From Vibrio sinaloensis DSM 21326 (GTDB taxonomy: Bacteria > Pseudomonadota > Gammaproteobacteria > Enterobacterales > Vibrionaceae), in NCBI RefSeq assembly GCF_000189275.1, contig NZ_AEVT01000008.1, positions 1-64,000 of the forward strand: a DNA stretch of 64,000 nucleotides, given 5' to 3'. The notes under the pieces were generated by a model. It was not told the origin of the DNA, did not search any database, and saw only the letters and a program-made list of their open reading frames with translations. Shown here piece after piece: positions 1-64,000 of this stretch. A program made the position numbers and the translations under genes. Positions within the stretch are counted from its first letter, which is position 1. Every line of letters begins with the position of its first letter.

Positions 1-8
1 TAGTGCCT

Positions 9-665
9 TTAAGCCGCTTCGATGACATTTTGAATATGCGTCATGGAGCGATTTAGATGATTTTCAAACGTCTCTGTTGCCTTGTCTGTCTCTTTGGCCA
101 AGACAAGCTTCATGAGCATTTCATATTCGTCGATATTGAAATTGCTAGAATCTAAGCCATTGACTAAAGCAAAGTAGCGGTAGCGCTTAACTTGGTTAAT
201 CAGATCATTAAAAAAGCTCAACATATGCTTTGATTGTGCCCCTTCTAGCAAGGCAACGTGAAAATGATGCTGGCGCTCTTCCCACTCTGTCCAATTATCG
301 AAGTTTTGGGATAGTTTAACTCGTGAGAGTTTGTGGAAGGCGGTCAGCACTTCCAGTTCCCAGCTCTCATCGCCGGAATCGATTGCCTGTTTAAGCAGGG
401 CTGAAGCGACAAAACGTAAACTCTGATACAGGTCAGTGAGCTCTTCAACAGTCACAGGTGCAACCCAGCAGCCTTTTTGTGGTTCAAGGTTGACGTATTT
501 TGTCCAAGAAAGCTGGACTAGTGCCTCGCGGATTGGCGATGCACCTACGTTATATTTGGCCTTTAGCTCAGCAACGACCAGCTTCTGACCGGGTTTTAAG
601 TCACCGTTTAAAATGTCCAGATAAATCATTTTTGAAACTTTATCTGTCAGAGTCGGGCTAGACAC
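9..665 (-). CDS. GntR-family (FCD) transcriptional regulator
   Basis: This is a DNA-binding repressor or activator of the FadR/FCD branch of GntR, 218 aa. The N-terminal winged helix (about residues 5-68) ends in the typical 'ASPIREALVQL' recognition helix. The rest is the all-helical FCD ligand domain (about 75-210), which in this family often binds a small organic acid with or without a metal. The start is GTG, chosen because GAGGAG lies 7 nt upstream. The ligand cannot be read from the sequence. The gene is transcribed away from the window by itself, with a CAGTA/TACTG inverted repeat upstream that may be its own operator. Family assignment is secure, the regulon unknown. Confidence 0.85.
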   Translation of the reverse strand: MSSPTLTDKVSKMIYLDILNGDLKPGQKLVVAELKAKYNVGASPIREALVQLSWTKYVNLEPQKGCWVAPVTVEELTDLYQSLRFVASALLKQAIDSGDESWELEVLTAFHKLSRVKLSQNFDNWTEWEERQHHFHVALLEGAQSKHMLSFFNDLINQVKRYRYFALVNGLDSSNFNIDEYEMLMKLVLAKETDKATETFENHLNRSMTHIQNVIEAA

Positions 666-715
666 AATACGCTCCTCAATACTAAAAGTGCGGTTTATAC
701 ACCAATTTTATTAAA

Positions 716-760
716 CAGTATTTTGTACTGCTGGTTATTTTTTGATAATACAGCGTACTG
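716..760. promoter_or_regulatory. Candidate operator upstream of the GntR gene
   Basis: CAGTA (716-720) and TACTG (726-730) form a perfect inverted repeat with a 5-nt centre. GTACTG recurs as a direct repeat at 725-730 and 755-760, 30 bp apart or about three helical turns. The position upstream of the GntR gene suits autoregulation. Inference only. Confidence 0.35.
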
Positions 761-790
761 AATATGGGAGCAAGAAAAAATATAATAAAA

Positions 791-816
791 AAAAGAGGGC
801 ATAAGCCCTCTTTTTA
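791..816 (-). terminator. Rho-independent terminator of pykF
   Basis: Inverted repeat AAAGAGGGC / GCCCTCTTT with a short ATAA loop. On the minus strand it is followed by a run of T, about 30 nt after the pykF stop codon. Confidence 0.85.
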
Positions 817-843
817 TTAAATAGTGAGAAAGTAAGTTTTCTC

Positions 844-2256
844 TTATAGAACGTGTACAGAAGCTGTGTTCGTTGTACCTGAAGCAACTAGAGCACCAGA
901 AACCATAACAACGATGTCGCCTTTGTTACCTAGGCCTGATTCTAGCGCAAGTTCTTTACCTGCAACGTAGAATGCGTCAGTGCTTTGGATAGACTCAACA
1001 ACAACTGGTGTAACACCTTTAGTTAGAACTAGCTGTGCAGCAGTCTTAGTGTTAGTTGTTAGTGCTAGGATGTTTGCCGTTGGGAAGTACTTACGTACTG
1101 AGCGTGCAGATTTACCACCTTCAGTTGCAACAACGATAAGTGGAGCTGCTAGTTTCTCAGCTGTGTCTACTGCACCTTTACATACTGCTTCAGTGATACG
1201 TAGACGAGGGCTGTCTAGACGAGAACCTAGCTCAGCTTTTAGAGCTGAATCTGTACGGTTCGCGATTTGAGCCATGATAGTTACCGCTTCAACTGGGTAC
1301 TTACCTTTAGCCGTTTCACCAGAAAGCATTACTGCGTCAGTACCGTCCATTACAGCGTTAGCAACGTCGCCTGCTTCCGCACGAGTAGGACGTGGGTTGT
1401 TGATCATAGAATCAAGCATTTGAGTTGCAGTGATAACCATCTTACGTGCACGGTTACACTTCTCGATCATCATCTTCTGAGCAAAGATTACTTCTTCTGC
1501 TGGGATTTCAACACCTAGGTCACCACGAGCAACCATGATGCCGTCAGAAAGCTCTAGGATCTCGTCGAAGTTATCAACACCTTCTTGGTTTTCGATCTTA
1601 GAGATGATGTGGATGTTCTCGCCGCCGTTTGCAGCAAGTACTTCACGAATTTCTTGAACGTCAGAAGCTTTACGGATGAAAGAAGCTGCAACGAAGTCTA
1701 CGCCTTGCTCACAACCAAACTTAAGGTCGTTCTTATCTTTTTCAGATAGTGCTGGTAGGTTTACAGAAACACCAGGAAGGTTAACACCTTTGTTTTCGCC
1801 TAGTGCACCGTTGTTAAGAACTTTACATTTAACTTCAGTCTCAGAAGTTGCTAGAACTTCCATTTCGATTAGACCGTCGTCTACTAAGATAGTGTTGCCA
1901 ACGTTTAGGTCAGCTGCAAAACCTGCGTAAGTTACCGCTACTTTATCTTTGTTACCTACAACAGAAATGTCTGTTGTAAACGTGAACTCTTGACCTGCTA
2001 CTAGATCAACGTCATCGCCGTTTTCTAGTTTGATCGTACGGATTTCAGGACCTTTAGTGTCTAGAAGGATAGCCAGTTGCTTACCAGACTCTTCCATCAC
2101 TTTGCGGAAGTTCGCGATACGAGTGCCGTGCTCTTCATAGTCACCGTGAGAGAAGTTCAGGCGCATTACGTTCATGCCTGCATTTACTAGTTCAGTTAGC
2201 TTCTCTACAGATTCAGTTTTAGGGCCAATCGTACATACGATTTTGGTCTTTTTCAT
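844..2256 (-). CDS. pykF: Pyruvate kinase I
   Basis: Catalyses phosphoenolpyruvate + ADP to pyruvate + ATP, the last step of glycolysis, in the cytoplasm as a tetramer. It is 470 aa, the length of E. coli PykF. Visible motifs are the N-terminal '[14 protein letters not shown]' with 'MRLNFSHG', the active-site strand '[10 protein letters not shown]', the metal-binding '[12 protein letters not shown]', and the pyruvate kinase signature '[12 protein letters not shown]'. The C-terminal third is the allosteric domain. GGAGAG precedes the ATG. It is transcribed alone, divergently from the DeoR-type regulator, and ends at the hairpin at 791-816. Confidence 0.98.
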
Positions 2257-2688
2257 GGAAGATACTCTCCGGTCAATAATAGTTACAATTTGAAAGTTGT
2301 TAATCTTGTGGAAGTCTCAATAGTTTACCGAGCATTTTGTGCCTGCTTTTCAGCGGTAAACTGACAATTATCACATGACTTCAAAACTGAAAGTCTTTCA
2401 CCAAGTTTAGTCATTTTATGACCAATAAAATGGGCAAACATTCAGCATTTATGTGACTAACCTAGGATATACGCCGTTAGTTGCAAAAAAATAACGTTCA
2501 ATTCTGTAATTTTTTTTCTTTTAGGTCGCGCATTCTACCACCGAATCACATCAATATCACTGTTTAAGAATTGTCTTAGGACAAGGTTTTATCGCTATTT
2601 ATTAATTTTTTGGATCGAAATAAATGGACGGGAAAGTTTCGTTTTGACTATAATTGATTTCACAACGAAACTTTTAAGCGATCATTTA
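2257..2688. promoter_or_regulatory. Divergent promoter region, pykF / DeoR regulator
   Basis: A 432-bp AT-rich gap with no supported gene. CATTTTAT (2412-2419) and ATAAAATG (2425-2432) form an 8-bp inverted repeat with a 5-bp spacer. A weak Cra-like sequence on the minus strand (about 2434-2447, GCTGAAT followed by GTTT) is the only hint of catabolite control of pykF. I could not place a convincing pykF promoter. The right end carries the promoter and operator described separately. Confidence 0.5.
2633..2674 (+). promoter_or_regulatory. Promoter with bracketing inverted repeat, DeoR-type regulator
   Basis: TATAAT at 2649-2654 is a perfect -10 box; TGGACG at 2625-2630 is a fair -35 with 18-bp spacing. 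AAAGTTTCGTT (2633-2643) and AACGAAACTTT (2664-2674) are perfect 11-bp inverted arms, one on each side of the -10, 31 bp centre to centre. A further copy of AACGAAAC lies at 2696-2703, just inside the gene. TTTCG-type repeats are typical of DeoR-family operators, so autoregulation is likely. Confidence 0.6.
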
Positions 2689-3450
2689 ATGTCGAAACGA
2701 AACACTCAACTAAGAAGACACGCAATTTCTAACTTGGTGAACGAAAAAGGTGAAGTCAGTGTTGAGGAACTCTCCGTTCAGTTTGAAACCTCGGAAGTCA
2801 CAATAAGAAAGGATCTGGCGTCATTAGAAAAAAATGGCCAGTTACTTCGTCGCTATGGTGGCGCTATCGCTTTGCCGAAAGAGGTTGTCAGTGATGAATT
2901 GAACAAAAATGTTTCGGTTCGAAAGAATGAACTCGCTGAAGCCGCAGCGAAACTCATCCGCGAGCATAATCGTATCGTTATCGATAGCGGTAGTACTACT
3001 GGTGCACTGATTAAACAGTTGGACGGTATGCGTGGCTTAGTCGTCATGACCAATTCACTCAGTGTCGCGAATACCCTTAATGAGCTGGAAAGCGAGCCGA
3101 CTCTGCTAATGACAGGTGGAACGTGGGATGCACATTCTGAATCGTTTCAGGGGCAAGTAGCTGAATCTGTTCTAAGATCATATGACTTTGACCAACTGTT
3201 TATTGGCGCTGATGGCGTCGATTTGGATCGCGGTACGACAACGTTTAATGAGCTGGTCGGCTTAAGTAAAGTCATGGCTGAAGTGTCTCGCGAAGTGATT
3301 GTGATGGTCGAGTCGGAAAAGATTGGTCGCAAGATCCCTAATCTTGAGTTGGCTTGGGATATGGTCGATATCCTGATTACAAATAAAGATTTACAACCTG
3401 AGTTGAAGCAAGTGATTGAATCACATGGCATTCAAGTGATCTGTGCTTAA
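2689..3450 (+). CDS. DeoR/GlpR-family transcriptional regulator
   Basis: A DNA-binding regulator, 253 aa from the ATG at 2689. A TTG 45 nt upstream is in frame, but starting there would place the start inside the promoter, and homology begins at 'MSKRNTQLRRHAISNLV'. The N-terminal DeoR helix-turn-helix covers about residues 8-62 ('FETSEVTIRKDLASLEKNGQL'). The C-terminal sugar-phosphate sensor (DeoRC) follows, with 'VIDSGSTTGALIKQL' and 'LFIGADGVDLDRG' as ligand-site motifs. It ends 81 bp before glmS in the same direction, so glmS and amino-sugar metabolism are plausible targets. The effector is not determinable from sequence. Confidence 0.88.
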   Translation: MSKRNTQLRRHAISNLVNEKGEVSVEELSVQFETSEVTIRKDLASLEKNGQLLRRYGGAIALPKEVVSDELNKNVSVRKNELAEAAAKLIREHNRIVIDSGSTTGALIKQLDGMRGLVVMTNSLSVANTLNELESEPTLLMTGGTWDAHSESFQGQVAESVLRSYDFDQLFIGADGVDLDRGTTTFNELVGLSKVMAEVSREVIVMVESEKIGRKIPNLELAWDMVDILITNKDLQPELKQVIESHGIQVICA

Positions 3451-3531
3451 CTTGGTCACAAATTTAAACTAAAGAACCGCTACTGGCTTATTGCTTGCTG
3501 CCAGACGGAAATAAAAATTGGAGCTTAGACT

Positions 3532-5364
3532 ATGTGTGGAATCGTAGGTGCAGTGGCACAACGAGATGTAGCAGAAATTTTGGTAGAAGGTTTACGTCGC
3601 TTAGAGTATCGCGGCTACGATTCTGCGGGTGTGGCAATTGTGGATGGCGAGTCAAACCTGACCCGTGTGCGTCGCTTGGGTAAAGTTCAAGCACTAGCGG
3701 ATGCGGTAGAGTCGGCAGAAGTGGTGGGTGGTACGGGTATCGCTCATACACGTTGGGCTACGCACGGCGAACCTTCTGAAACCAATGCGCACCCACACAT
3801 GTCTGGTGATATTGCTGTTGTCCACAATGGCATTATTGAAAACCACGAAGAGCTACGTGAGCTTCTACAATCACGTGGTTATGTATTTGAATCTCAAACG
3901 GATACTGAAGTGATTGCTCACATGGTAGAGTGGGAACTGCGTTCTTCGGAAACATTATTGGAAGCGGTACAGAAAACGGCCAAACAACTAGAAGGTGCGT
4001 ATGGCACGGTAGCGCTGGATCGTAAAGATCCTTCACGTATTGTTGTTGCGCGTTCAGGTAGCCCTATCGTGATTGGTTTCGGTGTCGGTGAAAACTTCCT
4101 AGCTTCAGACCAACTTGCCTTGCTTAACGTAACTCGTCGCTTTATGTACCTAGAAGAGGGCGATGTTGCGGAAATTACCCGTCGTGAAGTGTCTGTATTC
4201 GACGTGACGGGAGAGCGTGTCGAACGTGAGATCATTGAGTCGAATGCTGAACATGACGCGGGTGATAAAGGTAAATACCGTCACTTCATGCAGAAAGAAA
4301 TCTACGAGCAACCAACGGCTCTGATCAACACCATGGAAGGCCGTGTAACATCGGACTCTGTCGTCACGGAAGCCATCGGTGTTAACGCTGCGGAAATTTT
4401 AAGTAAAGTCGAGCACGTACAGATTGTTGCTTGTGGTACATCTTACAATGCAGGTATGACAGCGCGTTACTGGTTTGAAGACATTGCCGGTGTAAGCTGC
4501 GACGTAGAAATTGCTTCAGAATTCCGTTACCGCAAATTCGTGACTCGTCCAAACAGTTTACTGATCACGCTTTCTCAGTCTGGTGAAACCGCTGATACGC
4601 TAGCGGCGCTTCGCCTCGCGAAAGAGAAGGGCTACATGGCTGCAATGACAATTTGTAATGTGGCTGGCTCGTCTTTAGTTCGTGAATCTGACTTTGCCTT
4701 TATGACGCGCGCAGGTGTGGAGATTGGTGTGGCTTCGACTAAGGCATTCACGACTCAGCTTTCTGCGTTACTGATGCTGGTAACGGCACTCGGTAAGCAG
4801 CAAGATCGTATCAGCAAAGAAAAAGAGAAAGAGATCGTTGAAGCTCTGCATGCGCTACCAAAACAGATCGAAGCAGCGCTCTCTTTTGAGAAGCAAATCG
4901 AAGAGTTGGCGACGGACTTTGCTGATAAGCACCATACTCTGTTCCTTGGTCGTGGTGAGTTCTACCCAATTGCCATGGAAGCGTCTTTGAAGCTAAAAGA
5001 AATTTCTTACATTCACGCAGAAGCGTATGCGGCAGGTGAACTGAAACACGGTCCTCTAGCGCTGATCGATGCAGATATGCCAGTGGTAGTCGTTGCACCA
5101 AGCAACGATTTGCTAGAGAAACTCAAATCAAACGTCGAAGAAGTGCGTGCTCGTGGTGGTCTACTGTACGTATTCGCTGATGCCGACGCTGGTTTTGAAG
5201 CTGACGAGACAATGAAGATCATTACCATGCCTCACGTTAGTGAAATCACGGCAGCGATCTACTACACGATCCCAATGCAGCTGCTCTCTTACTATGTTGC
5301 CTTGATTAAAGGTACCGACGTTGACCAACCACGTAACCTAGCGAAAGCGGTAACGGTAGAGTAA
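3532..5364 (+). CDS. glmS: Glutamine-fructose-6-phosphate aminotransferase
   Basis: Makes glucosamine-6-phosphate from fructose-6-phosphate and glutamine, the first committed step to UDP-GlcNAc for peptidoglycan and LPS. 610 aa, normal length. Cys2 directly after the initiator Met ('[12 protein letters not shown]') is the Ntn-type glutaminase nucleophile. Two SIS isomerase domains follow (about 290-420 and 460-600), with 'CGTSYNAG', '[10 protein letters not shown]' and '[11 protein letters not shown]'-like '[21 protein letters not shown]'. The C-terminus 'KAVTVE' is the conserved end that closes the active site. Here glmS stands apart from glmU and follows a DeoR-type regulator. No ribozyme is visible in the 81-bp leader. 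Confidence 0.98.
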
Positions 5365-5428
5365 CGCATTGAGGTGTGATTGCGCTTACAGATAATAGTA
5401 TTGCGCTATTTTTCACCATAGAAGCGAA

Positions 5429-5457
5429 AGCGAAGTCACATGACTTCGCTTTTTTTA
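5429..5457 (+). terminator. Rho-independent terminator of glmS
   Basis: AGCGAAGTC (5429-5437) pairs with GACTTCGCT (5442-5450), followed by seven T. Confidence 0.9.
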
Positions 5458-5581
5458 TACCCGAAGGCTTGGTTATGATGAGATTTCGCTGACATGAAAC
5501 TGCCCGCTTTCTGACAAGTTATGTGATTGAATCGCTATCGTAACTCTCCATCTGTACTGGTTTCTCAACTTAAAGGTCGCT

Positions 5582-6694
5582 ATGAAAACTCAACTCTTAG
5601 CTATTGGTGTAACGACAACATTGTGTCATCCGTTTACTTACGCAGCGCAAGAGCTAACGCAACAGGTCGTGAGTCAAACTGTTCTTATCGAACAAGGCGA
5701 TGATTGGCTGAAGTTGAAATCAGGTGAAGTGATAAAAGGGGAGTTGACCGGAACCGTCAAAGAGGAAGCAAATTCTTTTGAGCAGGAAATTGAATTTGAT
5801 AGTGACGATTTGGGCGAGCAAGAAATTGAGATGGAAGATATTGATATTCTCCAGACAGCGAGCTTCTTTACTATTCGTACCACGAGTGGCGAAATATTTG
5901 ATGGCTATCTTTCTATTCAGAATCAACGACTTTACTTACTGAACAATGGCCAACAGCGTTCTTTTCCGGTTGAGCAGGTGGTGTCTATTTATCGAGGTGC
6001 CGAAGAGGACTCTGCGCATTGGGAAACGGAGTTGTTCTTAGGATTAGACATCAGCAAAGGTAATACTGATGAGTTTTCGCTTTTGGGAGAAATTGAGGCG
6101 GAAAGAAACAACGTTGAATCGAGAACGAAACTTAAGGCTCGCCACCAGAACTCCAAAAGTGAAGATGAAACCATCGCTAATAACACCTCGTTTGATGGCT
6201 CCTATGACATCTACCTGAATAATCGGCTGTTCTTTCGGCCACTTAAGCTCGTCGTTGTGAGTGATGAGTTTCAAAACCTCGACTATCAAGTCAATGCATC
6301 TATGCAGATGGGCTATTTTGTTATTGCGGATTCAGATACGGAGTGGGATGTCTCTGTTGGTCCAGGTTATCAATACACCGACTTTAAAACCGTTGAGGAA
6401 GGTGAGTCAGGCAGTGCAAGCAGTACGGCAATGACCTTTGAGTCAAACTTTGAGTATGAATTGACTGACGATATCGATTTTAGTCACAGCTATAACTTAA
6501 ATTGGGCGAGTGACGATGCGGGCGGTACTCGACATACCAATGAGTTGGGATTAGATATCGACTTGATTGCCGACTTGGATTTTAGTGTCAAAGCTATTTG
6601 GGAGCATGTATCCAATACCAAAGCAGACTCAGATGGCGTGGTACCAGAAAAAGACGATTACAAGCTCCATTTCGGGTTTAGTTATGAAATCTAA
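5582..6694 (+). CDS. DUF481-family outer-membrane protein (YdiY-like)
   Basis: A predicted outer-membrane beta-barrel of 370 aa. A signal peptide is visible (about residues 1-22, ending 'TYAA'). After it come an acidic periplasmic-type stretch (about 30-140, with 'GEIFDGYLSIQNQRLYLL') and then alternating beta strands from about 150 to the end, e.g. 'ELFLGLDISKGNTDEFS' and 'HFGFSYEI', matching the DUF481 family that includes E. coli YdiY, described as salt-induced. No substrate or partner is known. It stands alone, converging on the mannitol-operon phosphatase with only 16 bp between the stop codons and no obvious terminator. Confidence 0.75.
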   Translation: MKTQLLAIGVTTTLCHPFTYAAQELTQQVVSQTVLIEQGDDWLKLKSGEVIKGELTGTVKEEANSFEQEIEFDSDDLGEQEIEMEDIDILQTASFFTIRTTSGEIFDGYLSIQNQRLYLLNNGQQRSFPVEQVVSIYRGAEEDSAHWETELFLGLDISKGNTDEFSLLGEIEAERNNVESRTKLKARHQNSKSEDETIANNTSFDGSYDIYLNNRLFFRPLKLVVVSDEFQNLDYQVNASMQMGYFVIADSDTEWDVSVGPGYQYTDFKTVEEGESGSASSTAMTFESNFEYELTDDIDFSHSYNLNWASDDAGGTRHTNELGLDIDLIADLDFSVKAIWEHVSNTKADSDGVVPEKDDYKLHFGFSYEI

Positions 6695-6710
6695 CCTAGG
6701 TCAACGTGCT

Positions 6711-7355
6711 TTATCGCTCGTCGAGTAAGGGAATCACTGCGCTTAAAGATGTGGCAAGTGTCACCTTACGTTCTATTTCAGCATCCGGTGGTAGTAGGTC
6801 TGGAATCATAACCACTTTACAACCAGCAGCTAGTCCTGCTTTAACGCCATTGTTTGAATCCTCCAGCACTAAACATTCATTCGAACTCACATCTAATCTC
6901 TGGTAAGCCATCTGATAACAGTCTGGATTAGGTTTGCCTAGCGTGACATCCTCAGCACTAATGATGAGATCGAACTGGGCTAAATAATTACCTTTGGAAA
7001 AGTTACGTTCGACATCAGGACGTTGTGAAGAGGTGACGATGGCCATAAGTAGATCGCGTTGTTTTATGGCAGTCAGGAGTGGTTCAAATCCTGGTTTGAG
7101 AGGAACACCATCAGAGCTCAGGCTGTGGTAGTGCTGGTCTCGAATGGTTCGATAGCGATGTATATCGATAGCGCTTTGAAAGTAGTCAACAAGCCGCTGT
7201 TCACATTGTGAATCTTGCACACCAATAAACTGCTGATAAAAGTCATCAGATATAGCTAGCCCTTGTTCTAGAGCAGCGAATTGCCAGCTTTGTTTATAAA
7301 TAGACTCACTATCAAAAATAAGGCCATCCATGTCGAAGAGTACAGCTTTAAGCAT
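6711..7355 (-). CDS. HAD-superfamily sugar-phosphate phosphatase or mutase
   Basis: 214-aa HAD-IA hydrolase with all four motifs: nucleophile 'FDMDGLIFDSES' near residue 8, 'AIVTSSQ' (motif II), 'LGKPNPDCY' (motif III Lys) and 'VLEDSNNG' (motif IV). The helical cap after motif I puts it with beta-phosphoglucomutase and the hexitol/sugar phosphatases. It begins 28 nt after the mtlR stop codon in the same direction, so it is probably the last gene of the mannitol operon. A role in removing excess mannitol-1-phosphate or another hexitol phosphate is an inference from position; the sequence fixes only the family. Confidence 0.82.
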   Translation of the reverse strand: MLKAVLFDMDGLIFDSESIYKQSWQFAALEQGLAISDDFYQQFIGVQDSQCEQRLVDYFQSAIDIHRYRTIRDQHYHSLSSDGVPLKPGFEPLLTAIKQRDLLMAIVTSSQRPDVERNFSKGNYLAQFDLIISAEDVTLGKPNPDCYQMAYQRLDVSSNECLVLEDSNNGVKAGLAAGCKVVMIPDLLPPDAEIERKVTLATSLSAVIPLLDER

Positions 7356-7383
7356 ATGAGATTCTTTCTATTGCGTAGGGAAA

Positions 7384-7914
7384 TCAGAATGGGCTCTCTT
7401 TACCTAGTTCATTGCATATCTCAACGATTGCAAGAGAGAGCCCGGACTTGATTATTTGTTGCTGACGTTTGAGTTGTAGCTGATAAAACTTGAGATCGAT
7501 ATCATCATCAGGCTCCATGACTTCCATATGCACCATGCCCATCTTTTTGACCAGATTAAGCTGCTTGATTGGGTCTAAGATATTGGGATCAGTAAACTCA
7601 TAATCGGTCGCGTCGCTGTTTAAGATGTTTTTGATTTTGATGATATCTTCGATATCGTGATAAACATCGTTGGGCAGTACTCCTAAACCAAACAAGAGTT
7701 TAAGTCGCACGGATAAATCACCCAGTGGGCCTGAATCATGAAGCAGTGGACCGACAACAGATTGAACCGCAAAGTTATCTTTCTGAAAGATACGCTGCAT
7801 CAACGCATCAATAGAGTCATTAAACACATCAACGGCAGCAATAAAAAAGCCGCGAACCGAAGGTGCGTTATTTAATCGCTCTATAATGTCGGTTTCATTT
7901 ATTTTGTCTGCCAT
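7384..7914 (-). CDS. mtlR: Mannitol operon repressor MtlR
   Basis: Represses mannitol uptake and use. 176 aa, all-helical, matching the MtlR family of E. coli and V. cholerae, with the conserved block 'GPLGDLSVRLKLLFGLGVLP' in the middle. The family has no classical helix-turn-helix, and how it represses is not well understood. It lies third in the operon after mtlA and mtlD, the standard order. A hairpin in the mtlD-mtlR spacer may lower its level relative to mtlD. Confidence 0.93.
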   Translation of the reverse strand: MADKINETDIIERLNNAPSVRGFFIAAVDVFNDSIDALMQRIFQKDNFAVQSVVGPLLHDSGPLGDLSVRLKLLFGLGVLPNDVYHDIEDIIKIKNILNSDATDYEFTDPNILDPIKQLNLVKKMGMVHMEVMEPDDDIDLKFYQLQLKRQQQIIKSGLSLAIVEICNELGKESPF

Positions 7915-7940
7915 ATACTGAACTAAATTTCGTTTTAATA

Positions 7941-7959
7941 AGGGGAGGGCTACTCCCCT
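7941..7959 (-). terminator. Hairpin in mtlD-mtlR spacer, possible attenuator
   Basis: AGGGGAG (7941-7947) and CTCCCCT (7953-7959) form a GC-rich 7-bp stem 8 nt after the mtlD stop. The following minus-strand sequence TTATTAAAA is only moderately T-rich, so partial termination or mRNA-end protection is more likely than a full stop. Confidence 0.45.
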
Positions 7960-7967
7960 ACATATTG

Positions 7968-9116
7968 TTATAAGGTGTTGAAAATTGACTCAATTTGAGC
8001 AACTTCTTCACTGTCTTCACTCAAGCCTGTGTAGCAAGCGAGTGTTTTGCTCACACCATGCTCTTTTAGTGAGTTTTGTAGCTCGATTGCTTGAGGATCT
8101 TCACTACTGCGGTATTTTAATGCGGCAGCAATGCCTTTTAAAAGCGTTCTGTTTTCAGTGCCATACTCGATTGTACCGAGTAATGGTTTGATTAATCTAT
8201 CGTTTGCTCCTAATTTGCGAATGGGTTGGCGACCAACACGATCGACTTCATCAACAAGATAAGGGTTAGCAAATCGACTGAGAATTTTATCTATGTATGC
8301 CGCGTGCAATTGGCGGTCAAAACCATAACGCTGAATCAGAACTTCTCCACTCTCTTCCATTGCTTGTTTTACATCGGCTTGGATCTCAGGATCTTCTATC
8401 GCCTGACGAATCGTTTGGTGGCCTTTTAAACAGCCTAGGTAGGCGGTAATGCAATGCCCTGTGTTTAGGGTGAACAGCTTACGTTCTACAAAAGCCATTA
8501 AGTTATCAGTCTTCTCCATCCCAGCAATATCGGGGATCTCTCCTTTAAACTGTTGTTGGTCTACAATCCATTCGCTGAAGCTTTCTACTGTGACTTCTAG
8601 TGGATCATCATTGGCAGCCTCTGCTGGTGGGACAATACGATCCACCGCTGAATCGACAAAACCAACAAGTAGGTCAGCTTTAGCATGTAATGAACTCTCT
8701 AGATGCTTGTACACTTCACCTTTCAAGTGCGTGGTGCCGCGAACCATGTTTTCACAAGCAATAATGTTAAGTGGAGCGTTGTTTCTGGCTGCAAACCTTT
8801 TGGTAATGCCAGTCGCGATTGTCTTAGCGATAATATCGAGAGCATTAGGACCAACTGCTGTGGTGACCAAATCTGTTTTCACAATTCGGTCAATCACATC
8901 TTCACTGGCTGAGTTTACTGCGGTGACGTGGCTAACCGTATCAATCTGACATTGAGTGCCAACAACTTTAACTTTGTATTCCTGTTTATGGCTAAGTTGA
9001 TCGACCAGTGGGGCATCAACGTCAGCGAAGGTCACGTTTACTTCTGCGTCCGCTAAGAGTTTACCGATGAAGCCACGACCAATATTACCTGCGCCAAAAT
9101 GAACAGCATTTTTCAT
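7968..9116 (-). CDS. mtlD: Mannitol-1-phosphate 5-dehydrogenase
   Basis: Oxidises mannitol-1-phosphate, delivered by MtlA, to fructose-6-phosphate with NAD+, feeding glycolysis. 382 aa, as in E. coli. The N-terminal Rossmann motif '[16 protein letters not shown]' is clear, and '[16 protein letters not shown]' is the polyol-dehydrogenase catalytic helix, with the Lys-Asn-His set typical of the long-chain polyol dehydrogenases. Second gene of the mtlA-mtlD-mtlR operon, separated from mtlA by 113 nt containing two hairpins. Confidence 0.97.
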
Positions 9117-9162
9117 AATTTACCTACCAATTTCAATTAAATAAAACTAACGACTCTAGGGT

Positions 9163-9213
9163 GAGGCCAACCGTATAGGGGGGCAGTTGACCTCGTTTGC
9201 TCTCAGGAGCAAA
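9163..9213 (-). promoter_or_regulatory. Tandem hairpins in the mtlA-mtlD spacer
   Basis: In the mRNA sense, TTTGCTC/GAGCAAA (9196-9213, 4-nt loop) is followed by GAGGTCAAC/GTTGGCCTC (9163-9194, 14-nt loop, one G-U pair). Neither is followed by a U-run, so they look like processing or stabilising elements between the transporter and dehydrogenase cistrons rather than terminators. Confidence 0.5.
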
Positions 9214-9229
9214 GTTGTTAAAGAGGTGA

Positions 9230-11182
9230 TTAAGCGGCTTGCGGACTTCCAAGAATGTTGAGTATTTCCGCAACATCTTTGGTGCTCGTTAGCTTATCAA
9301 TGGCCTCTGGCTCATCGAGTGCGTTAGTTATGGTAGTAATTACCTGAATATGTTCGTCATTTTTGGCGGCTATGCCAATGACAAGCTTGGCGACATCGTC
9401 TTGATCGTCGGTAAACTGGATGCCCGATGGATACTGACAAATAACGATGCCTGTCTTTTTAACTTTATCCTTAGCTTCAATGGTACCGTGTGGAACAGCG
9501 ATTGATTCACCCAAGTAGGTCGGAACGAGTTTTTCTCGCTCGAACATCGCGTCTACATATTCGGGTTCGGCATAACCCATCTCGACCAGTTTATCGCCAG
9601 CAAAACGAATCGCCTCTTCTTTGTTCGCCGCGTTCAGACCCAGATGAATGTTTTCTGGTGCAATTTGGAAAACGGTTTTCTGCTGAGGTTCAAAAGTGTC
9701 ATCATTGGCTGCCATCAGAGAAACTTTGACTGCTTGTTCATCATTTGCAGCTTGGTTTTTCTGTGCGGCAAGTAGCTTAGTGACCAGTTGATTGTACATT
9801 TCACTGTCCAAGAAGTTAGTCAATGAAATGTGTGTAGCGTTAGGCGCATGCTTGCGAGCTCGATCCGTTAAATCTTTATGAGTAATCACGATATCGGCAC
9901 TCTCTGTTAAGTTGTTGATCGCAAGGTTGTTTACGCTGATATTTAGGCCTGCGTCTTGTACTTTTTTACGTAGCATACTGGCACCCATTGCGCTGGAACC
10001 CATTCCCGCATCACAGGCTACGATAATGCTTTTGACGTCCGCTAGGTCTATGCTGCCTTTGTTTTGAGTACCTGCAGCATTGTTTGACTTCGCGGCTGAC
10101 TTCATGTCTTTCATTTGTGATGTTGCTTTTTCAAGTGCTGCTTCATCCCCATCTTCTTCTGTACTTGATTGGGTTTTCATCAGCAAAGCCGCAACCGTAA
10201 ATGAAACACCTGTCGCAGCAGCAATAGAAGCAAGAACCCCGACGATAGATGCTTTTTGAGTCATGAGTAAGATAGCGAAAATCGAACCAGGTGAGGCTGG
10301 AGAAACAATACCTGCGTTAAACATGACAAGAACAAATACGCCCGTCATACCGCCTGCGATTGCTGCAAGGATCAAGCGCGGGTTCATCAGAATATATGGG
10401 AAGTAGATTTCGTGAATGCCACCAAAGAAGTGGATGATCGATGCACCACCAGCGGTCTGACGAGCGGTACCTTTACCAAACACCATATAAGCTAAGAGAA
10501 TGCCCAGCCCCGGCCCAGGGTTGGCTTCAATGAGGAAGAAGATCGATTGACCCATTTCGGACGCTTGCTGGATCCCAAGCGGAGAAAAGATACCGTGGTT
10601 GATCGCGTTGTTCAGGAAAAGGATCTTGGCAGGTTCAACAAAAATTGAGGTTAAAGGTAGCAAGTGTGCTGAAACTAGGAAGTTAACCCCAGCGGCGAGA
10701 CCACCAGAAAGTACTTTTACAAATGGTCCAATGAACATGAAAGCGAGCATTGCGCCAAGCATACCTATGATGCCTGCTGAGAAGTTGTTAACCAACATCT
10801 CAAAGCCACTTTTCACTTTGCCGTCGATGTAGTTATCAAATTTTTTGATTGCCCAGCCACCCAAAGGACCAACCATCATCGCACCCATGAACATAGGTAT
10901 ATCGGTGCCCACAATCACGCCCATCGTGGTGATTGCACCAACAACCGCACCGCGTTCGCCACCGACGAGTTTGCCGCCGGTATAACCGATTAACAGTGGT
11001 AATAGGTAGGTAATCATTGGGCCGACCATAGACGCTAAGGTCTCGTTGGGTAGCCAGCCTGTTGGAATGAATAGAGCAGTAATAAAACCCCACGCGATAA
11101 ACGCGCCGATATTGGGCATTACCATATTAGACAGAAAACGACCAAAATTTTGTATCTTGATCTTAGCATCTGGTGATATCAT
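9230..11182 (-). CDS. mtlA: Mannitol-specific PTS permease EIICBA
   Basis: Imports mannitol across the inner membrane while phosphorylating it with PEP-derived phosphate. 650 aa from the ATG at 11182, which follows GGGGAAC; a further in-frame ATG at 11260 would add 26 residues that do not look like the family. Domains: EIIC membrane part (1-335, with the 'GGIHEIYFPYIL' glutamate loop), EIIB with phospho-Cys390 in 'VACDAGMGSSAMG', then EIIA with phospho-His565 in 'IAVPHGT'. It heads the mannitol operon. A CRP-type site lies about 280 bp upstream, so glucose repression is expected. Confidence 0.97.
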   Translation of the reverse strand: MISPDAKIKIQNFGRFLSNMVMPNIGAFIAWGFITALFIPTGWLPNETLASMVGPMITYLLPLLIGYTGGKLVGGERGAVVGAITTMGVIVGTDIPMFMGAMMVGPLGGWAIKKFDNYIDGKVKSGFEMLVNNFSAGIIGMLGAMLAFMFIGPFVKVLSGGLAAGVNFLVSAHLLPLTSIFVEPAKILFLNNAINHGIFSPLGIQQASEMGQSIFFLIEANPGPGLGILLAYMVFGKGTARQTAGGASIIHFFGGIHEIYFPYILMNPRLILAAIAGGMTGVFVLVMFNAGIVSPASPGSIFAILLMTQKASIVGVLASIAAATGVSFTVAALLMKTQSSTEEDGDEAALEKATSQMKDMKSAAKSNNAAGTQNKGSIDLADVKSIIVACDAGMGSSAMGASMLRKKVQDAGLNISVNNLAINNLTESADIVITHKDLTDRARKHAPNATHISLTNFLDSEMYNQLVTKLLAAQKNQAANDEQAVKVSLMAANDDTFEPQQKTVFQIAPENIHLGLNAANKEEAIRFAGDKLVEMGYAEPEYVDAMFEREKLVPTYLGESIAVPHGTIEAKDKVKKTGIVICQYPSGIQFTDDQDDVAKLVIGIAAKNDEHIQVITTITNALDEPEAIDKLTSTKDVAEILNILGSPQAA

Positions 11183-11464
11183 AACAGTTCCCCGTTCGAT
11201 GTTCTGATGAATATTGTAGTAGTACGGTTCGCCAAAACCGCTTGATTGCTTAGTACCCAATCAATTTACCACACAAATTCATTTTGGAACTGACGACGGG
11301 TTTTTTGTGAGCTCGTGCAAAAAATTCCACCAATAAACCATTCTTATAGCGATCTCTATCAAGTAATTAATGTGTAATTTTTATACAATTTATCAATAAC
11401 TGATATGTCAATAAAATAATGATGATCAATATCTCATTTATGTTATTTTTGTGATGGATTTTTA

Positions 11465-11480
11465 TGTGATGTTTATCACT
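11465..11480 (-). promoter_or_regulatory. CRP-cAMP binding site upstream of mtlA
   Basis: TGTGA-TGTTTA-TCACT matches the CRP consensus TGTGA-N6-TCACA at 9 of 10 positions. It is centred about 97 bp upstream of the inferred mtlA start point. Two more TGTGA half-sites lie nearby (around 11451 and 11556). Confidence 0.65.
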
Positions 11481-11647
11481 AATTCTTAATGTTGAATTTT
11501 AGGGCATTACTTTTGTGGGACTATCGTCACATTTTGTGCTCGAGCGATCATGAGTTTTAGTGTGATATCCCTCTCGTTTTTGCTTTTATGAAATAAAGCA
11601 ACAGTTAGCTCTAGAGAAGAACGGCAGGCTATGGATGTGTTTTAAGT

Positions 11648-11672
11648 GGGTGGCAAGGGTATTTTGCCACCC
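11648..11672 (-). terminator. Hairpin after the TRAP binding-protein gene
   Basis: A perfect 9-bp stem GGGTGGCAA / TTGCCACCC with a 7-nt loop starts 8 nt past the stop codon. No strong T-run follows on either strand, so termination may be weak. Confidence 0.5.
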
Positions 11673-11680
11673 ATACAAGC

Positions 11681-12760
11681 TTAATTGGTATCAAGATAGG
11701 CTTTTGAAGAAATCTCAGTCCAGGCACGTACTTTAGTTAGGTACTGTTTCTGAGAGTTGATGATCTCTTTTGCCAAAGCATCGCTGCTCGCTTGCTCTTT
11801 GAGTAGTTCAGTCGTTGCGGTTTGCATGGCTTTTAGCACTTCTGGTGGGAAGTCGCGAACCTTAATATCTGGGTATTCAGCGCTCATCGTTGCCCAGCTG
11901 TTTGCATTTGCGTCGACGGCTTGAGTGTACATATCAAATGCGGATACGCGGAAGGCGGTTTCTAGGATCGTTTGTAGATCCTTCGGTAATGAATCCCACT
12001 TTTTCTTGTTTACCAAGAACTGGGTTTCTGAGCCCGGTTCATGCCAAGCGGTGTAGTAGTAAGGGGCGATTTTTTGAAAGCCCATGCGCAGATCGAAAGC
12101 AGGGCCTACCCATTCAAGCGCGTCAATGGTGCCTCGTTCAAGTGAGGTATACAGTTCTCCGGGAGCAATGTTGGTCGGCTTAGCCCCAACCTTAGCCATC
12201 ACTTCTCCGGCAAAGCCCGGAATGCGAATCTTGAGGCCTTTTAGGTCTTCGACGGAATTAATCTCTTTCTTAAACCAACCGCCCATTTGAATATCGGAAT
12301 TGCCGCCTGGGAAGGACAGCAAGTTGTGCGGCGCGTAGACTTTCTCCATGAGCTCCATACCGCCCCCGCGATAGAACCAAGCGTATTGCTCGGTTGAGAT
12401 CATGCCAAAAGGCATTGAGGAGAAGTACAGGGTATTCGGGACCTTACCTTTCCAATAGTATGAGCTGGAGTGGCCCAAGTCATACTGACCGGATTTCACC
12501 ATATCAAAGATGCCCAAAGGGGCTTTGTGTTTATTGGCAGAATCAATACGGATTTTGAGTCGTCCATTGGACATCTCTTCGGCGAGTTTAGCCATGTTTT
12601 TTGTGGCATCGCCCAAGATAGGCGTGTTTGGTCCCCAAGTTTCAGCCAGTTTGAGTCGATAGACTTTATCGGCAGCAAGTGTAGTAAAAGACGTTGTGGT
12701 TAATGAGAGGGTAACGGCACCAACCAGCAGTGAGCGGAGAATTTTTAGTTTTGGCAGCAT
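11681..12760 (-). CDS. TRAP transporter substrate-binding protein (DctP family)
   Basis: Periplasmic receptor that hands a carboxylate-type solute to a TRAP membrane complex. 359 aa. A signal peptide is visible (1-29, ending 'TTLAA'), then a DctP fold with 'GLKIRIPGFAGEVM', whose Arg normally clamps the substrate carboxylate, and 'RGTIDALEWVGPAFD'. That last motif resembles the 2-oxoacid-binding TakP group, but the ligand is uncertain. AAGGAAG precedes the ATG. No dctQ or dctM membrane gene is adjacent, so it is an orphan that must use a transporter encoded elsewhere, or act as a sensor. Confidence 0.88.
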   Translation of the reverse strand: MLPKLKILRSLLVGAVTLSLTTTSFTTLAADKVYRLKLAETWGPNTPILGDATKNMAKLAEEMSNGRLKIRIDSANKHKAPLGIFDMVKSGQYDLGHSSSYYWKGKVPNTLYFSSMPFGMISTEQYAWFYRGGGMELMEKVYAPHNLLSFPGGNSDIQMGGWFKKEINSVEDLKGLKIRIPGFAGEVMAKVGAKPTNIAPGELYTSLERGTIDALEWVGPAFDLRMGFQKIAPYYYTAWHEPGSETQFLVNKKKWDSLPKDLQTILETAFRVSAFDMYTQAVDANANSWATMSAEYPDIKVRDFPPEVLKAMQTATTELLKEQASSDALAKEIINSQKQYLTKVRAWTEISSKAYLDTN

Positions 12761-13331
12761 GACGTTGCGACTTCCTTGTTGTTGTGATGGTCATTGATGC
12801 TTAGCATTCCGCTTGTCTAATTTATCGTCAATCTGCTTTTTCGCTATTAATTGAGGGTATGGCAGATGTGGTTGCTATACTCGCGCATAAAGTTGGTAGA
12901 AGAGTTTGAATATGGAATTTAGGTTGAAGGATTCGTTTTGTTAAGATGGCTTCATTGGCATAAAATTTTGATGGAAAAAGTGCAGTGTTGGTCACGCACT
13001 TTCGGGAGGCTGAGTCATTTATCAATGAGTCGTCGAGTGGATTTTCTACCTTTAGCTGTTAGAGGGATAAGTTAGAGTATGACATTCCTGTGACACCTTT
13101 ATACATTGAGGCTGGCTAGATGAAGATTAATGTAACGATGATTTTTTAATTAATCTAAAAAATATATTGCTCACAAAATATACTAATTTTATATCTAAAC
13201 TAAAGTTTCATTGCTAACGTAATCAATGCGGGTGGTGTTATTGAACCTAGACGAGCACAAGACTTACAGGACAGTAACCAACAACATACCTTCGCATTTG
13301 CTGATCTGGAATGCCTCATCTAAAGAGGAAA
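12761..13331. other. Intergenic region with no supported gene
   Basis: About 570 bp, AT-rich especially at 13130-13210. The only open frame of note, 12828-13025 minus (65 codons), has no recognisable composition or ribosome site, and I reject it. The leftward promoter of the TRAP binding protein must lie at the left end. The right part (13200-13330) is less AT-rich and could encode a small RNA, but I have no family match. Confidence 0.4.
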
Positions 13332-13354
13332 AACGGGAACCTTAGGTTCCCGTT
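13332..13354 (-). terminator. Second hairpin downstream of ispB
   Basis: AACGGGAAC (13332-13340) and GTTCCCGTT (13346-13354) form a strong stem. On the minus strand it is followed by TTTCCTCTTT. It lies beyond the first ispB terminator. Confidence 0.55.
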
Positions 13355-13379
13355 GCTGTATCTGGCTGTCCCAATACTA

Positions 13380-13409
13380 AAAAGCCTGAGTGATTAAACT
13401 CAGGCTTTT
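13380..13409 (-). terminator. Rho-independent terminator of ispB
   Basis: AAAAGCCTGAGT (13380-13391) and ACTCAGGCTTTT (13398-13409), a perfect 12-bp stem with a 6-nt loop, starts 17 nt after the ispB stop codon. T-rich on both sides. Confidence 0.88.
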
Positions 13410-13426
13410 GGTTCTCTAACCGAAGG

Positions 13427-14398
13427 TTAACTCGACCGATGAACAGACATGTGCGCTAAAGTGATCAGTGCCTGCTTATATTCAGACTCTTCAAGCACAG
13501 AGAGTTCTGCGATCGCTTTATCTGCTTCTTTATAGGCTTGTTGGCGCGTGTACTCTAGTGAGCCCGTTTCATCCATTGCCGCCAGAATTTCCTTAAGCTT
13601 GTCCATGCCGTTAGCTTTCTCGATGGCTTCACGAATCATGCTGGCTTGTTGTTCACTGCCATTTTGCATCGCATATAAAAGAGGCAAGGTAGGTTTGCCT
13701 TCCGCGAGGTCATCACCAACGTTCTTACCCATATCATCACCATCAGAGGTGTAATCCATCACGTCATCGATGAGCTGGAACGCAGTCCCTAGATACTTAC
13801 CGTAATTCTGCAGAGCTCGCTCAACGTCTTCAGGCGCATCATTTAAGATGGCACCAATTTGGGTTGCCGCTTCAAATAGTCGTGCAGTTTTTGAGTAGAT
13901 AACCTGCATGTAGCTTTCTTCGGTCGTATCAGGGTCGTTACAGTTCATCAACTGTTGAACTTCTCCCTCCGCGATCACGTTTACCGCATCACTCATGAGT
14001 TTGAGGATCTTCATGGATCCTAGCTCGGTCATCATTTGAAATGAACGCGTATAAATGAAGTCGCCAACCAGAACGCTGGCAGCATTACCGAAGGCCGCAT
14101 TAGCCGTCGCTTTACCACGGCGCATATCTGACTCATCCACAACATCATCATGCAATAAAGTTGCTGTGTGAATGAACTCAATGAATGCTGCCGCAGTTGT
14201 ATGTGCATTTCCTTGATAACCCAAAGCGCGAGCAGATAATACTGCTAACATTGGACGTATGCGCTTACCACCACCACTAATGATGTAAAAACCTAATTGG
14301 TTGATTAAAGATACGTCTGAATTGAGTTGGGCGTGAATTGTTTCATTCACTTTTGCCATGTCATCGGCAGTTAGCGCTTGGATAGCTTTAAAATCCAT
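13427..14398 (-). CDS. ispB: Octaprenyl diphosphate synthase
   Basis: Extends farnesyl diphosphate with isopentenyl diphosphate to make the C40 side chain of ubiquinone and menaquinone. 323 aa from the ATG at 14398, exactly the E. coli length; an upstream in-frame ATG at 14464 adds 22 unlikely residues. The two Asp-rich prenyltransferase motifs are present: 'LLHDDVVDESDMRRG' (first) and 'QLIDDVMDYTSD' (second), plus 'GGGKRIRPML' for pyrophosphate binding. It is divergent from rplU-rpmA, the standard gammaproteobacterial arrangement. Confidence 0.97.
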   Translation of the reverse strand: MDFKAIQALTADDMAKVNETIHAQLNSDVSLINQLGFYIISGGGKRIRPMLAVLSARALGYQGNAHTTAAAFIEFIHTATLLHDDVVDESDMRRGKATANAAFGNAASVLVGDFIYTRSFQMMTELGSMKILKLMSDAVNVIAEGEVQQLMNCNDPDTTEESYMQVIYSKTARLFEAATQIGAILNDAPEDVERALQNYGKYLGTAFQLIDDVMDYTSDGDDMGKNVGDDLAEGKPTLPLLYAMQNGSEQQASMIREAIEKANGMDKLKEILAAMDETGSLEYTRQQAYKEADKAIAELSVLEESEYKQALITLAHMSVHRSS

Positions 14399-14514
14399 GG
14401 TAAATCCGGCTGAAGTTAGAACTTGTAAGGTCTTCTTATCTGCTTTAATCGCTGAATAATACACTAAAAAACGTTGATTAATACATGCTTAAAAGGCATG
14501 ATTGCCGCACTTTT

Positions 14515-14544
14515 AATTGGCGATTAGCTTTTCGCCAATTTTTT
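14515..14544 (+). terminator. Terminator-like hairpin between ispB and rplU
   Basis: AATTGGCGA (14515-14523) and TCGCCAATT (14532-14540) form a perfect 9-bp stem, followed on the plus strand by six T. It lies upstream of the rplU promoter, so it would stop rightward transcription entering from the ispB 5' region. A second small hairpin, CATGC/GCATG, lies at about 14483-14500. Confidence 0.6.
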
Positions 14545-14555
14545 CAAAATATGGC

Positions 14556-14584
14556 TTGTCATAGGTGCGACCTTTCTGTAGAAT
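14556..14584 (+). promoter_or_regulatory. Promoter of rplU-rpmA
   Basis: TTGTCA (14556-14561) and TAGAAT (14579-14584) with 17-bp spacing, each close to the sigma-70 consensus. The predicted leader is about 80 nt. Confidence 0.75.
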
Positions 14585-14670
14585 CTGCGCCCTATTGATG
14601 ATTAGTTTAGCGCACACCCAAGATGCTCATTTAATATGCATAAGGCTGTGCGGAAAAAGCGGAGTAAGAT

Positions 14671-14982
14671 ATGTACGCTGTTTTCCAATCTGGTGGTAAA
14701 CAACACCGTGTAAGCGAAGGTCAAACTCTTCGTTTAGAGAAATTAGACGTTGAAACTGGTGCAACTGTAGAATTTGATAAAGTTCTTCTTGTTGCTAACG
14801 GCGAAGATGTTAAAGTTGGCGCTCCTCTAGTAGAGGGCGGTAAAGTAGTTGCTGAAGTTGTACAACACGGTCGTGGCGATAAAGTTAAAATCGTTAAGTT
14901 CCGTCGTCGTAAGCACTCTCGTAAGCAACAAGGTCACCGTCAGTGGTTCACGGAAGTGAAAATCACTGGTATCAACGCTTAA
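14671..14982 (+). CDS. rplU: 50S ribosomal protein L21
   Basis: Structural protein of the large ribosomal subunit, bound to 23S rRNA. 103 aa, the family's usual length, with the conserved start '[14 protein letters not shown]' and the basic tail '[17 protein letters not shown]'. A GGAG-type site precedes the ATG. It is followed after 20 nt by rpmA in the same operon. Confidence 0.99.
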
Positions 14983-15002
14983 TCGATTAGGAGAGTTTAA
15001 CA

Positions 15003-15260
15003 ATGGCACACAAAAAAGCTGGTGGTTCTACTCGTAACGGCCGCGATTCAGAAAGCAAACGTCTAGGTGTTAAGCGTTTCGGTGGTGAGTCTGTTCTTGC
15101 AGGTAACATCATCGTTCGTCAACGTGGTACTAAGTTTCACGCTGGTACTAACGTTGGTATCGGTAAAGACCACACTCTTTTCGCTCTTACTGAAGGTAAA
15201 GTGAAATTCGAAGTGAAAGGTCCTAAGAACCGTAAATTCGTTAGCATCGAAGCTGAGTAA
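15003..15260 (+). CDS. rpmA: 50S ribosomal protein L27
   Basis: Large-subunit protein whose N-terminal tail reaches the peptidyl-transferase centre. 85 aa. It starts directly '[18 protein letters not shown]', so it has no cleavable Firmicutes-type extension. AGGAG lies 7 nt upstream. Second gene of the rplU-rpmA operon, which ends at the hairpin at 15310-15328. Confidence 0.99.
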
Positions 15261-15309
15261 TTTAAACCTAGTTTAAATCACTTATTAGCTTTCAAGCTGA
15301 ATTCAAAAG

Positions 15310-15334
15310 CCCTGCCGATTCGGCGGGGTTTTTT
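15310..15334 (+). terminator. Rho-independent terminator of rplU-rpmA
   Basis: CCCTGCCG (15310-15317) and CGGCGGGG (15321-15328), one T-G pair, ATT loop, then a T-run. Confidence 0.9.
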
Positions 15335-15355
15335 ATTTATGGTGACTATGAATAT

Positions 15356-15403
15356 GGAACCAATACTAAGGCACTCTGCACAGAGTCCCTTCATATTTGT
15401 TCC
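15356..15403 (+). repeat. Nested hairpin between rpmA and obgE
   Basis: AAGG-C-ACTCTG (15368-15378) pairs with CAGAGT-C-CCTT (15381-15391) with one C-C mismatch. GGAAC (15356-15360) and GTTCC (15399-15403) enclose it. It lies after the rpmA terminator and is not followed by a T-run. Function unknown; it could be a small extragenic palindromic element. Confidence 0.45.
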
Positions 15404-15454
15404 AGTAGCAGAGTAGTGAAGATCTCAGGTGATCAGTCTGAAACTGGAATCTGC

Positions 15455-15507
15455 TAGAATTTATATCATTCATTTTCCCTAAGCCTTAGGGAGTACTGAG
15501 ATGATAT
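15455..15507 (+). promoter_or_regulatory. obgE promoter and leader hairpin
   Basis: TAGAAT (15455-15460) is a possible -10, though the -35 is poor. Immediately after it, ATATCAT (15463-15469) pairs with ATGATAT (15501-15507) around an inner palindrome, TCCCTAAG (15476-15483) with CTTAGGGA (15485-15492). The structure would sit at the 5' end of the obgE mRNA, 43 nt before the start codon. Confidence 0.45.
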
Positions 15508-15547
15508 TTGCAACGCAGCTACGATAAGTAGCACAAGCGCGGAGTAA

Positions 15548-16720
<1,173 letters not shown>

Positions 16721-16726
16721 CTGAAT

Positions 16727-16758
16727 AAAAAAGCCGCAATGATTTGCGGCTTTTTTTT
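16727..16758 (+). terminator. Terminator of obgE
   Basis: AAAAAAGCCGCAA (16727-16739) and TTGCGGCTTTTTT (16744-16756), followed by more T. The A-run on the left also lets it act on leftward transcripts. Confidence 0.9.
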
Positions 16759-16779
16759 ATCTGTTCCCTCAACGAAATG

Positions 16780-16800
16780 GCTGGCCAATGAGTGGCCAGC
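16780..16800 (-). terminator. Hairpin after bcsG
   Basis: GCTGGCCA (16780-16787) and TGGCCAGC (16793-16800), loop ATGAG, 11 nt past the bcsG stop. The minus-strand tail CATTTCGTT is weakly T-rich. Confidence 0.55.
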
Positions 16801-16811
16801 ACTTCGGTGAT

Positions 16812-18434
16812 CTAGTTAGGGTAGTCTATCCAGCTGGTTCCATCTAAAGATACGTAATAACGCTTGTCGACTTCAATAACAGTTGAACCAGAGTTTTGTG
16901 CTACAACGCGTGTCTCTGGGAGCCCGTTGGCCAACTCAGCTGGATTGAACGTCGATTTGGTATAGATATCCTGCTCAAGAATATTCGATACCAACTGTGA
17001 TAGCGCCAAGTAACTAGAAGGTGCTTGAACATGCACTGTATTTCCTTGACGTTGAAGTCCAGGACCAAAGATTTTCACGCCCACAGGAGTATGAACGATC
17101 GTTGGGGCAGGAATTTCACGCATACCGGAAATTTGCATTCTGTCGCCTCGCATTCCTGCGCCGTGCTCAGGAACTAAAGCCACCACGATATTGCGCTCTG
17201 AGGCTTCAAGCTGCTTAAAGAACGCGTATAAATCATCAAGCAGGTTCTTTAAGCGAGCTTTGTAACTAACCAGCGACGTACCAGATTTGCTATTGATGAT
17301 GCGGTTACCGTCATGGAGTGAAATTGAGTTGTATAGGGCAACAACTTTTTCATCATTGCTGCTGAGTCTTTGTTGCCACCAATTATCAAGCACTTGTTTG
17401 TCTCTAAAGATTGAAGATCCATCAAACGATTTTTGATATGGCGTGAAGCCTTCTTGTGACATCAAGTTGGTTTGCAAGTCACCGTCTCGTTTTATCAGCT
17501 CAAGGAAACTGTCAAAGATACCATTATGGTTCATCAACAAGTTTTCTTTAAAGCCTAAGTTCTTTAAATTATCAAACAGATAACATTGTTTGCTCGGTGC
17601 AGGATCGAACAACTGTGCGTGCTTCTGTTGGCCGCAACTGGCACGGAGTAGCCTGACAACCGCAGGACCACTGTAAGACGTCGCAGCACTGAAGTTATCG
17701 AACATGATGTCGAACTCTGTAAATAGTGGGTGATCGCTCAGACCCGCGATTTCAATATCGTCCCATGCGACAGAGCAAACACTTAAAAACAACATGTCGA
17801 AAGGTGCACTTTGCTGCTCTGTGCTGCTAAACGTGACTCGACGAGAAGATTCCTGAACGAAAAACTCTTCCTTTAGCTTATTTAGAGTGGTGTCGTTAAT
17901 TTCAGTAATCTCAGGTTGGGTGGTTGGCTCGCTTTGAGTCGGCGTGGCTGGTGCAGTAGAAGCAGCAACGGTAGCCGCGGGGCTTTGCTCACTTTCAGGA
18001 AGGCTCACCATGATCATGGCGATAACCACTAACACTGAGACACGGACAAACTTACTCAATAGAAAATAGCCTGCGCATAGCGTAAAGATAGCAATGACGG
18101 CTTCAAGAGAGACAAATCGACCGAGTAGCTCAACAAGGTAGCTCATCTCAAATTGCATCAATTGGCCTGCTTGCGCCCATAAGCGTTCAAGCGGTGGAAG
18201 GTATGAGTCGTAATGTAATAACCATGCGGCAGCGGGTACGGCCACCAAGTGACGGAATATGTTGAGTGGTTTCACTCGTATCGGCAGCAAAATAAACAGC
18301 AATAAGGCAAAGTTTTCCAATGGATGGAAATCAATGACGCCCTGAATATACAAGGCCACTTTCGCGATAAAATATATGTTCCACCATCCAAGGCCAATCG
18401 AAAATAGAGGTGGTTGTTGAGAATGTGAAGTCAT
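16812..18434 (-). CDS. bcsG: Cellulose phosphoethanolamine transferase BcsG
   Basis: Inner-membrane enzyme that transfers phosphoethanolamine from phospholipid to nascent cellulose in the periplasm. 540 aa from the ATG at 18434, which overlaps the bcsF stop as TGATG; a GTG one codon earlier is also possible. Several hydrophobic segments span 11-145, a Ser/Thr/Pro linker 150-180, then an alkaline-phosphatase-like domain. Counted from the GTG, the zinc/catalytic residues match E. coli BcsG: Cys221 ('SVCSVAWDDIE'), nucleophile Ser256 ('TSYSGP'), Glu424-His425 ('VPEHG'). All are present, so modified cellulose is expected. Confidence 0.93.
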   Translation of the reverse strand: MTSHSQQPPLFSIGLGWWNIYFIAKVALYIQGVIDFHPLENFALLLFILLPIRVKPLNIFRHLVAVPAAAWLLHYDSYLPPLERLWAQAGQLMQFEMSYLVELLGRFVSLEAVIAIFTLCAGYFLLSKFVRVSVLVVIAMIMVSLPESEQSPAATVAASTAPATPTQSEPTTQPEITEINDTTLNKLKEEFFVQESSRRVTFSSTEQQSAPFDMLFLSVCSVAWDDIEIAGLSDHPLFTEFDIMFDNFSAATSYSGPAVVRLLRASCGQQKHAQLFDPAPSKQCYLFDNLKNLGFKENLLMNHNGIFDSFLELIKRDGDLQTNLMSQEGFTPYQKSFDGSSIFRDKQVLDNWWQQRLSSNDEKVVALYNSISLHDGNRIINSKSGTSLVSYKARLKNLLDDLYAFFKQLEASERNIVVALVPEHGAGMRGDRMQISGMREIPAPTIVHTPVGVKIFGPGLQRQGNTVHVQAPSSYLALSQLVSNILEQDIYTKSTFNPAELANGLPETRVVAQNSGSTVIEVDKRYYVSLDGTSWIDYPN

Positions 18435-18610
18435 CACTTACGCTTCTTTTTTTCGTTTATAGAAAGGTCTTGTTCGAAATATTTTGAGTGCTGCAATCTG
18501 CGCTGGTAGAAACGCTTGAGCATTCTCACTGCATCCCGCATAAAATAACCGAGAAAAAGACCGACAGTTAGGCTGATGCCTACGGTGAGTAAAAAATCAT
18601 GAATATTCAT
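18434..18610 (-). CDS. bcsF: Cellulose biosynthesis membrane peptide BcsF
   Basis: A 58-aa single-pass membrane protein. It reads 'MNIHDFLLTVGISLTVG' into one hydrophobic helix (about residues 5-23) and then a basic cytosolic tail ending 'NEKKKRK'. In E. coli BcsF anchors BcsE at the membrane and so recruits the c-di-GMP sensor to the synthase. Identification rests on size, topology and position between bcsE and bcsG, because primary sequence is weakly conserved in this family. The start lies 2 nt after the bcsE stop and its own stop overlaps the bcsG start, so the three genes are translationally coupled. Confidence 0.85.
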   Translation of the reverse strand: MNIHDFLLTVGISLTVGLFLGYFMRDAVRMLKRFYQRRLQHSKYFEQDLSINEKKKRK

Positions 18611-18612
18611 AC

Positions 18613-20190
18613 TTAACCCTTAAGGCGAATGGCTTGTTTTACGGCAAACAGTTCGGGCTCTTCAGCTATGGTGTGAGCCGCTGGGCTAAACAGTTTCTGC
18701 TCTGTCGCCAAACTGGATATTTCTTTCGCCACTTCTACCTTGTCTTGCACTATGTACTTTAGCTCAGCTTCAACATCGATTTGTGTATCAAAGATGCGGA
18801 CCGAATGAAACAAGTCGCGGACAGGGAACTCGAAGATGTTGCTCAATGCCATGTCTATGTCGCTTGGGCGTATCATACTGAACAGAACGTACAAGGCGGT
18901 ATTACCCGCCGTAACGACATCGCCATCTCTGCGTATATGACAAAGTCGTAAACATTCACCCGCACTCATACCAGGCAAGAGTTTTAACCTAATCAGACAA
19001 TAATTCACATTAGCGTGAGTTGAGTTGGTAATGATGTCCGTGCAGTATTGAATGAAATCTTGATGATTTAAGTATCCTTTGCTGCCAAATTTGACATCGT
19101 ATTTCAGCAGAGAGTCTAATGTCCGAGGCAAGGTTCGCGTCAGTATCTGGCCTTGTATGGCCTCAACTTGTGTCATAAATCGCGTGTGCGGCACTTGTGC
19201 TGGGCAAATCAAGTTAACGCCTGCTCGGAGGAAGAACTGTTCATCTGCATGGCGCAGGCACTGTTTGGTCTCGCGGATTATAATCTTCAGTTGGCGACCT
19301 GCTTGAGTTCTTAAGCGGTAGCAATCGAGCGCCAACTGATGAACCTCTCCTTGGCTTGTGCAACTAAAGATAAGAGTAGAAGCTCTGGGGCTGTCGAGCA
19401 TGTCGATCAAATGTTGGTTGTTGTCGGCCAAGTGAATACTTTTGGCTACGACAGCGCCTTCCATAACCGCGTCTTTACTCATATAGACCCGTTCACTGTC
19501 TGCTTTGTCTTCTTTTACATCTGTTGAAAGGAAATGCTCGTATTGAGTGGCTTGTAGGTGGCCTTGGTCACCAAAGGTCACAATGAACTCTTGCTCTGAC
19601 TTAACGCCATGAGTGTTGGACCAAAAATCGATAAGATAGCTGTAGCGCGAATTATCCAACACAGCCATTGTCGTCAAACCAGCAATAAATTGGTTGATGG
19701 TGAGCAGTTTTGGCTTGAGAACGGAGGTGGCGAGGTGACCAAAAATGCAAATATTCACTTTCAGACTTTTCTTACGTGCCAAAGCGTTTATTTTCCTTAA
19801 AAAGACTCCGATGTCATCATCGCTGTAGTGAGACAGTATTGAATCAGGGAGAATAAGCACTAATTGTGAATTATTTCTAAGGGTTAGCTTATATAAATCT
19901 TTTGCGAGTATTAATGGTGCTAGTTTCTTTTTTGCCTTTTTTACCGCGAGAAAATAAAGCGAACTAATGTGATTTTCTGCCAAATAATCAAAAGCTTGTA
20001 TAGAGTTGTTATCAAGTCCAGATAGAAAAGTGTCCTTATCGACAAAGCTGGTCACGCAGCTATCATGGCTGATAGCCGAGGCACTAGAGAGGAACTCTAG
20101 GACCATATGCTTATGTGTAAACAAATTGACGTAGACTGACTTGCTATTTTGTTCACTGATAACTGCGGGCAAACTGTTAATTAATGACAT
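18613..20190 (-). CDS. bcsE: Cellulose biosynthesis c-di-GMP-binding protein BcsE
   Basis: Cytosolic regulator of E. coli-type cellulose synthases that binds c-di-GMP through its C-terminal GIL domain and enhances synthesis. 525 aa, against about 523 in E. coli. The I-site-like RxGD is present at 421-424 ('RRDGD'), and an RxxD sits at 313-316 ('CLRHADEQF'), inside a block that resembles E. coli BcsE closely. The N-terminal part (1-220) is a degenerate receiver/ATPase-like region as in the family. First gene of the leftward bcsE-bcsF-bcsG unit. Confidence 0.93.
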   Translation of the reverse strand: MSLINSLPAVISEQNSKSVYVNLFTHKHMVLEFLSSASAISHDSCVTSFVDKDTFLSGLDNNSIQAFDYLAENHISSLYFLAVKKAKKKLAPLILAKDLYKLTLRNNSQLVLILPDSILSHYSDDDIGVFLRKINALARKKSLKVNICIFGHLATSVLKPKLLTINQFIAGLTTMAVLDNSRYSYLIDFWSNTHGVKSEQEFIVTFGDQGHLQATQYEHFLSTDVKEDKADSERVYMSKDAVMEGAVVAKSIHLADNNQHLIDMLDSPRASTLIFSCTSQGEVHQLALDCYRLRTQAGRQLKIIIRETKQCLRHADEQFFLRAGVNLICPAQVPHTRFMTQVEAIQGQILTRTLPRTLDSLLKYDVKFGSKGYLNHQDFIQYCTDIITNSTHANVNYCLIRLKLLPGMSAGECLRLCHIRRDGDVVTAGNTALYVLFSMIRPSDIDMALSNIFEFPVRDLFHSVRIFDTQIDVEAELKYIVQDKVEVAKEISSLATEQKLFSPAAHTIAEEPELFAVKQAIRLKG

Positions 20191-20550
20191 GGAAAAGCCT
20201 TTTGGGTCAGTGGTTTATGTTGTGTTTGTGTGTGTTTTGTCAAGCTGTACGCTGACGAGTACAGTGTGCATTGCAATTGCCATTGTGACAAAAATATGAC
20301 ACTGTGATCTTAAACGAAATTGATCAACATTAAAATTAGATATAGCATTATCTTCGTCGAAGTTGATGAGTCAAATCTCAATAAAGGGAACGTCTATACT
20401 TGCCCAATCAATTATAGTCTTACTTATAATTTGATTTAGAGGGGTCAGTGTTTCCCTTATTCTTGTCTGCTGTTCGGGCTATTGCTTAGAGACTAAATTA
20501 TCTGGTGGCATACGGTATGTGTGTCAATTTTTTATCGGCCGGTTCAATAT
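20191..20550. promoter_or_regulatory. Divergent bcsE / bcsR regulatory region
   Basis: No gene is supported here. CTGTAC (20245-20250) and GTACAG (20259-20264) are inverted with an 8-bp spacer in front of bcsE. CATAC-G-GTATG (20509-20519) is an 11-bp palindrome in front of bcsR. A TGTGA half-site near 20286 is only half a CRP site. I saw no c-di-GMP (GEMM) riboswitch. Which regulator acts here cannot be told from the sequence. Confidence 0.45.
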
Positions 20551-20591
20551 AGAAGCTCTTGTGTAAGAGCTTCTTCGTTTTAATTGGTTTA
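20551..20591 (+). terminator. Terminator-like hairpin in the bcsR leader (possible attenuator)
   Basis: AGAAGCTCTT (20551-20560) and AAGAGCTTCT (20565-20574) form a perfect 10-bp stem with a GTGT loop, followed by TCGTTTTAATT. It ends 25 nt before the bcsR start and lies downstream of any likely promoter, so it could stop or limit entry into the whole bcsRQABZC operon. Confidence 0.55.
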
Positions 20592-20599
20592 GAAATTAT

Positions 20600-20809
20600 G
20601 TGGATAGTATTTTGACTGAAACCGCGAAAGATATTAAATCGATTTATGCTTCTTATGACCTATCACATTCAAATTATAGAGAGACAACCGAAAGTGAGTC
20701 ATATTTAGAAGCTAAGAACAAGTGGTTGATACTTAAAGTAAGTGCTTCCGAAAATCGTCATGAGCACCTTAAGCAACAGGTGAAAAACAGTTCAACGGAA
20801 TCCCTATGA
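20600..20809 (+). CDS. bcsR: Cellulose biosynthesis protein BcsR
   Basis: Small cytosolic partner of BcsQ; in E. coli the BcsR-BcsQ complex is needed for assembly and c-di-GMP response of the synthase. 69 aa. The pattern 'DIKSIYASYDLSHSNY' followed by 'LEAKNKWLILKV' matches the E. coli BcsR layout (helix, Leu-Ser..Tyr, then a Lys-Trp-x-x-Leu core). The start is GTG; the ATG two bases earlier is out of frame and stops after five codons. The stop overlaps the bcsQ start by 4 nt (ATGA). Family match is moderate, position strong. Confidence 0.8.
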   Translation: MDSILTETAKDIKSIYASYDLSHSNYRETTESESYLEAKNKWLILKVSASENRHEHLKQQVKNSSTESL

Positions 20810-21576
20810 AACGTCTGCTTATCGTAAGTTTGAGAAAAGGCTGTGGTGCGACTACAGTGACAGCCAATTTGGCTCAAACTCTAGTCAAAATTAACAAGCA
20901 GGTGTTAGCCGTCGATCTATCGCCAGAGAATTTGCTTCGCTTTCATCTAGGGCTCACTTTGTCGGAACGAGATGGTTGGGCTGCCCGGATGCTGGTCGAA
21001 GAACCTTTTATTGAGGCTGGCTATCAAAGCCCTTTGGGCGTCTCTTTTTTGCCCTTTGGTCAGTTGAACGATCAACAACGCGCAACGTTTAGTGAGGTTG
21101 GGGGGGACGTGATGTCTCAACTCGGCAACACGCTTCTTCAAGTCGAGCAAGAGGAGCAGTGGCAACTGTTTCATGGCGAACTGGAGCTGCTTGAATCACC
21201 GGCTGGACGTGATTTGATCGATTCAATGGATAGGGTATTCGTCGTATTAAATGCAGAAGCGATGAGCTATGCCGCTTTGCAATCTCAGTTGCAGCGAAAT
21301 CCTATTATCGCAGAGCTGCTTGATAGCAATAAAATGCGTTTTTTGCTGAATAAATACCAACCTGAAACAGAGGTGGGGCGTGACTTTATGCTCGTGTTGA
21401 AAAATGAGTTACAAAGTGCCTTAGCCCCAGTCTATCTTCATCTGGACACCGCATTGTTAGAGAGCGCTGCAAACTTAACAACGGTGCAGCATCATTCGGC
21501 ATCCAGTCAGGCGGCGAAAGATTTTCAATCTTTAGCGTTTTGGTGCGTGTCCGCCCTCTCCAACCCAAGTTATTAA
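20806..21576 (+). CDS. bcsQ: Cellulose synthase accessory ATPase BcsQ (MinD/ParA-like)
   Basis: SIMIBI-class ATPase that works with BcsR in the cytosol to assemble the polar or multi-subunit cellulose synthase. 256 aa. The P-loop near the N-terminus reads 'RKGCGATTVTANLAQTL': the signature Lys remains, but the usual P-loop GKT/GKS lysine is replaced by Ala. E. coli BcsQ also deviates there. A ParA-type 'VLAVDLSPENLL' strand follows. Second gene of the rightward operon; bcsA starts 9 nt after its stop. Confidence 0.9.
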   Translation: MKRLLIVSLRKGCGATTVTANLAQTLVKINKQVLAVDLSPENLLRFHLGLTLSERDGWAARMLVEEPFIEAGYQSPLGVSFLPFGQLNDQQRATFSEVGGDVMSQLGNTLLQVEQEEQWQLFHGELELLESPAGRDLIDSMDRVFVVLNAEAMSYAALQSQLQRNPIIAELLDSNKMRFLLNKYQPETEVGRDFMLVLKNELQSALAPVYLHLDTALLESAANLTTVQHHSASSQAAKDFQSLAFWCVSALSNPSY

Positions 21577-21585
21577 GGTGGGATC

Positions 21586-24222
21586 ATGCATAGCTTGAAT
21601 CTTATCTTCCGTCGCTGGGTTGTTGAGCAATTCAGTGTGCAGAAAAAAGTATATGAGCAAGAGTGGGGGCGTAAAGCCAGCTGGCTTGGTGGCGTGACAC
21701 TTTCGCTTTGGTTCTCATTCTGCTTTGTGTTTCTCAAACCAGAAATTGGCGGAGTACCTTCGTGGAAGCTGCCTTTAATCTATTTCCCACAAGTCAACTT
21801 TGCTGCACCGCGCTTGTTTGATCCGATTCGATTTGCCATTCAAAGTATTTGGTTGATCTGCTTTAAACAATCAACGCCCACTGGGCTTGGTCAATCGGTT
21901 GCTCAATCAAGCCTGTTTTTAGCAAAGTGGCTGCGCAAGATCTTTTATATGCCATTTTACTCGGTGGCTAAAGGGGTTAGTTGGCTGGAAGATGCCGCCA
22001 ATCAGATGAGAGACCCACAGACGCGTGAGCGGATCAAAAGCAGTAAGTCAGCCATGTTGTTGAATTACGCATTGTTGTTTTTGGTTGTATTTCTTGCGCT
22101 ACTTTGTTTTACCGTGCCATTTGGCTATCAAGCGCAAGTTGTGTTTATTGTGTTGCTATGGGCATTGGCAATGATGGTGCGACGCATACCGGGCCGATTC
22201 CCGACTATGCTGCTGATCATTTTGTCAGTGACGGCATCATGCCGCTACCTTTGGTGGCGTTATTCGTCAACCTTGAACTGGGATGACTCTCTAGCGCTGT
22301 TTCTTGGCGGTATTTTGCTAATGGCGGAAACCTATTCCTGGATCGTCTTGATGCTGGGTTATTTCCAAAATATCTGGCCGTTGAACCGTAAGCCCGCGCC
22401 AATGCCAGAGGATCAATCCCTATGGCCAACAATAGATATGATGATCCCTACGTACAATGAAGATCTCGATGTTGTGAAAGCGACGGTCTACGCGGCGATG
22501 GGAGTCGACTGGCCGAAAGACAAGCTCAAAATTCATATCTTGGATGATGGCAAACGAGACAGCTTTCGCGATTTTGCTCAGCAAGTTGGCGTCAACTACA
22601 TACGTAGGCCAACCAATGAGCATGCAAAAGCGGGCAACATTAACTACGCCTTGAAACATACTGATGGTCAGTTTGTCGCAATTTTCGACTGTGACCACAT
22701 TCCAACGCGCGCCTTTTTCCAGCTTACGATGGGGATGTTTATAAAGAACCCCGAGCTCGCTTTGATTCAGACACCGCACCACTTTTTCTCGCCTGATCCG
22801 TTTGAGCGTAACCTGGCGAACTTCCGCGATGTGCCTAACGAAGGCAACTTGTTTTATGGCCTGATTCAAGATGGTAACGACTTGTGGGATGCGACGTTTT
22901 TCTGTGGGTCTTGTGCCATTTTGCGTCGTGAGCCGCTAGAGCAGGTGGGCGGGATCGCCGTTGAAACGGTGACTGAAGATGCACACACATCCTTACGTAT
23001 GCACCGTTTAGGGTATCGTTCTGCATACCTTAAACAACCAATTTCTGCGGGCTTAGCGACAGAAACCTTGTCTGCTCACGTTGGACAGCGTATCCGCTGG
23101 GCGAGGGGGATGGCGCAGATCTTCAGGGTTGATAATCCATTAATGGGTAAAGGGCTGAAGCTTTCTCAGCGGCTTTGTTACCTCAATGCAATGCTGCACT
23201 TCTTGTCTGGAATACCTAGGATTGTTTTCTTGATTGCGCCATTGGCCTTTTTACTGCTGCACTCTTATGTGATTTATGCGCCAGCTCTAGCGATTGTATT
23301 GTACGTTTTACCGCATATGGTCCATGCCAGTATGACCAACTCCCGGATGCAAGGGGACTATCGTTATTCGTTTTGGGGGGAAGTGTATGAAACGGTACTT
23401 GCATGGTACATCGCTAGGCCAACCACTGTTGCTCTTTTTGCCCCTCATAAGGGAACATTTAATGTAACTGCTAAAGGTGGCTTAGTGGAGAAATCGCATT
23501 ACGATTGGGTGATTTCTCTACCTTATCTTGCTTTGGTTGGCTTGAACATTCTTGGTTTTGCGGTCGGGTTGTACCGTATAGGCTGGGGGCCTAATGATGA
23601 GATCGGCACGGTTATCGTAAATCTACTATGGACAGTGTACAACCTACTGATTCTTGGCGCTGCGGTAGCGGTAGCGGTTGAGGCTAAGCAGGTCAGGAAA
23701 GACCATCGAGTTGAGGTTTCGATTCCCGCTGGTATTAGGCTTAAATCTGGCCATATTTTGCAAGCGAAGATGAAAGACTTCTCACTCGGCGGCGGCAGTA
23801 TCGAAGTTAACGGTGTTGATGAGCAAGCCTGTCAGGGGTTGCTCGGTGAATCTCTAGAAGTGATCTTAAATCGTGGCGGACAAGAGTTTGTTTTTCCGAT
23901 GACGGTTGCCTTTACCCATAACGGTTTATTGGGTATGCAACTTGAGGAGATGCCGCATAAACAAAAAATCCAGTATGTTCAATGTACATTTGCACGCGCG
24001 GATACCTGGTCTAAATGGCAACAGAGCTATAAGTCAGACAAACCGTTGGCGAGCATGCAGGTTGTGCTACAAGTCGGTTTTACAGGATACAAGCGTTTGC
24101 TTGGACACTGTCCTAAATTCGTTAGGACTGGTGTGGAAGGACTTTCATTTTGTATCAACTTTATTTGGTCGCTTAGACCTCAATATGTCCCAATCAGGAC
24201 CAATAGCCATGTTAAACAATAA
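21586..24222 (+). CDS. bcsA: Cellulose synthase catalytic subunit BcsA
   Basis: Polymerises glucose from UDP-glucose into beta-1,4-glucan and threads it through the inner membrane. 878 aa, like E. coli (872). After a Bcs-specific N-terminal segment and membrane helices, the GT-A domain has Asp in 'ILDDG' (318-322), 'FDCDH' (367-371), 'FFCGS' (438-442), catalytic 'TED' (463-465) and 'QRIRW' (501-505). The C-terminal PilZ domain has the c-di-GMP motifs 'RKDHR' (704-708) and 'DFSLGG' (731-736). All activity and activation residues are intact. Its 3' end overlaps bcsB. Confidence 0.98.
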   Translation: MHSLNLIFRRWVVEQFSVQKKVYEQEWGRKASWLGGVTLSLWFSFCFVFLKPEIGGVPSWKLPLIYFPQVNFAAPRLFDPIRFAIQSIWLICFKQSTPTGLGQSVAQSSLFLAKWLRKIFYMPFYSVAKGVSWLEDAANQMRDPQTRERIKSSKSAMLLNYALLFLVVFLALLCFTVPFGYQAQVVFIVLLWALAMMVRRIPGRFPTMLLIILSVTASCRYLWWRYSSTLNWDDSLALFLGGILLMAETYSWIVLMLGYFQNIWPLNRKPAPMPEDQSLWPTIDMMIPTYNEDLDVVKATVYAAMGVDWPKDKLKIHILDDGKRDSFRDFAQQVGVNYIRRPTNEHAKAGNINYALKHTDGQFVAIFDCDHIPTRAFFQLTMGMFIKNPELALIQTPHHFFSPDPFERNLANFRDVPNEGNLFYGLIQDGNDLWDATFFCGSCAILRREPLEQVGGIAVETVTEDAHTSLRMHRLGYRSAYLKQPISAGLATETLSAHVGQRIRWARGMAQIFRVDNPLMGKGLKLSQRLCYLNAMLHFLSGIPRIVFLIAPLAFLLLHSYVIYAPALAIVLYVLPHMVHASMTNSRMQGDYRYSFWGEVYETVLAWYIARPTTVALFAPHKGTFNVTAKGGLVEKSHYDWVISLPYLALVGLNILGFAVGLYRIGWGPNDEIGTVIVNLLWTVYNLLILGAAVAVAVEAKQVRKDHRVEVSIPAGIRLKSGHILQAKMKDFSLGGGSIEVNGVDEQACQGLLGESLEVILNRGGQEFVFPMTVAFTHNGLLGMQLEEMPHKQKIQYVQCTFARADTWSKWQQSYKSDKPLASMQVVLQVGFTGYKRLLGHCPKFVRTGVEGLSFCINFIWSLRPQYVPIRTNSHVKQ

Positions 24223-26500
24223 AAAACTCACAGCCTTAACCACAGCAATTTCCTTGATGTGTATATCGGGCGGTGTTACGGCACAAGAAGTCAGTCAATC
24301 ACCTCACGTTCCGTTTGAGCAGTTACAAACTGCGGACAGTTCAAACGTGTATAAGCGCGTCGTCCCATTTAGCCAATTGGGTTACGGTGGCTCTATTCCA
24401 ATTTTGGGAAGTGAAGCCAGTGCTTATGTTGGTTTTGGTTCGCGTCTCGATGAGGTAGTGTCAAACGCAACCTTGTATTTCGACATTACGCCATCGCCAG
24501 CGTTACTTTCTCTGGTCTCTCACGTTAAGGTTTATTTAAACAATGAGTTGATGGGCGTGGCCTCGATACTTGATGGGCAGCAAGGAAACAAGTTAAGCCT
24601 CTCTATGCCACTTGATACGCGCTATTTCAGTAACTTCAACCAGCTACGTTTTGAGCTAATTGGTAATACTAAGAAAGAGTGTGCAAACCCAAATGACTCA
24701 AGTATTTGGGCTGAGATCAGCCAAAGCAGCCGAATTGAGATGTTTGTTCAGAAGACGCGTTTAGAGAGTGATTTAGCTTTGTTGCCCGCTCCGTTTTTCG
24801 ACAAACGTGATTTTAGCCAACTAAACTTGCCTGTTGTTATGGGCAGCGACTATGACTTAGATGAAGTTAAGGCTGCCGGTGTTCTGAGTTCCTACTTTGG
24901 CGCACTTTCTGGTTGGCGCGGAGCCCAATTTCCACTTAGTGTCGATGATTTACCAGACCAACATGCCGTGGTGATGATCACCAACGACAATAAGCCCGAT
25001 TTTCTCCGAGATTTTCCAGACACAGATGGTCCCCGAGTTCAGGTTATTACGCACCCAACTGACCCTTATGTGAAGTTGCTTTTAATTATTGGCCGTGATG
25101 GGAAGGACCTGAATACTGCCGTACAGGGTTTAGCTCTTGGAGATCAGCTTTTAACTGGGCCATCGGCGAAGATTAACTCTGTCGGTCAATTAAAACCGCG
25201 CGTTGCTTATGATGCACCCAATTGGATCAATACCGATCGACCAGTAGCTTTTGCCGAACTTGTGGAACAAAAAAGCATGCTGCAAGTTGAGGGACGAACA
25301 CCTCCACCGATCAATGTTAGTTTGCGTATGCCTCCGGACCTTTTCACGTGGCAGAGTAGAGGGATCCCAATGGACCTCAATTATCGTTACTCTCCCCCCG
25401 CGACAGATCACTCCGGCTCTCGCTTAACGGTTAGTATTAACGATCAGTTCGTAGAAGCATTTAACTTAAACAGTTCAGGGCAAAGTGGGGCTTCAAGCCG
25501 TGTACGTGTCCCACTCTTGGATGACAACATATTAAACACTCAAGATCGAGTGCGCATCCCAGCCTTTAAGGTCGATAGTCGTAATGATATTAAACTTGAG
25601 TTTGGTTTTGCCTCAGTGACGGATGGCCTGTGTCAAGTGACTCAGCCAAGTAAGCAATATGGCGTTATTGATGGTGATTCAACTATTGATTTCAGTGGTT
25701 TTCCTCATTATATCGAAATGCCAAATATGCGTGCATTTGCCTCCTCAGGTTTCCCGTATACCAGAATGGCGGATCTGTCTGAGACAGCGGTTGTTGTTCC
25801 CGAAAATAGCCCATTAGAAGTGCTGCAAACCTACGTTAATGTGATGGGAAGCATGGGCATGAACTCTGGTTACCCTGGTATTCAGGTGACGTTGACAGAT
25901 AAGTGGGATGCTGACCGACTCAAGGATAAAGATATCTTAAGTATTGGTGTGGCTAATGCATTAGAAGAAGCCGTTGCGGATCCTAGTCAAATTGGCGTTA
26001 TCGTGAAGCAAGCAGAGCGTCAAATTCGTTTGCCCATCAAAAATGAACACCAATTGGGAATGAGCTGGATGGATCCTAGCACTGCCAACCAGCAGGCCAA
26101 TGATTATGTGTCAGTCAATGCAAACGGTTCATTTGCGGCTATTTATGGTATGGAGTCTCCGTATACCAGTAATCGCAGCCTCGTCTCCATCATGGCTGCT
26201 CATCCAGCGGACTTTGCGGTCGTCGATCGTGCTTTGGTTGATTCTGGCAAGCTGGAGTACATGTATGGTTCTGTAGTCACTTTTAGAAACGATGAAGTTG
26301 CCAGTTACAACGTTGGTAACCATTACTATGTTGGTGAATTACCTGTCTGGCAGTTAGTTTGGTACCACTTCTCCAATCACCCAATTATTGTGGCGTGCTT
26401 TGCTGCGTTGTTGATGGTGATAGTCACGGTTGTGTTGTGGCGATTACTGCGTCAAGTAGCAGCGAAACGTTTGTCTAACTCTGAGGAGGAGGAAGAGTGA
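24209..26500 (+). CDS. bcsB: Cellulose synthase periplasmic subunit BcsB
   Basis: Membrane-anchored periplasmic partner that stabilises BcsA and guides the glucan. 763 aa from the ATG at 24209, chosen because a good signal peptide begins there ('NKKLTALTTAISLMCISG', ending 'VTAQ') and AGGA lies just upstream. An in-frame ATG at 24185 is possible. The frame stays open far upstream but that part is antiparallel to nothing conserved and overlaps bcsA. Alternating carbohydrate-binding and flavodoxin-like domains fill the periplasmic part. One C-terminal membrane anchor ends it ('HPIIVACFAALLMVIVTVVL'). Overlaps bcsA by 14 nt. Confidence 0.95.
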   Translation: MLNNKKLTALTTAISLMCISGGVTAQEVSQSPHVPFEQLQTADSSNVYKRVVPFSQLGYGGSIPILGSEASAYVGFGSRLDEVVSNATLYFDITPSPALLSLVSHVKVYLNNELMGVASILDGQQGNKLSLSMPLDTRYFSNFNQLRFELIGNTKKECANPNDSSIWAEISQSSRIEMFVQKTRLESDLALLPAPFFDKRDFSQLNLPVVMGSDYDLDEVKAAGVLSSYFGALSGWRGAQFPLSVDDLPDQHAVVMITNDNKPDFLRDFPDTDGPRVQVITHPTDPYVKLLLIIGRDGKDLNTAVQGLALGDQLLTGPSAKINSVGQLKPRVAYDAPNWINTDRPVAFAELVEQKSMLQVEGRTPPPINVSLRMPPDLFTWQSRGIPMDLNYRYSPPATDHSGSRLTVSINDQFVEAFNLNSSGQSGASSRVRVPLLDDNILNTQDRVRIPAFKVDSRNDIKLEFGFASVTDGLCQVTQPSKQYGVIDGDSTIDFSGFPHYIEMPNMRAFASSGFPYTRMADLSETAVVVPENSPLEVLQTYVNVMGSMGMNSGYPGIQVTLTDKWDADRLKDKDILSIGVANALEEAVADPSQIGVIVKQAERQIRLPIKNEHQLGMSWMDPSTANQQANDYVSVNANGSFAAIYGMESPYTSNRSLVSIMAAHPADFAVVDRALVDSGKLEYMYGSVVTFRNDEVASYNVGNHYYVGELPVWQLVWYHFSNHPIIVACFAALLMVIVTVVLWRLLRQVAAKRLSNSEEEEE

Positions 26501-27603
26501 AAAAACTGATCTCTTTGTTATTGATACTGATCACACCTCAGGTTTGGGCTGATGTTTGTGAGTGGCCACAATGGCAAACCTTTAAGTCTATCTACCTTGA
26601 GCAAGGGCGTGTTATTGATGGTAGCGATGAGCGTTTGATTACGACTTCCGAAGGCCAGTCATATGCCTTGTTCTTCGCTTTAGTCGCGAACGATCAACAA
26701 ACATTTAGTCAGGTCTTGGGTTGGACTGAAAAGCATTTGGCGGGTGGTGACTTAACCGCTCAATTACCTGCTTGGCTATGGGGAAGAACGGAAAATGGTC
26801 GCTTTGATGTGTTGGACAGCAACCCAGCATCCGATTCCGACTTGTGGATTGCCTATGCTTTAGTTGAAGCAGGGCGTCTTTGGGATAACCACTATTATCA
26901 GTCTTTGGGGCATCTACTGGCGAGTCGTATTCTGCGCGAAGAGACTGCAATGATTGAAGGCATCGGGACCATTTTGCTTCCTGCTCCGGTAGGGTTTCAT
27001 TTAGAACAAGGCTATCGAGTGAACCCTAGCTACGTTCCATTGCAACTTCTAGCGCGTATGCAGGCACTTTATCCTCAATATTCATGGCAGTCGATGTACC
27101 AATCCAGCGCCCAAATGTTGTTTGGTACTATGCCTGCTGGCTTCAGCCCTGATTGGGCTACCCTCCATAAGGGACAATTCAGTAGCGATGAAGTGACAGG
27201 TCCTTTAGGTAGTTACAATGCTATTCGGACTTATCTTTGGGCTGGAATGCTGGATGATAATGTCGCAGAGAAAACGGCATTAGTTGAAGCCATGCAACCT
27301 TTTATTACTGCGACAAAAACGCTAGGCGCACCGCCTCGTGAAGTCGATACACAAACAGGGCACTTTTCACAATTGGGCAGTGCTGGTTTTTCCGCTGCGG
27401 CTTTGCCATTGCTGTCTGCCGTTGGCCAATCTGATTTAGCTGAAGCACAGGCAAAACGAGTGAAAGTAGAGTTGGTCAGTGATAGAAATGATCACTACTA
27501 CGATAATGTGCTGAGCTTATTTGGACTGGGCTGGTATGAAGGGCACTACCGTTTTGGGGAGCAAGGAGAGCTGTTACCTGCATGGAGCGAGCAATGTCAA
27601 TAG
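26497..27603 (+). CDS. bcsZ: Periplasmic endo-1,4-beta-glucanase BcsZ (GH8)
   Basis: Cellulase of the Bcs operon that trims nascent cellulose in the periplasm. 368 aa, same as E. coli. GTG start overlapping the bcsB stop (GTGA), behind GAGGAGGAGG. Signal peptide 1-18 ('TPQVWA'). The general acid Glu52 is in 'TTSEGQSYALFFAL' (E. coli Glu55), and 'SDSDLWIAYAL' holds the substrate Asp. The catalytic base, Asp243 in E. coli ('SYDAIR'), is Asn241 here ('SYNAIR', codon AAT at 27217-27219). Some GH8 subgroups use another base, but a cellulase with Asn here may have low or altered activity. Confidence 0.93.
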   Translation: MKKLISLLLILITPQVWADVCEWPQWQTFKSIYLEQGRVIDGSDERLITTSEGQSYALFFALVANDQQTFSQVLGWTEKHLAGGDLTAQLPAWLWGRTENGRFDVLDSNPASDSDLWIAYALVEAGRLWDNHYYQSLGHLLASRILREETAMIEGIGTILLPAPVGFHLEQGYRVNPSYVPLQLLARMQALYPQYSWQSMYQSSAQMLFGTMPAGFSPDWATLHKGQFSSDEVTGPLGSYNAIRTYLWAGMLDDNVAEKTALVEAMQPFITATKTLGAPPREVDTQTGHFSQLGSAGFSAAALPLLSAVGQSDLAEAQAKRVKVELVSDRNDHYYDNVLSLFGLGWYEGHYRFGEQGELLPAWSEQCQ

Positions 27604-30600
27604 TTAGGCGTGTTGCTTGGCTGATTCCGCTGGTGACAATGACCAGCGGAATAAATGTGGCGCAAGCGAGTTACGCAGCGCCGCTCAGTAAAGAGCAACT
27701 GGCGGCAGTTTATCAGCCAGTGTCATTAGTGCAATTTTCAACTTCACTCGCGCGTGTTGATTCTGTTGATTGGTTAATTGGTCAGCTCAAGTTAGCGGAT
27801 GCGGTAGGCCGAGACGATATTGTTGAAAGTACTCTTGAACAATTGTTTGCTGTCGAGGAGAGCAATCTAACCGGCTTGTTCTATCAAGCGAACATGTTCT
27901 TGAAGCGCCAGCAAGCGGATCTAGCTCAGCAAACCTACCAGCAATTAAACAAGCAAGCTCCTGACTCACCTCAAGCGCAGAACCTGCGTATGATTCTTTC
28001 TCTCAATGGCGAGAAGAAAGCGGATTATCAGCGCGCAAAACTGCTTGCAAAATCTGGCCGTTATGATGAAGCAGTTCAAGCATATCAAGGCCTCTTCCCA
28101 CACGGCATGCCATCGGCGGCTTTGCAACTTGAATATCTACAGTTAATTAGCAATTTTGAAGGTAACTGGAGCAAAGTTAAAAGAGGTTTAGAGCGTTTAA
28201 ACGCGGATTACCCTGGCGTTCCCAAGTTCCAATTAGCTTTGGCAGATCATATTCGTAAACAGAACCCAGGTGACTCGTGGATTTTGGCGACATACCAGAC
28301 ATTAGCCCTTTCCATCGGCACAGGAAAAAGCGCTGCGACTTCGTGGCTAAGAGCTCTAGAGCAACTTCCCATTTCACAGCAAGTCGTTGAGCAGTATGCG
28401 ATTCTAGCTAGCTATTACCCTTCAGATCTTGAGATTCAGCAAGCGTATAATGATGCGGGTAAACGCTGGATGATGGAGCAAGAGCTACGTAAAGACCCCA
28501 CCTACCTAGCGAAGTTGAAAGGTCTTAAGTTGCTTGAACAAGGTAAAACTACCCAAGCTGAACAGCAACTTCGTTATGCCCTAACTACACGTCCCAATGA
28601 GCCCGAAATTTTAGGGGGATTGGGCAAGGTTTACTTACGTCAAGGGTTACAACAAAAAGCGTTGGCGTACTTTAAACGTGCTCAAGCGAATGACCAGAAT
28701 CCAGACAATGCCTCTAAATGGTCGAGTTTGATTGAAGCTTCACAGTATTGGGCACTGCTTGATCAAGGGGATGTTTTTACTCGTCAAGAGAAGTTTAAAC
28801 AGGCAGAAAGTGCTTATCGAAAAGCCGCTCAAGTAGATAACAGTGAGCCTTATGCGTATGTATCTTTGGGGGCTCTCTATCTCAGTCAACAAAACTTTGT
28901 TGCAGCAGACAAAGCATACAGTCAGGCGATTAAACGTGACAAGCTGAATGGTTCAGCTCTTGGTGGGCGACTGGATGTTCGAATTGAACAGCGCGATTTG
29001 CAAGGTGCCCAGTCGCTAGCGAACCGATATAGCTCGGCGCAGAAAAAAGTAGTTGCAGCTAAGATTGAGAGTATTGAATCAGAATTGATTTTGGCCAGAC
29101 TTAGAGTGGCTATTGCCAATGATGATCAAGTGGCAATGGAGGAGGCTGTTAATGATTTGATCGCATTGCAACCAACATCTCCTTGGCTCCGACTTGATAT
29201 AGCAGATGTTGTTCGCTCTATGGGGGACAAGCCTCGGGCTGCTGAGCTTATGACCGAGTGGGCGAGAGATAACCGCGAGCCGGAAATGGTGTTTGCTTAC
29301 GCTATTTTCTTAGCACAGGAATCTCAGCTTGAACAAGCAATTTCAGTGTTAGAAAGTGTACCTAAACCAGATCGTACACCTTCTATGCAGCGCAATTTAA
29401 CGCGCCTTAAGTTAGACGCCGAGCTTCAACACTTATCTGTACGCTATCAGGTTTCGCCTGACTCTATGATTGCTCTGCTCACCCATCTAGAATCCAAGTA
29501 TGCGGGGCAGATCTTACCGTTAGCTCGGATTGTAGGGGCTTGGGTTGAAATTGAACTCCCCGACAAAGCGATGCGCATCTATCGAACTATTTCATCATCC
29601 CCGCAATGGTCTGTTGAGGAGCGATTAGCGTATGGCAACATGATGGTCAGTTTGAACCAGTATGAGGATTTTGACCATTGGTATCAAAGTTTGGATATTG
29701 GCTCGGCGGACCAAGAAATAAGCGCTTCTGCGGCGCTCCAATTCGATGAGCTGAAAACACGTCGAACGCTTTCTCAAGCTAACCTGCTCATGGCTCAGCA
29801 ACAAGCAGAACAAGCAATACCGTTATACAGCCAGGTACAAGAGGAGCCTGAACCTTTTAAGACGCAGGCTCAGATCGGCATGCTGCGCGCAACGGCTCTT
29901 ATTGGTGATGAAAGAAGTAGCCATGATTTGCACCTTCTATTGAGTCAAAAACGTCACGATTTGACCTCAGAGCAGTTGATAACGGTTGCCACTCTATTTA
30001 ACGAACTTGGTTATAAAAGTGAGGCCAATGAGCTGAATCGTTTGTTGGATGAAACCAAGCAGGTGGATACTTTTACGTACCGCAACAGCTTGGCGCTCGC
30101 AATGAGAAACCAGCAATGGTTGTTGGCTGAAGAGAGAGCTTATCAAGCTCTCAACAGTGATCGTATAGTTAAAAGCTCACAACCAGAACAAGCGAGTCAG
30201 GAGTCACCAAGTTTACGCGAACTATACGATAGCGCTGATGACTATTGGCTGACGCAAAACGTCAAAGCTGACATCGATAAGATGCGTGATCGCAGCGATG
30301 GCCATATTTTAGTTGGTTGGGATTATAGCGCTCGTGATGGTCTTAATACGTCAAACCAAGTACCTATTGAAGCTCGTATTCCCGTGCAGTCTCTTGATGG
30401 CCACTTGTTGCTAAGAGCCGATTATGTGTCAATTGACTCAGGTGAGTTGGAATATTATCAGAAGAGTACAGACAGCAATGAGACGATATTTAGCAATGAC
30501 GCTCAAGGTTTTGCGTTAGGCGTGGGGTGGCAAGCTGAAGATTGGCAAGTTGATCTCGGGACAACACCTGTCGGATTTGACCATACGACTTGGGTTGGTG

Positions 30601-31349
30601 GGATAAGCCTTGCAGGGAAATTGGGAGAGTTTGGTTGGCGAGCTGAAGCCTCCCGCCGTCCAGAAACGAGCAGCATGCTTTCTTACGCGGGGATGACCGT
30701 CCCGAGTGGTACTGAAGACCCTGCCGGAACCAAGTGGGGCGGTGTAGTTCGTAGCGGAGTGAGTCTGAGTAGTAGTTGGGATATTGGTGGGCCTTATGGC
30801 TTTTGGAGCAGTGCCCAATATCACGTGTTGAATGGAGAGAAGGTTGCAGACAACACCCGTCTGGGTTTATTAGGCGGAGCTTACTATAAACTGATTGCTA
30901 ATGACGATCAGCGATTGAGTATTGGTAGCAACCTGATCTACTTAGGTTATGATAAAAACTTAGGTGAGTACTCATTGCATCACGGTGGCTATTACAGTCC
31001 ACAGAGCTACGTTTCTCTGTCACTGCCCGTTAACTATTATGGTCGTTATCTAAATAGTTGGTCGTATCAATTGAGTGGTTCGATTTCGAACTCTTGGACG
31101 GTTGAAGATGCACCTTATTTGACTCAGGAGACGGGCTCGGAGCGAGGGGGCGGCTTTGGTGCATCGTTGCAAGCTGCGCTTGAGAAGCGAGTTGGTAAGC
31201 GCTGGTACTTGGGAGCTGAACTCGATTTACAACGCTCTGAGTTCTATACGCCAAACCACTTTATGCTTTATGCCAAATACACCTTTAACGATCGCTGGCA
31301 ACCCATCGGATACCCGCCGGCGGTTCCGCAATTGTACAGTCAGTTCTAA
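27594..31349 (+). CDS. bcsC: Cellulose export protein BcsC (TPR plus outer-membrane barrel)
   Basis: Carries cellulose across the periplasm and outer membrane. 1251 aa from the ATG at 27594, which overlaps the bcsZ stop by 10 nt; another in-frame ATG lies 12 nt earlier. A signal peptide (1-27, 'VAQASYA') is followed by many TPR helical repeats to about residue 880, e.g. 'AEQQLRYALTTRPNEPEILG' and 'AYVSLGALYLSQQNFV'. The C-terminal 340 residues are a beta barrel of the BcsC_C family, ending in Phe as outer-membrane proteins do. About 95 residues longer than E. coli BcsC, probably extra TPRs. Last gene of the operon. Confidence 0.96.
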   Translation: MSIVRRVAWLIPLVTMTSGINVAQASYAAPLSKEQLAAVYQPVSLVQFSTSLARVDSVDWLIGQLKLADAVGRDDIVESTLEQLFAVEESNLTGLFYQANMFLKRQQADLAQQTYQQLNKQAPDSPQAQNLRMILSLNGEKKADYQRAKLLAKSGRYDEAVQAYQGLFPHGMPSAALQLEYLQLISNFEGNWSKVKRGLERLNADYPGVPKFQLALADHIRKQNPGDSWILATYQTLALSIGTGKSAATSWLRALEQLPISQQVVEQYAILASYYPSDLEIQQAYNDAGKRWMMEQELRKDPTYLAKLKGLKLLEQGKTTQAEQQLRYALTTRPNEPEILGGLGKVYLRQGLQQKALAYFKRAQANDQNPDNASKWSSLIEASQYWALLDQGDVFTRQEKFKQAESAYRKAAQVDNSEPYAYVSLGALYLSQQNFVAADKAYSQAIKRDKLNGSALGGRLDVRIEQRDLQGAQSLANRYSSAQKKVVAAKIESIESELILARLRVAIANDDQVAMEEAVNDLIALQPTSPWLRLDIADVVRSMGDKPRAAELMTEWARDNREPEMVFAYAIFLAQESQLEQAISVLESVPKPDRTPSMQRNLTRLKLDAELQHLSVRYQVSPDSMIALLTHLESKYAGQILPLARIVGAWVEIELPDKAMRIYRTISSSPQWSVEERLAYGNMMVSLNQYEDFDHWYQSLDIGSADQEISASAALQFDELKTRRTLSQANLLMAQQQAEQAIPLYSQVQEEPEPFKTQAQIGMLRATALIGDERSSHDLHLLLSQKRHDLTSEQLITVATLFNELGYKSEANELNRLLDETKQVDTFTYRNSLALAMRNQQWLLAEERAYQALNSDRIVKSSQPEQASQESPSLRELYDSADDYWLTQNVKADIDKMRDRSDGHILVGWDYSARDGLNTSNQVPIEARIPVQSLDGHLLLRADYVSIDSGELEYYQKSTDSNETIFSNDAQGFALGVGWQAEDWQVDLGTTPVGFDHTTWVGGISLAGKLGEFGWRAEASRRPETSSMLSYAGMTVPSGTEDPAGTKWGGVVRSGVSLSSSWDIGGPYGFWSSAQYHVLNGEKVADNTRLGLLGGAYYKLIANDDQRLSIGSNLIYLGYDKNLGEYSLHHGGYYSPQSYVSLSLPVNYYGRYLNSWSYQLSGSISNSWTVEDAPYLTQETGSERGGGFGASLQAALEKRVGKRWYLGAELDLQRSEFYTPNHFMLYAKYTFNDRWQPIGYPPAVPQLYSQF

Positions 31350-31382
31350 ATAGCAGATAGGGGCTATTCCAGTCCGATGGAT

Positions 31383-31440
31383 AGGTATGGACAGTATCTT
31401 TCTCTAGCGTGAGAAGGTAAGGTTCATACCTCTCTTTGTT
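31383..31440 (+). terminator. Probable terminator of the bcs operon
   Basis: Outer stem AGGTATG (31383-31389) / CATACCT (31425-31431) and inner stem CTTTCTC (31398-31404) / GAGAAGG (31411-31417), then CTCTTTGTTT. The T-run is broken, so strength is uncertain. Confidence 0.5.
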
Positions 31441-31483
31441 TAACGGCACGTTTTATCGCTTATAACCCCCTCTCAACCAAACC

Positions 31484-31522
31484 AATTGCAGTTTTTTTGT
31501 GTCTAAATCAAATCATGCAATT
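31484..31522. promoter_or_regulatory. Inverted repeat upstream of yjjP
   Basis: AATTGCA (31484-31490) and TGCAATT (31516-31522), 25 bp apart, in the likely promoter region of yjjP. Possible operator; no regulator is identifiable. Confidence 0.25.
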
Positions 31523-31569
31523 GTTTTTCACCGCACAATAGCCGAATTCTAAAGGAGTAGGATAGAAAC

Positions 31570-32337
31570 ATGGCATCGAAACAGCGAGTGGTCTCTCGCA
31601 TGATTGCCCAGGCAGGGCAAATGCTTTTGGCACATGGCGCTGAAAGTACACTGGTGGGTGACCTTATGCGTCGCTTTGGTATCGCTTCAGGCATGGATGA
31701 AGTTGAGGTCTCTCTTTCAGCCAGTTCTCTTGTGGTGACGACGGTTTATCAAGAGCACTGCATTACAACCGCACGTCGCTGCCCAGATCGTGGCATTAAC
31801 ATGCGAGCAATCACGCAGGTCCAACGCATCTGTATTATGTTAGAGCGGGGGATTATTGATCCTGTAATGGCTCAGCATAAGTTGGATAAAATTAGCCCAG
31901 AACGTTACAACCGCTGGCTGGTGGTGTTTATGATTGGCCTTTCCTGCGCCGCGTTTAGCCGCCTTGCTGGTGGTGACTGGGTGGTCTTTGCGATGACCTT
32001 TCTAGCTTCCGCGACAGGGATGGTGGTTAGACAGGAAATTGGTCACCGCCACTTCAACCCTCTGCTTAATTTTGCCGTAACCGCGTTTGTCACGACGGCC
32101 GTTTCTGCCCAAGCGGTGATTTATGAGTTGGGCAACTCGCCTTCTATTGTCATGGCCTCGTCAGTGTTGATGCTCGTACCAGGTTTTCCCCTGATTAACT
32201 CAGTCGCAGATATGTTGAAGGGCTACATCAACATGGGGATTGCCCGTTTTGTCATGGCAAGTCTACTGACGCTTGCGACTAGCTTAGGTATTGTGGCAGC
32301 GATGAGTATGGTCGGCGTATGGGGGTGGGTGGTCTAA
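31570..32337 (+). CDS. yjjP: ThrE-family exporter subunit YjjP
   Basis: Larger half of a split threonine/serine-exporter-family transporter in the inner membrane; the E. coli YjjP-YjjB pair is reported to export succinate. 255 aa. The N-terminal cytosolic DUF1212 domain (1-115) carries 'LAHGAESTLVGDLMRRFG' and 'ITQVQRICIMLERG', then about five membrane helices ('FMIGLSCAAFSRLAGG', 'SVLMLVPGFPLINSVAD'). TAA is followed immediately by the ATG of yjjB. Substrate in this organism is an inference. Confidence 0.87.
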   Translation: MASKQRVVSRMIAQAGQMLLAHGAESTLVGDLMRRFGIASGMDEVEVSLSASSLVVTTVYQEHCITTARRCPDRGINMRAITQVQRICIMLERGIIDPVMAQHKLDKISPERYNRWLVVFMIGLSCAAFSRLAGGDWVVFAMTFLASATGMVVRQEIGHRHFNPLLNFAVTAFVTTAVSAQAVIYELGNSPSIVMASSVLMLVPGFPLINSVADMLKGYINMGIARFVMASLLTLATSLGIVAAMSMVGVWGWVV

Positions 32338-32805
32338 ATGTGGGATTTATTGTTTGGACTAGCCAACGATATGCTGTTTGCCGCGATTCCTGCGGTCGGC
32401 TTTGCGCTAGTATTTAACGTGCCTCAAAAAGCGTTGGTTTATTGCGCGCTCGGGGGGGCGATTGGTCATGGTTCTCGTTACTTAATGATGCATTTTGGCA
32501 TTCCAATAGAGTGGGCGACCTTCTTTGCTGCAATGATTGTGAGTATGGTGGGGATTCACTGGTCGCGCCGTTTTCTTGCTCACCCTAAAGTTTTTACCGT
32601 CGCTGCTTTGATTCCCATGGTGCCGGGTGTGTTTGCCTTTAAAGCCATGATCGCTCTGGTTGAGCTTAATCACCGTGGGTACAGTCCTGAGCTAGTCGCG
32701 ATGCTGATGGAAAATTTCCTTAAAGCCATGTTTATTATTGCCGGTTTAGCGGTTGGCTTAGCCATGCCTGGGTTGTTATTCTATCGCCGTAAACCCATAG
32801 TCTAA
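32338..32805 (+). CDS. yjjB: ThrE-family exporter subunit YjjB
   Basis: Smaller half of the split exporter: 155 aa, about five membrane helices, ThrE_2 domain. The 'AALIPMVPGVFAFKAM' loop is the counterpart of the Pro-Gly motif in YjjP. It starts at the base after the yjjP stop, so both halves are made together. The succinate or amino-acid export role follows from the family, not from the sequence. Confidence 0.87.
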   Translation: MWDLLFGLANDMLFAAIPAVGFALVFNVPQKALVYCALGGAIGHGSRYLMMHFGIPIEWATFFAAMIVSMVGIHWSRRFLAHPKVFTVAALIPMVPGVFAFKAMIALVELNHRGYSPELVAMLMENFLKAMFIIAGLAVGLAMPGLLFYRRKPIV

Positions 32806-32861
32806 TTTATGCTGGGTATTTGTTTTATCAACAATGTTCGGTGTCACTCAGGAGTAAAAGA

Positions 32862-33347
32862 ATGATCATCAGTATGATCGCTGCAATGGCCAATGATCGC
32901 GTCATTGGCAAAGACAACCAGATGCCTTGGCATTTGCCTGCAGATTTCGCGTGGTTCAAACGCTGCACTATGGGCAAGCCTGTGGTCATGGGACGTAAGA
33001 CATATGAGTCGATTGGTCGACCGCTACCGGGACGACAGAACATCGTTATTAGTCGTGATAGTGAGTTAGTGATTGAAGGCGTCACAACGGTTATTTCTAT
33101 TGAAGAAGCATTAAAAGCTGCGGGTTCAGTAGAAGAGGTTATGATCATCGGCGGTGGTACCATTTACCAAGCGTGTTTGCCTTTCGCCAGTAAGCTTTAC
33201 GTTACCTATATTGAAGCTAATGTTGAGGGCGATACTCAGTTCCCTCAGTGGAGCAATGAGTTCCAAGAGACCTATACAGAAACCTTCAACGCGGATGAGA
33301 AAAACGCTTACGACATGCGTTTTGTGGTGTTAGAGAAGCAAAGCTAA
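32862..33347 (+). CDS. folA: Dihydrofolate reductase
   Basis: Reduces dihydrofolate to tetrahydrofolate with NADPH, keeping thymidylate and purine synthesis going. 161 aa from the ATG at 32862; a longer in-frame reading from a TTG at 32820 has no family support. The catalytic Asp is in 'MPWHLPADFAWFK', and the NADPH motifs 'VMGRKTYESIGRPLPGR' and 'MIIGGGTIYQ' are present. Stands alone and ends at a hairpin shared with the convergent apaH operon. Confidence 0.97.
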   Translation: MIISMIAAMANDRVIGKDNQMPWHLPADFAWFKRCTMGKPVVMGRKTYESIGRPLPGRQNIVISRDSELVIEGVTTVISIEEALKAAGSVEEVMIIGGGTIYQACLPFASKLYVTYIEANVEGDTQFPQWSNEFQETYTETFNADEKNAYDMRFVVLEKQS

Positions 33348-33377
33348 ATAGCAAGCTTGCTTGAGACTGACAATCAA

Positions 33378-33412
33378 TGAAGGTTGATAGTTCGGTATCA
33401 ACCTTCATTTTC
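33378..33412. terminator. Shared terminator between folA and apaH
   Basis: TGAAGGTTGATA (33378-33389) and TATCAACCTTCA (33396-33407), perfect 12-bp stem, loop GTTCGG, followed by TTTTC on the plus strand. Lies between two convergent genes. Confidence 0.85.
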
Positions 33413-33413
33413 A

Positions 33414-34223
33414 CTAGTTCTGGATAGCTTGCTGGACAAAGAACTGTTTATCTTCCCAGCGTAGCATAGTTAAGCTGCCACCCCAGACACATCCGGTGTC
33501 TAACCCAATGACGTCTTTGCCCTCGTACCCTTCTAGTGCAGCCCAGTGACCAAATAGCACGGTTTTTTCCAAAGGGATACGTTCCGCTAACTGGAACCAA
33601 GGAAGCAAGGTATTATCTTTTACTTCACTTGGAGGTAATTTACACGCCATATCCAAGCGGCCGTCTGAGAAGCAAAATCGCATTCGAGTAAAAGCATTAA
33701 TGGTATAGCGATAGCGCTCAATGCCCGACAAGGTTGGCTGCCAATAGTCTGGCTGATTGTCGTACATGTTCTCGATTAGCCACGTCCATTGGTCACTTTT
33801 CAAAATAGTTTCTACTTCTTTGGCTGCCGAGCGAGCTTGTGCTAAATCCCATTGTGGCGAAATACCCGCATGACACATGACGAATTCAGGGTGCTCGGCC
33901 AGTAGCGGCTGATGACGAAGCCAATTTAGTAGCTCATCTTTGTCGTTAGCGACGAGAATGGGGGCGGTCTGATCTTTCTTTTTGACTTTGTGGATGCCGA
34001 GTGACACAGCGAGTAGATGCAAGTCATGGTTGCCCAAAATGACTTTGGCACTTTGACCTAGGCTTTTTACGTAGCGCAAGGTTTCTAGTGACTTTGGACC
34101 TCTGGCAACCAGATCGCCTGCAAACCATATAGTGTCATGCTTTGGGTTGAAGTCTGCTTGTTGTAGTAACTGTTGCAGCTCATCAAAGCACCCTTGGATA
34201 TCACCTACGATGTAGTTAGACAC
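33414..34223 (-). CDS. apaH: Diadenosine tetraphosphatase (symmetrical)
   Basis: Hydrolyses Ap4A to two ADP, and removes Np4-type caps from RNA. 269 aa. Calcineurin-type metallophosphatase motifs are all visible: 'YIVGDIQGCFDEL' (GDxxG), 'WFAGDLVARGP' (GDxVxRGP) and 'VILGNHDLHLLA' (GNHD). Last gene of the leftward lptD-surA-pdxA-rsmA-apaG-apaH operon, 14 nt after apaG. Confidence 0.97.
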   Translation of the reverse strand: MSNYIVGDIQGCFDELQQLLQQADFNPKHDTIWFAGDLVARGPKSLETLRYVKSLGQSAKVILGNHDLHLLAVSLGIHKVKKKDQTAPILVANDKDELLNWLRHQPLLAEHPEFVMCHAGISPQWDLAQARSAAKEVETILKSDQWTWLIENMYDNQPDYWQPTLSGIERYRYTINAFTRMRFCFSDGRLDMACKLPPSEVKDNTLLPWFQLAERIPLEKTVLFGHWAALEGYEGKDVIGLDTGCVWGGSLTMLRWEDKQFFVQQAIQN

Positions 34224-34237
34224 GCATTAACCTTTGG

Positions 34238-34615
34238 TTAGTTAAGAATATTAGGTATCGCTAAGCGGAACGGATCAATCTCAGCTATGAACTGATTGCC
34301 TTTTTCATCAAGCATGATGTATTGACCTTGCATCACCCCTACAGGGGTTTCTATCGCAGTGCCACTGCTGTAAGTGTATTCATCGCTACCAGAAATAAAG
34401 GGCTGCTGGCCAACGACACCGTCGCCTTCAACAGTTAACTGCTTACCGTTGGCGTCTGTGATCAACCAACGGCGGCTAAGTAATTGCACGGTTTGGTTGC
34501 TTAGATTTTTGATGGTAATCATATAAGCGAACAAGTAGCGATTCGCATCTGGCTGAGACTGTTCAGGAATGTACTTGCTATGAACTTGGACTTTTATACA
34601 AGGGACTGCTTCCAT
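34238..34615 (-). CDS. apaG: ApaG/DUF525 protein
   Basis: 125-aa protein with a fibronectin-III-like beta fold. The family signature '[20 protein letters not shown]' and 'GEGVVGQQP'-like '[19 protein letters not shown]' is clear. Members were linked to cobalt and magnesium resistance; the biochemical role is unsettled. Conserved between rsmA and apaH in gammaproteobacteria, as here. Confidence 0.95.
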
Positions 34616-34684
34616 GTAAACTCCTCTTTAAAGCCAACAAAGGGTGACAAACTGACGCTTATCACCCTTTTATTCTAGTTGAAA

Positions 34685-35491
34685 CTATTTGCGATTGGCG
34701 TCTAGCCAGTTCGCTAAATCGACAAACTGCTTCAACGTTAGGTTCTCAGGACGCATGCCCGGATTGATATCTAGGCTCTCTAACGTTTCTGCATCTACCA
34801 AGCCTTTATAGCAGTTACGTACTGTCTTGCGGCGTTGGTTAAACCCTTCACGACATACGCGATCAAGCCAGTTTAGGCTTGTGGCTGGGTATGGTAGCTC
34901 TTCATAAGGAACAAGTCGAACCACCGCTGAGTCAACTTTTGGTGGTGGGACGAATGCAGTTGGTGGAACTTCGAGTACTGGCACGACTTTACAGTAGTAC
35001 TGTGCCATGACCGTTAATCGACCGTATGCTTTGGTGCCAGGGCCAGCAGCTAGGCGGTTAACCACTTCTTTTTGCAACATAAAGTGCATGTCTTGAACAT
35101 CTTTATGGTATTCAAACAAGTGGAACATCAAAGGGGTCGAGATGTTGTATGGGAGGTTACCGAAGATACGCAGTTTATTGTTTGGTTTCACTAGTTGAGT
35201 GAAATCAAAACGCATCGCGTCGCCTTCATGGATCGTGAGTTTATCAGCCAGTTCAGGGTGGTTACGTAAACGTTCCGCAAGGTCACGGTCAAGCTCAATT
35301 ACGGTAAATTTATCGACTTCACGGCCTACAGGCTCAGTGATCGCACCTAAACCAGGACCGATTTCTACTAGATTTTGACCTGGCCTAGGGTTAATCGCAG
35401 AAACAATCCCGTCGATGATGTAAGGATCGTTCAAGAAGTTTTGACCAAAGCGTTTACGTGCTTTGTGCCCTAAGTGGACATCGTTTCTCAT
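34685..35491 (-). CDS. rsmA: 16S rRNA dimethyladenosine transferase RsmA (KsgA)
   Basis: Dimethylates A1518 and A1519 at the 3' end of 16S rRNA in late 30S assembly, using SAM. 268 aa. SAM motif '[14 protein letters not shown]', '[10 protein letters not shown]' and the catalytic 'NLPYNISTP' are present; the C-terminal helical domain holds '[15 protein letters not shown]'. Lies 12 nt after pdxA in the operon. Confidence 0.98.
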
Positions 35492-35503
35492 AATTTTCTC
35501 AAG

Positions 35504-36496
35504 TTAACTGGTTTTCTTTTCTACAAGCTCAATCGCATGAGCCAATGCAGTTCGGAAGCTTCCTGTGTCTGCATCGCCTGTGCCAGCCAGATCGAGTGCA
35601 GTGCCGTGATCAACGGAGGTCCTGATGAAAGGTAGACCCAAAGTAATGTTTACTGAGCGGCCAAACCCTTTGTATTTTAGTACCGGAAGTACTTGATCGT
35701 GGTACATCCCTAATACTGCATCTGCCTCTTCAAGGTATTTTTCATTGAAGATGGTATCCGCCGGAAGTGGCCCAATTAAGTCTAGGCCATCACGTTGACG
35801 CAGCATTTCAAGTGTTGGTGTGATGGTTTCTATCTCTTCGTTACCAAGACAGCCATCTTCACCTGCATGCGGGTTGAGACCACATACGTAGATTTTAGGC
35901 GATGGGATAGCAAACTTCTCTACCAAATCGGTATGAAGAATAGCAATGATTTTTTCCAATCGCTCTGCGGTAACCGCTTTTGATACATAGGCTAATGGGA
36001 TATGGGTTGTTACTAGAGCAACACGTAATCCTTCGGTAGCAAGCATCATCACAACGAGGGGCGTATTCGACTTTTCAGCAAAAAATTCAGTATGACCACT
36101 AAACGCGACACCCGCACGGTTGATCACCCCCTTGTGAACAGGGCCGGTGACAATAGCATCAAATTCACCATTCATACAGCCTAAAGCGGCTCTTTCTAGT
36201 GTTTTTAACACATAGTGACCATTTGCTTCGTTTAGCTCACCAGCGGTTACGGGCGCTGCAAGTTCAATATGATCAACGATAAGCGAACCGGCCTGTTGGG
36301 CTTCAGGTTTTAGGCCCGGTTGATAATCGATTAGGTTAACCGCAATCCCTAACTGTTCTGCACGTTGTTGTAACAAGAATTTGTCGGCGCACACGACTAT
36401 TTGGTGCGCCCAGCTCTCTTTAGACAAAGCCAGTACTAAGTCGGGACCAATGCCAGCAGGCTCCCCTGCTGTCACTATGATGCGCTTAACTGTCAT
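35504..36496 (-). CDS. pdxA: 4-hydroxythreonine-4-phosphate dehydrogenase
   Basis: NAD-dependent oxidation of 4-phosphohydroxy-threonine in the pyridoxal-phosphate (vitamin B6) pathway. 330 aa. Metal and phosphate site motifs are present: '[12 protein letters not shown]', '[10 protein letters not shown]', '[16 protein letters not shown]', and the C-terminal '[15 protein letters not shown]'. The start overlaps the end of surA by 11 nt, so the two are translationally coupled. Confidence 0.98.
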
Positions 36497-37781
36497 TTTC
36501 GTTGTCCTTAATCATTTCAACAAAGGCACTGGCTCTTAGTTCTTGAAGCCAAGCACTGGCTTCTTCATTGAACTTACGGTTAAACAAGATACGGTAAGCT
36601 TTGTTCTTCATTGCGGAATCGGTGCGGTCAACTTGACGACGATCAAGGACTTCAACAATGTGCCAACCGTGAACAGTTTTGAATGGTTGACTGATTTTCC
36701 CTTCAGGTAGGGTATCAACTTGGTGTTTAAACTCAGGAACATAAAGGTCCGAGGTTTGGTAGCCTAGCTCACCATTTTGCGCAGCCGAGCCAGGATCTTG
36801 GCTGTACTGACGCGCGAGCTCACCAAAGGTTGCTTCACCAGACTGAATACGGGCAATGATTTCATTTAGCTCTTTCTGTACACCGTCATCACTTAAGATA
36901 ACCGTTGGGCGAATCAAAATATGACGCGCGTTGACTTCGGTTACGGCTACCGTCTCTAGACCTTTGACATCTTCAATTTTAAGAATATGGAAACCCACAC
37001 CGCTACGGAACGGACCAATAATGCTGCCTTTATTCTGCACGCCCACTTGATCGGCAAAGATGGTTGGCATCTCTTCTTTGCGCATCCAGCCCCAATCGCC
37101 ACCTTGCAAGGCTTTAGGGCCTTTTGAATAGGTATAAGCCATGGTCGCAAAGTCAGAACCATTGTTGAGCTTCGCAACGATCTCTTTTGCTTGCTGCTCA
37201 ATCGCTGATGCGTCATCACCATCGTTCACACGCAGTTGAATATGGCCGATCTTGTACTGTACGGTTGCATTGGTTTCTTGAGCTAAGATATTGGCTAGGT
37301 TATCGACTTCAGCTGGCAAGATATTAATGCGGCGACGTACTAAAGCATTACGAGCTTCTGTTGCGGCAATCTCTTTACGCACTTGCTCACGAAACTCAGA
37401 ATACTCTAAGCCTTCTGCGGCAATAGAGTCACTGAGCTGCTCAATAGTTTGATTGTTGTTTTTTGCAATTTCTTCAATGGCTTCATTTAAGCGGTTATCG
37501 TCAATGCGAATACCAATGCGCTCTGCTTCTTGTTGCTGCAGCGTGTCGATGATGAGTTTTTCTGTCACTTGCTGACGCAGCACATCCGCAGTTGGTAAAC
37601 CTTGACCGCTCTTTTTCGCATTCGCTTTGAGAGTCTTGATCGAAGTATCAATGTCGCTCTCCAGAATCACACCACCATTAACAATGACATTGATCTTATC
37701 CAGCGCGACAGGTTGTGCTGAAGCTAGGCCAAATTGACTCGCAGCCAATACCGCTAACAGAGACTGTTTCCAAAATTTCAT
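36486..37781 (-). CDS. surA: Periplasmic chaperone and prolyl isomerase SurA
   Basis: Escorts outer-membrane proteins, including LptD, through the periplasm. 431 aa from the ATG at 37781, where a signal peptide begins ('[18 protein letters not shown]', ending 'ASA'); an in-frame ATG at 37826 adds 15 residues before it and is less likely. The N-terminal chaperone core is followed by two parvulin domains ('[10 protein letters not shown]..' about 170-270 and '[12 protein letters not shown]' about 285-380). Sits between lptD, one of its main clients, and pdxA. Confidence 0.97.
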
Positions 37782-37835
37782 TTGTCGTCCTATCCATTCA
37801 TCGTTTGCTGTAGTTTTAGACAGCAAACGGTCAAA

Positions 37836-40151
37836 TTAGTTGTTTAAGAAGAATGGGCGACCATAGCCCAATGAGTTATCGCTACTACCAGAGCCACCAC
37901 CTAGGTTTGTACCAAAGCCGATGATGCCGAAGTTAACGCTGAAGTTATTCTCATATTCAGGTTCTGAGTCCGGGTAGCTGTTAAAGTCTGGGTCCCAGTT
38001 ACGTAGCTGGTTACTATACGATACACCGACATACCAACAGTCAGAGGTATAGTTAATTCGCCCTAACCATTCTATGGTTTGTTCGGTTGTGAAGTCATAG
38101 AAATATTGCGCGCTTGCATCCCAATGACGACTTAGTTTATAGCTACCCAACAAACCACCTTGTGAAATACCATCTTCAGTAATAGAGTCTAAGTCACCTA
38201 GGCTGTCACCTAGGGTATTCTCAATGTAGCTGCGGGTTACGTAACGATAGTTACCTTGTAGGTAACCTTTATCAAAACGATATTCAAGCGTACTGTTGCC
38301 GACTTGAATTTCACTGGCGTCGACGTCGTATTGTACGCCACCATGATAAAAGAGGTAATCGCCGTAATTAAAGTCCATCTCAACGGCCCATGCGGAGTAG
38401 TTGGATGGTTCGTCAGAGGAACTGTCTAATCGGTTGGTCCGATCAAGGTATATGATTTGGCCGAAAGACACGCTCAGGCGCTCTTTATAATCACTATCAT
38501 AAAAGCGGGAGCTGGCACCATAACTGAACTGGTTGGCCCCTTGAATTTTATCGACGCCGCTGTATTTACGACTGCGGAATAATCCGTAGTAGTCGGTTTG
38601 CAGTAAAGTTGTGTCGTAGTTGGCAATGTTGTTTTGCTCAACCTCTGGGATGTAAAGATACTGTACCTGTGGCTCTAGCGTTTGCGTGTAATTGTCGAGA
38701 ACGATGGTATCTCGCTCTAATACAACCCCAGCGAGCGAGCGCACTTCTGGCATTACACGGGTTACGCGTTCTTCGAGCTCAGAGTCGCTGACCCCTGTTA
38801 AATCTTGTTGATAGTAAGTACCAAGCAGACGAGCTTCAGTCGTCCATGTCCCCCAAGTCGTGCCTAACGGTACGGTAAAACCTGGTTCCACATGAACACG
38901 AGTTGCTGCTGGCTTGCCATCGGCTTCGGTATCGAATCGTGTCACGTGGCTGATGACATCAAAGTCTAGGTAGCGCAGCAGCTCAGGTGAGTAGTAGTTG
39001 AACTTAACCTGCGGCAAGATGTGGTAGGGTAAGTTGTCGCTCTCAGTTAATACTTGGAAGTCACGAGTGAGTAGAGTGGCATCCCAGTTTGTTGAACGGT
39101 ACTGTACTTTCCCTTCCTGAACTAGCTGGCCATCTTCTCGATTACCAATGCTCGAATCGACATCGGTGAAGTAATCAACATCACTGACTTGTGAGTAGTC
39201 GATGTTAAACTTCCAGGCTTGCTGATAGATGCCTTCATGAGTGTATTGGAAACCCCAGCGATCCCCTTTCTCGGTGAACTTTCTATCATTCGGAAGATAT
39301 TCAGCTTCGATTTCACCCTCACCAAATATCGATAAGTAGCGGAATTTATTGTTTAACTGAGTACCGCGTTGCTGCATGTACTTGATTTCAGTTTCTAGGT
39401 CGTAGTTGGGCGCAATATTCCAGTAGAACGGAATTTCTAGCTCTAGACCATCACTTGAGCCGTAAGAGGCTGTTGGGTAGAGAAAACCGGTCTTTCGTGT
39501 ATCGCCAATCGGTACGGTAAGATATGGCACGTAGAAAACAGGCACGTCCATCACTTCAAAGCGAGGGTTGTAAAACGTCGCGACTTCTTCATTCTGATCG
39601 ACGTCGATGCCTGATGCGCGCATTCGCCACGCATTATCCCCTTCTGGACAAGAGGTGATGCTGCCATCTTTCATTTCATAAACGGCTTTACCGGTTTTAG
39701 CAATGTAGACGGCATCGCCACGACCAGGCTCACACAAAAACTTGTACTTGGTGTTTTCGAGCGTAATGTCTTCGGTGGTGAGGTTATTGGTGACCTTGTC
39801 TGACTGAGATTTTACCGTTCCATCACTGAATGCCACGTTGCCTTCAGCGACAATGATATTTTCTTTTTCATGTAAGGTTACTTGGTCGGCTTGAAAGCGT
39901 TTTTTGCCTTGCACAACCACGACATCACCTTTATAGGTGGCTTTGTTGCCATTAATGGCTTCCAAGCTATCTGCTTCGACCTTAACTGGCTGTTGATTTG
40001 GATTTTCTGGCTCAGGTTCGTTGATCAAACATTGATCTATAGCGGGCAGTTCCTGCACACTATCGTTTAACGTAGCTTCGGCTTGAGTCTGAGGCACAAA
40101 AAAAGCAGCACTGATGGAAGCGGCTAACAAGGTGCGGGAAAAACGTGACAT
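37836..40151 (-). CDS. lptD: LPS assembly outer-membrane protein LptD
   Basis: With the lipoprotein LptE it inserts LPS into the outer leaflet. 771 aa. Signal peptide 1-24 ('PQTQA'), a periplasmic LptA-like jellyroll (about 55-190, '[21 protein letters not shown]'), then a large beta barrel. It has four cysteines: 41, 140, 168 and 705. E. coli has two N-terminal and two adjacent C-terminal cysteines forming two disulfides; here only one C-terminal cysteine exists, so at most one such bond can form. First gene of the leftward operon. Confidence 0.96.
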
Positions 40152-40344
40152 CGAGTTTTACTATCCTGTCTAACTTGATATATCCGGCCGTAGCACTAAC
40201 TACCCTCAAGTCGTTGAGGTTATCTAATGGCTAGGCGTTGATGACCGAATGTAAAATAAACGGTCCTTATGATAAAGGAATTTGTAGCTAACAGCACTAT
40301 CAGACCGCTTAACGACGAAAAAATTCAGAGATTGAGAGCACATA

Positions 40345-41199
40345 ATGCATATTTTCGGCAAAATACTAGGTTTCTTTTTTGGCTTTCTATTTGGAGGCCC
40401 TGTCGGCGCACTGTTTGGCTTGTTTATAGGCCATCAGTTCGATAAAGCACGCCGATTGAGACAAGCCGGTTTCAACAGCAATTTTGGCTCTGGCCCGAGT
40501 CAAACTGAGCGCCAAGAAGAGTTCTTTAAAGCGGCATTCGCAGTGATGGGACATGTTGCAAAGGCCAAAGGCCAAGTTACTCGCGAAGAAATCCAACTGG
40601 CTTCCACCATGATGGATCGAATGAATCTACATGGTGAGCAGAGACGTGCGGCACAAAATGCATTCCGTGAGGGGAAGGAGAGTGATTTCCCGTTGGAAAC
40701 AGTGCTTGAGCGTGTGCGTATCTCTTCTGGTGGTCGTTTTGACTTGATGCAGTTTTTCTTAGAGCTCCAAATCTCTGCAGCATTTGCAGATGGCGACCTT
40801 CATCCGAGTGAGCGAAATGTTCTTCATAAAGTGGCACGCGGTTTGGGTTTCTCTTCTGAACAGCTGGAACAGCGTCTTCGTATGCAAGAAGCGGCTTTTC
40901 GCTTTCAGCAAGGTGGTTTTGGTGGGCAAACGGGGGGAGGGCACTCTCATCAGTCTGGAAGCTCTTGGCAACAAGCGTCTACGGCAGACCAGCTTAGCGA
41001 TGCCTATAAGTTGCTTGGGGTCGACAGCAGCGCAGATGCTAAAAGCGTAAAGCGAGCTTATCGTAAGCTAATGAACGAGCATCACCCGGACAAACTAATG
41101 GCGAAAGGTTTACCGCCCGAAATGATGAATGTGGCGAAAGAAAAAGCGCAAGAGATTCAAAACGCCTACGACCTGATCAAAAAAGCGAAAGGTTTTTAA
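40345..41199 (+). CDS. djlA: DnaJ-like membrane co-chaperone DjlA
   Basis: Stimulates DnaK at the inner membrane; in E. coli it can trigger the Rcs capsule pathway. 284 aa. One N-terminal membrane segment (3-30, Gly-rich 'GFFFGFLFGGPVGALFG'), a TerB-like helical domain (about 55-180), a Gly/Gln/Ser-rich linker, and a C-terminal J domain with HPD ('EHHPDKLMAKGLP'). Divergent from lptD, 193 bp apart. Confidence 0.96.
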   Translation: MHIFGKILGFFFGFLFGGPVGALFGLFIGHQFDKARRLRQAGFNSNFGSGPSQTERQEEFFKAAFAVMGHVAKAKGQVTREEIQLASTMMDRMNLHGEQRRAAQNAFREGKESDFPLETVLERVRISSGGRFDLMQFFLELQISAAFADGDLHPSERNVLHKVARGLGFSSEQLEQRLRMQEAAFRFQQGGFGGQTGGGHSHQSGSSWQQASTADQLSDAYKLLGVDSSADAKSVKRAYRKLMNEHHPDKLMAKGLPPEMMNVAKEKAQEIQNAYDLIKKAKGF

Positions 41200-41217
41200 T
41201 CGGGTAACCTAAAATGC

Positions 41218-41256
41218 AAAAGGCCTGAGAAGCGATAACGCTCTCAGGCCTTTTTA
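41218..41256 (+). terminator. Terminator of djlA
   Basis: AAAAGGCCTGAGA pairs with TCTCAGGCCTTTTT over an inner AGCG/CGCT stem. Strong stem and T-run, ending 27 bp before the 3' end of the tRNA gene. Confidence 0.9.
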
Positions 41257-41282
41257 ATTCTATTTGCTTCTTGAGAAAGAAG

Positions 41283-41358
41283 TGGTGGCCCCTCGCAGAC
41301 TTGAACTGCGGACCAATCGATTATGAGTCGACTGCTCTAACCACTGAGCTAAGGGGCC
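41283..41358 (-). tRNA. ileX: tRNA-Ile2 (CAU anticodon, lysidine-modified)
   Basis: 76 nt with encoded CCA (41283-41288). The acceptor stem GGCCCCT pairs with AGGGGCC, the D arm contains AGCTCAGTGGTTAGAGC, the anticodon loop is CTCATAA and the T loop TTCAAGT. CAU alone would suggest Met, but the body matches E. coli ileX almost base for base, and the acceptor begins G-C rather than a mismatch, so it is not initiator tRNA. TilS is expected to turn C34 into lysidine, making it read AUA. The V. cholerae counterpart beside rpoD is the VSP-II attachment site. Confidence 0.93.
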
Positions 41359-41455
41359 ATATAGGGCAATGATTATAGGGGAAGCAGGTATTGCTGTCTA
41401 GCCACTGTGGTAGCTAAATGCGCTTAGTTTTTATTCACTTAAATCAATGAAATAC

Positions 41456-41484
41456 AAAAAAGGTGAGCTATTGCTCACCTTTTA
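41456..41484 (-). terminator. Terminator of rpoD operon
   Basis: AAAAGGTGAGC (41458-41468) and GCTCACCTTTT (41473-41483), loop TATT, T-run on the minus strand; 20 nt after the rpoD stop. Confidence 0.9.
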
Positions 41485-41503
41485 ATCATTTTCGTCTAAG
41501 CGA

Positions 41504-43366
41504 TTACTCGTCTAGGAAGCTGCGCAGGGTTTCTGAGCGGCTAGGGTGACGAAGTTTACGCAATGCTTTCGCTTCGATCTGACGGATACGCTCACGCGTT
41601 ACATCAAATTGTTTACCGACTTCTTCAAGTGTATGGTCAGTATTCATGTCGATGCCGAAACGCATACGCAGTACTTTCGCTTCACGAGGTGTCAAACCAG
41701 CTAAAACATCTTTAGTGGCTACTTTTAGGCTCGTTGCTGTTGCTGAGTCTAATGGCAGCTCTAGTGTTGTATCCTCGATAAAATCACCTAGATGCGAATC
41801 TTCGTCGTCACCGATTGGTGTCTCCATTGAGATTGGCTCTTTGGCAATTTTCAGCACTTTGCGGATCTTGTCTTCTGGCATTTGCATACGCTCTGCCAAT
41901 TCTTCCGGAAGTGGCTCTCGACCCATCTCTTGCAGCATTTGGCGAGAGATACGGTTAAGCTTGTTGATCGTTTCGATCATGTGCACCGGAATACGAATGG
42001 TTCGAGCTTGGTCAGCGATAGAGCGAGTGATTGCCTGACGAATCCACCATGTCGCGTAGGTCGAGAACTTGTAACCTCGGCGGTATTCGAATTTGTCGAC
42101 GGCTTTCATCAAACCGATGTTACCTTCTTGGATAAGATCCAAGAACTGTAGACCACGGTTGGTGTACTTTTTCGCAATAGAGATTACAAGACGTAAGTTC
42201 GCTTCAACCATCTCTTTCTTAGCACGGCGAGCTTTCGCTTCACCGATAGACATACGACGGCTGATGTCTTTAATGCTCTGTACAGTTAGAGACGTCTCTT
42301 CTTCAATCATTTTAAGCTTCATGATTGAACGACGAATATCGTCTTCACTACGACGAATCTTGTCTGCGTACGGTTTATCAGAAGCTAAGATTTCATCTAA
42401 CCAAGCATCGCTTGATTCGTTACCACTGAATAGAGAGATAAACGACTTCTTCGGCATCTTGCCGTATTCAACCGACGCCTTCATGATAAGACGCTCTTGA
42501 GTACGAACACGCTCCATAGAAGTACGAAGCTCATTAACCAGATAGTCAAACTGTTTTGGTGTTAGACGGAATTCTTTAAATACGTCTAAAACGAGTTCGT
42601 GAGCAATTTGCGCTTTCGGACTTTCGTTACCGTACTCATTGCACGCTAACTGGAAGTTTTGGAACGTATTGCGAAGTGATGTGAATTTCTCAAGCGCGAA
42701 TTCAGGATCAATACCTGTATCCTCTTCGCTATCATCATCGTCTTCGCCATCTTCTTCTTCGTCTTCCACGTCTTCAGCATCTTCATCTTTAAGTTCTGAT
42801 TCTGCGAGCTCAGAGCCGATGTGAGTGGCCGTCGGAGCGGCTGTTTCATCAGCGTCTGGGTCAACGAAACCTGTAATGAGGTCAGTAAGGCGAAGCTCTT
42901 CCGCTTGGACCTTATCAAATTGCTCAAGGATGTACGGAATTGTGCCTGGATACTCAGCCACGGCGTTTTGAACTTGGTTAATACCATCTTCAATACGCTT
43001 CGCGATGTCGATCTCGCCTTCGCGAGTAAGCAGTTCTACAGTACCCATTTCACGCATGTACATACGAACTGGGTCTGTGGTGCGGCCGATTTCGTTTTCT
43101 ACACTAGAAAGCGCGGCTGCCGCAGCTTCTGCTGCATCTTCATCGGTGATGGTTTCATCATCATTCAGTGCAAGGTCGTCAGCGTCAGGTGCTGTCTCAA
43201 CAACACGGATACCCATGTCATTGATCATCTGAATGATATCTTCTACCTGCTCTGAATCTACGATTTCTGCTGGTAGGTGGTCGTTTACTTCTGCGTAGGT
43301 CAGATAGCCTTGTTCCTTGCCTTTAAGGACAAGTAGTTTTAGCTGTGACTGCGGATTTTGATCCAT
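41504..43366 (-). CDS. rpoD: RNA polymerase primary sigma factor, sigma-70
   Basis: Housekeeping sigma factor. 620 aa. Region 1.1 lies at the N-terminus, then an acidic non-conserved region (about 190-215, '[18 protein letters not shown]'). Core region 2 includes '[18 protein letters not shown]', and region 4 ends '[20 protein letters not shown]', the -35 helix. Last gene of rpsU-yqeY-dnaG-rpoD; 98 nt separate it from dnaG. Confidence 0.99.
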
Positions 43367-43464
43367 AGACGGTATCCAACTTAGTATCTGGTGAAGGAAT
43401 TAGTATGCGAGTTGCAAACCACACATAATAACAAATTAATTGATTGCTGACTATTCGAACAGGG

Positions 43465-45222
43465 TTACGCTTTTAAATCTAGCATTAGCGCTAGCAGCTC
43501 CCTTCTTTCTTCGGTTGATAAACCGACACTTCTTTCTTTGGCCTGCAGGTTTTCAATTTGTTTTTCAACGCACTGGGCAAGTATTTTGTCCAATGAATCT
43601 AAGAATATATCTTGTTCGTTGTCGTCTTCTACGGGGATTTCCCACCCTGCGAGACGTGAAAGTAAAGCCTCATGGCTAGAGTTTCGCCAGTGTTCAATTA
43701 ACTGACCCGTAGTAACATTGGGGTGCATGTGACAATATTCAAGCACCTCAACAAATAAACTTAGTCCTGGTACTGTTAACTCTCTCACAGATGAGAGGTC
43801 CGGTACCATTTGAGCATAGCTCGGATTTTGAATAAGCAAAGCGATTACCTCGCGCATCGGAGTTCGCTTAATCTCTTTGTGCGGTTGAGGTCGAGTTTCT
43901 GCGCTTTTCTTACGAGTCTGACGCAGGCGATTGTCAAACCCCGTGCGTTCATCTAGTAGTTTCTCAAGTAACTCTTGGAAGTAAGGATCAGGAATTTTGT
44001 TGATCAGTGCGCTGGCATGAGCGCGTAGGGCCGATTTACCCTCATTACTTCCCAAGTTCAGTTGATGAATTTCTATTAAGTTGTCAAACAGGTAGCTTGA
44101 GAGTGGCGTTGCTTTTTCTATCTGCTCTTCAAACGCTGCTTTGCCGTATTTTCTGACATAGCTGTCTGGGTCTTCGCCATCCGGTAAGAACAGGAATTTA
44201 AGCGTGTTACCTGTTTTTAGATATTGGAGAGCGTTTTCCAATGCTCGCCATGCCGCTTCTTTACCTGCTCGGTCGCCGTCGTAGCAGCAGACAACGGTAT
44301 TGGTTTGGCGAAACAGCAGTTGAATGTGATCACCCGTGGTGGATGTACCCAGAGAAGCGACGGAGTAGTCAACACCATACTGAGCCAGTGCCACCACATC
44401 CATATAGCCTTCCACCACCAAGATTTTTGCTGGCTCTCGATACGCTTGCATGACTTCATACAAACCGTAAAGCTCTTTGCCTTTATGGAAGATAGGAGTT
44501 TCTGGGGAGTTTAGATACTTTGGTGTGCCATCGCCAATGACTCGTCCGCCAAAGCCAATGACCCGGCCGCGTCGATCTCTGATGGGAAACATTACTCGGC
44601 CGCGAAAACGGTCGTAGCGGTTACCTTTATCATTTTCGATCAACATGCCGCCAGAGACGAGCATCTCTTGTGTCTGTTGTTGCTGTCCGAAATTCTTCCG
44701 CACCAGATCCCATTCATCCGCAACGTAGCCGATGCCAAACTTCTGGACGATTTCACCGGAAAGCCCGCGCTCTTTTAAGTATTCGATAGCGACCTTACTA
44801 GAAGATTGCTTTAGTTGATCACGGTAGAACTGAGCAATGCTGCCCATTAAATCATAAAGACTGCGCTTCTGTGCACTGCTTGCTTGAGGTTGGTTGGATT
44901 GAAATCCGCCACCTTGTCGCTGCTCTCGAGGCACATCCAAACCAAGAAAGGAGGCAAGTTCTTCAATCGCTTCAACAAACTCTAGTCGTTCATATTCCAT
45001 CAAAAAGTCGATGGCATTTCCGTGAGCGCCACAACCAAAGCAATGGTAAAACTGCTTCTCTTGGCTGACAGAGAAAGAGGGGGTTTTTTCGTTGTGGAAT
45101 GGACAGCAGGCGCTGTAGTTTTTGCCTTTTTTCTTAAGTTTTACTCGTGCATCAATGATGTCGACGATATCAAGTCGAGCAAGAAGATCATCTATAAAAC
45201 TACGAGGGATGTGTCCTGCCAT
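43465..45222 (-). CDS. dnaG: DNA primase
   Basis: Synthesises RNA primers for replication. 585 aa. The N-terminal zinc-binding domain has 'CCPFHNEKTPSFSVS' and 'YHCFGCGAHGNA'; the TOPRIM domain has 'LVVEGYMDVVALAQ' and 'VVCCYDGDRAGKEA' (DxD). The C-terminal helicase-binding domain follows. Preceded by a terminator-like hairpin after yqeY that may keep primase low. Confidence 0.99.
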   Translation of the reverse strand: MAGHIPRSFIDDLLARLDIVDIIDARVKLKKKGKNYSACCPFHNEKTPSFSVSQEKQFYHCFGCGAHGNAIDFLMEYERLEFVEAIEELASFLGLDVPREQRQGGGFQSNQPQASSAQKRSLYDLMGSIAQFYRDQLKQSSSKVAIEYLKERGLSGEIVQKFGIGYVADEWDLVRKNFGQQQQTQEMLVSGGMLIENDKGNRYDRFRGRVMFPIRDRRGRVIGFGGRVIGDGTPKYLNSPETPIFHKGKELYGLYEVMQAYREPAKILVVEGYMDVVALAQYGVDYSVASLGTSTTGDHIQLLFRQTNTVVCCYDGDRAGKEAAWRALENALQYLKTGNTLKFLFLPDGEDPDSYVRKYGKAAFEEQIEKATPLSSYLFDNLIEIHQLNLGSNEGKSALRAHASALINKIPDPYFQELLEKLLDERTGFDNRLRQTRKKSAETRPQPHKEIKRTPMREVIALLIQNPSYAQMVPDLSSVRELTVPGLSLFVEVLEYCHMHPNVTTGQLIEHWRNSSHEALLSRLAGWEIPVEDDNEQDIFLDSLDKILAQCVEKQIENLQAKERSVGLSTEERRELLALMLDLKA

Positions 45223-45274
45223 AAAACCTTAGAAAAACGCACTAACTTAAATTAACGAAAGAGTAGATACAAAC

Positions 45275-45306
45275 AAGCCGCGCATTCCAGAGGATAGCAC
45301 GGCTTG
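45275..45306 (-). terminator. Hairpin between yqeY and dnaG
   Basis: AAGCCGCGC (45275-45283) and GCACGGCTT (45297-45305), one non-paired position, followed by TTTGTTTG on the minus strand. In E. coli a leaky terminator between rpsU and dnaG serves the same operon; here it lies after yqeY. Confidence 0.65.
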
Positions 45307-45326
45307 CTGCAATTTTGGTTGGGCTA

Positions 45327-45770
45327 TTAAGCAAGTTTAGCGCGAACTAAACCACTTACTTTACCCATATCTGCGCGCCCTTGAATTTGCGGCTTAAGCA
45401 CGCCCATTACTTTACCCATGTCTTGCATGCCCGCAGCACCGGATTCAGCAATTGCACTTTCAACCAGTGCAGCGACTTCTTCTTCAGTGAGTGGTTGAGG
45501 CATGAAATCCTCAAGTACAGCAATTTCAGCTTGCTCCGCGTCAGCCAGATCTTGACGACCCGCTGATTCGAATTGAGCGACAGAATCGCGACGTTGTTTA
45601 ACCATTTTAGTCAGAACAGCAAGAATGTCGTCGTCGCCCAGAGTAATCTGTTCATCGACTTCACGTTGCTTAATGGCTGACAATGCTAAACGAATAGTGC
45701 CAAGGCGCAGTTTGTCCTTGGCTTTCATCGCTAATTTTTGCTCTTCTTTGAGCGTATCAATAAGAGCCAT
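45327..45770 (-). CDS. yqeY: GatB/YqeY-domain protein
   Basis: 147-aa helical protein of the YqeY family, which shares the tail domain of the amidotransferase subunit GatB. 'MALIDTLKEEQKLAMKAKD' and 'MGKVMGVLKPQIQGRADMG' are diagnostic. A role in tRNA-dependent amidation is proposed from the domain but not established. Lies between rpsU and dnaG, a placement seen in Vibrio and relatives but not in E. coli. Confidence 0.93.
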   Translation of the reverse strand: MALIDTLKEEQKLAMKAKDKLRLGTIRLALSAIKQREVDEQITLGDDDILAVLTKMVKQRRDSVAQFESAGRQDLADAEQAEIAVLEDFMPQPLTEEEVAALVESAIAESGAAGMQDMGKVMGVLKPQIQGRADMGKVSGLVRAKLA

Positions 45771-45796
45771 AACTATAATCCTTTAGGACTTAGTTA

Positions 45797-46012
45797 TTAG
45801 TACAGGCGAACGCGACGAGCGTTTTCGCGAGCTAGCTTCTTAGCGTGACGCTTTTGAGCTGCTGCTTTAGCGCGTTTGCGAACTGTAGTTGGTTTTTCGT
45901 AGTGCTCACGACGACGCACTTCAGAAAGGATACCTGCTTTTTCGCAAGAGCGTTTGAAACGACGTAGAGCAACGTCGAACGGTTCGTTTTCACGTACTTT
46001 AACTACTGGCAT
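45797..46012 (-). CDS. rpsU: 30S ribosomal protein S21
   Basis: Small-subunit protein that helps initiation base pairing. 71 aa, '[21 protein letters not shown]' start and a very basic tail ('[20 protein letters not shown]'), normal length. GAGG precedes the ATG. First gene of the macromolecular-synthesis operon. Confidence 0.99.
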
Positions 46013-46109
46013 ATGCCTTTCACCTCAGGGGTTAATTCGTTAATGCTGACTTCACAGTACCTAGCTCATTCGCTGGGTCTACAATCAGCTTGATCAAAAA
46101 TGGTGCGGA

Positions 46110-46139
46110 ATTTTAATCCGATCACACTAGCTTTGTAAA
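46110..46139 (-). promoter_or_regulatory. Promoter of the rpsU operon
   Basis: Minus-strand TTTACA (46139-46134) and TAAAAT (46115-46110) with 18-bp spacing; leader of about 90 nt to rpsU. I saw no LexA box. Confidence 0.65.
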
Positions 46140-46241
46140 GCGTTTTGTTGGGTACAGTTTGCACAAAATTTGTTTGCGAAGCAAAGGCGCGGTAATATTG
46201 CGCCAATTTTGAATTATAGATAAACACATCCTAGGTAAAGC

Positions 46242-47258
46242 ATGCGCATTATTGGTATCGAAACCTCTTGTGATGAAACGGGCATTGCAATTTATGATGA
46301 TGAGAAAGGACTGCTTTCTCATCAACTATATAGCCAAGTAAAACTGCACGCTGATTACGGCGGTGTGGTACCGGAACTGGCTTCTCGTGACCACGTAAAA
46401 AAAACCATCCCACTGATTAAAGCGGCGATGAAAGAAGCGAACCTAACGCCTAAAGATATTGATGGCATCGCTTATACTGCAGGCCCTGGATTGGTTGGTG
46501 CGCTGTTAGTTGGCGCAACCATAGGTCGCAGTATTGCGTATGCATGGGGCGTACCTGCTGTCCCTGTTCACCATATGGAAGGTCACCTTCTGGCTCCAAT
46601 GCTTGAAGACAATCCACCACCGTTCCCATTTGTTGCGGTATTGGTTTCAGGTGGTCACTCAATGATGGTTGAAGTGAAAGGAATCGGGGAATACAAGATT
46701 CTTGGTGAGTCGATTGATGATGCCGCGGGTGAAGCCTTTGATAAAACGGCTAAACTCATGGGGCTTGATTATCCGGGCGGTCCGTTACTGTCTAAGCTTG
46801 CTGAGAAAGGAACGCCGGGGCGCTTCAAATTCCCTCGCCCTATGACAGACCGACCAGGTTTGGACATGAGCTTTTCAGGGCTTAAGACATTTACCGCGAA
46901 CACCATCGCTGCAAATGGTGATGATGAGCAAACTCGTGCTGATATCGCTTTGGCGTTCGAGGAAGCGGTGTGTGCAACACTGACTATCAAGTGTAAACGT
47001 GCGCTGGAGCAAACGGGGTTCAAGCGTATTGTGATTGCTGGTGGTGTCAGTGCCAACCGTCGCTTACGTGCTGATCTTGAACAACTGGCGAAAAAGATTG
47101 GTGGCGAAGTGTATTATCCACGCACCGAATTCTGTACTGACAATGGTGCCATGATTGCTTATGCAGGTATGCAGCGCTTGAAAAATGGTGAGGTCGCGGA
47201 TCTCTCTGTTCAGGCGAAACCTCGTTGGCCAATTGATCAGTTGGATCCTATCCAATAG
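46242..47258 (+). CDS. tsaD: tRNA threonylcarbamoyladenosine synthase subunit TsaD
   Basis: Transfers threonylcarbamoyl to A37 of ANN-decoding tRNAs, with TsaB and TsaE. 338 aa. ASKHA fold: '[19 protein letters not shown]' start, iron-binding His in '[13 protein letters not shown]', 'VSGGHSMM' and the C-terminal '[16 protein letters not shown]'. Divergent from rpsU, as in most gammaproteobacteria. Confidence 0.98.
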
Positions 47259-47278
47259 AGATAAACGAATCGGTAATG

Positions 47279-47308
47279 AAAGGTCGCTCTTAACGCGGCC
47301 TTTTGTTT
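47279..47308 (+). terminator. Terminator of tsaD
   Basis: AAAGGTCGC (47279-47287) and GCGGCCTTT (47295-47303), one G-U pair, then TTTTGTTT. Confidence 0.8.
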
Positions 47309-47380
47309 AGTCAGTAATAAAGAGTTCCGAGCTGTCATGACGAGTAATAATGGTAAGCTCTCGTTTTATAAAAATAATCA

Positions 47381-48205
47381 ATGGATAGAACCATGAAGAA
47401 GTTTGTTATTGATGGCCGCGAGATGGCCTACCAAGATGTGGGCGCTGGCCCGGTTGTCGTATTCGGTCACAGCTACCTTTGGGATAGTGCCATGTGGGCT
47501 CCGCAAGTGGCGGCCTTGAGCCAACATTACCGCTGCATTGTGCCTGAACTATGGGCGCATGGGGCCTCTCAACCCGCGCCACTGCAAACACGTACACTTA
47601 CCGATTATGCGCAACAAATCGTTGCGTTGATGGATCATTTAGAGGTCGAGCAGTTCTCCGTTGTTGGGTTGTCGGTCGGAGGAATGTGGGGGTGTGAATT
47701 GGTCTCTTTGGTACCATCTCGAGTTAAGTCTTTGGTGCTAATGGATACCTTTGTTGGCTTAGAGCCAGAAGTGACCCACGCTAAATACTTTTCTATGCTT
47801 GACACTATTACTGCAGCGCAAATGGTCCCTGAGCCGATGGTTGATGCGATTACACCACTCTTCTTTGCTAACAATGCTGCGCAAGAGTCGCCACAACTGG
47901 TCAGTGACTTTCGAGAAAAATTGGCAAATCTTAAGGGCGAGCAAGCGGTTGAAGTCGCTCGTGTGGGGCGCATGGTCTTTGGTCGCCGAGATCAAATTGA
48001 AGAGATTGAGAAGTTTGCCTTGCCTGTTCTTATCGCTGTTGGGCAAGAAGATATCCCTCGTCCAGTTTTAGAGTCGTATTTGATGCACGACACCATCTCA
48101 GGATCGCAGTTGATTCAGATCCCAAAAGCCGGGCATATTTCTAACTTGGAGCAAGCTGAATTTGTGACGGGTATGTTGAGTGACTTTCTAGCTAAGCACG
48201 TGTAA
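47381..48205 (+). CDS. Alpha/beta hydrolase
   Basis: 274-aa alpha/beta-fold hydrolase (AB_hydrolase_1). An oxyanion strand is at 'VVFGHSYLWDSAMW', the nucleophile Ser in 'VVGLSVGGMWGCE' (GxSxG), and the C-terminal catalytic His in 'PKAGHISNLEQ'. No signal peptide. It resembles esterases and 3-oxoadipate enol-lactonase-like proteins, but no pathway genes are nearby and the substrate is unknown. The start may be the ATG at 47393 instead of 47381. Stands alone and shares a terminator with the convergent plsY. Confidence 0.85.
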   Translation: MDRTMKKFVIDGREMAYQDVGAGPVVVFGHSYLWDSAMWAPQVAALSQHYRCIVPELWAHGASQPAPLQTRTLTDYAQQIVALMDHLEVEQFSVVGLSVGGMWGCELVSLVPSRVKSLVLMDTFVGLEPEVTHAKYFSMLDTITAAQMVPEPMVDAITPLFFANNAAQESPQLVSDFREKLANLKGEQAVEVARVGRMVFGRRDQIEEIEKFALPVLIAVGQEDIPRPVLESYLMHDTISGSQLIQIPKAGHISNLEQAEFVTGMLSDFLAKHV

Positions 48206-48222
48206 GCAACAATATATGATCG

Positions 48223-48256
48223 AAATAAGGCCTCATTACGAGGCCTTATTTAGTTT
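48223..48256. terminator. Shared terminator of the hydrolase and plsY
   Basis: AAATAAGGCCTC (48223-48234) and GAGGCCTTATTT (48240-48251), perfect 12-bp stem, loop ATTAC. The plsY stop codon lies inside the stem. Confidence 0.88.
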
Positions 48257-48847
48257 GTTTTTCTTATCACCAATTTTAGGTTCTTCACCCATAAATAGAC
48301 GTTTAATATTTTGATGGTGGCGAAAAACAATCAAGCAACACAACATGGCTACAGGTAAGGTGTATTGAGGTTTCACCAGCCAAGTATAGAGCGGCGCTAA
48401 CAATACAGTGACCAATGCGGCTAGAGATGAATAGCGAAACGTGAAGGCAACGACTAACCATGTGGCCACTACCATAGCGGTAAAGTCGAGCCCGATCGGT
48501 GCAATGGCGCCCAGTGCCGTTGCCACGCCTTTCCCCCCTTTGAAGTGGAAAAAGATGGGGTACATGTGCCCAAGGCAAGCCGCAATCGCAATCACACCTA
48601 AGATAACGGGTTCAATACCTAAAAAGAACGCGCCCCAAACAGGGATGGTGCCTTTTAGCATATCGCACAGAAGTACCGCGACCGCGGCCTTTTTTCCGCC
48701 AATACGCAGCACATTGGTTGCGCCGGGATTGTGAGAACCCATTTTTCTTGGGTCTGGTAGGCGCAACATTCTACAAATCAACACTGCACTCGAAATCGAA
48801 CCTAACAGGTAGGCAACGATAATCATAATGAGTGCTAATGGGGTCAT
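48236..48847 (-). CDS. plsY: Glycerol-3-phosphate acyltransferase PlsY
   Basis: Transfers the acyl group of acyl-phosphate to glycerol-3-phosphate, the first step of phospholipid synthesis, in the inner membrane. 203 aa with about five helices. The three PlsY motifs are visible: '[14 protein letters not shown]', '[15 protein letters not shown]' (glycerol-phosphate loop) and '[14 protein letters not shown]'. Divergent from folB. Confidence 0.97.
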
Positions 48848-48994
48848 ATAAAGTTAACTCGTCTTTGGAGATGTTTGTCAGGCAACTAATTGATATTATA
48901 TCGAGCTTGCCAACCTCAACAATAATGCTTTGAGCAGGCGAATAGTACGACTTTTTGTTAATTTTGGGTATCCGACCTCTAAAGGAAGTAATGC

Positions 48995-49348
48995 ATGGAT
49001 AAAGTATTTATCGAACAACTTGAAGTAATCACCACTATAGGTGTGTACGACTGGGAACAACAAATAAAGCAAAAACTCGTGCTTGATATTGAAATGGCCC
49101 ACGATAATCGTCCTGCTGGTAAGAGTGATGACGTTGTTGATGCATTGGATTATGCGCAAGTGAGTGGTGCGGTACTTACCCACATTGAACGTGGTCGATT
49201 TTTACTGGTCGAGCGGGTCGCCGAAGAAGTTGCTGAGCTTATCATGCAACGTTTTAACGTACCTTGGGTCAAGATCCGTCTAACTAAGCCCGGAGCAGTT
49301 GCTCAAGCAAAAGGTGTCGGTGTTGTGATTGAAAGAGGTCATGCATGA
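48995..49348 (+). CDS. folB: Dihydroneopterin aldolase
   Basis: Makes 6-hydroxymethyl-dihydropterin in folate synthesis, octameric cytosolic enzyme. 117 aa with 'DKVFIEQLEVITTIGVYDWE' and the catalytic 'VERVAEEVAELI' (Glu, Lys-type active site 'KPGAVAQAKGVGV'). AAGGAAG lies upstream. Overlaps folK by 4 nt (ATGA). Confidence 0.97.
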   Translation: MDKVFIEQLEVITTIGVYDWEQQIKQKLVLDIEMAHDNRPAGKSDDVVDALDYAQVSGAVLTHIERGRFLLVERVAEEVAELIMQRFNVPWVKIRLTKPGAVAQAKGVGVVIERGHA

Positions 49349-49833
49349 TTACTGCTTATATTGGCATCGGGTCCAATATAGATAGGCGGAAACACATTCA
49401 AGTGGCTGTTCAAGAGCTGTCTCAATTAGGTCGAGATATTCGTCTTTCGACCATATTCGAGTGTGAAGCTGTCGGATTTGACAGCAATAGTTTCTATAAC
49501 CTTGTCGTAGAAATGAAAACGTCACTAGAATTAGCGGATTTTGCGCGACAACTACGAGCAATTGAGCTCAAATGGGGGCGCTCTGCTAATGCAGGCAAAC
49601 TCGAGCCTAGAACGATAGACCTAGATATTATTCTATTCGGTGAGGAAGTTTCTCAGGCTCAACCAGAGTTGCCTCGTAGCGACATTTTTAAGTACGCGTT
49701 CGTTTTACAACCCATGTTGGAACTTTGTCCGTACTTGATCGTCCCCAGCGATGGCAGAAGCATTGAGCAGATTTGGCAGCAGTCTCGTTTTGAGACTGAA
49801 TTGGTGCCAGTTCCTGTTTGGTTCAATCAATAA
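49345..49833 (+). CDS. folK: HPPK: hydroxymethyl-dihydropterin pyrophosphokinase
   Basis: Transfers pyrophosphate from ATP to 6-hydroxymethyl-dihydropterin, the step after FolB. 162 aa, 'TAYIGIGSNIDRRKHIQ' start and the signature 'WGRSANAGKLEPRTIDLDIILFG' region, shortened here to its core Arg/Asp residues 'RTIDLDI'. Coupled to folB; uppP follows 15 nt later. Confidence 0.96.
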   Translation: MITAYIGIGSNIDRRKHIQVAVQELSQLGRDIRLSTIFECEAVGFDSNSFYNLVVEMKTSLELADFARQLRAIELKWGRSANAGKLEPRTIDLDIILFGEEVSQAQPELPRSDIFKYAFVLQPMLELCPYLIVPSDGRSIEQIWQQSRFETELVPVPVWFNQ

Positions 49834-49848
49834 TGTAATGAGATTCTA

Positions 49849-50652
49849 ATGAGTTATTTTGAAGCCTTTGTTTTGGCGTTAATTCAAGGCCTGACTGAGT
49901 TTTTACCGATCTCCAGTTCAGCCCACCTTATCTTGCCTTCGGCCATCTTAGGGTGGGAAGACCAAGGTTTAGCTTTCGATGTTGCTGTGCATGTCGGGAC
50001 GCTAGCGGCGGTTGTGATCTATTTTAGAAAAGAAGTCGTTTCTTTGTTGAACGCGTTCTTTGCCTCTATATTCAAAGCGGATCGCAGCAAAGAGGCTAAG
50101 CTTGCTTGGATGATTGTTATTGCCACCATACCCGCTTGCGTATTTGGCTTGGTACTTAAAGATTTTATCGAGCTCTATTTACGTAGTGCTTGGGTCATTG
50201 CTATCACGACGATCGTTTTTGGTTTGCTACTCTGGTACGTGGATAAAACAGCTAAGCTAGCGGAAGATGAGTATCAGGCAGGGTGGAAGAAAGCACTGTT
50301 TATCGGTTTGGCTCAAGCGATGGCTCTGATCCCAGGTACTTCTCGCTCAGGTGCAACCATCACGGCTGCATTATATCTTGGCTTCACTCGTGAGGCAGCT
50401 GCGCGTTTCTCATTCTTAATGTCGATTCCGATTATTTCTTTGGCGGGCAGCTACTTGGGCCTTAAGCTGGTCACCAGTGGTGAGCCTATCCATTACGGCT
50501 TCTTGATGACGGGCATTATTACGTCATTCATCAGTGCCTATTTGTGTATTCATTTCTTCTTGAAGTTAATTTCTCGTATGGGTATGACACCTTTCGTGAT
50601 TTATCGGCTTATCCTTGGGGTCGGTTTGTTGGGCTTCTTGCTAATGAACTGA
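49849..50652 (+). CDS. uppP: Undecaprenyl-diphosphate phosphatase
   Basis: Recycles undecaprenyl pyrophosphate, the lipid carrier of peptidoglycan synthesis; inner membrane, formerly BacA. 267 aa, about eight helices. Active-site motifs '[14 protein letters not shown]' and '[18 protein letters not shown]' are complete. Last gene of folB-folK-uppP. Confidence 0.98.
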
Positions 50653-50676
50653 TTTCTTTCTACCCGTATATCTGTG

Positions 50677-50740
50677 AAGCCACATTGCCCAATCTCGCGC
50701 TGTCAGCGACATTGTGGTATATATGTGGCTTTTCTTTTTC
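50677..50740 (+). terminator. Terminator between uppP and ftsB
   Basis: AAGCCACAT (50677-50685) and ATGTGGCTT (50723-50731) close a long hairpin with internal pairing, followed by TTCTTTTTC. It separates the fol/uppP unit from ftsB. Confidence 0.65.
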
Positions 50741-50761
50741 CCTCTTCTTTGAATCAAACGT

Positions 50762-51040
50762 ATGCGAATTTTTGCTTTGACTCTAATGATCGTTTTAGGC
50801 TGGCTGCAGTTTGAATTGTGGTTTGGTAAAAACGGGATCTCTGACTTTCAATTGGTGGATGCTGACATAGAAGTACAGCACGAAGCGAACAGTAACCTGC
50901 AAGCGCGCAATAATGAAATGTTTGCTGAGATTGATGATTTACGCCAAGGGTTAGATGCGATCGAAGAACGAGCCCGCCATGAACTAGGGATGGTCAAAGA
51001 GGGTGAAACATTTTACCGAATTATTGGTGAGGAAGAGTAA
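50762..51040 (+). CDS. ftsB: Cell-division protein FtsB
   Basis: Bitopic membrane protein of the FtsQ-FtsL-FtsB complex that activates septal peptidoglycan synthesis. 92 aa: one membrane helix at 3-20, then a coiled coil ('[18 protein letters not shown]'), then the conserved '[19 protein letters not shown]'. Ends one base before ispD starts, the usual order. Confidence 0.96.
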
Positions 51041-51748
51041 ATGTCTGAACTCGTGATGGGCTCAGTGATCGCCATTGTTCCAGCGGCTGGCGTTGGCAGT
51101 CGAATGCAGGCAGATAGACCCAAGCAATACCTAACCATTGAAGACAAAACTGTATTAGAGCACACCGTTGAAAAGCTGTTAGCTCACCCCTTGATTAAGT
51201 CGGTAATTGTAGCCGTCAGCGAACAAGACCCATACTACTCAACATTGTCGATCAGTCAGCGCCAGGACGTCATTCGAGTTTCTGGTGGAAAAGAGCGCGC
51301 CGATTCGGTGTTATCTGGATTAGACTATGTTGTCAAAAACCAGCTTGCGGGTTGGGTAATGGTGCATGATGCAGCGAGACCATGCGTAAGCTTGCAAGAT
51401 ATTGATAGTCTTGTAGCAACGGCAAGCCAGCACTCATGTGGCGCGATCTTAGCCTCACCAGTTAGAGATACTATGAAGCGCGCAAATGCGCTGCAAGATA
51501 TTGAACATACCGTAGAACGGGAAGCTTTGTGGCATGCACTTACTCCACAAATGTTTAAAACTGAGCCGTTGAGCCAAGCTTTATCACGCGCACTGGAACA
51601 AGGTGTCGCGATTACCGATGAAGCCTCAGCACTGGAGTGGATGGGGGAATCTCCAGCTTTGGTGCAAGGCAGTGCGACAAATATAAAAATTACACAACCT
51701 GAAGACCTCGCACTGGCTGAGTTTTATCTCACAAGAAATGAAGGATAA
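51041..51748 (+). CDS. ispD: 2-C-methyl-D-erythritol 4-phosphate cytidylyltransferase
   Basis: Third enzyme of the MEP isoprenoid pathway. 235 aa. The CTP-binding '[21 protein letters not shown]' loop (Gly-rich, with Arg and Lys) and '[12 protein letters not shown]' are present, as is 'ITDEASALE'. Directly followed by ispF; here the two are separate genes, not the fused form. Confidence 0.98.
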
Positions 51749-51751
51749 CTT

Positions 51752-52228
51752 ATGATTCGAATAGGTCACGGTTTTGACGTTCACAAATTTGGTGGCGAAG
51801 GCCCTGTGATTATTGGTGGCGTGGCAATCCCTTATGAACAAGGCCTTATTGCGCACTCTGACGGTGATGTTGCGCTGCACGCTCTGTGTGATGCTTTGCT
51901 CGGTGCGATTGCCGCTGGTGACATTGGCCGTCACTTCCCTGATACCGATGACGAGTGGAAGGGCGCAGATAGCCGCGATCTTTTGCGTGATGTCTATCGT
52001 CGCGTTAAAGAGCAAGGGTATGTGTTGGGGAATGCCGATGTGACAATCATGGCGCAAGCTCCGAAAATGGCTCCGCACATTGAAGCGATGTGCGCTGCGA
52101 TTGCCCACGATCTCGAAACAGAGCTATTTAACGTAAACGTGAAAGCCACTACGACGGAACGTCTCGGTTTTACAGGCCGAAAAGAAGGCATTGCTGCTGA
52201 AGCGGTTGTGCTACTAACAAAAAAATAA
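51752..52228 (+). CDS. ispF: 2-C-methyl-D-erythritol 2,4-cyclodiphosphate synthase
   Basis: Fifth step of the MEP pathway, homotrimer with zinc. 158 aa. Zinc ligands in '[12 protein letters not shown]' and '[18 protein letters not shown]', with '[11 protein letters not shown]' closing the active site. Three nt after ispD. Confidence 0.98.
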
Positions 52229-52285
52229 TCACGTGATACGTGGTCTGCTATTCCTATATTAGGGCCACGTATAATGGAACATTCT

Positions 52286-53329
52286 ATGTCCGACATTTTA
52301 TCTTCTTTGGCTTACCTAAATGGTAAGCCAACTGCCACTGGCAAAATTAAAGCTCAACCTGAGCACTTTCAGGTGAAAGAAATTCTCGGTTACGAGTTCG
52401 CGGGCAGTGGTGAACATCTACTGGTCCACATTCGCAAAACGGGTGAAAACACTAGCTTTGTGGCTAATGAGTTAGCTAAAGCTTGTGGGGTGAAATCGAA
52501 AGATGTCAGCTGGGCTGGCCTCAAGGACCGCCATGCGGTGACTGAGCAGTGGTTAAGTGTTCACTTACCAAAGGGCTATACGCCAGATTTTTCGGCATTT
52601 TTAGCTCAATACCCAAGCATTGAGATTCTTGCTACGACGCGTCATAACAAAAAGCTGCGCCCTGGAGAGTTAGCGGGTAACCACTTTACCGTTACTTTAT
52701 CGGAAGTGAGTGATGTGGAAGACGTACTTCAACGTTTAAGCGTGATTTCCCAAATGGGTGTACCAAACTATTTTGGCAGCCAGCGTTTTGGCAACCAAGG
52801 TAATAACTTGGAAGAAGCCAGACGTTGGGGCAAAGAGAATGTTCGTACTCGGAACCAAAATAAACGCAGCATGATGCTATCTGCCGCACGTTCTTGGATT
52901 TTTAACAGTATTGTTTCGGCTCGAATTGAAAAAGGGCTTTTTAATCAAACGATTGAGGGTGATTTGCTGCAAACGGAATCGGGGCTACAACTGGTTTCTA
53001 GCGCCTCTTTAGAGCAGAGTCAGTGTCTGATAACCAATACTGAAGCGCAAATTACAGCGGCTATGGCCGGAGATAATGCTTTACCAACTCAACAGCAAGC
53101 ATTGGATCTGGAGCAGCCATATTTGGATGCTGAACCTGATTTAATGGCGTTGATTCGAGGAAATCGTATGCGCCATGAACGTCGCCCGATAGCTTTGAAA
53201 GCACAAGACCTGACTTGGTCAGTGGATGGAGAGGATGTGACCTTAAGCTTTTCGCTAGATTCTGGTTGTTTTGCTACAGCGATTGTTCGTGAATTGATTG
53301 AAGAAATTGACGTTGAGCGAGTGTACTAA
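52286..53329 (+). CDS. truD: tRNA pseudouridine(13) synthase TruD
   Basis: Converts U13 of certain tRNAs to pseudouridine. 347 aa from the ATG at 52286, which has GGA 7 nt upstream; an in-frame ATG at 52274 has no such site. The catalytic Asp is in '[14 protein letters not shown]'; '[15 protein letters not shown]' is also diagnostic. Its stop overlaps the surE start by one base. Confidence 0.97.
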
Positions 53330-54087
53330 TGGCAGAGAAAACGCTAAAAATCTTACTTAGTAACGATGATGGCGTCCATGCGCAAGGGATTCATGCATTG
53401 GCTGACAGTCTGCGCGATATTGCAGAGGTTACCATAGTGGCTCCAGATCGAAATCGCTCAGGGGCTTCAAATTCATTGACTTTAGAGCAGCCACTTAGAG
53501 TCACCGAAATTGCACCTAAAACTTATTCGGTGCAAGGTACTCCAACCGACTGTGTTCACTTTGCGCTTAATGAATTAATGAAAGATGATCTCCCGGATCT
53601 TGTGCTTTCGGGTATTAACCACGGAGCAAATCTTGGTGATGATGTGCTTTATTCAGGCACCGTTGCTGCTGCAATGGAAGGGCATTTCTTAGGTGTTCAA
53701 GCCGTTGCATTTTCCTTGGTGGGTAAACAACATTTTGCCACTGCGGGGAAAATTGCCCGTCAAATTGTAGAGCAACACCTTAATAAACCTATTCCTACCA
53801 ATAGGTTGCTCAACATTAACGTACCTGATATGGATTTTGACGAGCTGAAAGGTATTGCCGTGACCCGCTTGGGTGCTCGTCATCACGCAGAAGCAATGAT
53901 AAAGCAGCAAGATCCTAGAGGGCATGATATATATTGGCTTGGCCCTCCTGGTAAAGAGCAAGATGCCGGGGAGGGAACGGACTTTTACGCTGTGGATCAA
54001 GGCTATGTTTCTGTGACACCTTTACAGGTTGATCTGACAGCGCATGAGTCTCTAAGAAGTATGGATAACTGGTTGAAGGATCAATAA
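53329..54087 (+). CDS. surE: 5'/3'-nucleotidase SurE
   Basis: Metal-dependent phosphatase of nucleotides and polyphosphate, linked to stationary-phase survival. 252 aa with the Asp-Asp metal motif '[12 protein letters not shown]' and '[19 protein letters not shown]'. Standard order truD-surE-pcm-nlpD-rpoS. Confidence 0.97.
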
Positions 54088-54089
54088 GG

Positions 54090-54716
54090 ATGACAAAACC
54101 ACAGGCAGACAGACTGGTCGACTTTCTTGTGGCAAACGGTATTCAAAACTCCCATGTGTTACAGGCGATCCGTCAATTACCGCGTGAGCAGTTTGTTTCT
54201 CAAGCGATGATGCATCAAGCGTATGACAATAATGCGTTACCTATTGGCCAAGGTCAGACAATATCTCAGCCCTATATCGTGGCAAAAATGACAGAGGTGT
54301 TGGAACTTAGTCGCGATAGCAAAGTCTTAGAGGTTGGCACTGGCTCTGGTTACCAAACCGCGGTACTTGCTCAGTTAGTTGAGCATGTCTTCTCCATTGA
54401 GAGAATTAAAGCTTTGCAGTGGGAAGCAAAACGTCGCCTAAAGCAGTTAGATATTTATAACGTCTCGACCAAGCATGGTGACGGTTGGCAAGGGTGGGCA
54501 GCGAAAGCCCCGTTTGATGCGATCATCGTCACCGCAGCAGCAGAATCTGTCCCTCCGGCATTACTCTCTCAGCTATCAGAGGGCGGCGTGATGGTGATAC
54601 CAGTGGGAACCCAAGAGCAGCAGCTACTTAAAATTACTCGCCAAGGGGAAAGCTATCTGTCAGAAGTTATTGAAGTTGTGCGTTTTGTGCCGCTAGTAGC
54701 AGGTGACCTCGCTTAA
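54090..54716 (+). CDS. pcm: Protein-L-isoaspartate O-methyltransferase
   Basis: SAM-dependent repair of isoaspartyl residues in aged proteins. 208 aa. '[19 protein letters not shown]' and the SAM motif '[17 protein letters not shown]' are typical. Two nt after surE. Confidence 0.98.
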
Positions 54717-54718
54717 TC

Positions 54719-55651
54719 ATGTTGTTTAAATCTCGTTCAATCTTAATGATGGGCCTTTGCGGTGCACTGGTAGGGTGCGCTGCGCACTCCCCTGCGCCTG
54801 TTTCAGGGTTGAAGAAAGATTATAGCTCTGTATCTCGGGGCAGTTATCGTGGTAGCTATTACGAAGTGAAAAAGGGCGACACCCTCTACTTTATAGCCTA
54901 TGTCACAGATAAAGATGTAAAAGAAATTATTCGTTACAACGATTTGACAGCGCCTTACACTATCTATCCGGGACAAAAGCTCAGATTATGGAAGCCTGCA
55001 TATAACCCGCCAGCGTACGGTGGCACAGGGGCTGGAGCTCCAGTGGTTGCGGTCGCAGCTAAGCCAACGACACCTCCTGTCGTAACACCAGCCAAACCAT
55101 CAGCGAACTCGAGTAAAAACTCAAATCAAAAGGTTACGTCCTCTAGTAGTCAGAATACGCAAAAAGTAGCGCAAAAACAGCCGCCAAAGAAGGTTGAACA
55201 ATCTAAACCAAAGGAGTATGTTAAACCTACTGGTAAACAAAATGTTAACAAGGTTGTTAGTAATGAGCAGCCGAAAAACAATAAAGTTTCCAAGTGGTTA
55301 TGGCCAACTAAAGGGAGAGTGATTAAAAACTTTTCTGCTGGGGACCAAGGGAATAAAGGCATCGACATTGCAGGACAGCGAGGTCAGCCTATCGTCTCTA
55401 CAGCAGGTGGCACCGTCGTTTATTCAGGCAATGCGTTACGAGGTTACGGCAATCTTGTGATTGTAAAACATAACGATAACTACTTAAGCGCATATGCACA
55501 TAATGACCGGTTGCTAGTACACGAAGGACAGAGTGTAAAAGCAGGCCAAAAAATTGCAACAATGGGCAGCTCTGGAGCCAACAGTGTTCGTTTGCACTTT
55601 GAAATTCGCTATCAAGGTAAGTCGGTGAATCCAAAACGCTACTTACCGTAA
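54719..55651 (+). CDS. nlpD: Amidase-activator lipoprotein NlpD
   Basis: Outer-membrane lipoprotein that activates the septal amidase AmiC during cell separation. 310 aa. Lipobox 'GALVGC' (Cys20), LysM domain (about 48-92, 'YYEVKKGDTLYFIAYV'), a Ser/Lys/Pro/Gln-rich linker, and a degenerate M23/LytM domain (about 200-310, 'KGIDIAGQRGQPI') that lacks the zinc His, as expected of an activator. In E. coli the main rpoS promoter lies inside nlpD; the same may hold here. Confidence 0.97.
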   Translation: MLFKSRSILMMGLCGALVGCAAHSPAPVSGLKKDYSSVSRGSYRGSYYEVKKGDTLYFIAYVTDKDVKEIIRYNDLTAPYTIYPGQKLRLWKPAYNPPAYGGTGAGAPVVAVAAKPTTPPVVTPAKPSANSSKNSNQKVTSSSSQNTQKVAQKQPPKKVEQSKPKEYVKPTGKQNVNKVVSNEQPKNNKVSKWLWPTKGRVIKNFSAGDQGNKGIDIAGQRGQPIVSTAGGTVVYSGNALRGYGNLVIVKHNDNYLSAYAHNDRLLVHEGQSVKAGQKIATMGSSGANSVRLHFEIRYQGKSVNPKRYLP

Positions 55652-55676
55652 TAATTTACTGACTAGGTAAAATAGC

Positions 55677-55724
55677 GACATTAGACGTAGTAATGTCTTG
55701 CTAGCTCGCCAGGGGGAGGCGCTA
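55677..55724 (+). promoter_or_regulatory. rpoS leader hairpins around the ribosome-binding site
   Basis: GACATTA (55677-55683) / TAATGTC (55691-55697) form one hairpin. TAGC..GCC (55702-55710) can pair with GGCGCTA (55718-55724), placing the Shine-Dalgarno AGGGGGA in the loop and pairing the A of the AUG. This could limit translation until opened, as in the E. coli rpoS leader. Inference from base pairing. Confidence 0.4.
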
Positions 55725-56719
55725 TGAGTATCAGCAATGCAGCAACGAAAGTCGAAGAATTCGAGATTGGGCAAGAAAACGCAAACACGTTTGCGACAAA
55801 TCAAGAATCCTCATCCATAAAACCTACAGTAGCTGAAGAAGTCAAAGAGAAGGAAGATTTTGACGCTTCTGCCAAAAGCCTAGATGCCACTCAACTTTAT
55901 CTTGGGGAAATCGGCTTTTCACCACTATTAACTGCAGAGGAAGAAGTCCTTTACGCGCGCCGAGCATTAAGAGGCGATGAAGCGGCCCGTAAGCGTATGA
56001 TTGAAAGTAATTTGCGCTTGGTAGTAAAAATCTCGCGCCGTTATAGCAATCGTGGCCTAGCTCTACTTGATTTGATCGAAGAAGGTAACCTAGGGCTTAT
56101 TCGTGCCGTAGAAAAGTTCGACCCTGAACGCGGCTTCCGCTTTTCAACTTACGCAACTTGGTGGATCCGCCAAACGATCGAGCGTGCACTGATGAACCAG
56201 ACACGTACGATTCGATTACCTATCCACGTAGTCAAAGAGCTCAATATCTACCTGCGTACCGCTCGAGAGCTGTCACAGAAACTGGACCATGAACCGACTG
56301 CGGAAGAGATCGCGACAAAACTCGATAAGCCAGTTGACGATGTGAGCAAGATGCTGCGTCTGAATGAACGCATCAGCTCTGTTGATACTCCGATCGGTGG
56401 TGATGGGGAAAAAGCATTACTCGACATCATTCCTGATGTGAACAACTCTGACCCAGAAGTCTCGACCCAAGATGACGATATCAAGAATTCTTTGATTCAT
56501 TGGCTAGATGAGCTCAATCCAAAGCAGAAAGAAGTGCTAGCACGCCGTTTTGGCCTGCTTGGTTACGAGCCATCGACATTGGAAGAAGTTGGGCGTGAAA
56601 TCAACTTGACTCGTGAACGCGTTCGTCAAATTCAAGTAGAAGGTTTACGCCGATTAAGAGAGATCCTCATCAAACAAGGTTTGAGCATGGAGAATCTGTT
56701 CAGCGTTAACGAAGAGTAA
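55724..56719 (+). CDS. rpoS: Stationary-phase sigma factor RpoS
   Basis: General stress and stationary-phase sigma factor. 331 aa. Region 1.2 '[22 protein letters not shown]', region 2 '[19 protein letters not shown]', region 4 '[20 protein letters not shown]'. A strong AGGGGGAGG precedes the ATG. Unusually, the next gene is a convergent corB homologue; mutS, the normal Vibrio neighbour, is absent. Confidence 0.99.
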
Positions 56720-56739
56720 TAAGTCTGGCATAACAAATG

Positions 56740-56769
56740 AAAAGCCTTGGCGTTTGCCAAGGCTTTTTT
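56740..56769. terminator. Terminator of rpoS (also faces corB)
   Basis: AAAAGCCTTGGC (56740-56751) and GCCAAGGCTTTT (56756-56767), loop GTTT, followed by T on the plus strand and preceded by A-rich sequence. Confidence 0.9.
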
Positions 56770-56785
56770 GATGTACTAAGAGGGG

Positions 56786-58054
56786 TTATTTCGACAGTTT
56801 AGGAAAAACTCGTACAGACTTAATTCGATTTTCTTCCAGTTCAACTATCTCCATCGGATGTCCAGACACTTGCACACTCAAGTGGCTTTCTGGAATGTCT
56901 TCAAGATGCTCCAAGATCAAACCGTTCAAAGTGCGAGGGCCATCTGTCGGTAGCTTCCATTTTAAACCTTTGTTGATATCGCGGATATTGGCGCTACCGT
57001 CAATAAGGAAACTGCCGTCCCCTTGTGGGGTGATCTCTTCAGATAAACTTGGCGCAATTGAGGTGGTAAATTCGCCAACAATTTCTTCGAGTATATCTTC
57101 CAGAGTAATCAACCCAATGATGTCACCATACTCATCAACAATCAGACCAATGCGCTGTTTGTTTCGTTGGAACTTGAGCAGTTGAACATTGAGAGGTGTA
57201 CTTTCTGGGATGAAGTAGACTTCATCCGCAGCTCTAAGTAGAGTCTCTTTCGTGAATTCGTTTTTCTCTAACATCAAGCGGTAAGATTCACGCAGGCGCA
57301 ACATGCCAACCACTTCATCGATTTGATCACGATAAAGCACCACTCGACCATGAGGAGAGTGGGTTAACTGTCTGACGATAGACTTCCAGTCATCATTGAT
57401 GTCGATGCCGGTAATTTCATTACGCGGTACCATGATGTCGTTTACCGTGACATGCTCTAAATCTAAGATTGAAATCAGCATATCTTGGTGACGGCGAGGA
57501 ATTAGGCTGCCCGCTTCGTTTACCACGGTACGCAGTTCCTCTGAACTTAGGTGATCTTCTCCGCCGTGATCTGCTTTGATGCCAAGCAAACGAATAAACC
57601 CATTGGTAATAAAGTTAACAAACATTACCAGTGGTGAGAGCAACTTCATCAAAACGGTAAGAACGATACTGCTGGCGTAAGAGACTCGTTCAGGGTAGAG
57701 CGCAGCTAAAGTCTTAGGAGTTACTTCAGCAAAGACCAGAACGACTAGTGTTAATGCACCTGTCGCGATAGCGACCCCTAAGTCACCGTACAAACGCATA
57801 CCTAAAATAGTGGCAATAGCAGAAGCTAATATGTTGACTAGGTTGTTACCAATTAAGATCAAACCAATCAAACGGTCTGGACGATCGAGCAGTTTTTCAA
57901 CGCGCTTTGCACCTTTATGACCCGTGTTGGCGAGGTGTTTAAGGCGATAGCGGTTCAAAGCCATCATCCCTGTCTCTGAACCTGAAAAATATCCTGAAAT
58001 TACGATAAGACACGCGAGTAGCGCAAATAAGATACCCGTTGATATGTCGTCCAA
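56786..58054 (-). CDS. CNNM/CorB-type membrane protein with CBS domains
   Basis: 422-aa inner-membrane protein of the HlyC/CorC family, like E. coli YfjD (CorB). Domain order: DUF21/CNNM membrane domain (1-175, about four helices, 'SGYFSGSETGMMALNRYRLK'), a CBS pair (about 205-330, 'VNDIMVPRNEITGID', 'QRIGLIVDEYGDIIGLIT'), and a CorC_HlyC domain (about 345-420). The family is tied to Mg/Co efflux; the name 'hemolysin' is historical. It likely forms a leftward unit with the CcsA-like gene behind it. Confidence 0.92.
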   Translation of the reverse strand: MDDISTGILFALLACLIVISGYFSGSETGMMALNRYRLKHLANTGHKGAKRVEKLLDRPDRLIGLILIGNNLVNILASAIATILGMRLYGDLGVAIATGALTLVVLVFAEVTPKTLAALYPERVSYASSIVLTVLMKLLSPLVMFVNFITNGFIRLLGIKADHGGEDHLSSEELRTVVNEAGSLIPRRHQDMLISILDLEHVTVNDIMVPRNEITGIDINDDWKSIVRQLTHSPHGRVVLYRDQIDEVVGMLRLRESYRLMLEKNEFTKETLLRAADEVYFIPESTPLNVQLLKFQRNKQRIGLIVDEYGDIIGLITLEDILEEIVGEFTTSIAPSLSEEITPQGDGSFLIDGSANIRDINKGLKWKLPTDGPRTLNGLILEHLEDIPESHLSVQVSGHPMEIVELEENRIKSVRVFPKLSK

Positions 58055-58176
58055 AGCTTATCTTTTCCTTGTGATGTTTGGTTAATTTATGACCTAATTA
58101 TTTCAGTAAGTCAATGTCGGTTAAGGCCTGGCGTATTGTAAAACAAAGGTGCACTTGATGCACCTTGGAGGTGTGA

Positions 58177-58971
58177 TTAACTAAGGATGATTTCCCGTAC
58201 AAAGCGGCTACCAAAATAGGCAAGGGTTAACAGAGTTGCCCCTGCCACTGCAAACCAAGTAATTTTTCTTCCTCGCCAGCCTTTTTGGTAGTGTCCCCAC
58301 AACAGGGTGGTGTATATCAGCCAAGCGATAAATGACAAAACCCCTTTGTGCGCTTTTCCTTGAGCGAACATATCTTGAACAAAGACAAAGCCTGTGATGA
58401 GGGTACCGGTTAGTAGGGCTGTCCCCAGCAAAATAATATTAAATAGTTGTCTTTCCACCATTAACAGCGGCGGTAAGTTGGGGTTAATCGCCAATGCCTT
58501 TTTGGCTTTAAGTTTGTGGTCAAGCCACGCAAGCTGCAGAGCGTAAAGCGCACCAATGGTTAAGGTGGAATAAGAGAATAATGCTAATGAAATGTGGATT
58601 AGCAATTTAGGGTCTTGCTCAAGGTGGGTAATAAAGGTACTTGGCAAAAAGGCGGCGGCGCTTAGGTTAATGGCTGAAAAACTATAAACTACCGGGAGTA
58701 AGAACCACAGTCGCGTTTTGAGCATGGCGACGCTCAATACGAGTGAGATTATAAAGCTTATTAATGAGGCAACATTGAGAATACTGAGGTTTTGTCCTGA
58801 AGCTTCAATGATCAAATCACTTAACAACCAGGCATGAAAAGCCAGCGCCAAGAAAGCACTGATTAATACAGTTTTAGCACGGATACCAGTCTGGTTGACA
58901 AGCCCCGGTATGATTGTCGCTATTGCTAAAAAGTAGAGTATTGCAGCAACAACGGCGATTAAGTTGTCCAT
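58177..58971 (-). CDS. ypjD: CcsA/CcmC-like inner-membrane protein (YpjD)
   Basis: 264-aa protein with about eight predicted membrane helices, matching the cytochrome c assembly (CcsA/CcmC) fold and E. coli YpjD. 'GALYALQLAWLDHKLKAKKA' and 'SFIAWLIYTTLLWGHYQKGWRGRK' are conserved in that group. It lacks the full WWD haem-handling motif of true haem exporters, so a haem role is uncertain. Conserved beside ffh in many gammaproteobacteria, as here. Confidence 0.9.
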   Translation of the reverse strand: MDNLIAVVAAILYFLAIATIIPGLVNQTGIRAKTVLISAFLALAFHAWLLSDLIIEASGQNLSILNVASLISFIISLVLSVAMLKTRLWFLLPVVYSFSAINLSAAAFLPSTFITHLEQDPKLLIHISLALFSYSTLTIGALYALQLAWLDHKLKAKKALAINPNLPPLLMVERQLFNIILLGTALLTGTLITGFVFVQDMFAQGKAHKGVLSFIAWLIYTTLLWGHYQKGWRGRKITWFAVAGATLLTLAYFGSRFVREIILS

Positions 58972-59107
58972 GGTTCTCTAGAAGCTGGTGGATTTTTAAC
59001 AAATTATACCCTGCATCAACGACTTGAGCTATGACTTATGTCCCTCATTTACGTGACATGAGATACCAAAAGTTGTTAAGGCAGTGTCCAGTCTGGGTTG
59101 GCTAAGG

Positions 59108-59113
59108 TATAAT
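59108..59113 (+). promoter_or_regulatory. Probable -10 box of ffh
   Basis: TATAAT 66 nt before the ffh start. The -35 (around TGTCCA) is poor. Confidence 0.45.
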
Positions 59114-59179
59114 CACAGTAATTGTCGCTAAATTTAAGGGTGAATCATCGTTCGATTTCACCTAACTAAGAGACTTAAG

Positions 59180-60568
59180 ATGTTTGAAAATTTAACGGAT
59201 CGATTGTCCAAGACGCTGAAGAACATCAGCGGTAAAGGTCGCCTGACTGAAGACAATATTAAAGACACGCTGCGTGAAGTACGTATGGCGCTTCTTGAGG
59301 CGGACGTCGCTCTGCCTGTTGTTCGCGATTTCATTAAACGTGTAAAAGAAGCCGCAGTTGGTGTTGAAGTATCGAAATCTTTGACTCCAGGTCAAGAGTT
59401 CATCAAGATAGTTCAGACTGAACTTGAAGCCGTGATGGGTGAGTCAAACGAAGCACTTAACTTAGCTGCTCAGCCGCCTGCGGTTATCTTAATGGCCGGT
59501 CTACAAGGTGCGGGTAAAACCACCTCGGTAGGTAAGCTATCTAAGCTATTAAAAGAGAGAGAAAAGAAAAAGGTATTGGTTGTCTCTGCCGACGTATATC
59601 GTCCAGCCGCAATCAAGCAGCTTGAAACTCTTGCGTCTGATATTGGTGTTGACTTCTTCCCTTCTTCTGCTGATCAGAAGCCAATTGATATTGCTAATGC
59701 AGCGATCGATCATGCCAAGAAAAAATTCTACGATGTACTGGTTGTCGATACGGCGGGTCGCCTTGCGATTGATGAGCAGATGATGGGTGAGATTCAAGAC
59801 CTCCACTCAGCAATCAATCCAGTTGAAACCTTATTCGTCGTTGATGCGATGACAGGTCAAGATGCGGCGAATACGGCAAAAGCGTTTGGCGATGCTCTAC
59901 CTCTAACAGGTGTTATCCTGACCAAAGTTGATGGTGATGCTCGAGGCGGTGCCGCGCTATCTGTTCGTCATATCACGGGTAAACCAATTAAATTCTTGGG
60001 TGTCGGTGAAAAAACCGATGCACTCGAACCTTTCCACCCAGATCGTGTTGCATCTCGAATCCTCGGCATGGGCGATGTGCTGTCTTTAATTGAAGACCTA
60101 CAACGCAATGTCGATACAGAGAAAGCGGAAAAGCTAGCTAAGAAGTTTAAAGAGAAGAAAGGCTTCGACCTTGAAGACTTCCGCGAGCAGCTTGGCCAGA
60201 TGCAAAATATGGGTGGCATGATGGGCATGATGGATAAGCTGCCTGGCATGAGCAATTTACCGGATAATGTCAAAGACAAAGTCGATGACAAGATGTTTAA
60301 GCAGATGGAAGCCATCATTAACTCGATGACGATGAAAGAGCGTCAGCGTCCGGAACTGATTAAAGGCTCGCGTAAAAAGCGTATAGCGGCGGGTTCTGGC
60401 ACTCAAGTACAAGACGTGAACCGTTTGCTTAAACAATTCACCCAGATGCAGAAAATGATGAAGAAAATGCAAAAGGGTGGCATGAAAGGCATGATGCGTA
60501 ACATGCAAGGTATGATGGGGGGTATGGGCGGAATGGGAGGCGGTGGCTTCAATCCGTTTGGGCGCTAA
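59180..60568 (+). CDS. ffh: Signal recognition particle protein Ffh
   Basis: GTPase that, with 4.5S RNA, targets inner-membrane proteins cotranslationally to FtsY. 462 aa. N domain (1-90), G domain with 'LQGAGKTTSVGKLS', 'DTAGRLAIDEQMM' and 'TKVDGDARGGAALS', and a methionine-rich M domain (about 300-462, 'QMQNMGGMMGMMDKLPGM', ending 'GMGGGGFNPFGR'). Confidence 0.99.
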   Translation: MFENLTDRLSKTLKNISGKGRLTEDNIKDTLREVRMALLEADVALPVVRDFIKRVKEAAVGVEVSKSLTPGQEFIKIVQTELEAVMGESNEALNLAAQPPAVILMAGLQGAGKTTSVGKLSKLLKEREKKKVLVVSADVYRPAAIKQLETLASDIGVDFFPSSADQKPIDIANAAIDHAKKKFYDVLVVDTAGRLAIDEQMMGEIQDLHSAINPVETLFVVDAMTGQDAANTAKAFGDALPLTGVILTKVDGDARGGAALSVRHITGKPIKFLGVGEKTDALEPFHPDRVASRILGMGDVLSLIEDLQRNVDTEKAEKLAKKFKEKKGFDLEDFREQLGQMQNMGGMMGMMDKLPGMSNLPDNVKDKVDDKMFKQMEAIINSMTMKERQRPELIKGSRKKRIAAGSGTQVQDVNRLLKQFTQMQKMMKKMQKGGMKGMMRNMQGMMGGMGGMGGGGFNPFGR

Positions 60569-60662
60569 TTCACCCCTGCAATAAAAATTTCAAGGTGTTA
60601 GCTCGGTCACAAACTTAAGTTTCGTTTTATGTTGGTGAAAAAGTAGCTAAAGACCTTGCATT

Positions 60663-60699
60663 GCTCCGGAATAAGAGTAAAATTCCGGAGCTTTATTTT
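60663..60699 (+). terminator. Terminator of ffh
   Basis: GCTCCGGAAT (60663-60672) and ATTCCGGAGC (60682-60691), perfect 10-bp stem, then TTTATTTT. Confidence 0.88.
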
Positions 60700-60713
60700 G
60701 GCACGAGCCCCAA

Positions 60714-60733
60714 ATCATTTAGCGATAAATGGT
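60714..60733 (+). promoter_or_regulatory. Hairpin in the rpsP leader
   Basis: ATCATTTA (60714-60721) pairs with TAAATGGT (60726-60733) with one G-U pair around a GCGA tetraloop (GNRA type), 42 nt before rpsP. It may be a protein- or RNA-binding leader element. Confidence 0.4.
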
Positions 60734-60775
60734 TTCTGGGGTTAATTTTATTTTTGAGAAAGCAAAGAGGACGAC

Positions 60776-61024
60776 ATGGTAACCATTCGTTTGGCACGTC
60801 ACGGCGCTAAGAAGCGTCCATTTTATCAAATCGTAGTAGCGGACAGCCGCAATGCAGCAACTGGCCGTTTCATCGAGAAAGTTGGTTTCTTCAACCCAAC
60901 TGCTAAAGGTCAAGAAGAAGGTCTACGTCTAGACCTAGATCGCGTTAACCACTGGGTTGGTCAAGGCGCATCTCTATCTGACCGCGTTGCTAAGCTAGTT
61001 AAAGACGCTCAAAAAGCGGCTTAA
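60776..61024 (+). CDS. rpsP: 30S ribosomal protein S16
   Basis: Small-subunit assembly protein, 82 aa, '[21 protein letters not shown]' start, normal length. First gene of the conserved rpsP-rimM-trmD-rplS operon; AGAGGA precedes the start. Confidence 0.99.
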
Positions 61025-61050
61025 TTCTTAATAAAAGAAGAAATTAGCTT

Positions 61051-61599
61051 ATGTCGATGAAAGGTAAAGAAACAATGAGCGATGACAAGATTGTTGTAGG
61101 CAAGTTTGGTGCTACTTATGGCATTCGTGGTTGGCTCAAGGTTTTTTCCTACACAGACAATACTGAAAGCATATTTGATTACGCACCTTGGTTTATTAAG
61201 CAAGGTGAGAAGTGGGTTGAGTACAAAGTAGAAAGCTGGAAGCGCCATAACAAAGGTTTGGTGGTAAAGCTGGAAGGTCTTGATGTGCGTGAAGAAGCGC
61301 AACTGATGACTAACTTTGAAATCTCTATTGACCCTGCTGTTCTTCCAGAATTGCCATCAGATGAATTCTATTGGCGTGATTTGATTGGAATGCAAGTGGT
61401 AACCGATAAAGGTTACGATCTCGGCACTGTCTCTGACATGCTAGAAACGGGCTCCAACGATGTTCTGGTTGTAAAAGCAAATCTGAAAGATGCTTTCGGG
61501 CAAAAGGAACGCTTAATCCCGTTCCTTGAAGAGCAAGTGATCAAAACAATTGATCGCACAGCTCAACGGATCGAAGTTGACTGGGATCCTGGATTCTAA
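61051..61599 (+). CDS. rimM: Ribosome maturation factor RimM
   Basis: Binds S19 and helps mature the 30S head. 182 aa: RimM N domain ('[17 protein letters not shown]') and a PRC-barrel ('[20 protein letters not shown]'). An internal ATG at 61075, just before the homologous start, could be the true one. Confidence 0.97.
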
Positions 61600-61626
61600 A
61601 CTCCAAAATCACAGAGCGAGATAAAC

Positions 61627-62370
61627 ATGTGGGTTGGCATTATTAGCCTGTTTCCTGAAATGTTCCGTTCTGTTACTGATTATGGAGTAACAGGTCAAGC
61701 GGTTAAAAAAGGTCTTTTGTCGATTGAGACATGGAATCCTCGTGATTTCACTCATGACAAACATCGAACTGTCGATGATAGACCTTACGGTGGTGGCCCT
61801 GGCATGCTTATGATGGTTCAGCCTTTGCGCGATGCTATTCATACTGCCAAGCAAGCATCACCGGGAAAGACGAAAGTCATTTACCTCTCTCCTCAAGGTC
61901 GCAAGCTTGACCAGAAAGGGGTTGAAGAACTGGCAACAAATGAGAATTTACTTCTAATTTGTGGCCGTTACGAAGGGGTAGATGAGCGTATCATCCAATC
62001 TGAAGTTGACGAAGAATGGTCAATTGGAGATTTTGTGATGACAGGTGGTGAGATTCCCGCCATGACATTGATTGATTCTGTATCTCGGTTTGTACCGGGA
62101 GTATTGGGAGATTTCGCGTCAGCAGAAGAGGATTCTTTTGCAAATGGTTTGTTGGATTGCCCACACTATACGCGCCCTGAGTTACTAGACGATAAAGAGG
62201 TACCTGCGGTACTCATGTCTGGCAACCATAAGGAAATTCGTCGCTGGCGACTAAAACAGTCGTTAGGCCGAACTTGGCTAAGAAGACCAGAGCTCCTGGA
62301 AAACCTAGCTCTGACTGACGAACAGGAACAATTACTTGCTGAGTTCATCAGTGAACAAAATGCAAAGTAA
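61627..62370 (+). CDS. trmD: tRNA (guanine-N1)-methyltransferase TrmD
   Basis: Methylates G37 next to the anticodon using SAM, preventing +1 frameshifting; dimer with a trefoil knot. 247 aa. '[12 protein letters not shown]', '[13 protein letters not shown]', '[12 protein letters not shown]' and '[15 protein letters not shown]' mark the SAM knot and active site. Confidence 0.99.
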
Positions 62371-62411
62371 CCTAATTTAATTAGTATCAGTTTATTCTAG
62401 GAATTTTAAAA

Positions 62412-62765
62412 ATGAGTAACATCATCAAAGCTCTTGAGCAAGAGCAAATGAAATCAGACCTACCTAAATTTGCACCAGGTGACACTGTTGTTGTTCAAGT
62501 TAAGGTAAAAGAAGGTGACCGTGAGCGTCTACAGGCTTTCGAAGGCGTTGTAATCGCAATCCGTAACCGTGGTCTACACTCTGCTTTCACTGTACGTAAG
62601 ATCTCTAACGGTGAAGGTGTTGAGCGTACGTTCCAAACACACTCTCCAATCGTTGATAGCATCGAAGTTAAACGCCGTGGTGCAGTACGTCGTGCCAAGT
62701 TGTACTACCTACGTGAGCGTTCTGGTAAGTCTGCTCGTATTAAAGAGAAACTTGCTAAGAAGTAA
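62412..62765 (+). CDS. rplS: 50S ribosomal protein L19
   Basis: Large-subunit protein at the 30S-50S interface, 117 aa. '[22 protein letters not shown]' and '[21 protein letters not shown]' are conserved. Last gene of the operon. Confidence 0.99.
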
Positions 62766-62790
62766 TGCTATAACTAGCGTTCTCATCTTA

Positions 62791-62819
62791 AACGGAGCCC
62801 ATGTGGCTCCGTTTTTTTA
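62791..62819 (+). terminator. Terminator of the rpsP-rplS operon
   Basis: AACGGAGCC (62791-62799) and GGCTCCGTT (62804-62812), then a run of T. Confidence 0.92.
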
Positions 62820-62859
62820 TTCGTTGCTTATCAGTTGCGATTTTCTTATCTACTCTTGC

Positions 62860-62973
62860 CGTCGGGGTTCATTTACTGGCGTAAACTCCGCTCCTCCGCC
62901 TTGATCGAGCAAAAATACCTTCGCCCATATTTCTCAAATACCAGTCAGAAGCAAAATTTCTCGATTGGTATCA
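62860..62973. repeat. Possible dispersed intergenic repeat
   Basis: About 115 bp between two terminators, unlike either neighbour. It contains ATTTAC-N4-GTAAAC (62870-62886 region) and ATACCA/TGGTAT (62938-62972 region) around AGAA/TTCT. The GC-rich part GGCGGAGGAGCGGAGTTTAC (minus sense) looks like intergenic repeats I associate with vibrios, from memory only. No second copy was seen in this window. Confidence 0.35.
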
Positions 62974-62978
62974 GAAAC

Positions 62979-63005
62979 AAAAAAGCCGATGCTTTCACAT
63001 CAGCT
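62979..63005 (-). terminator. Terminator of zapD-yacG
   Basis: Minus-strand AGCTGATG (63005-62998) and CATCGGCT (62991-62984), one G-U pair, then TTTTTTG. 31 nt after the yacG stop. Confidence 0.85.
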
Positions 63006-63036
63006 CTTTACGTCAGCTTAAATCACACAGCGTCAA

Positions 63037-63231
63037 TTAATATTGATCTTCCGACCAGCCGTCAGCATCGGACATATCTGGTGCTCCGGGGATACTGTTC
63101 TCTTCATCTGCCCATTCACCGAAATCAATCATCTGGCACTGTTTACTACAGAAAGGGCGGAAAGGGCTTTGCTCGCCCCATTGAACGTCCGTACCACATT
63201 GTGGGCACGGAACTACAGTAATTTTAGACAT
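63037..63231 (-). CDS. yacG: DNA gyrase inhibitor YacG (zinc protein)
   Basis: 64-aa zinc-binding protein that in E. coli binds GyrB and inhibits gyrase. The four zinc cysteines are in 'CPQCGT' and '[17 protein letters not shown]'. It follows zapD by 54 nt in the usual coaE-zapD-yacG order. Confidence 0.95.
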
Positions 63232-63285
63232 GGAGTTATCTCAGTTAGTACAGGTGGCTCTGAATAGAGTATAGGTGTTTCAGGG

Positions 63286-64000
63286 TTAGCTACACACGGC
63301 TAGATTGAACTCTACATTAGCAGTGGAGGCTTGGCCTGACCCGAATTCAATGAACTTAATCGCAAATCGATTTTTATGCCCTGAAATCATAGGGTAAACG
63401 CCAAATTGCATTGGTATTTCTAAACGAAGAATATTGGCTTCATCAGCGTCACTTTGGTAGAAACCAGCTTGCGCGGTATGGTTGCGAAAGTGTCCGGTTT
63501 CACGCGTGAGTTTGAGCCACAACGTCAATGCATCGGCCAATGGCATTAGAGAATCTAACCATTGGGCTGCGTCAGCTTGTTTTCTGTCGCTAGGTAGGTG
63601 CAGCCAGTGGTGAAGTGCTGGCAAATCAAAACAGCATGAACCGCCTGGAAGATTAAAGCGCTGACGAATAGCACTCAAAAATCGGTCTTCCTTTAGGCTT
63701 TGACCAAAGCGCTCGGCACTCATGAGTTTACTATGAGCGCCGTCGACTTCACGCAAGATACCTTGCAACATGTCTTGATCGACACCATCGACATTTAGCC
63801 AGGCTCGGTAGGTTAAACGTTGCTTCTCTATATCTTTTGCTAACTCACTCTTTAGCTGAATTTGTTCGAAGATTTCCAATAGGTCAAATAGAGAGCGATA
63901 AAACACGAGGTGCTGCATATCGTCACTAAATTCCGCTGCTAAACGCAGTTGGCTGAGCAGCGCCTCAACTCTTAAGTAGATGCGCGTCTTTTCGTTTAGT
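63286..64000 (-). CDS. zapD: Z-ring-associated protein ZapD (5' end beyond window)
   Basis: Cross-links FtsZ filaments during division. 238 codons are visible; the reading frame continues to the right edge without a start, coding '[15 protein letters not shown]' before '[11 protein letters not shown]'. So the ATG at 63918 is internal and about ten N-terminal residues are missing. '[20 protein letters not shown]' and '[12 protein letters not shown]' are diagnostic of ZapD (YacF). Confidence 0.95.

Follow-up and report, generated by a model that had tools for sequence, protein, structure and literature searches.

Background

BcsZ takes part in the cellulose secretion of many bacteria, and an Asp of its active site is regarded as the general base. 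Enzymes with this residue include BcsZ of E. coli (PDB 3QXF, 3QXQ and 9B87) and EbBcsZ of Enterobacter (7F81 and 7F82). The position of the base is variable within family GH8, according to portions of the GH8 literature including PMC6173055 and PMC5407803; in the latter, as far as the excerpt goes, GH8a is defined by a base at the position of Asp278 of CelA, at the start of helix alpha-8. The GH8 chitosanase CSN-MN of Bacillus sp. MN has Asn at the helix start within the pattern Y-N-x-x-R, and an excerpt of PMC6362164 describes its Glu261 as a catalytic residue. In another family, PcCel45A of GH45 subfamily C is a natural inverting cellulase without an Asp base, for which Asn92 is proposed instead as the general base (PMC5829257, in part).

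An Asn-type BcsZ, that of Vibrio fischeri ES114, already has a solved structure (PDB 5CD2). The open-licence literature searched yielded neither a paper on this structure nor a description of Asn-type BcsZ, which may be published elsewhere. Here we analyse an Asn-type BcsZ encoded in a 64,000 nt stretch of Vibrio sinaloensis DSM 21326, hereafter the window.

The bcs locus

The bcs genes of the window are as follows.

16812..18437, minus strand: bcsG; Pfam CBP_BcsG and TIGR03368
18434..18610, minus strand: bcsF-like small ORF of 58 aa, named from its position only
18613..20190, minus strand: bcsE; Pfam CBP_BcsE
20806..21576, plus strand: bcsQ; Pfam CBP_BcsQ
21586..24222, plus strand: bcsA; Pfam glycosyl transferase 2, Cellulose_synt and PilZ
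23906..26500, plus strand: bcsB, longest ORF; Pfam BcsB match from residue 151
26497..27603, plus strand: bcsZ, Asn-type GH8 protein of 368 aa; uninterrupted ORF with GTG start
27582..31349, plus strand: bcsC; Pfam BCSC_C and TPR

The true start of bcsB is probably further in than the TTG of its longest ORF, since this TTG falls within bcsA. An NCBIfam search with the bcsF-like ORF gave no match. As an earlier note on this DNA had stated, bcsZ is full length and in place; its neighbours are bcsB and bcsC. The product is BcsZ, a predicted endo-1,4-glucanase: it matches the NCBIfam equivalog NF008305 with 490.6 bits (cut-off 299) and the GH8 family PF01270 with 221.4 bits (cut-off 24). Its predicted model (pLDDT 80.5) has the GH8 (alpha/alpha)6 fold, and the best seven matches in structure comparison of this model were BcsZ-type endoglucanases with Z of 46-49. 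The genome holds this one GH8 only, with no second GH8 as backup. Other glycoside hydrolase matches in the genome are one GH9 and two weak GH5.

Residues of the active site

The residues below are given by codon. Conservation refers to an alignment of 102 BcsZ proteins (rows), of which 57 have Asn and the remaining 45 have Asp at the base position, or, for Asp231 and Thr234, to 58 rows of the clade.

26650..26652, plus strand: GAA, Glu52, general acid (E. coli Glu55); 57/57 Asn rows, 45/45 Asp rows
26833..26835, plus strand: GAT, Asp113, subsite -1 (E. coli Asp116); 57/57 Asn rows, 45/45 Asp rows
27187..27189, plus strand: GAT, Asp231, candidate for a relocated base, at -10 from Asn241; 53/58 clade rows
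27196..27198, plus strand: ACA, Thr234, forming DxxT with Asp231; 53/58 clade rows
27217..27219, plus strand: AAT, Asn241, motif SYNAIR, replaces the canonical base (E. coli Asp243)
27226..27228, plus strand: CGG, Arg244 (E. coli Arg246); 57/57 Asn rows, 45/45 Asp rows
27496..27498, plus strand: TAC, Tyr334 (E. coli Tyr331); 57/57 Asn rows, 45/45 Asp rows

Both MAFFT and BLASTP place Asn241 opposite Asp243 of E. coli K-12 BcsZ (SYDAIR), which confirms the replacement proposed in the earlier note, and neither places an acidic residue of the window protein opposite Asp243. At the position where helix alpha-8 starts, the Asp that defines GH8a is Asn here. Glu52 and the substrate Asp (Asp113) were also correctly said to be kept. 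Tyr240, next to Asn241, is 57/57 in Asn rows. The window protein shares the general acid, the subsite -1 Asp, Arg and Tyr, the operon place and, in its predicted model, the fold (Z 46-47) with E. coli BcsZ and EbBcsZ. Unlike it, these two have the Asp base and keep Trp106, and E. coli BcsZ has Lys opposite Asp231. The V. fischeri protein (5CD2) resembles the window protein, with SYNAIR, Asn at the base position, Asp at -10, about 56% identity and Z of 48.5 to the predicted model.

The earlier note saw no extra loop of the kind from which GH8 enzymes of the chitosanase/lichenase group take their base. As far as the loop is concerned, this stands: relative to E. coli BcsZ there is no extra loop, both proteins having 368 aa with a largest BLASTP gap of 5 residues, and the stretch from Trp220 to Asn241 is one residue shorter than that from Trp221 to Asp243. 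The longer loop of the GH8 chitosanase type, which we take to be GH8b, is therefore absent. That a chitosanase-like base is absent as well is doubtful. The window protein has the Y-N-x-x-R pattern (Y240-N241-A-I-R244 vs Y270-N271..R274), the Asp231-Asn241 spacing of -10 equals that of Glu261-Asn271, and the acid-to-Asp distance is 61 residues in both proteins (Glu52-Asp113 vs Glu74-Asp135), judging from the portion of PMC6362164 that covers CSN-MN. The same excerpt gives points of difference: CSN-MN has Glu rather than Asp at -10, acts on chitosan, and has an acid-to-Asn distance of 197 residues vs 189 in the window protein. This excess of 8 residues counts against a relocated base, since equal local spacing therefore need not mean equal place. 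The template of CSN-MN, the Bacillus sp. K17 chitosanase (PDB 1V5C), is remote from the predicted window model (Z 30.0, 14% identity).

Distribution of Asn and selection on bcsZ

The earlier note had considered Asn241 as a possible peculiarity of one strain, and this did not hold. Of 50 Vibrionaceae BcsZ rows, 49 have Asn at the base position, as do 57 of all 102 rows, other lineages included; a private mutation or assembly error is ruled out by the Vibrionaceae count. Excluded from the 102 rows were genome repeats (L032-L037) and rows below 300 aa or 200 bits, which include L025 and L107 (both split genes), L123 (broken) and the distant GH8. In a wider count of 117 BcsZ-type rows, the position holds Asn (64) or Asp (53) and nothing else. 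This count excludes repeats (L001, L129, L131, L133, L139-L141, L143, L144, L159 and L032-L037) and ORFs below 200 aa, and represents the split L025 and L107 by one piece each. L038 and L056 are identical, and each is counted as a row. Of 34 distant GH8 rows, 11 have Asn as well. The sole Asp-type Vibrionaceae row is L024; when 127 relatives were searched for Asp-type rows near it (19 matched), full-length BcsZ came only from genomes already sampled.

The Asn codons at this position vary (AAC 35, AAT 22), so that Asn persists through changes of its codon. In 11 Asn-type bcsZ pairs, dN/dS was 0.06-0.18, which indicates purifying selection. In all 7 comparisons made between the window and Vibrionaceae loci, the divergence of BcsZ was similar to that of BcsB and lower than that of BcsC, as calculated from the best BLAST segment per protein, some of which are partial. 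Neither measure supports a pseudogene or relaxed selection. Decay of bcsZ is unlikely because of the purifying selection and the invariant general acid. Since nearly all sampled Vibrionaceae relatives carry it, Asn probably marks an old variant with a different way of working rather than a broken gene. Vibrionaceae BcsZ being nearly always without Asp, either cellulose is secreted without normal trimming or the base can shift inside a single enzyme family with no inserted loop, and the solved structure 5CD2 makes either alternative testable now.

The acid at -10

Asp231 is conserved within a hypervariable loop: in the 58 clade rows, Asp231 and Thr234 have an entropy of about 0.6, compared to 2.0-3.3 for the rest of positions 222-237. 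An acid at -10 is present in 56 of 64 Asn rows vs 21 of 53 Asp rows, and L024 carries Ser there. Fisher's test on the 117 rows gave p = 5.6e-8, a plain value that ignores kinship and is uncorrected for the several acid windows tried. These were -10 and -4..-11 in a first test, and -10, -8..-10, -4..-10 and -4..-7 with the control -11..-14 in a second, which used 75 Asn and 67 Asp rows and excluded L102, L123, L134-L137 and the Ser rows L026, L027 and L029. Tree-aware tests of Asn against a loop acid gave no signal; supported branches supplied no more than 3 and 4 independent pairs. The association stems mostly from one clade, and strict co-evolution of Asn with the acid at -10 is unsupported, the independent pairs being too few.

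Some rows depart from the pattern. The acid at -10 is absent in 8 of 64 Asn rows, one of which, L062, has no acid anywhere at -4..-10, and 21 of 53 Asp rows combine it with a normal Asp base. Of the distant GH8 rows, 1 of 11 with Asn and none of 14 with Asp carry an acid at exactly -10. Across the 22 columns in which acid exceeds 60% in either group, no new acid is exclusive to Asn types. The largest acid excess of Asn over Asp rows is at columns 231 (0.93 vs 0.38) and 44 (0.95 vs 0.51), with smaller ones at columns 85, 148 and 358; acid is commoner in Asp rows at several columns, e.g. 281 and 284.

Explanations for the Asn-type enzyme

By comparison with known enzymes and from sequence, we tentatively favor the explanation that Asn-type BcsZ is a long-established GH8 endoglucanase variant of the cellulose synthase complex with a relocated base, most likely Asp231. 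Such an enzyme would most likely still be an inverting cellulase whose general acid is Glu52. Asn241 would probably hold or orient the attacking water at the old base site, and proton acceptance would have shifted to a carboxylate of the loop preceding helix 240-251, most likely Asp231, in the way described for the chitosanase CSN-MN. Spacing and conservation suggest that Asp231 may reach the water. Counting against it, the conservation of the DxxT turn may have purely structural reasons. A possible but less probable explanation, close to the slow, inactive or binding protein of the earlier note, is that the protein is an attenuated or near-inactive cellulase whose main role is to bind nascent cellulose or guide it, with little trimming. 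The engineered D281N of the GH8 xylanase TtGH8 has about 0.1% activity by the text and 1.8e4 vs 1.6e8 by the table in the excerpt of PMC6173055. In passages of PMC8805304 and PMC5070118, D242A of EbBcsZ barely alters bacterial cellulose and the Salmonella BcsZ scaffold acts beyond catalysis, respectively. Trp residues frequent in Asp rows are also mostly substituted in Asn rows. However, the general acid and the subsite -1 residues are invariant in Asn rows, bcsZ is under strong purifying selection, and a spare site should drift, whereas this one is always Asn or Asp in the BcsZ-type rows. The invariance of the general acid is no proof of catalysis, because this residue also contacts substrate. 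The base residue is by itself no safe guide to whether a GH8 protein is active or dead.

Two further explanations would leave the base at position 241. Asn241 could be the proton acceptor itself, by an imidic tautomer or a proton relay, as proposed for the natural Asn92 of PcCel45A, and Asn is indeed held at this position rather than swapped for other residues and recurs in distant GH8. We consider this unlikely, since the same Asp-to-Asn change in TtGH8 gives no active enzyme (PMC6173055, in part), the PcCel45A mechanism is not general even inside its subfamily according to the excerpt of PMC5829257, and its proton relay has no known counterpart in the window protein. It is equally improbable that GH8 enzymes repeatedly swap the helix Asp for an Asn working in this way; if they did, vibrio BcsZ would join GH45 subfamily C as a second family in which natural inverting cellulases use an amide as base. 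Post-translational deamidation of Asn241 to Asp would restore the classic base and render the change silent, and Asn and Asp are hard to distinguish in ordinary crystal structures. This is very improbable: Asn followed by Ala where a helix begins is not among the sites that deamidate fast, and deamidation leaves the retention of Asn unexplained, Asp being one base change away.

Base position of BcsZ and its genomic context

The features concerned in the window are the following.
26497-27603, + strand: bcsZ, GH8 protein of 368 aa, GTG start
16812-20190 and 20806-31349: bcs operon in two blocks, the bcsE/bcsG side on the opposite strand

The codon at 27217-27219 is AAT, and the resulting Asn241 pairs with Asp243 of E. 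coli K-12 in both MAFFT and BLASTP. The same alignment gives Glu52 as general acid and Asp113 as the subsite -1 Asp. Asp242 of Enterobacter BcsZ (EbBcsZ), the equivalent of Asp243, is taken as the base catalyst in the portions of PMC8805304 used here. The earlier report of Asn at the canonical base position is thus confirmed.

The window BcsZ exceeds the BcsZ equivalog cut-off, and the gene order is bcsQ-bcsA-bcsB-bcsZ-bcsC. A small ORF at the place of bcsF, between bcsE and bcsG, gave no NCBIfam match. Because bcsE and bcsG lie on the opposite strand, as in E. coli, the organism likely produces phosphoethanolamine cellulose, after which BcsG is named in the E. coli K-12 data. A GH9 family match (90.2 bits, G000:C127:118269-119486, - strand) was seen on the same contig, outside the window.

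Distribution of Asn and Asp

Matches were found in 34 of 196 genomes of the genus sample, 62 of 296 of the family, 92 of 394 of the order and 19 of 369 of the class, these samples overlapping one another. The best sample loci, 20 further regions, one A. fischeri locus and E. coli K-12 formed an alignment of 102 BcsZ rows, with Asn at the base position in 57 and Asp in 45. Asn occurs in 49 of the 50 Vibrionaceae rows, counted as the A. fischeri locus plus family handle f1, which is taken to be Vibrionaceae from contigs shared with named records. The substitution is therefore not limited to one strain, as the earlier note had it, but marks a naturally occurring form of a known enzyme, found across a whole family. 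The solved BcsZ of V. fischeri ES114 (PDB 5CD2) has SYNAIR as well.

Adding further samples (matches in 15/98, 2/77 and 49/299) raised the number of BcsZ-type rows to 117, of which 64 have Asn and 53 have Asp. The trees of 102, 117 and 142 rows need 6, 8 and 12 Asn/Asp changes, with at least 2 and at least 3 forced by supported branches in the first two. A single clade of 58 rows holds 57 Asn rows and one Asp row, L024, the sole Asp-type BcsZ among the Vibrionaceae rows. Its gene is an ORF of 1555 aa (L193:3536-8203, - strand, genome G190) with GH8 first and the BcsC C-terminal domain last, a BcsZ-BcsC fusion. The 34 distant GH8 rows have 11 Asn, 19 Asp, 3 Ser and 1 gap; the Ser rows (SYSNYR or SYSSYR; L026, L027, L029) come from genomes of the window's genus.

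Possible catalytic function of the Asn type

We saw no decay of the Asn type in residue conservation, codons, dN/dS or neighbour comparison. Glu52, Asp113, Tyr240, Arg244 and Tyr334 are each present in 57/57 Asn rows, and the Asn codon itself varies (AAC 35, AAT 22). Values of dN/dS were 0.06-0.18 for 11 Asn-type pairs and 0.04-0.18 for 6 of the Asp type; saturation left a further two, both involving the window, with no value. Against seven Vibrionaceae loci, BcsZ identity differed from that of BcsB by no more than about 4 points and exceeded that of BcsC. A site whose role was lost would be expected to hold many residues; only Asn and Asp occur in BcsZ-type rows. Separately, BcsZ is broken into two reading frames soon after the SYNAIR/NYNAI motif in L025 (G058) and L107 (G254), either through sequencing error or because the genes are truly broken, and a BcsZ-like ORF of 277 aa in L123 (G647), without the base motif and with an altered general acid region, is perhaps a degenerate BcsZ.

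Engineered loss of the base is severe. In the parts of the sources drawn on, TtGH8 D281N (a GH8 xylanase) has around 0.1% activity by the text and 1.8e4 versus 1.6e8 by the table (PMC6173055), and bacterial cellulose with EbBcsZ D242A was much like the negative control (PMC8805304). Natural Asn types should therefore be either very slow or compensated. An attenuated enzyme, the former case, is a possible account that we hold less probable than compensation by a relocated base, our tentative preference at somewhat under even chances. Proton acceptance would then have moved from the place of Asn241 to Asp231, 10 residues earlier. An amide base, by analogy with the one proposed for the GH45 cellulase PcCel45A (PMC5829257, in part), appears improbable, and deamidation of Asn241 very improbable indeed.

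The place of the GH8 proton acceptor varies in the Adachi scheme, as cited in the sections used of PMC5407803 and PMC6173055. For the chitosanase CSN-MN, the portions used of PMC6362164 give Glu74 and Glu261 as catalytic residues and Asp135 at subsite -1, and also name Tyr270, Asn271 and Arg274. Judged by spacing, in our own reading, the window residues would correspond to these: the acid-to-Asp distance is 61 in both (Glu52/Asp113, Glu74/Asp135), Tyr240-Asn241..Arg244 matches the Tyr-Asn-Arg set, and Asp231 stands 10 before Asn as Glu261 does, CSN-MN having 8 residues more from acid to Asn. Of five predicted models, with eight rows, the best has a mean pLDDT of 80.5 (the remaining four 47-77); in it a strand ends at 231 and a helix begins at 240. 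Asp231 and Thr234 are each kept in 53/58 rows of the clade (entropy about 0.6), the remaining positions of 222-237 having entropies of 2.0-3.3; this DxxT turn could also be conserved for structure.

An acid at -10 occurs in 56/64 Asn rows versus 21/53 Asp rows, an association that comes mainly from one clade; L024 has Ser there. Independent pairs on supported branches, just 3 and 4, gave no signal. Eight Asn BcsZ rows have no acid at -10, and L062 has none anywhere in -4 to -10. Among 25 distant GH8 rows (11 Asn, 14 Asp; p values uncorrected), an acid lies exactly at -10 in 1/11 versus 0/14, at -8 to -10 in 9/11 versus 3/14 (p 0.005), at -4 to -10 in 11/11 versus 6/14 (p 0.003), and in the control interval -11 to -14 in 3/11 versus 4/14.

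Tryptophan positions

In the 102 rows, not tree-corrected, Trp stands at the E. coli Trp106 position in 89% of Asp rows versus 14% of Asn rows, where most others are Phe, Tyr or Gln. At the Trp176 position, 82% of Asp rows have Trp and most Asn rows have Tyr, Val or Leu; at the Trp230 position, 67% of Asp rows have Trp and most Asn rows have Tyr, Phe or Ile. From the one-residue offset, Trp106 should be Trp105 of EbBcsZ, which stacks on cellotriose at a secondary site (PMC8805304, in part), so substrate handling of the Asn types may also differ.
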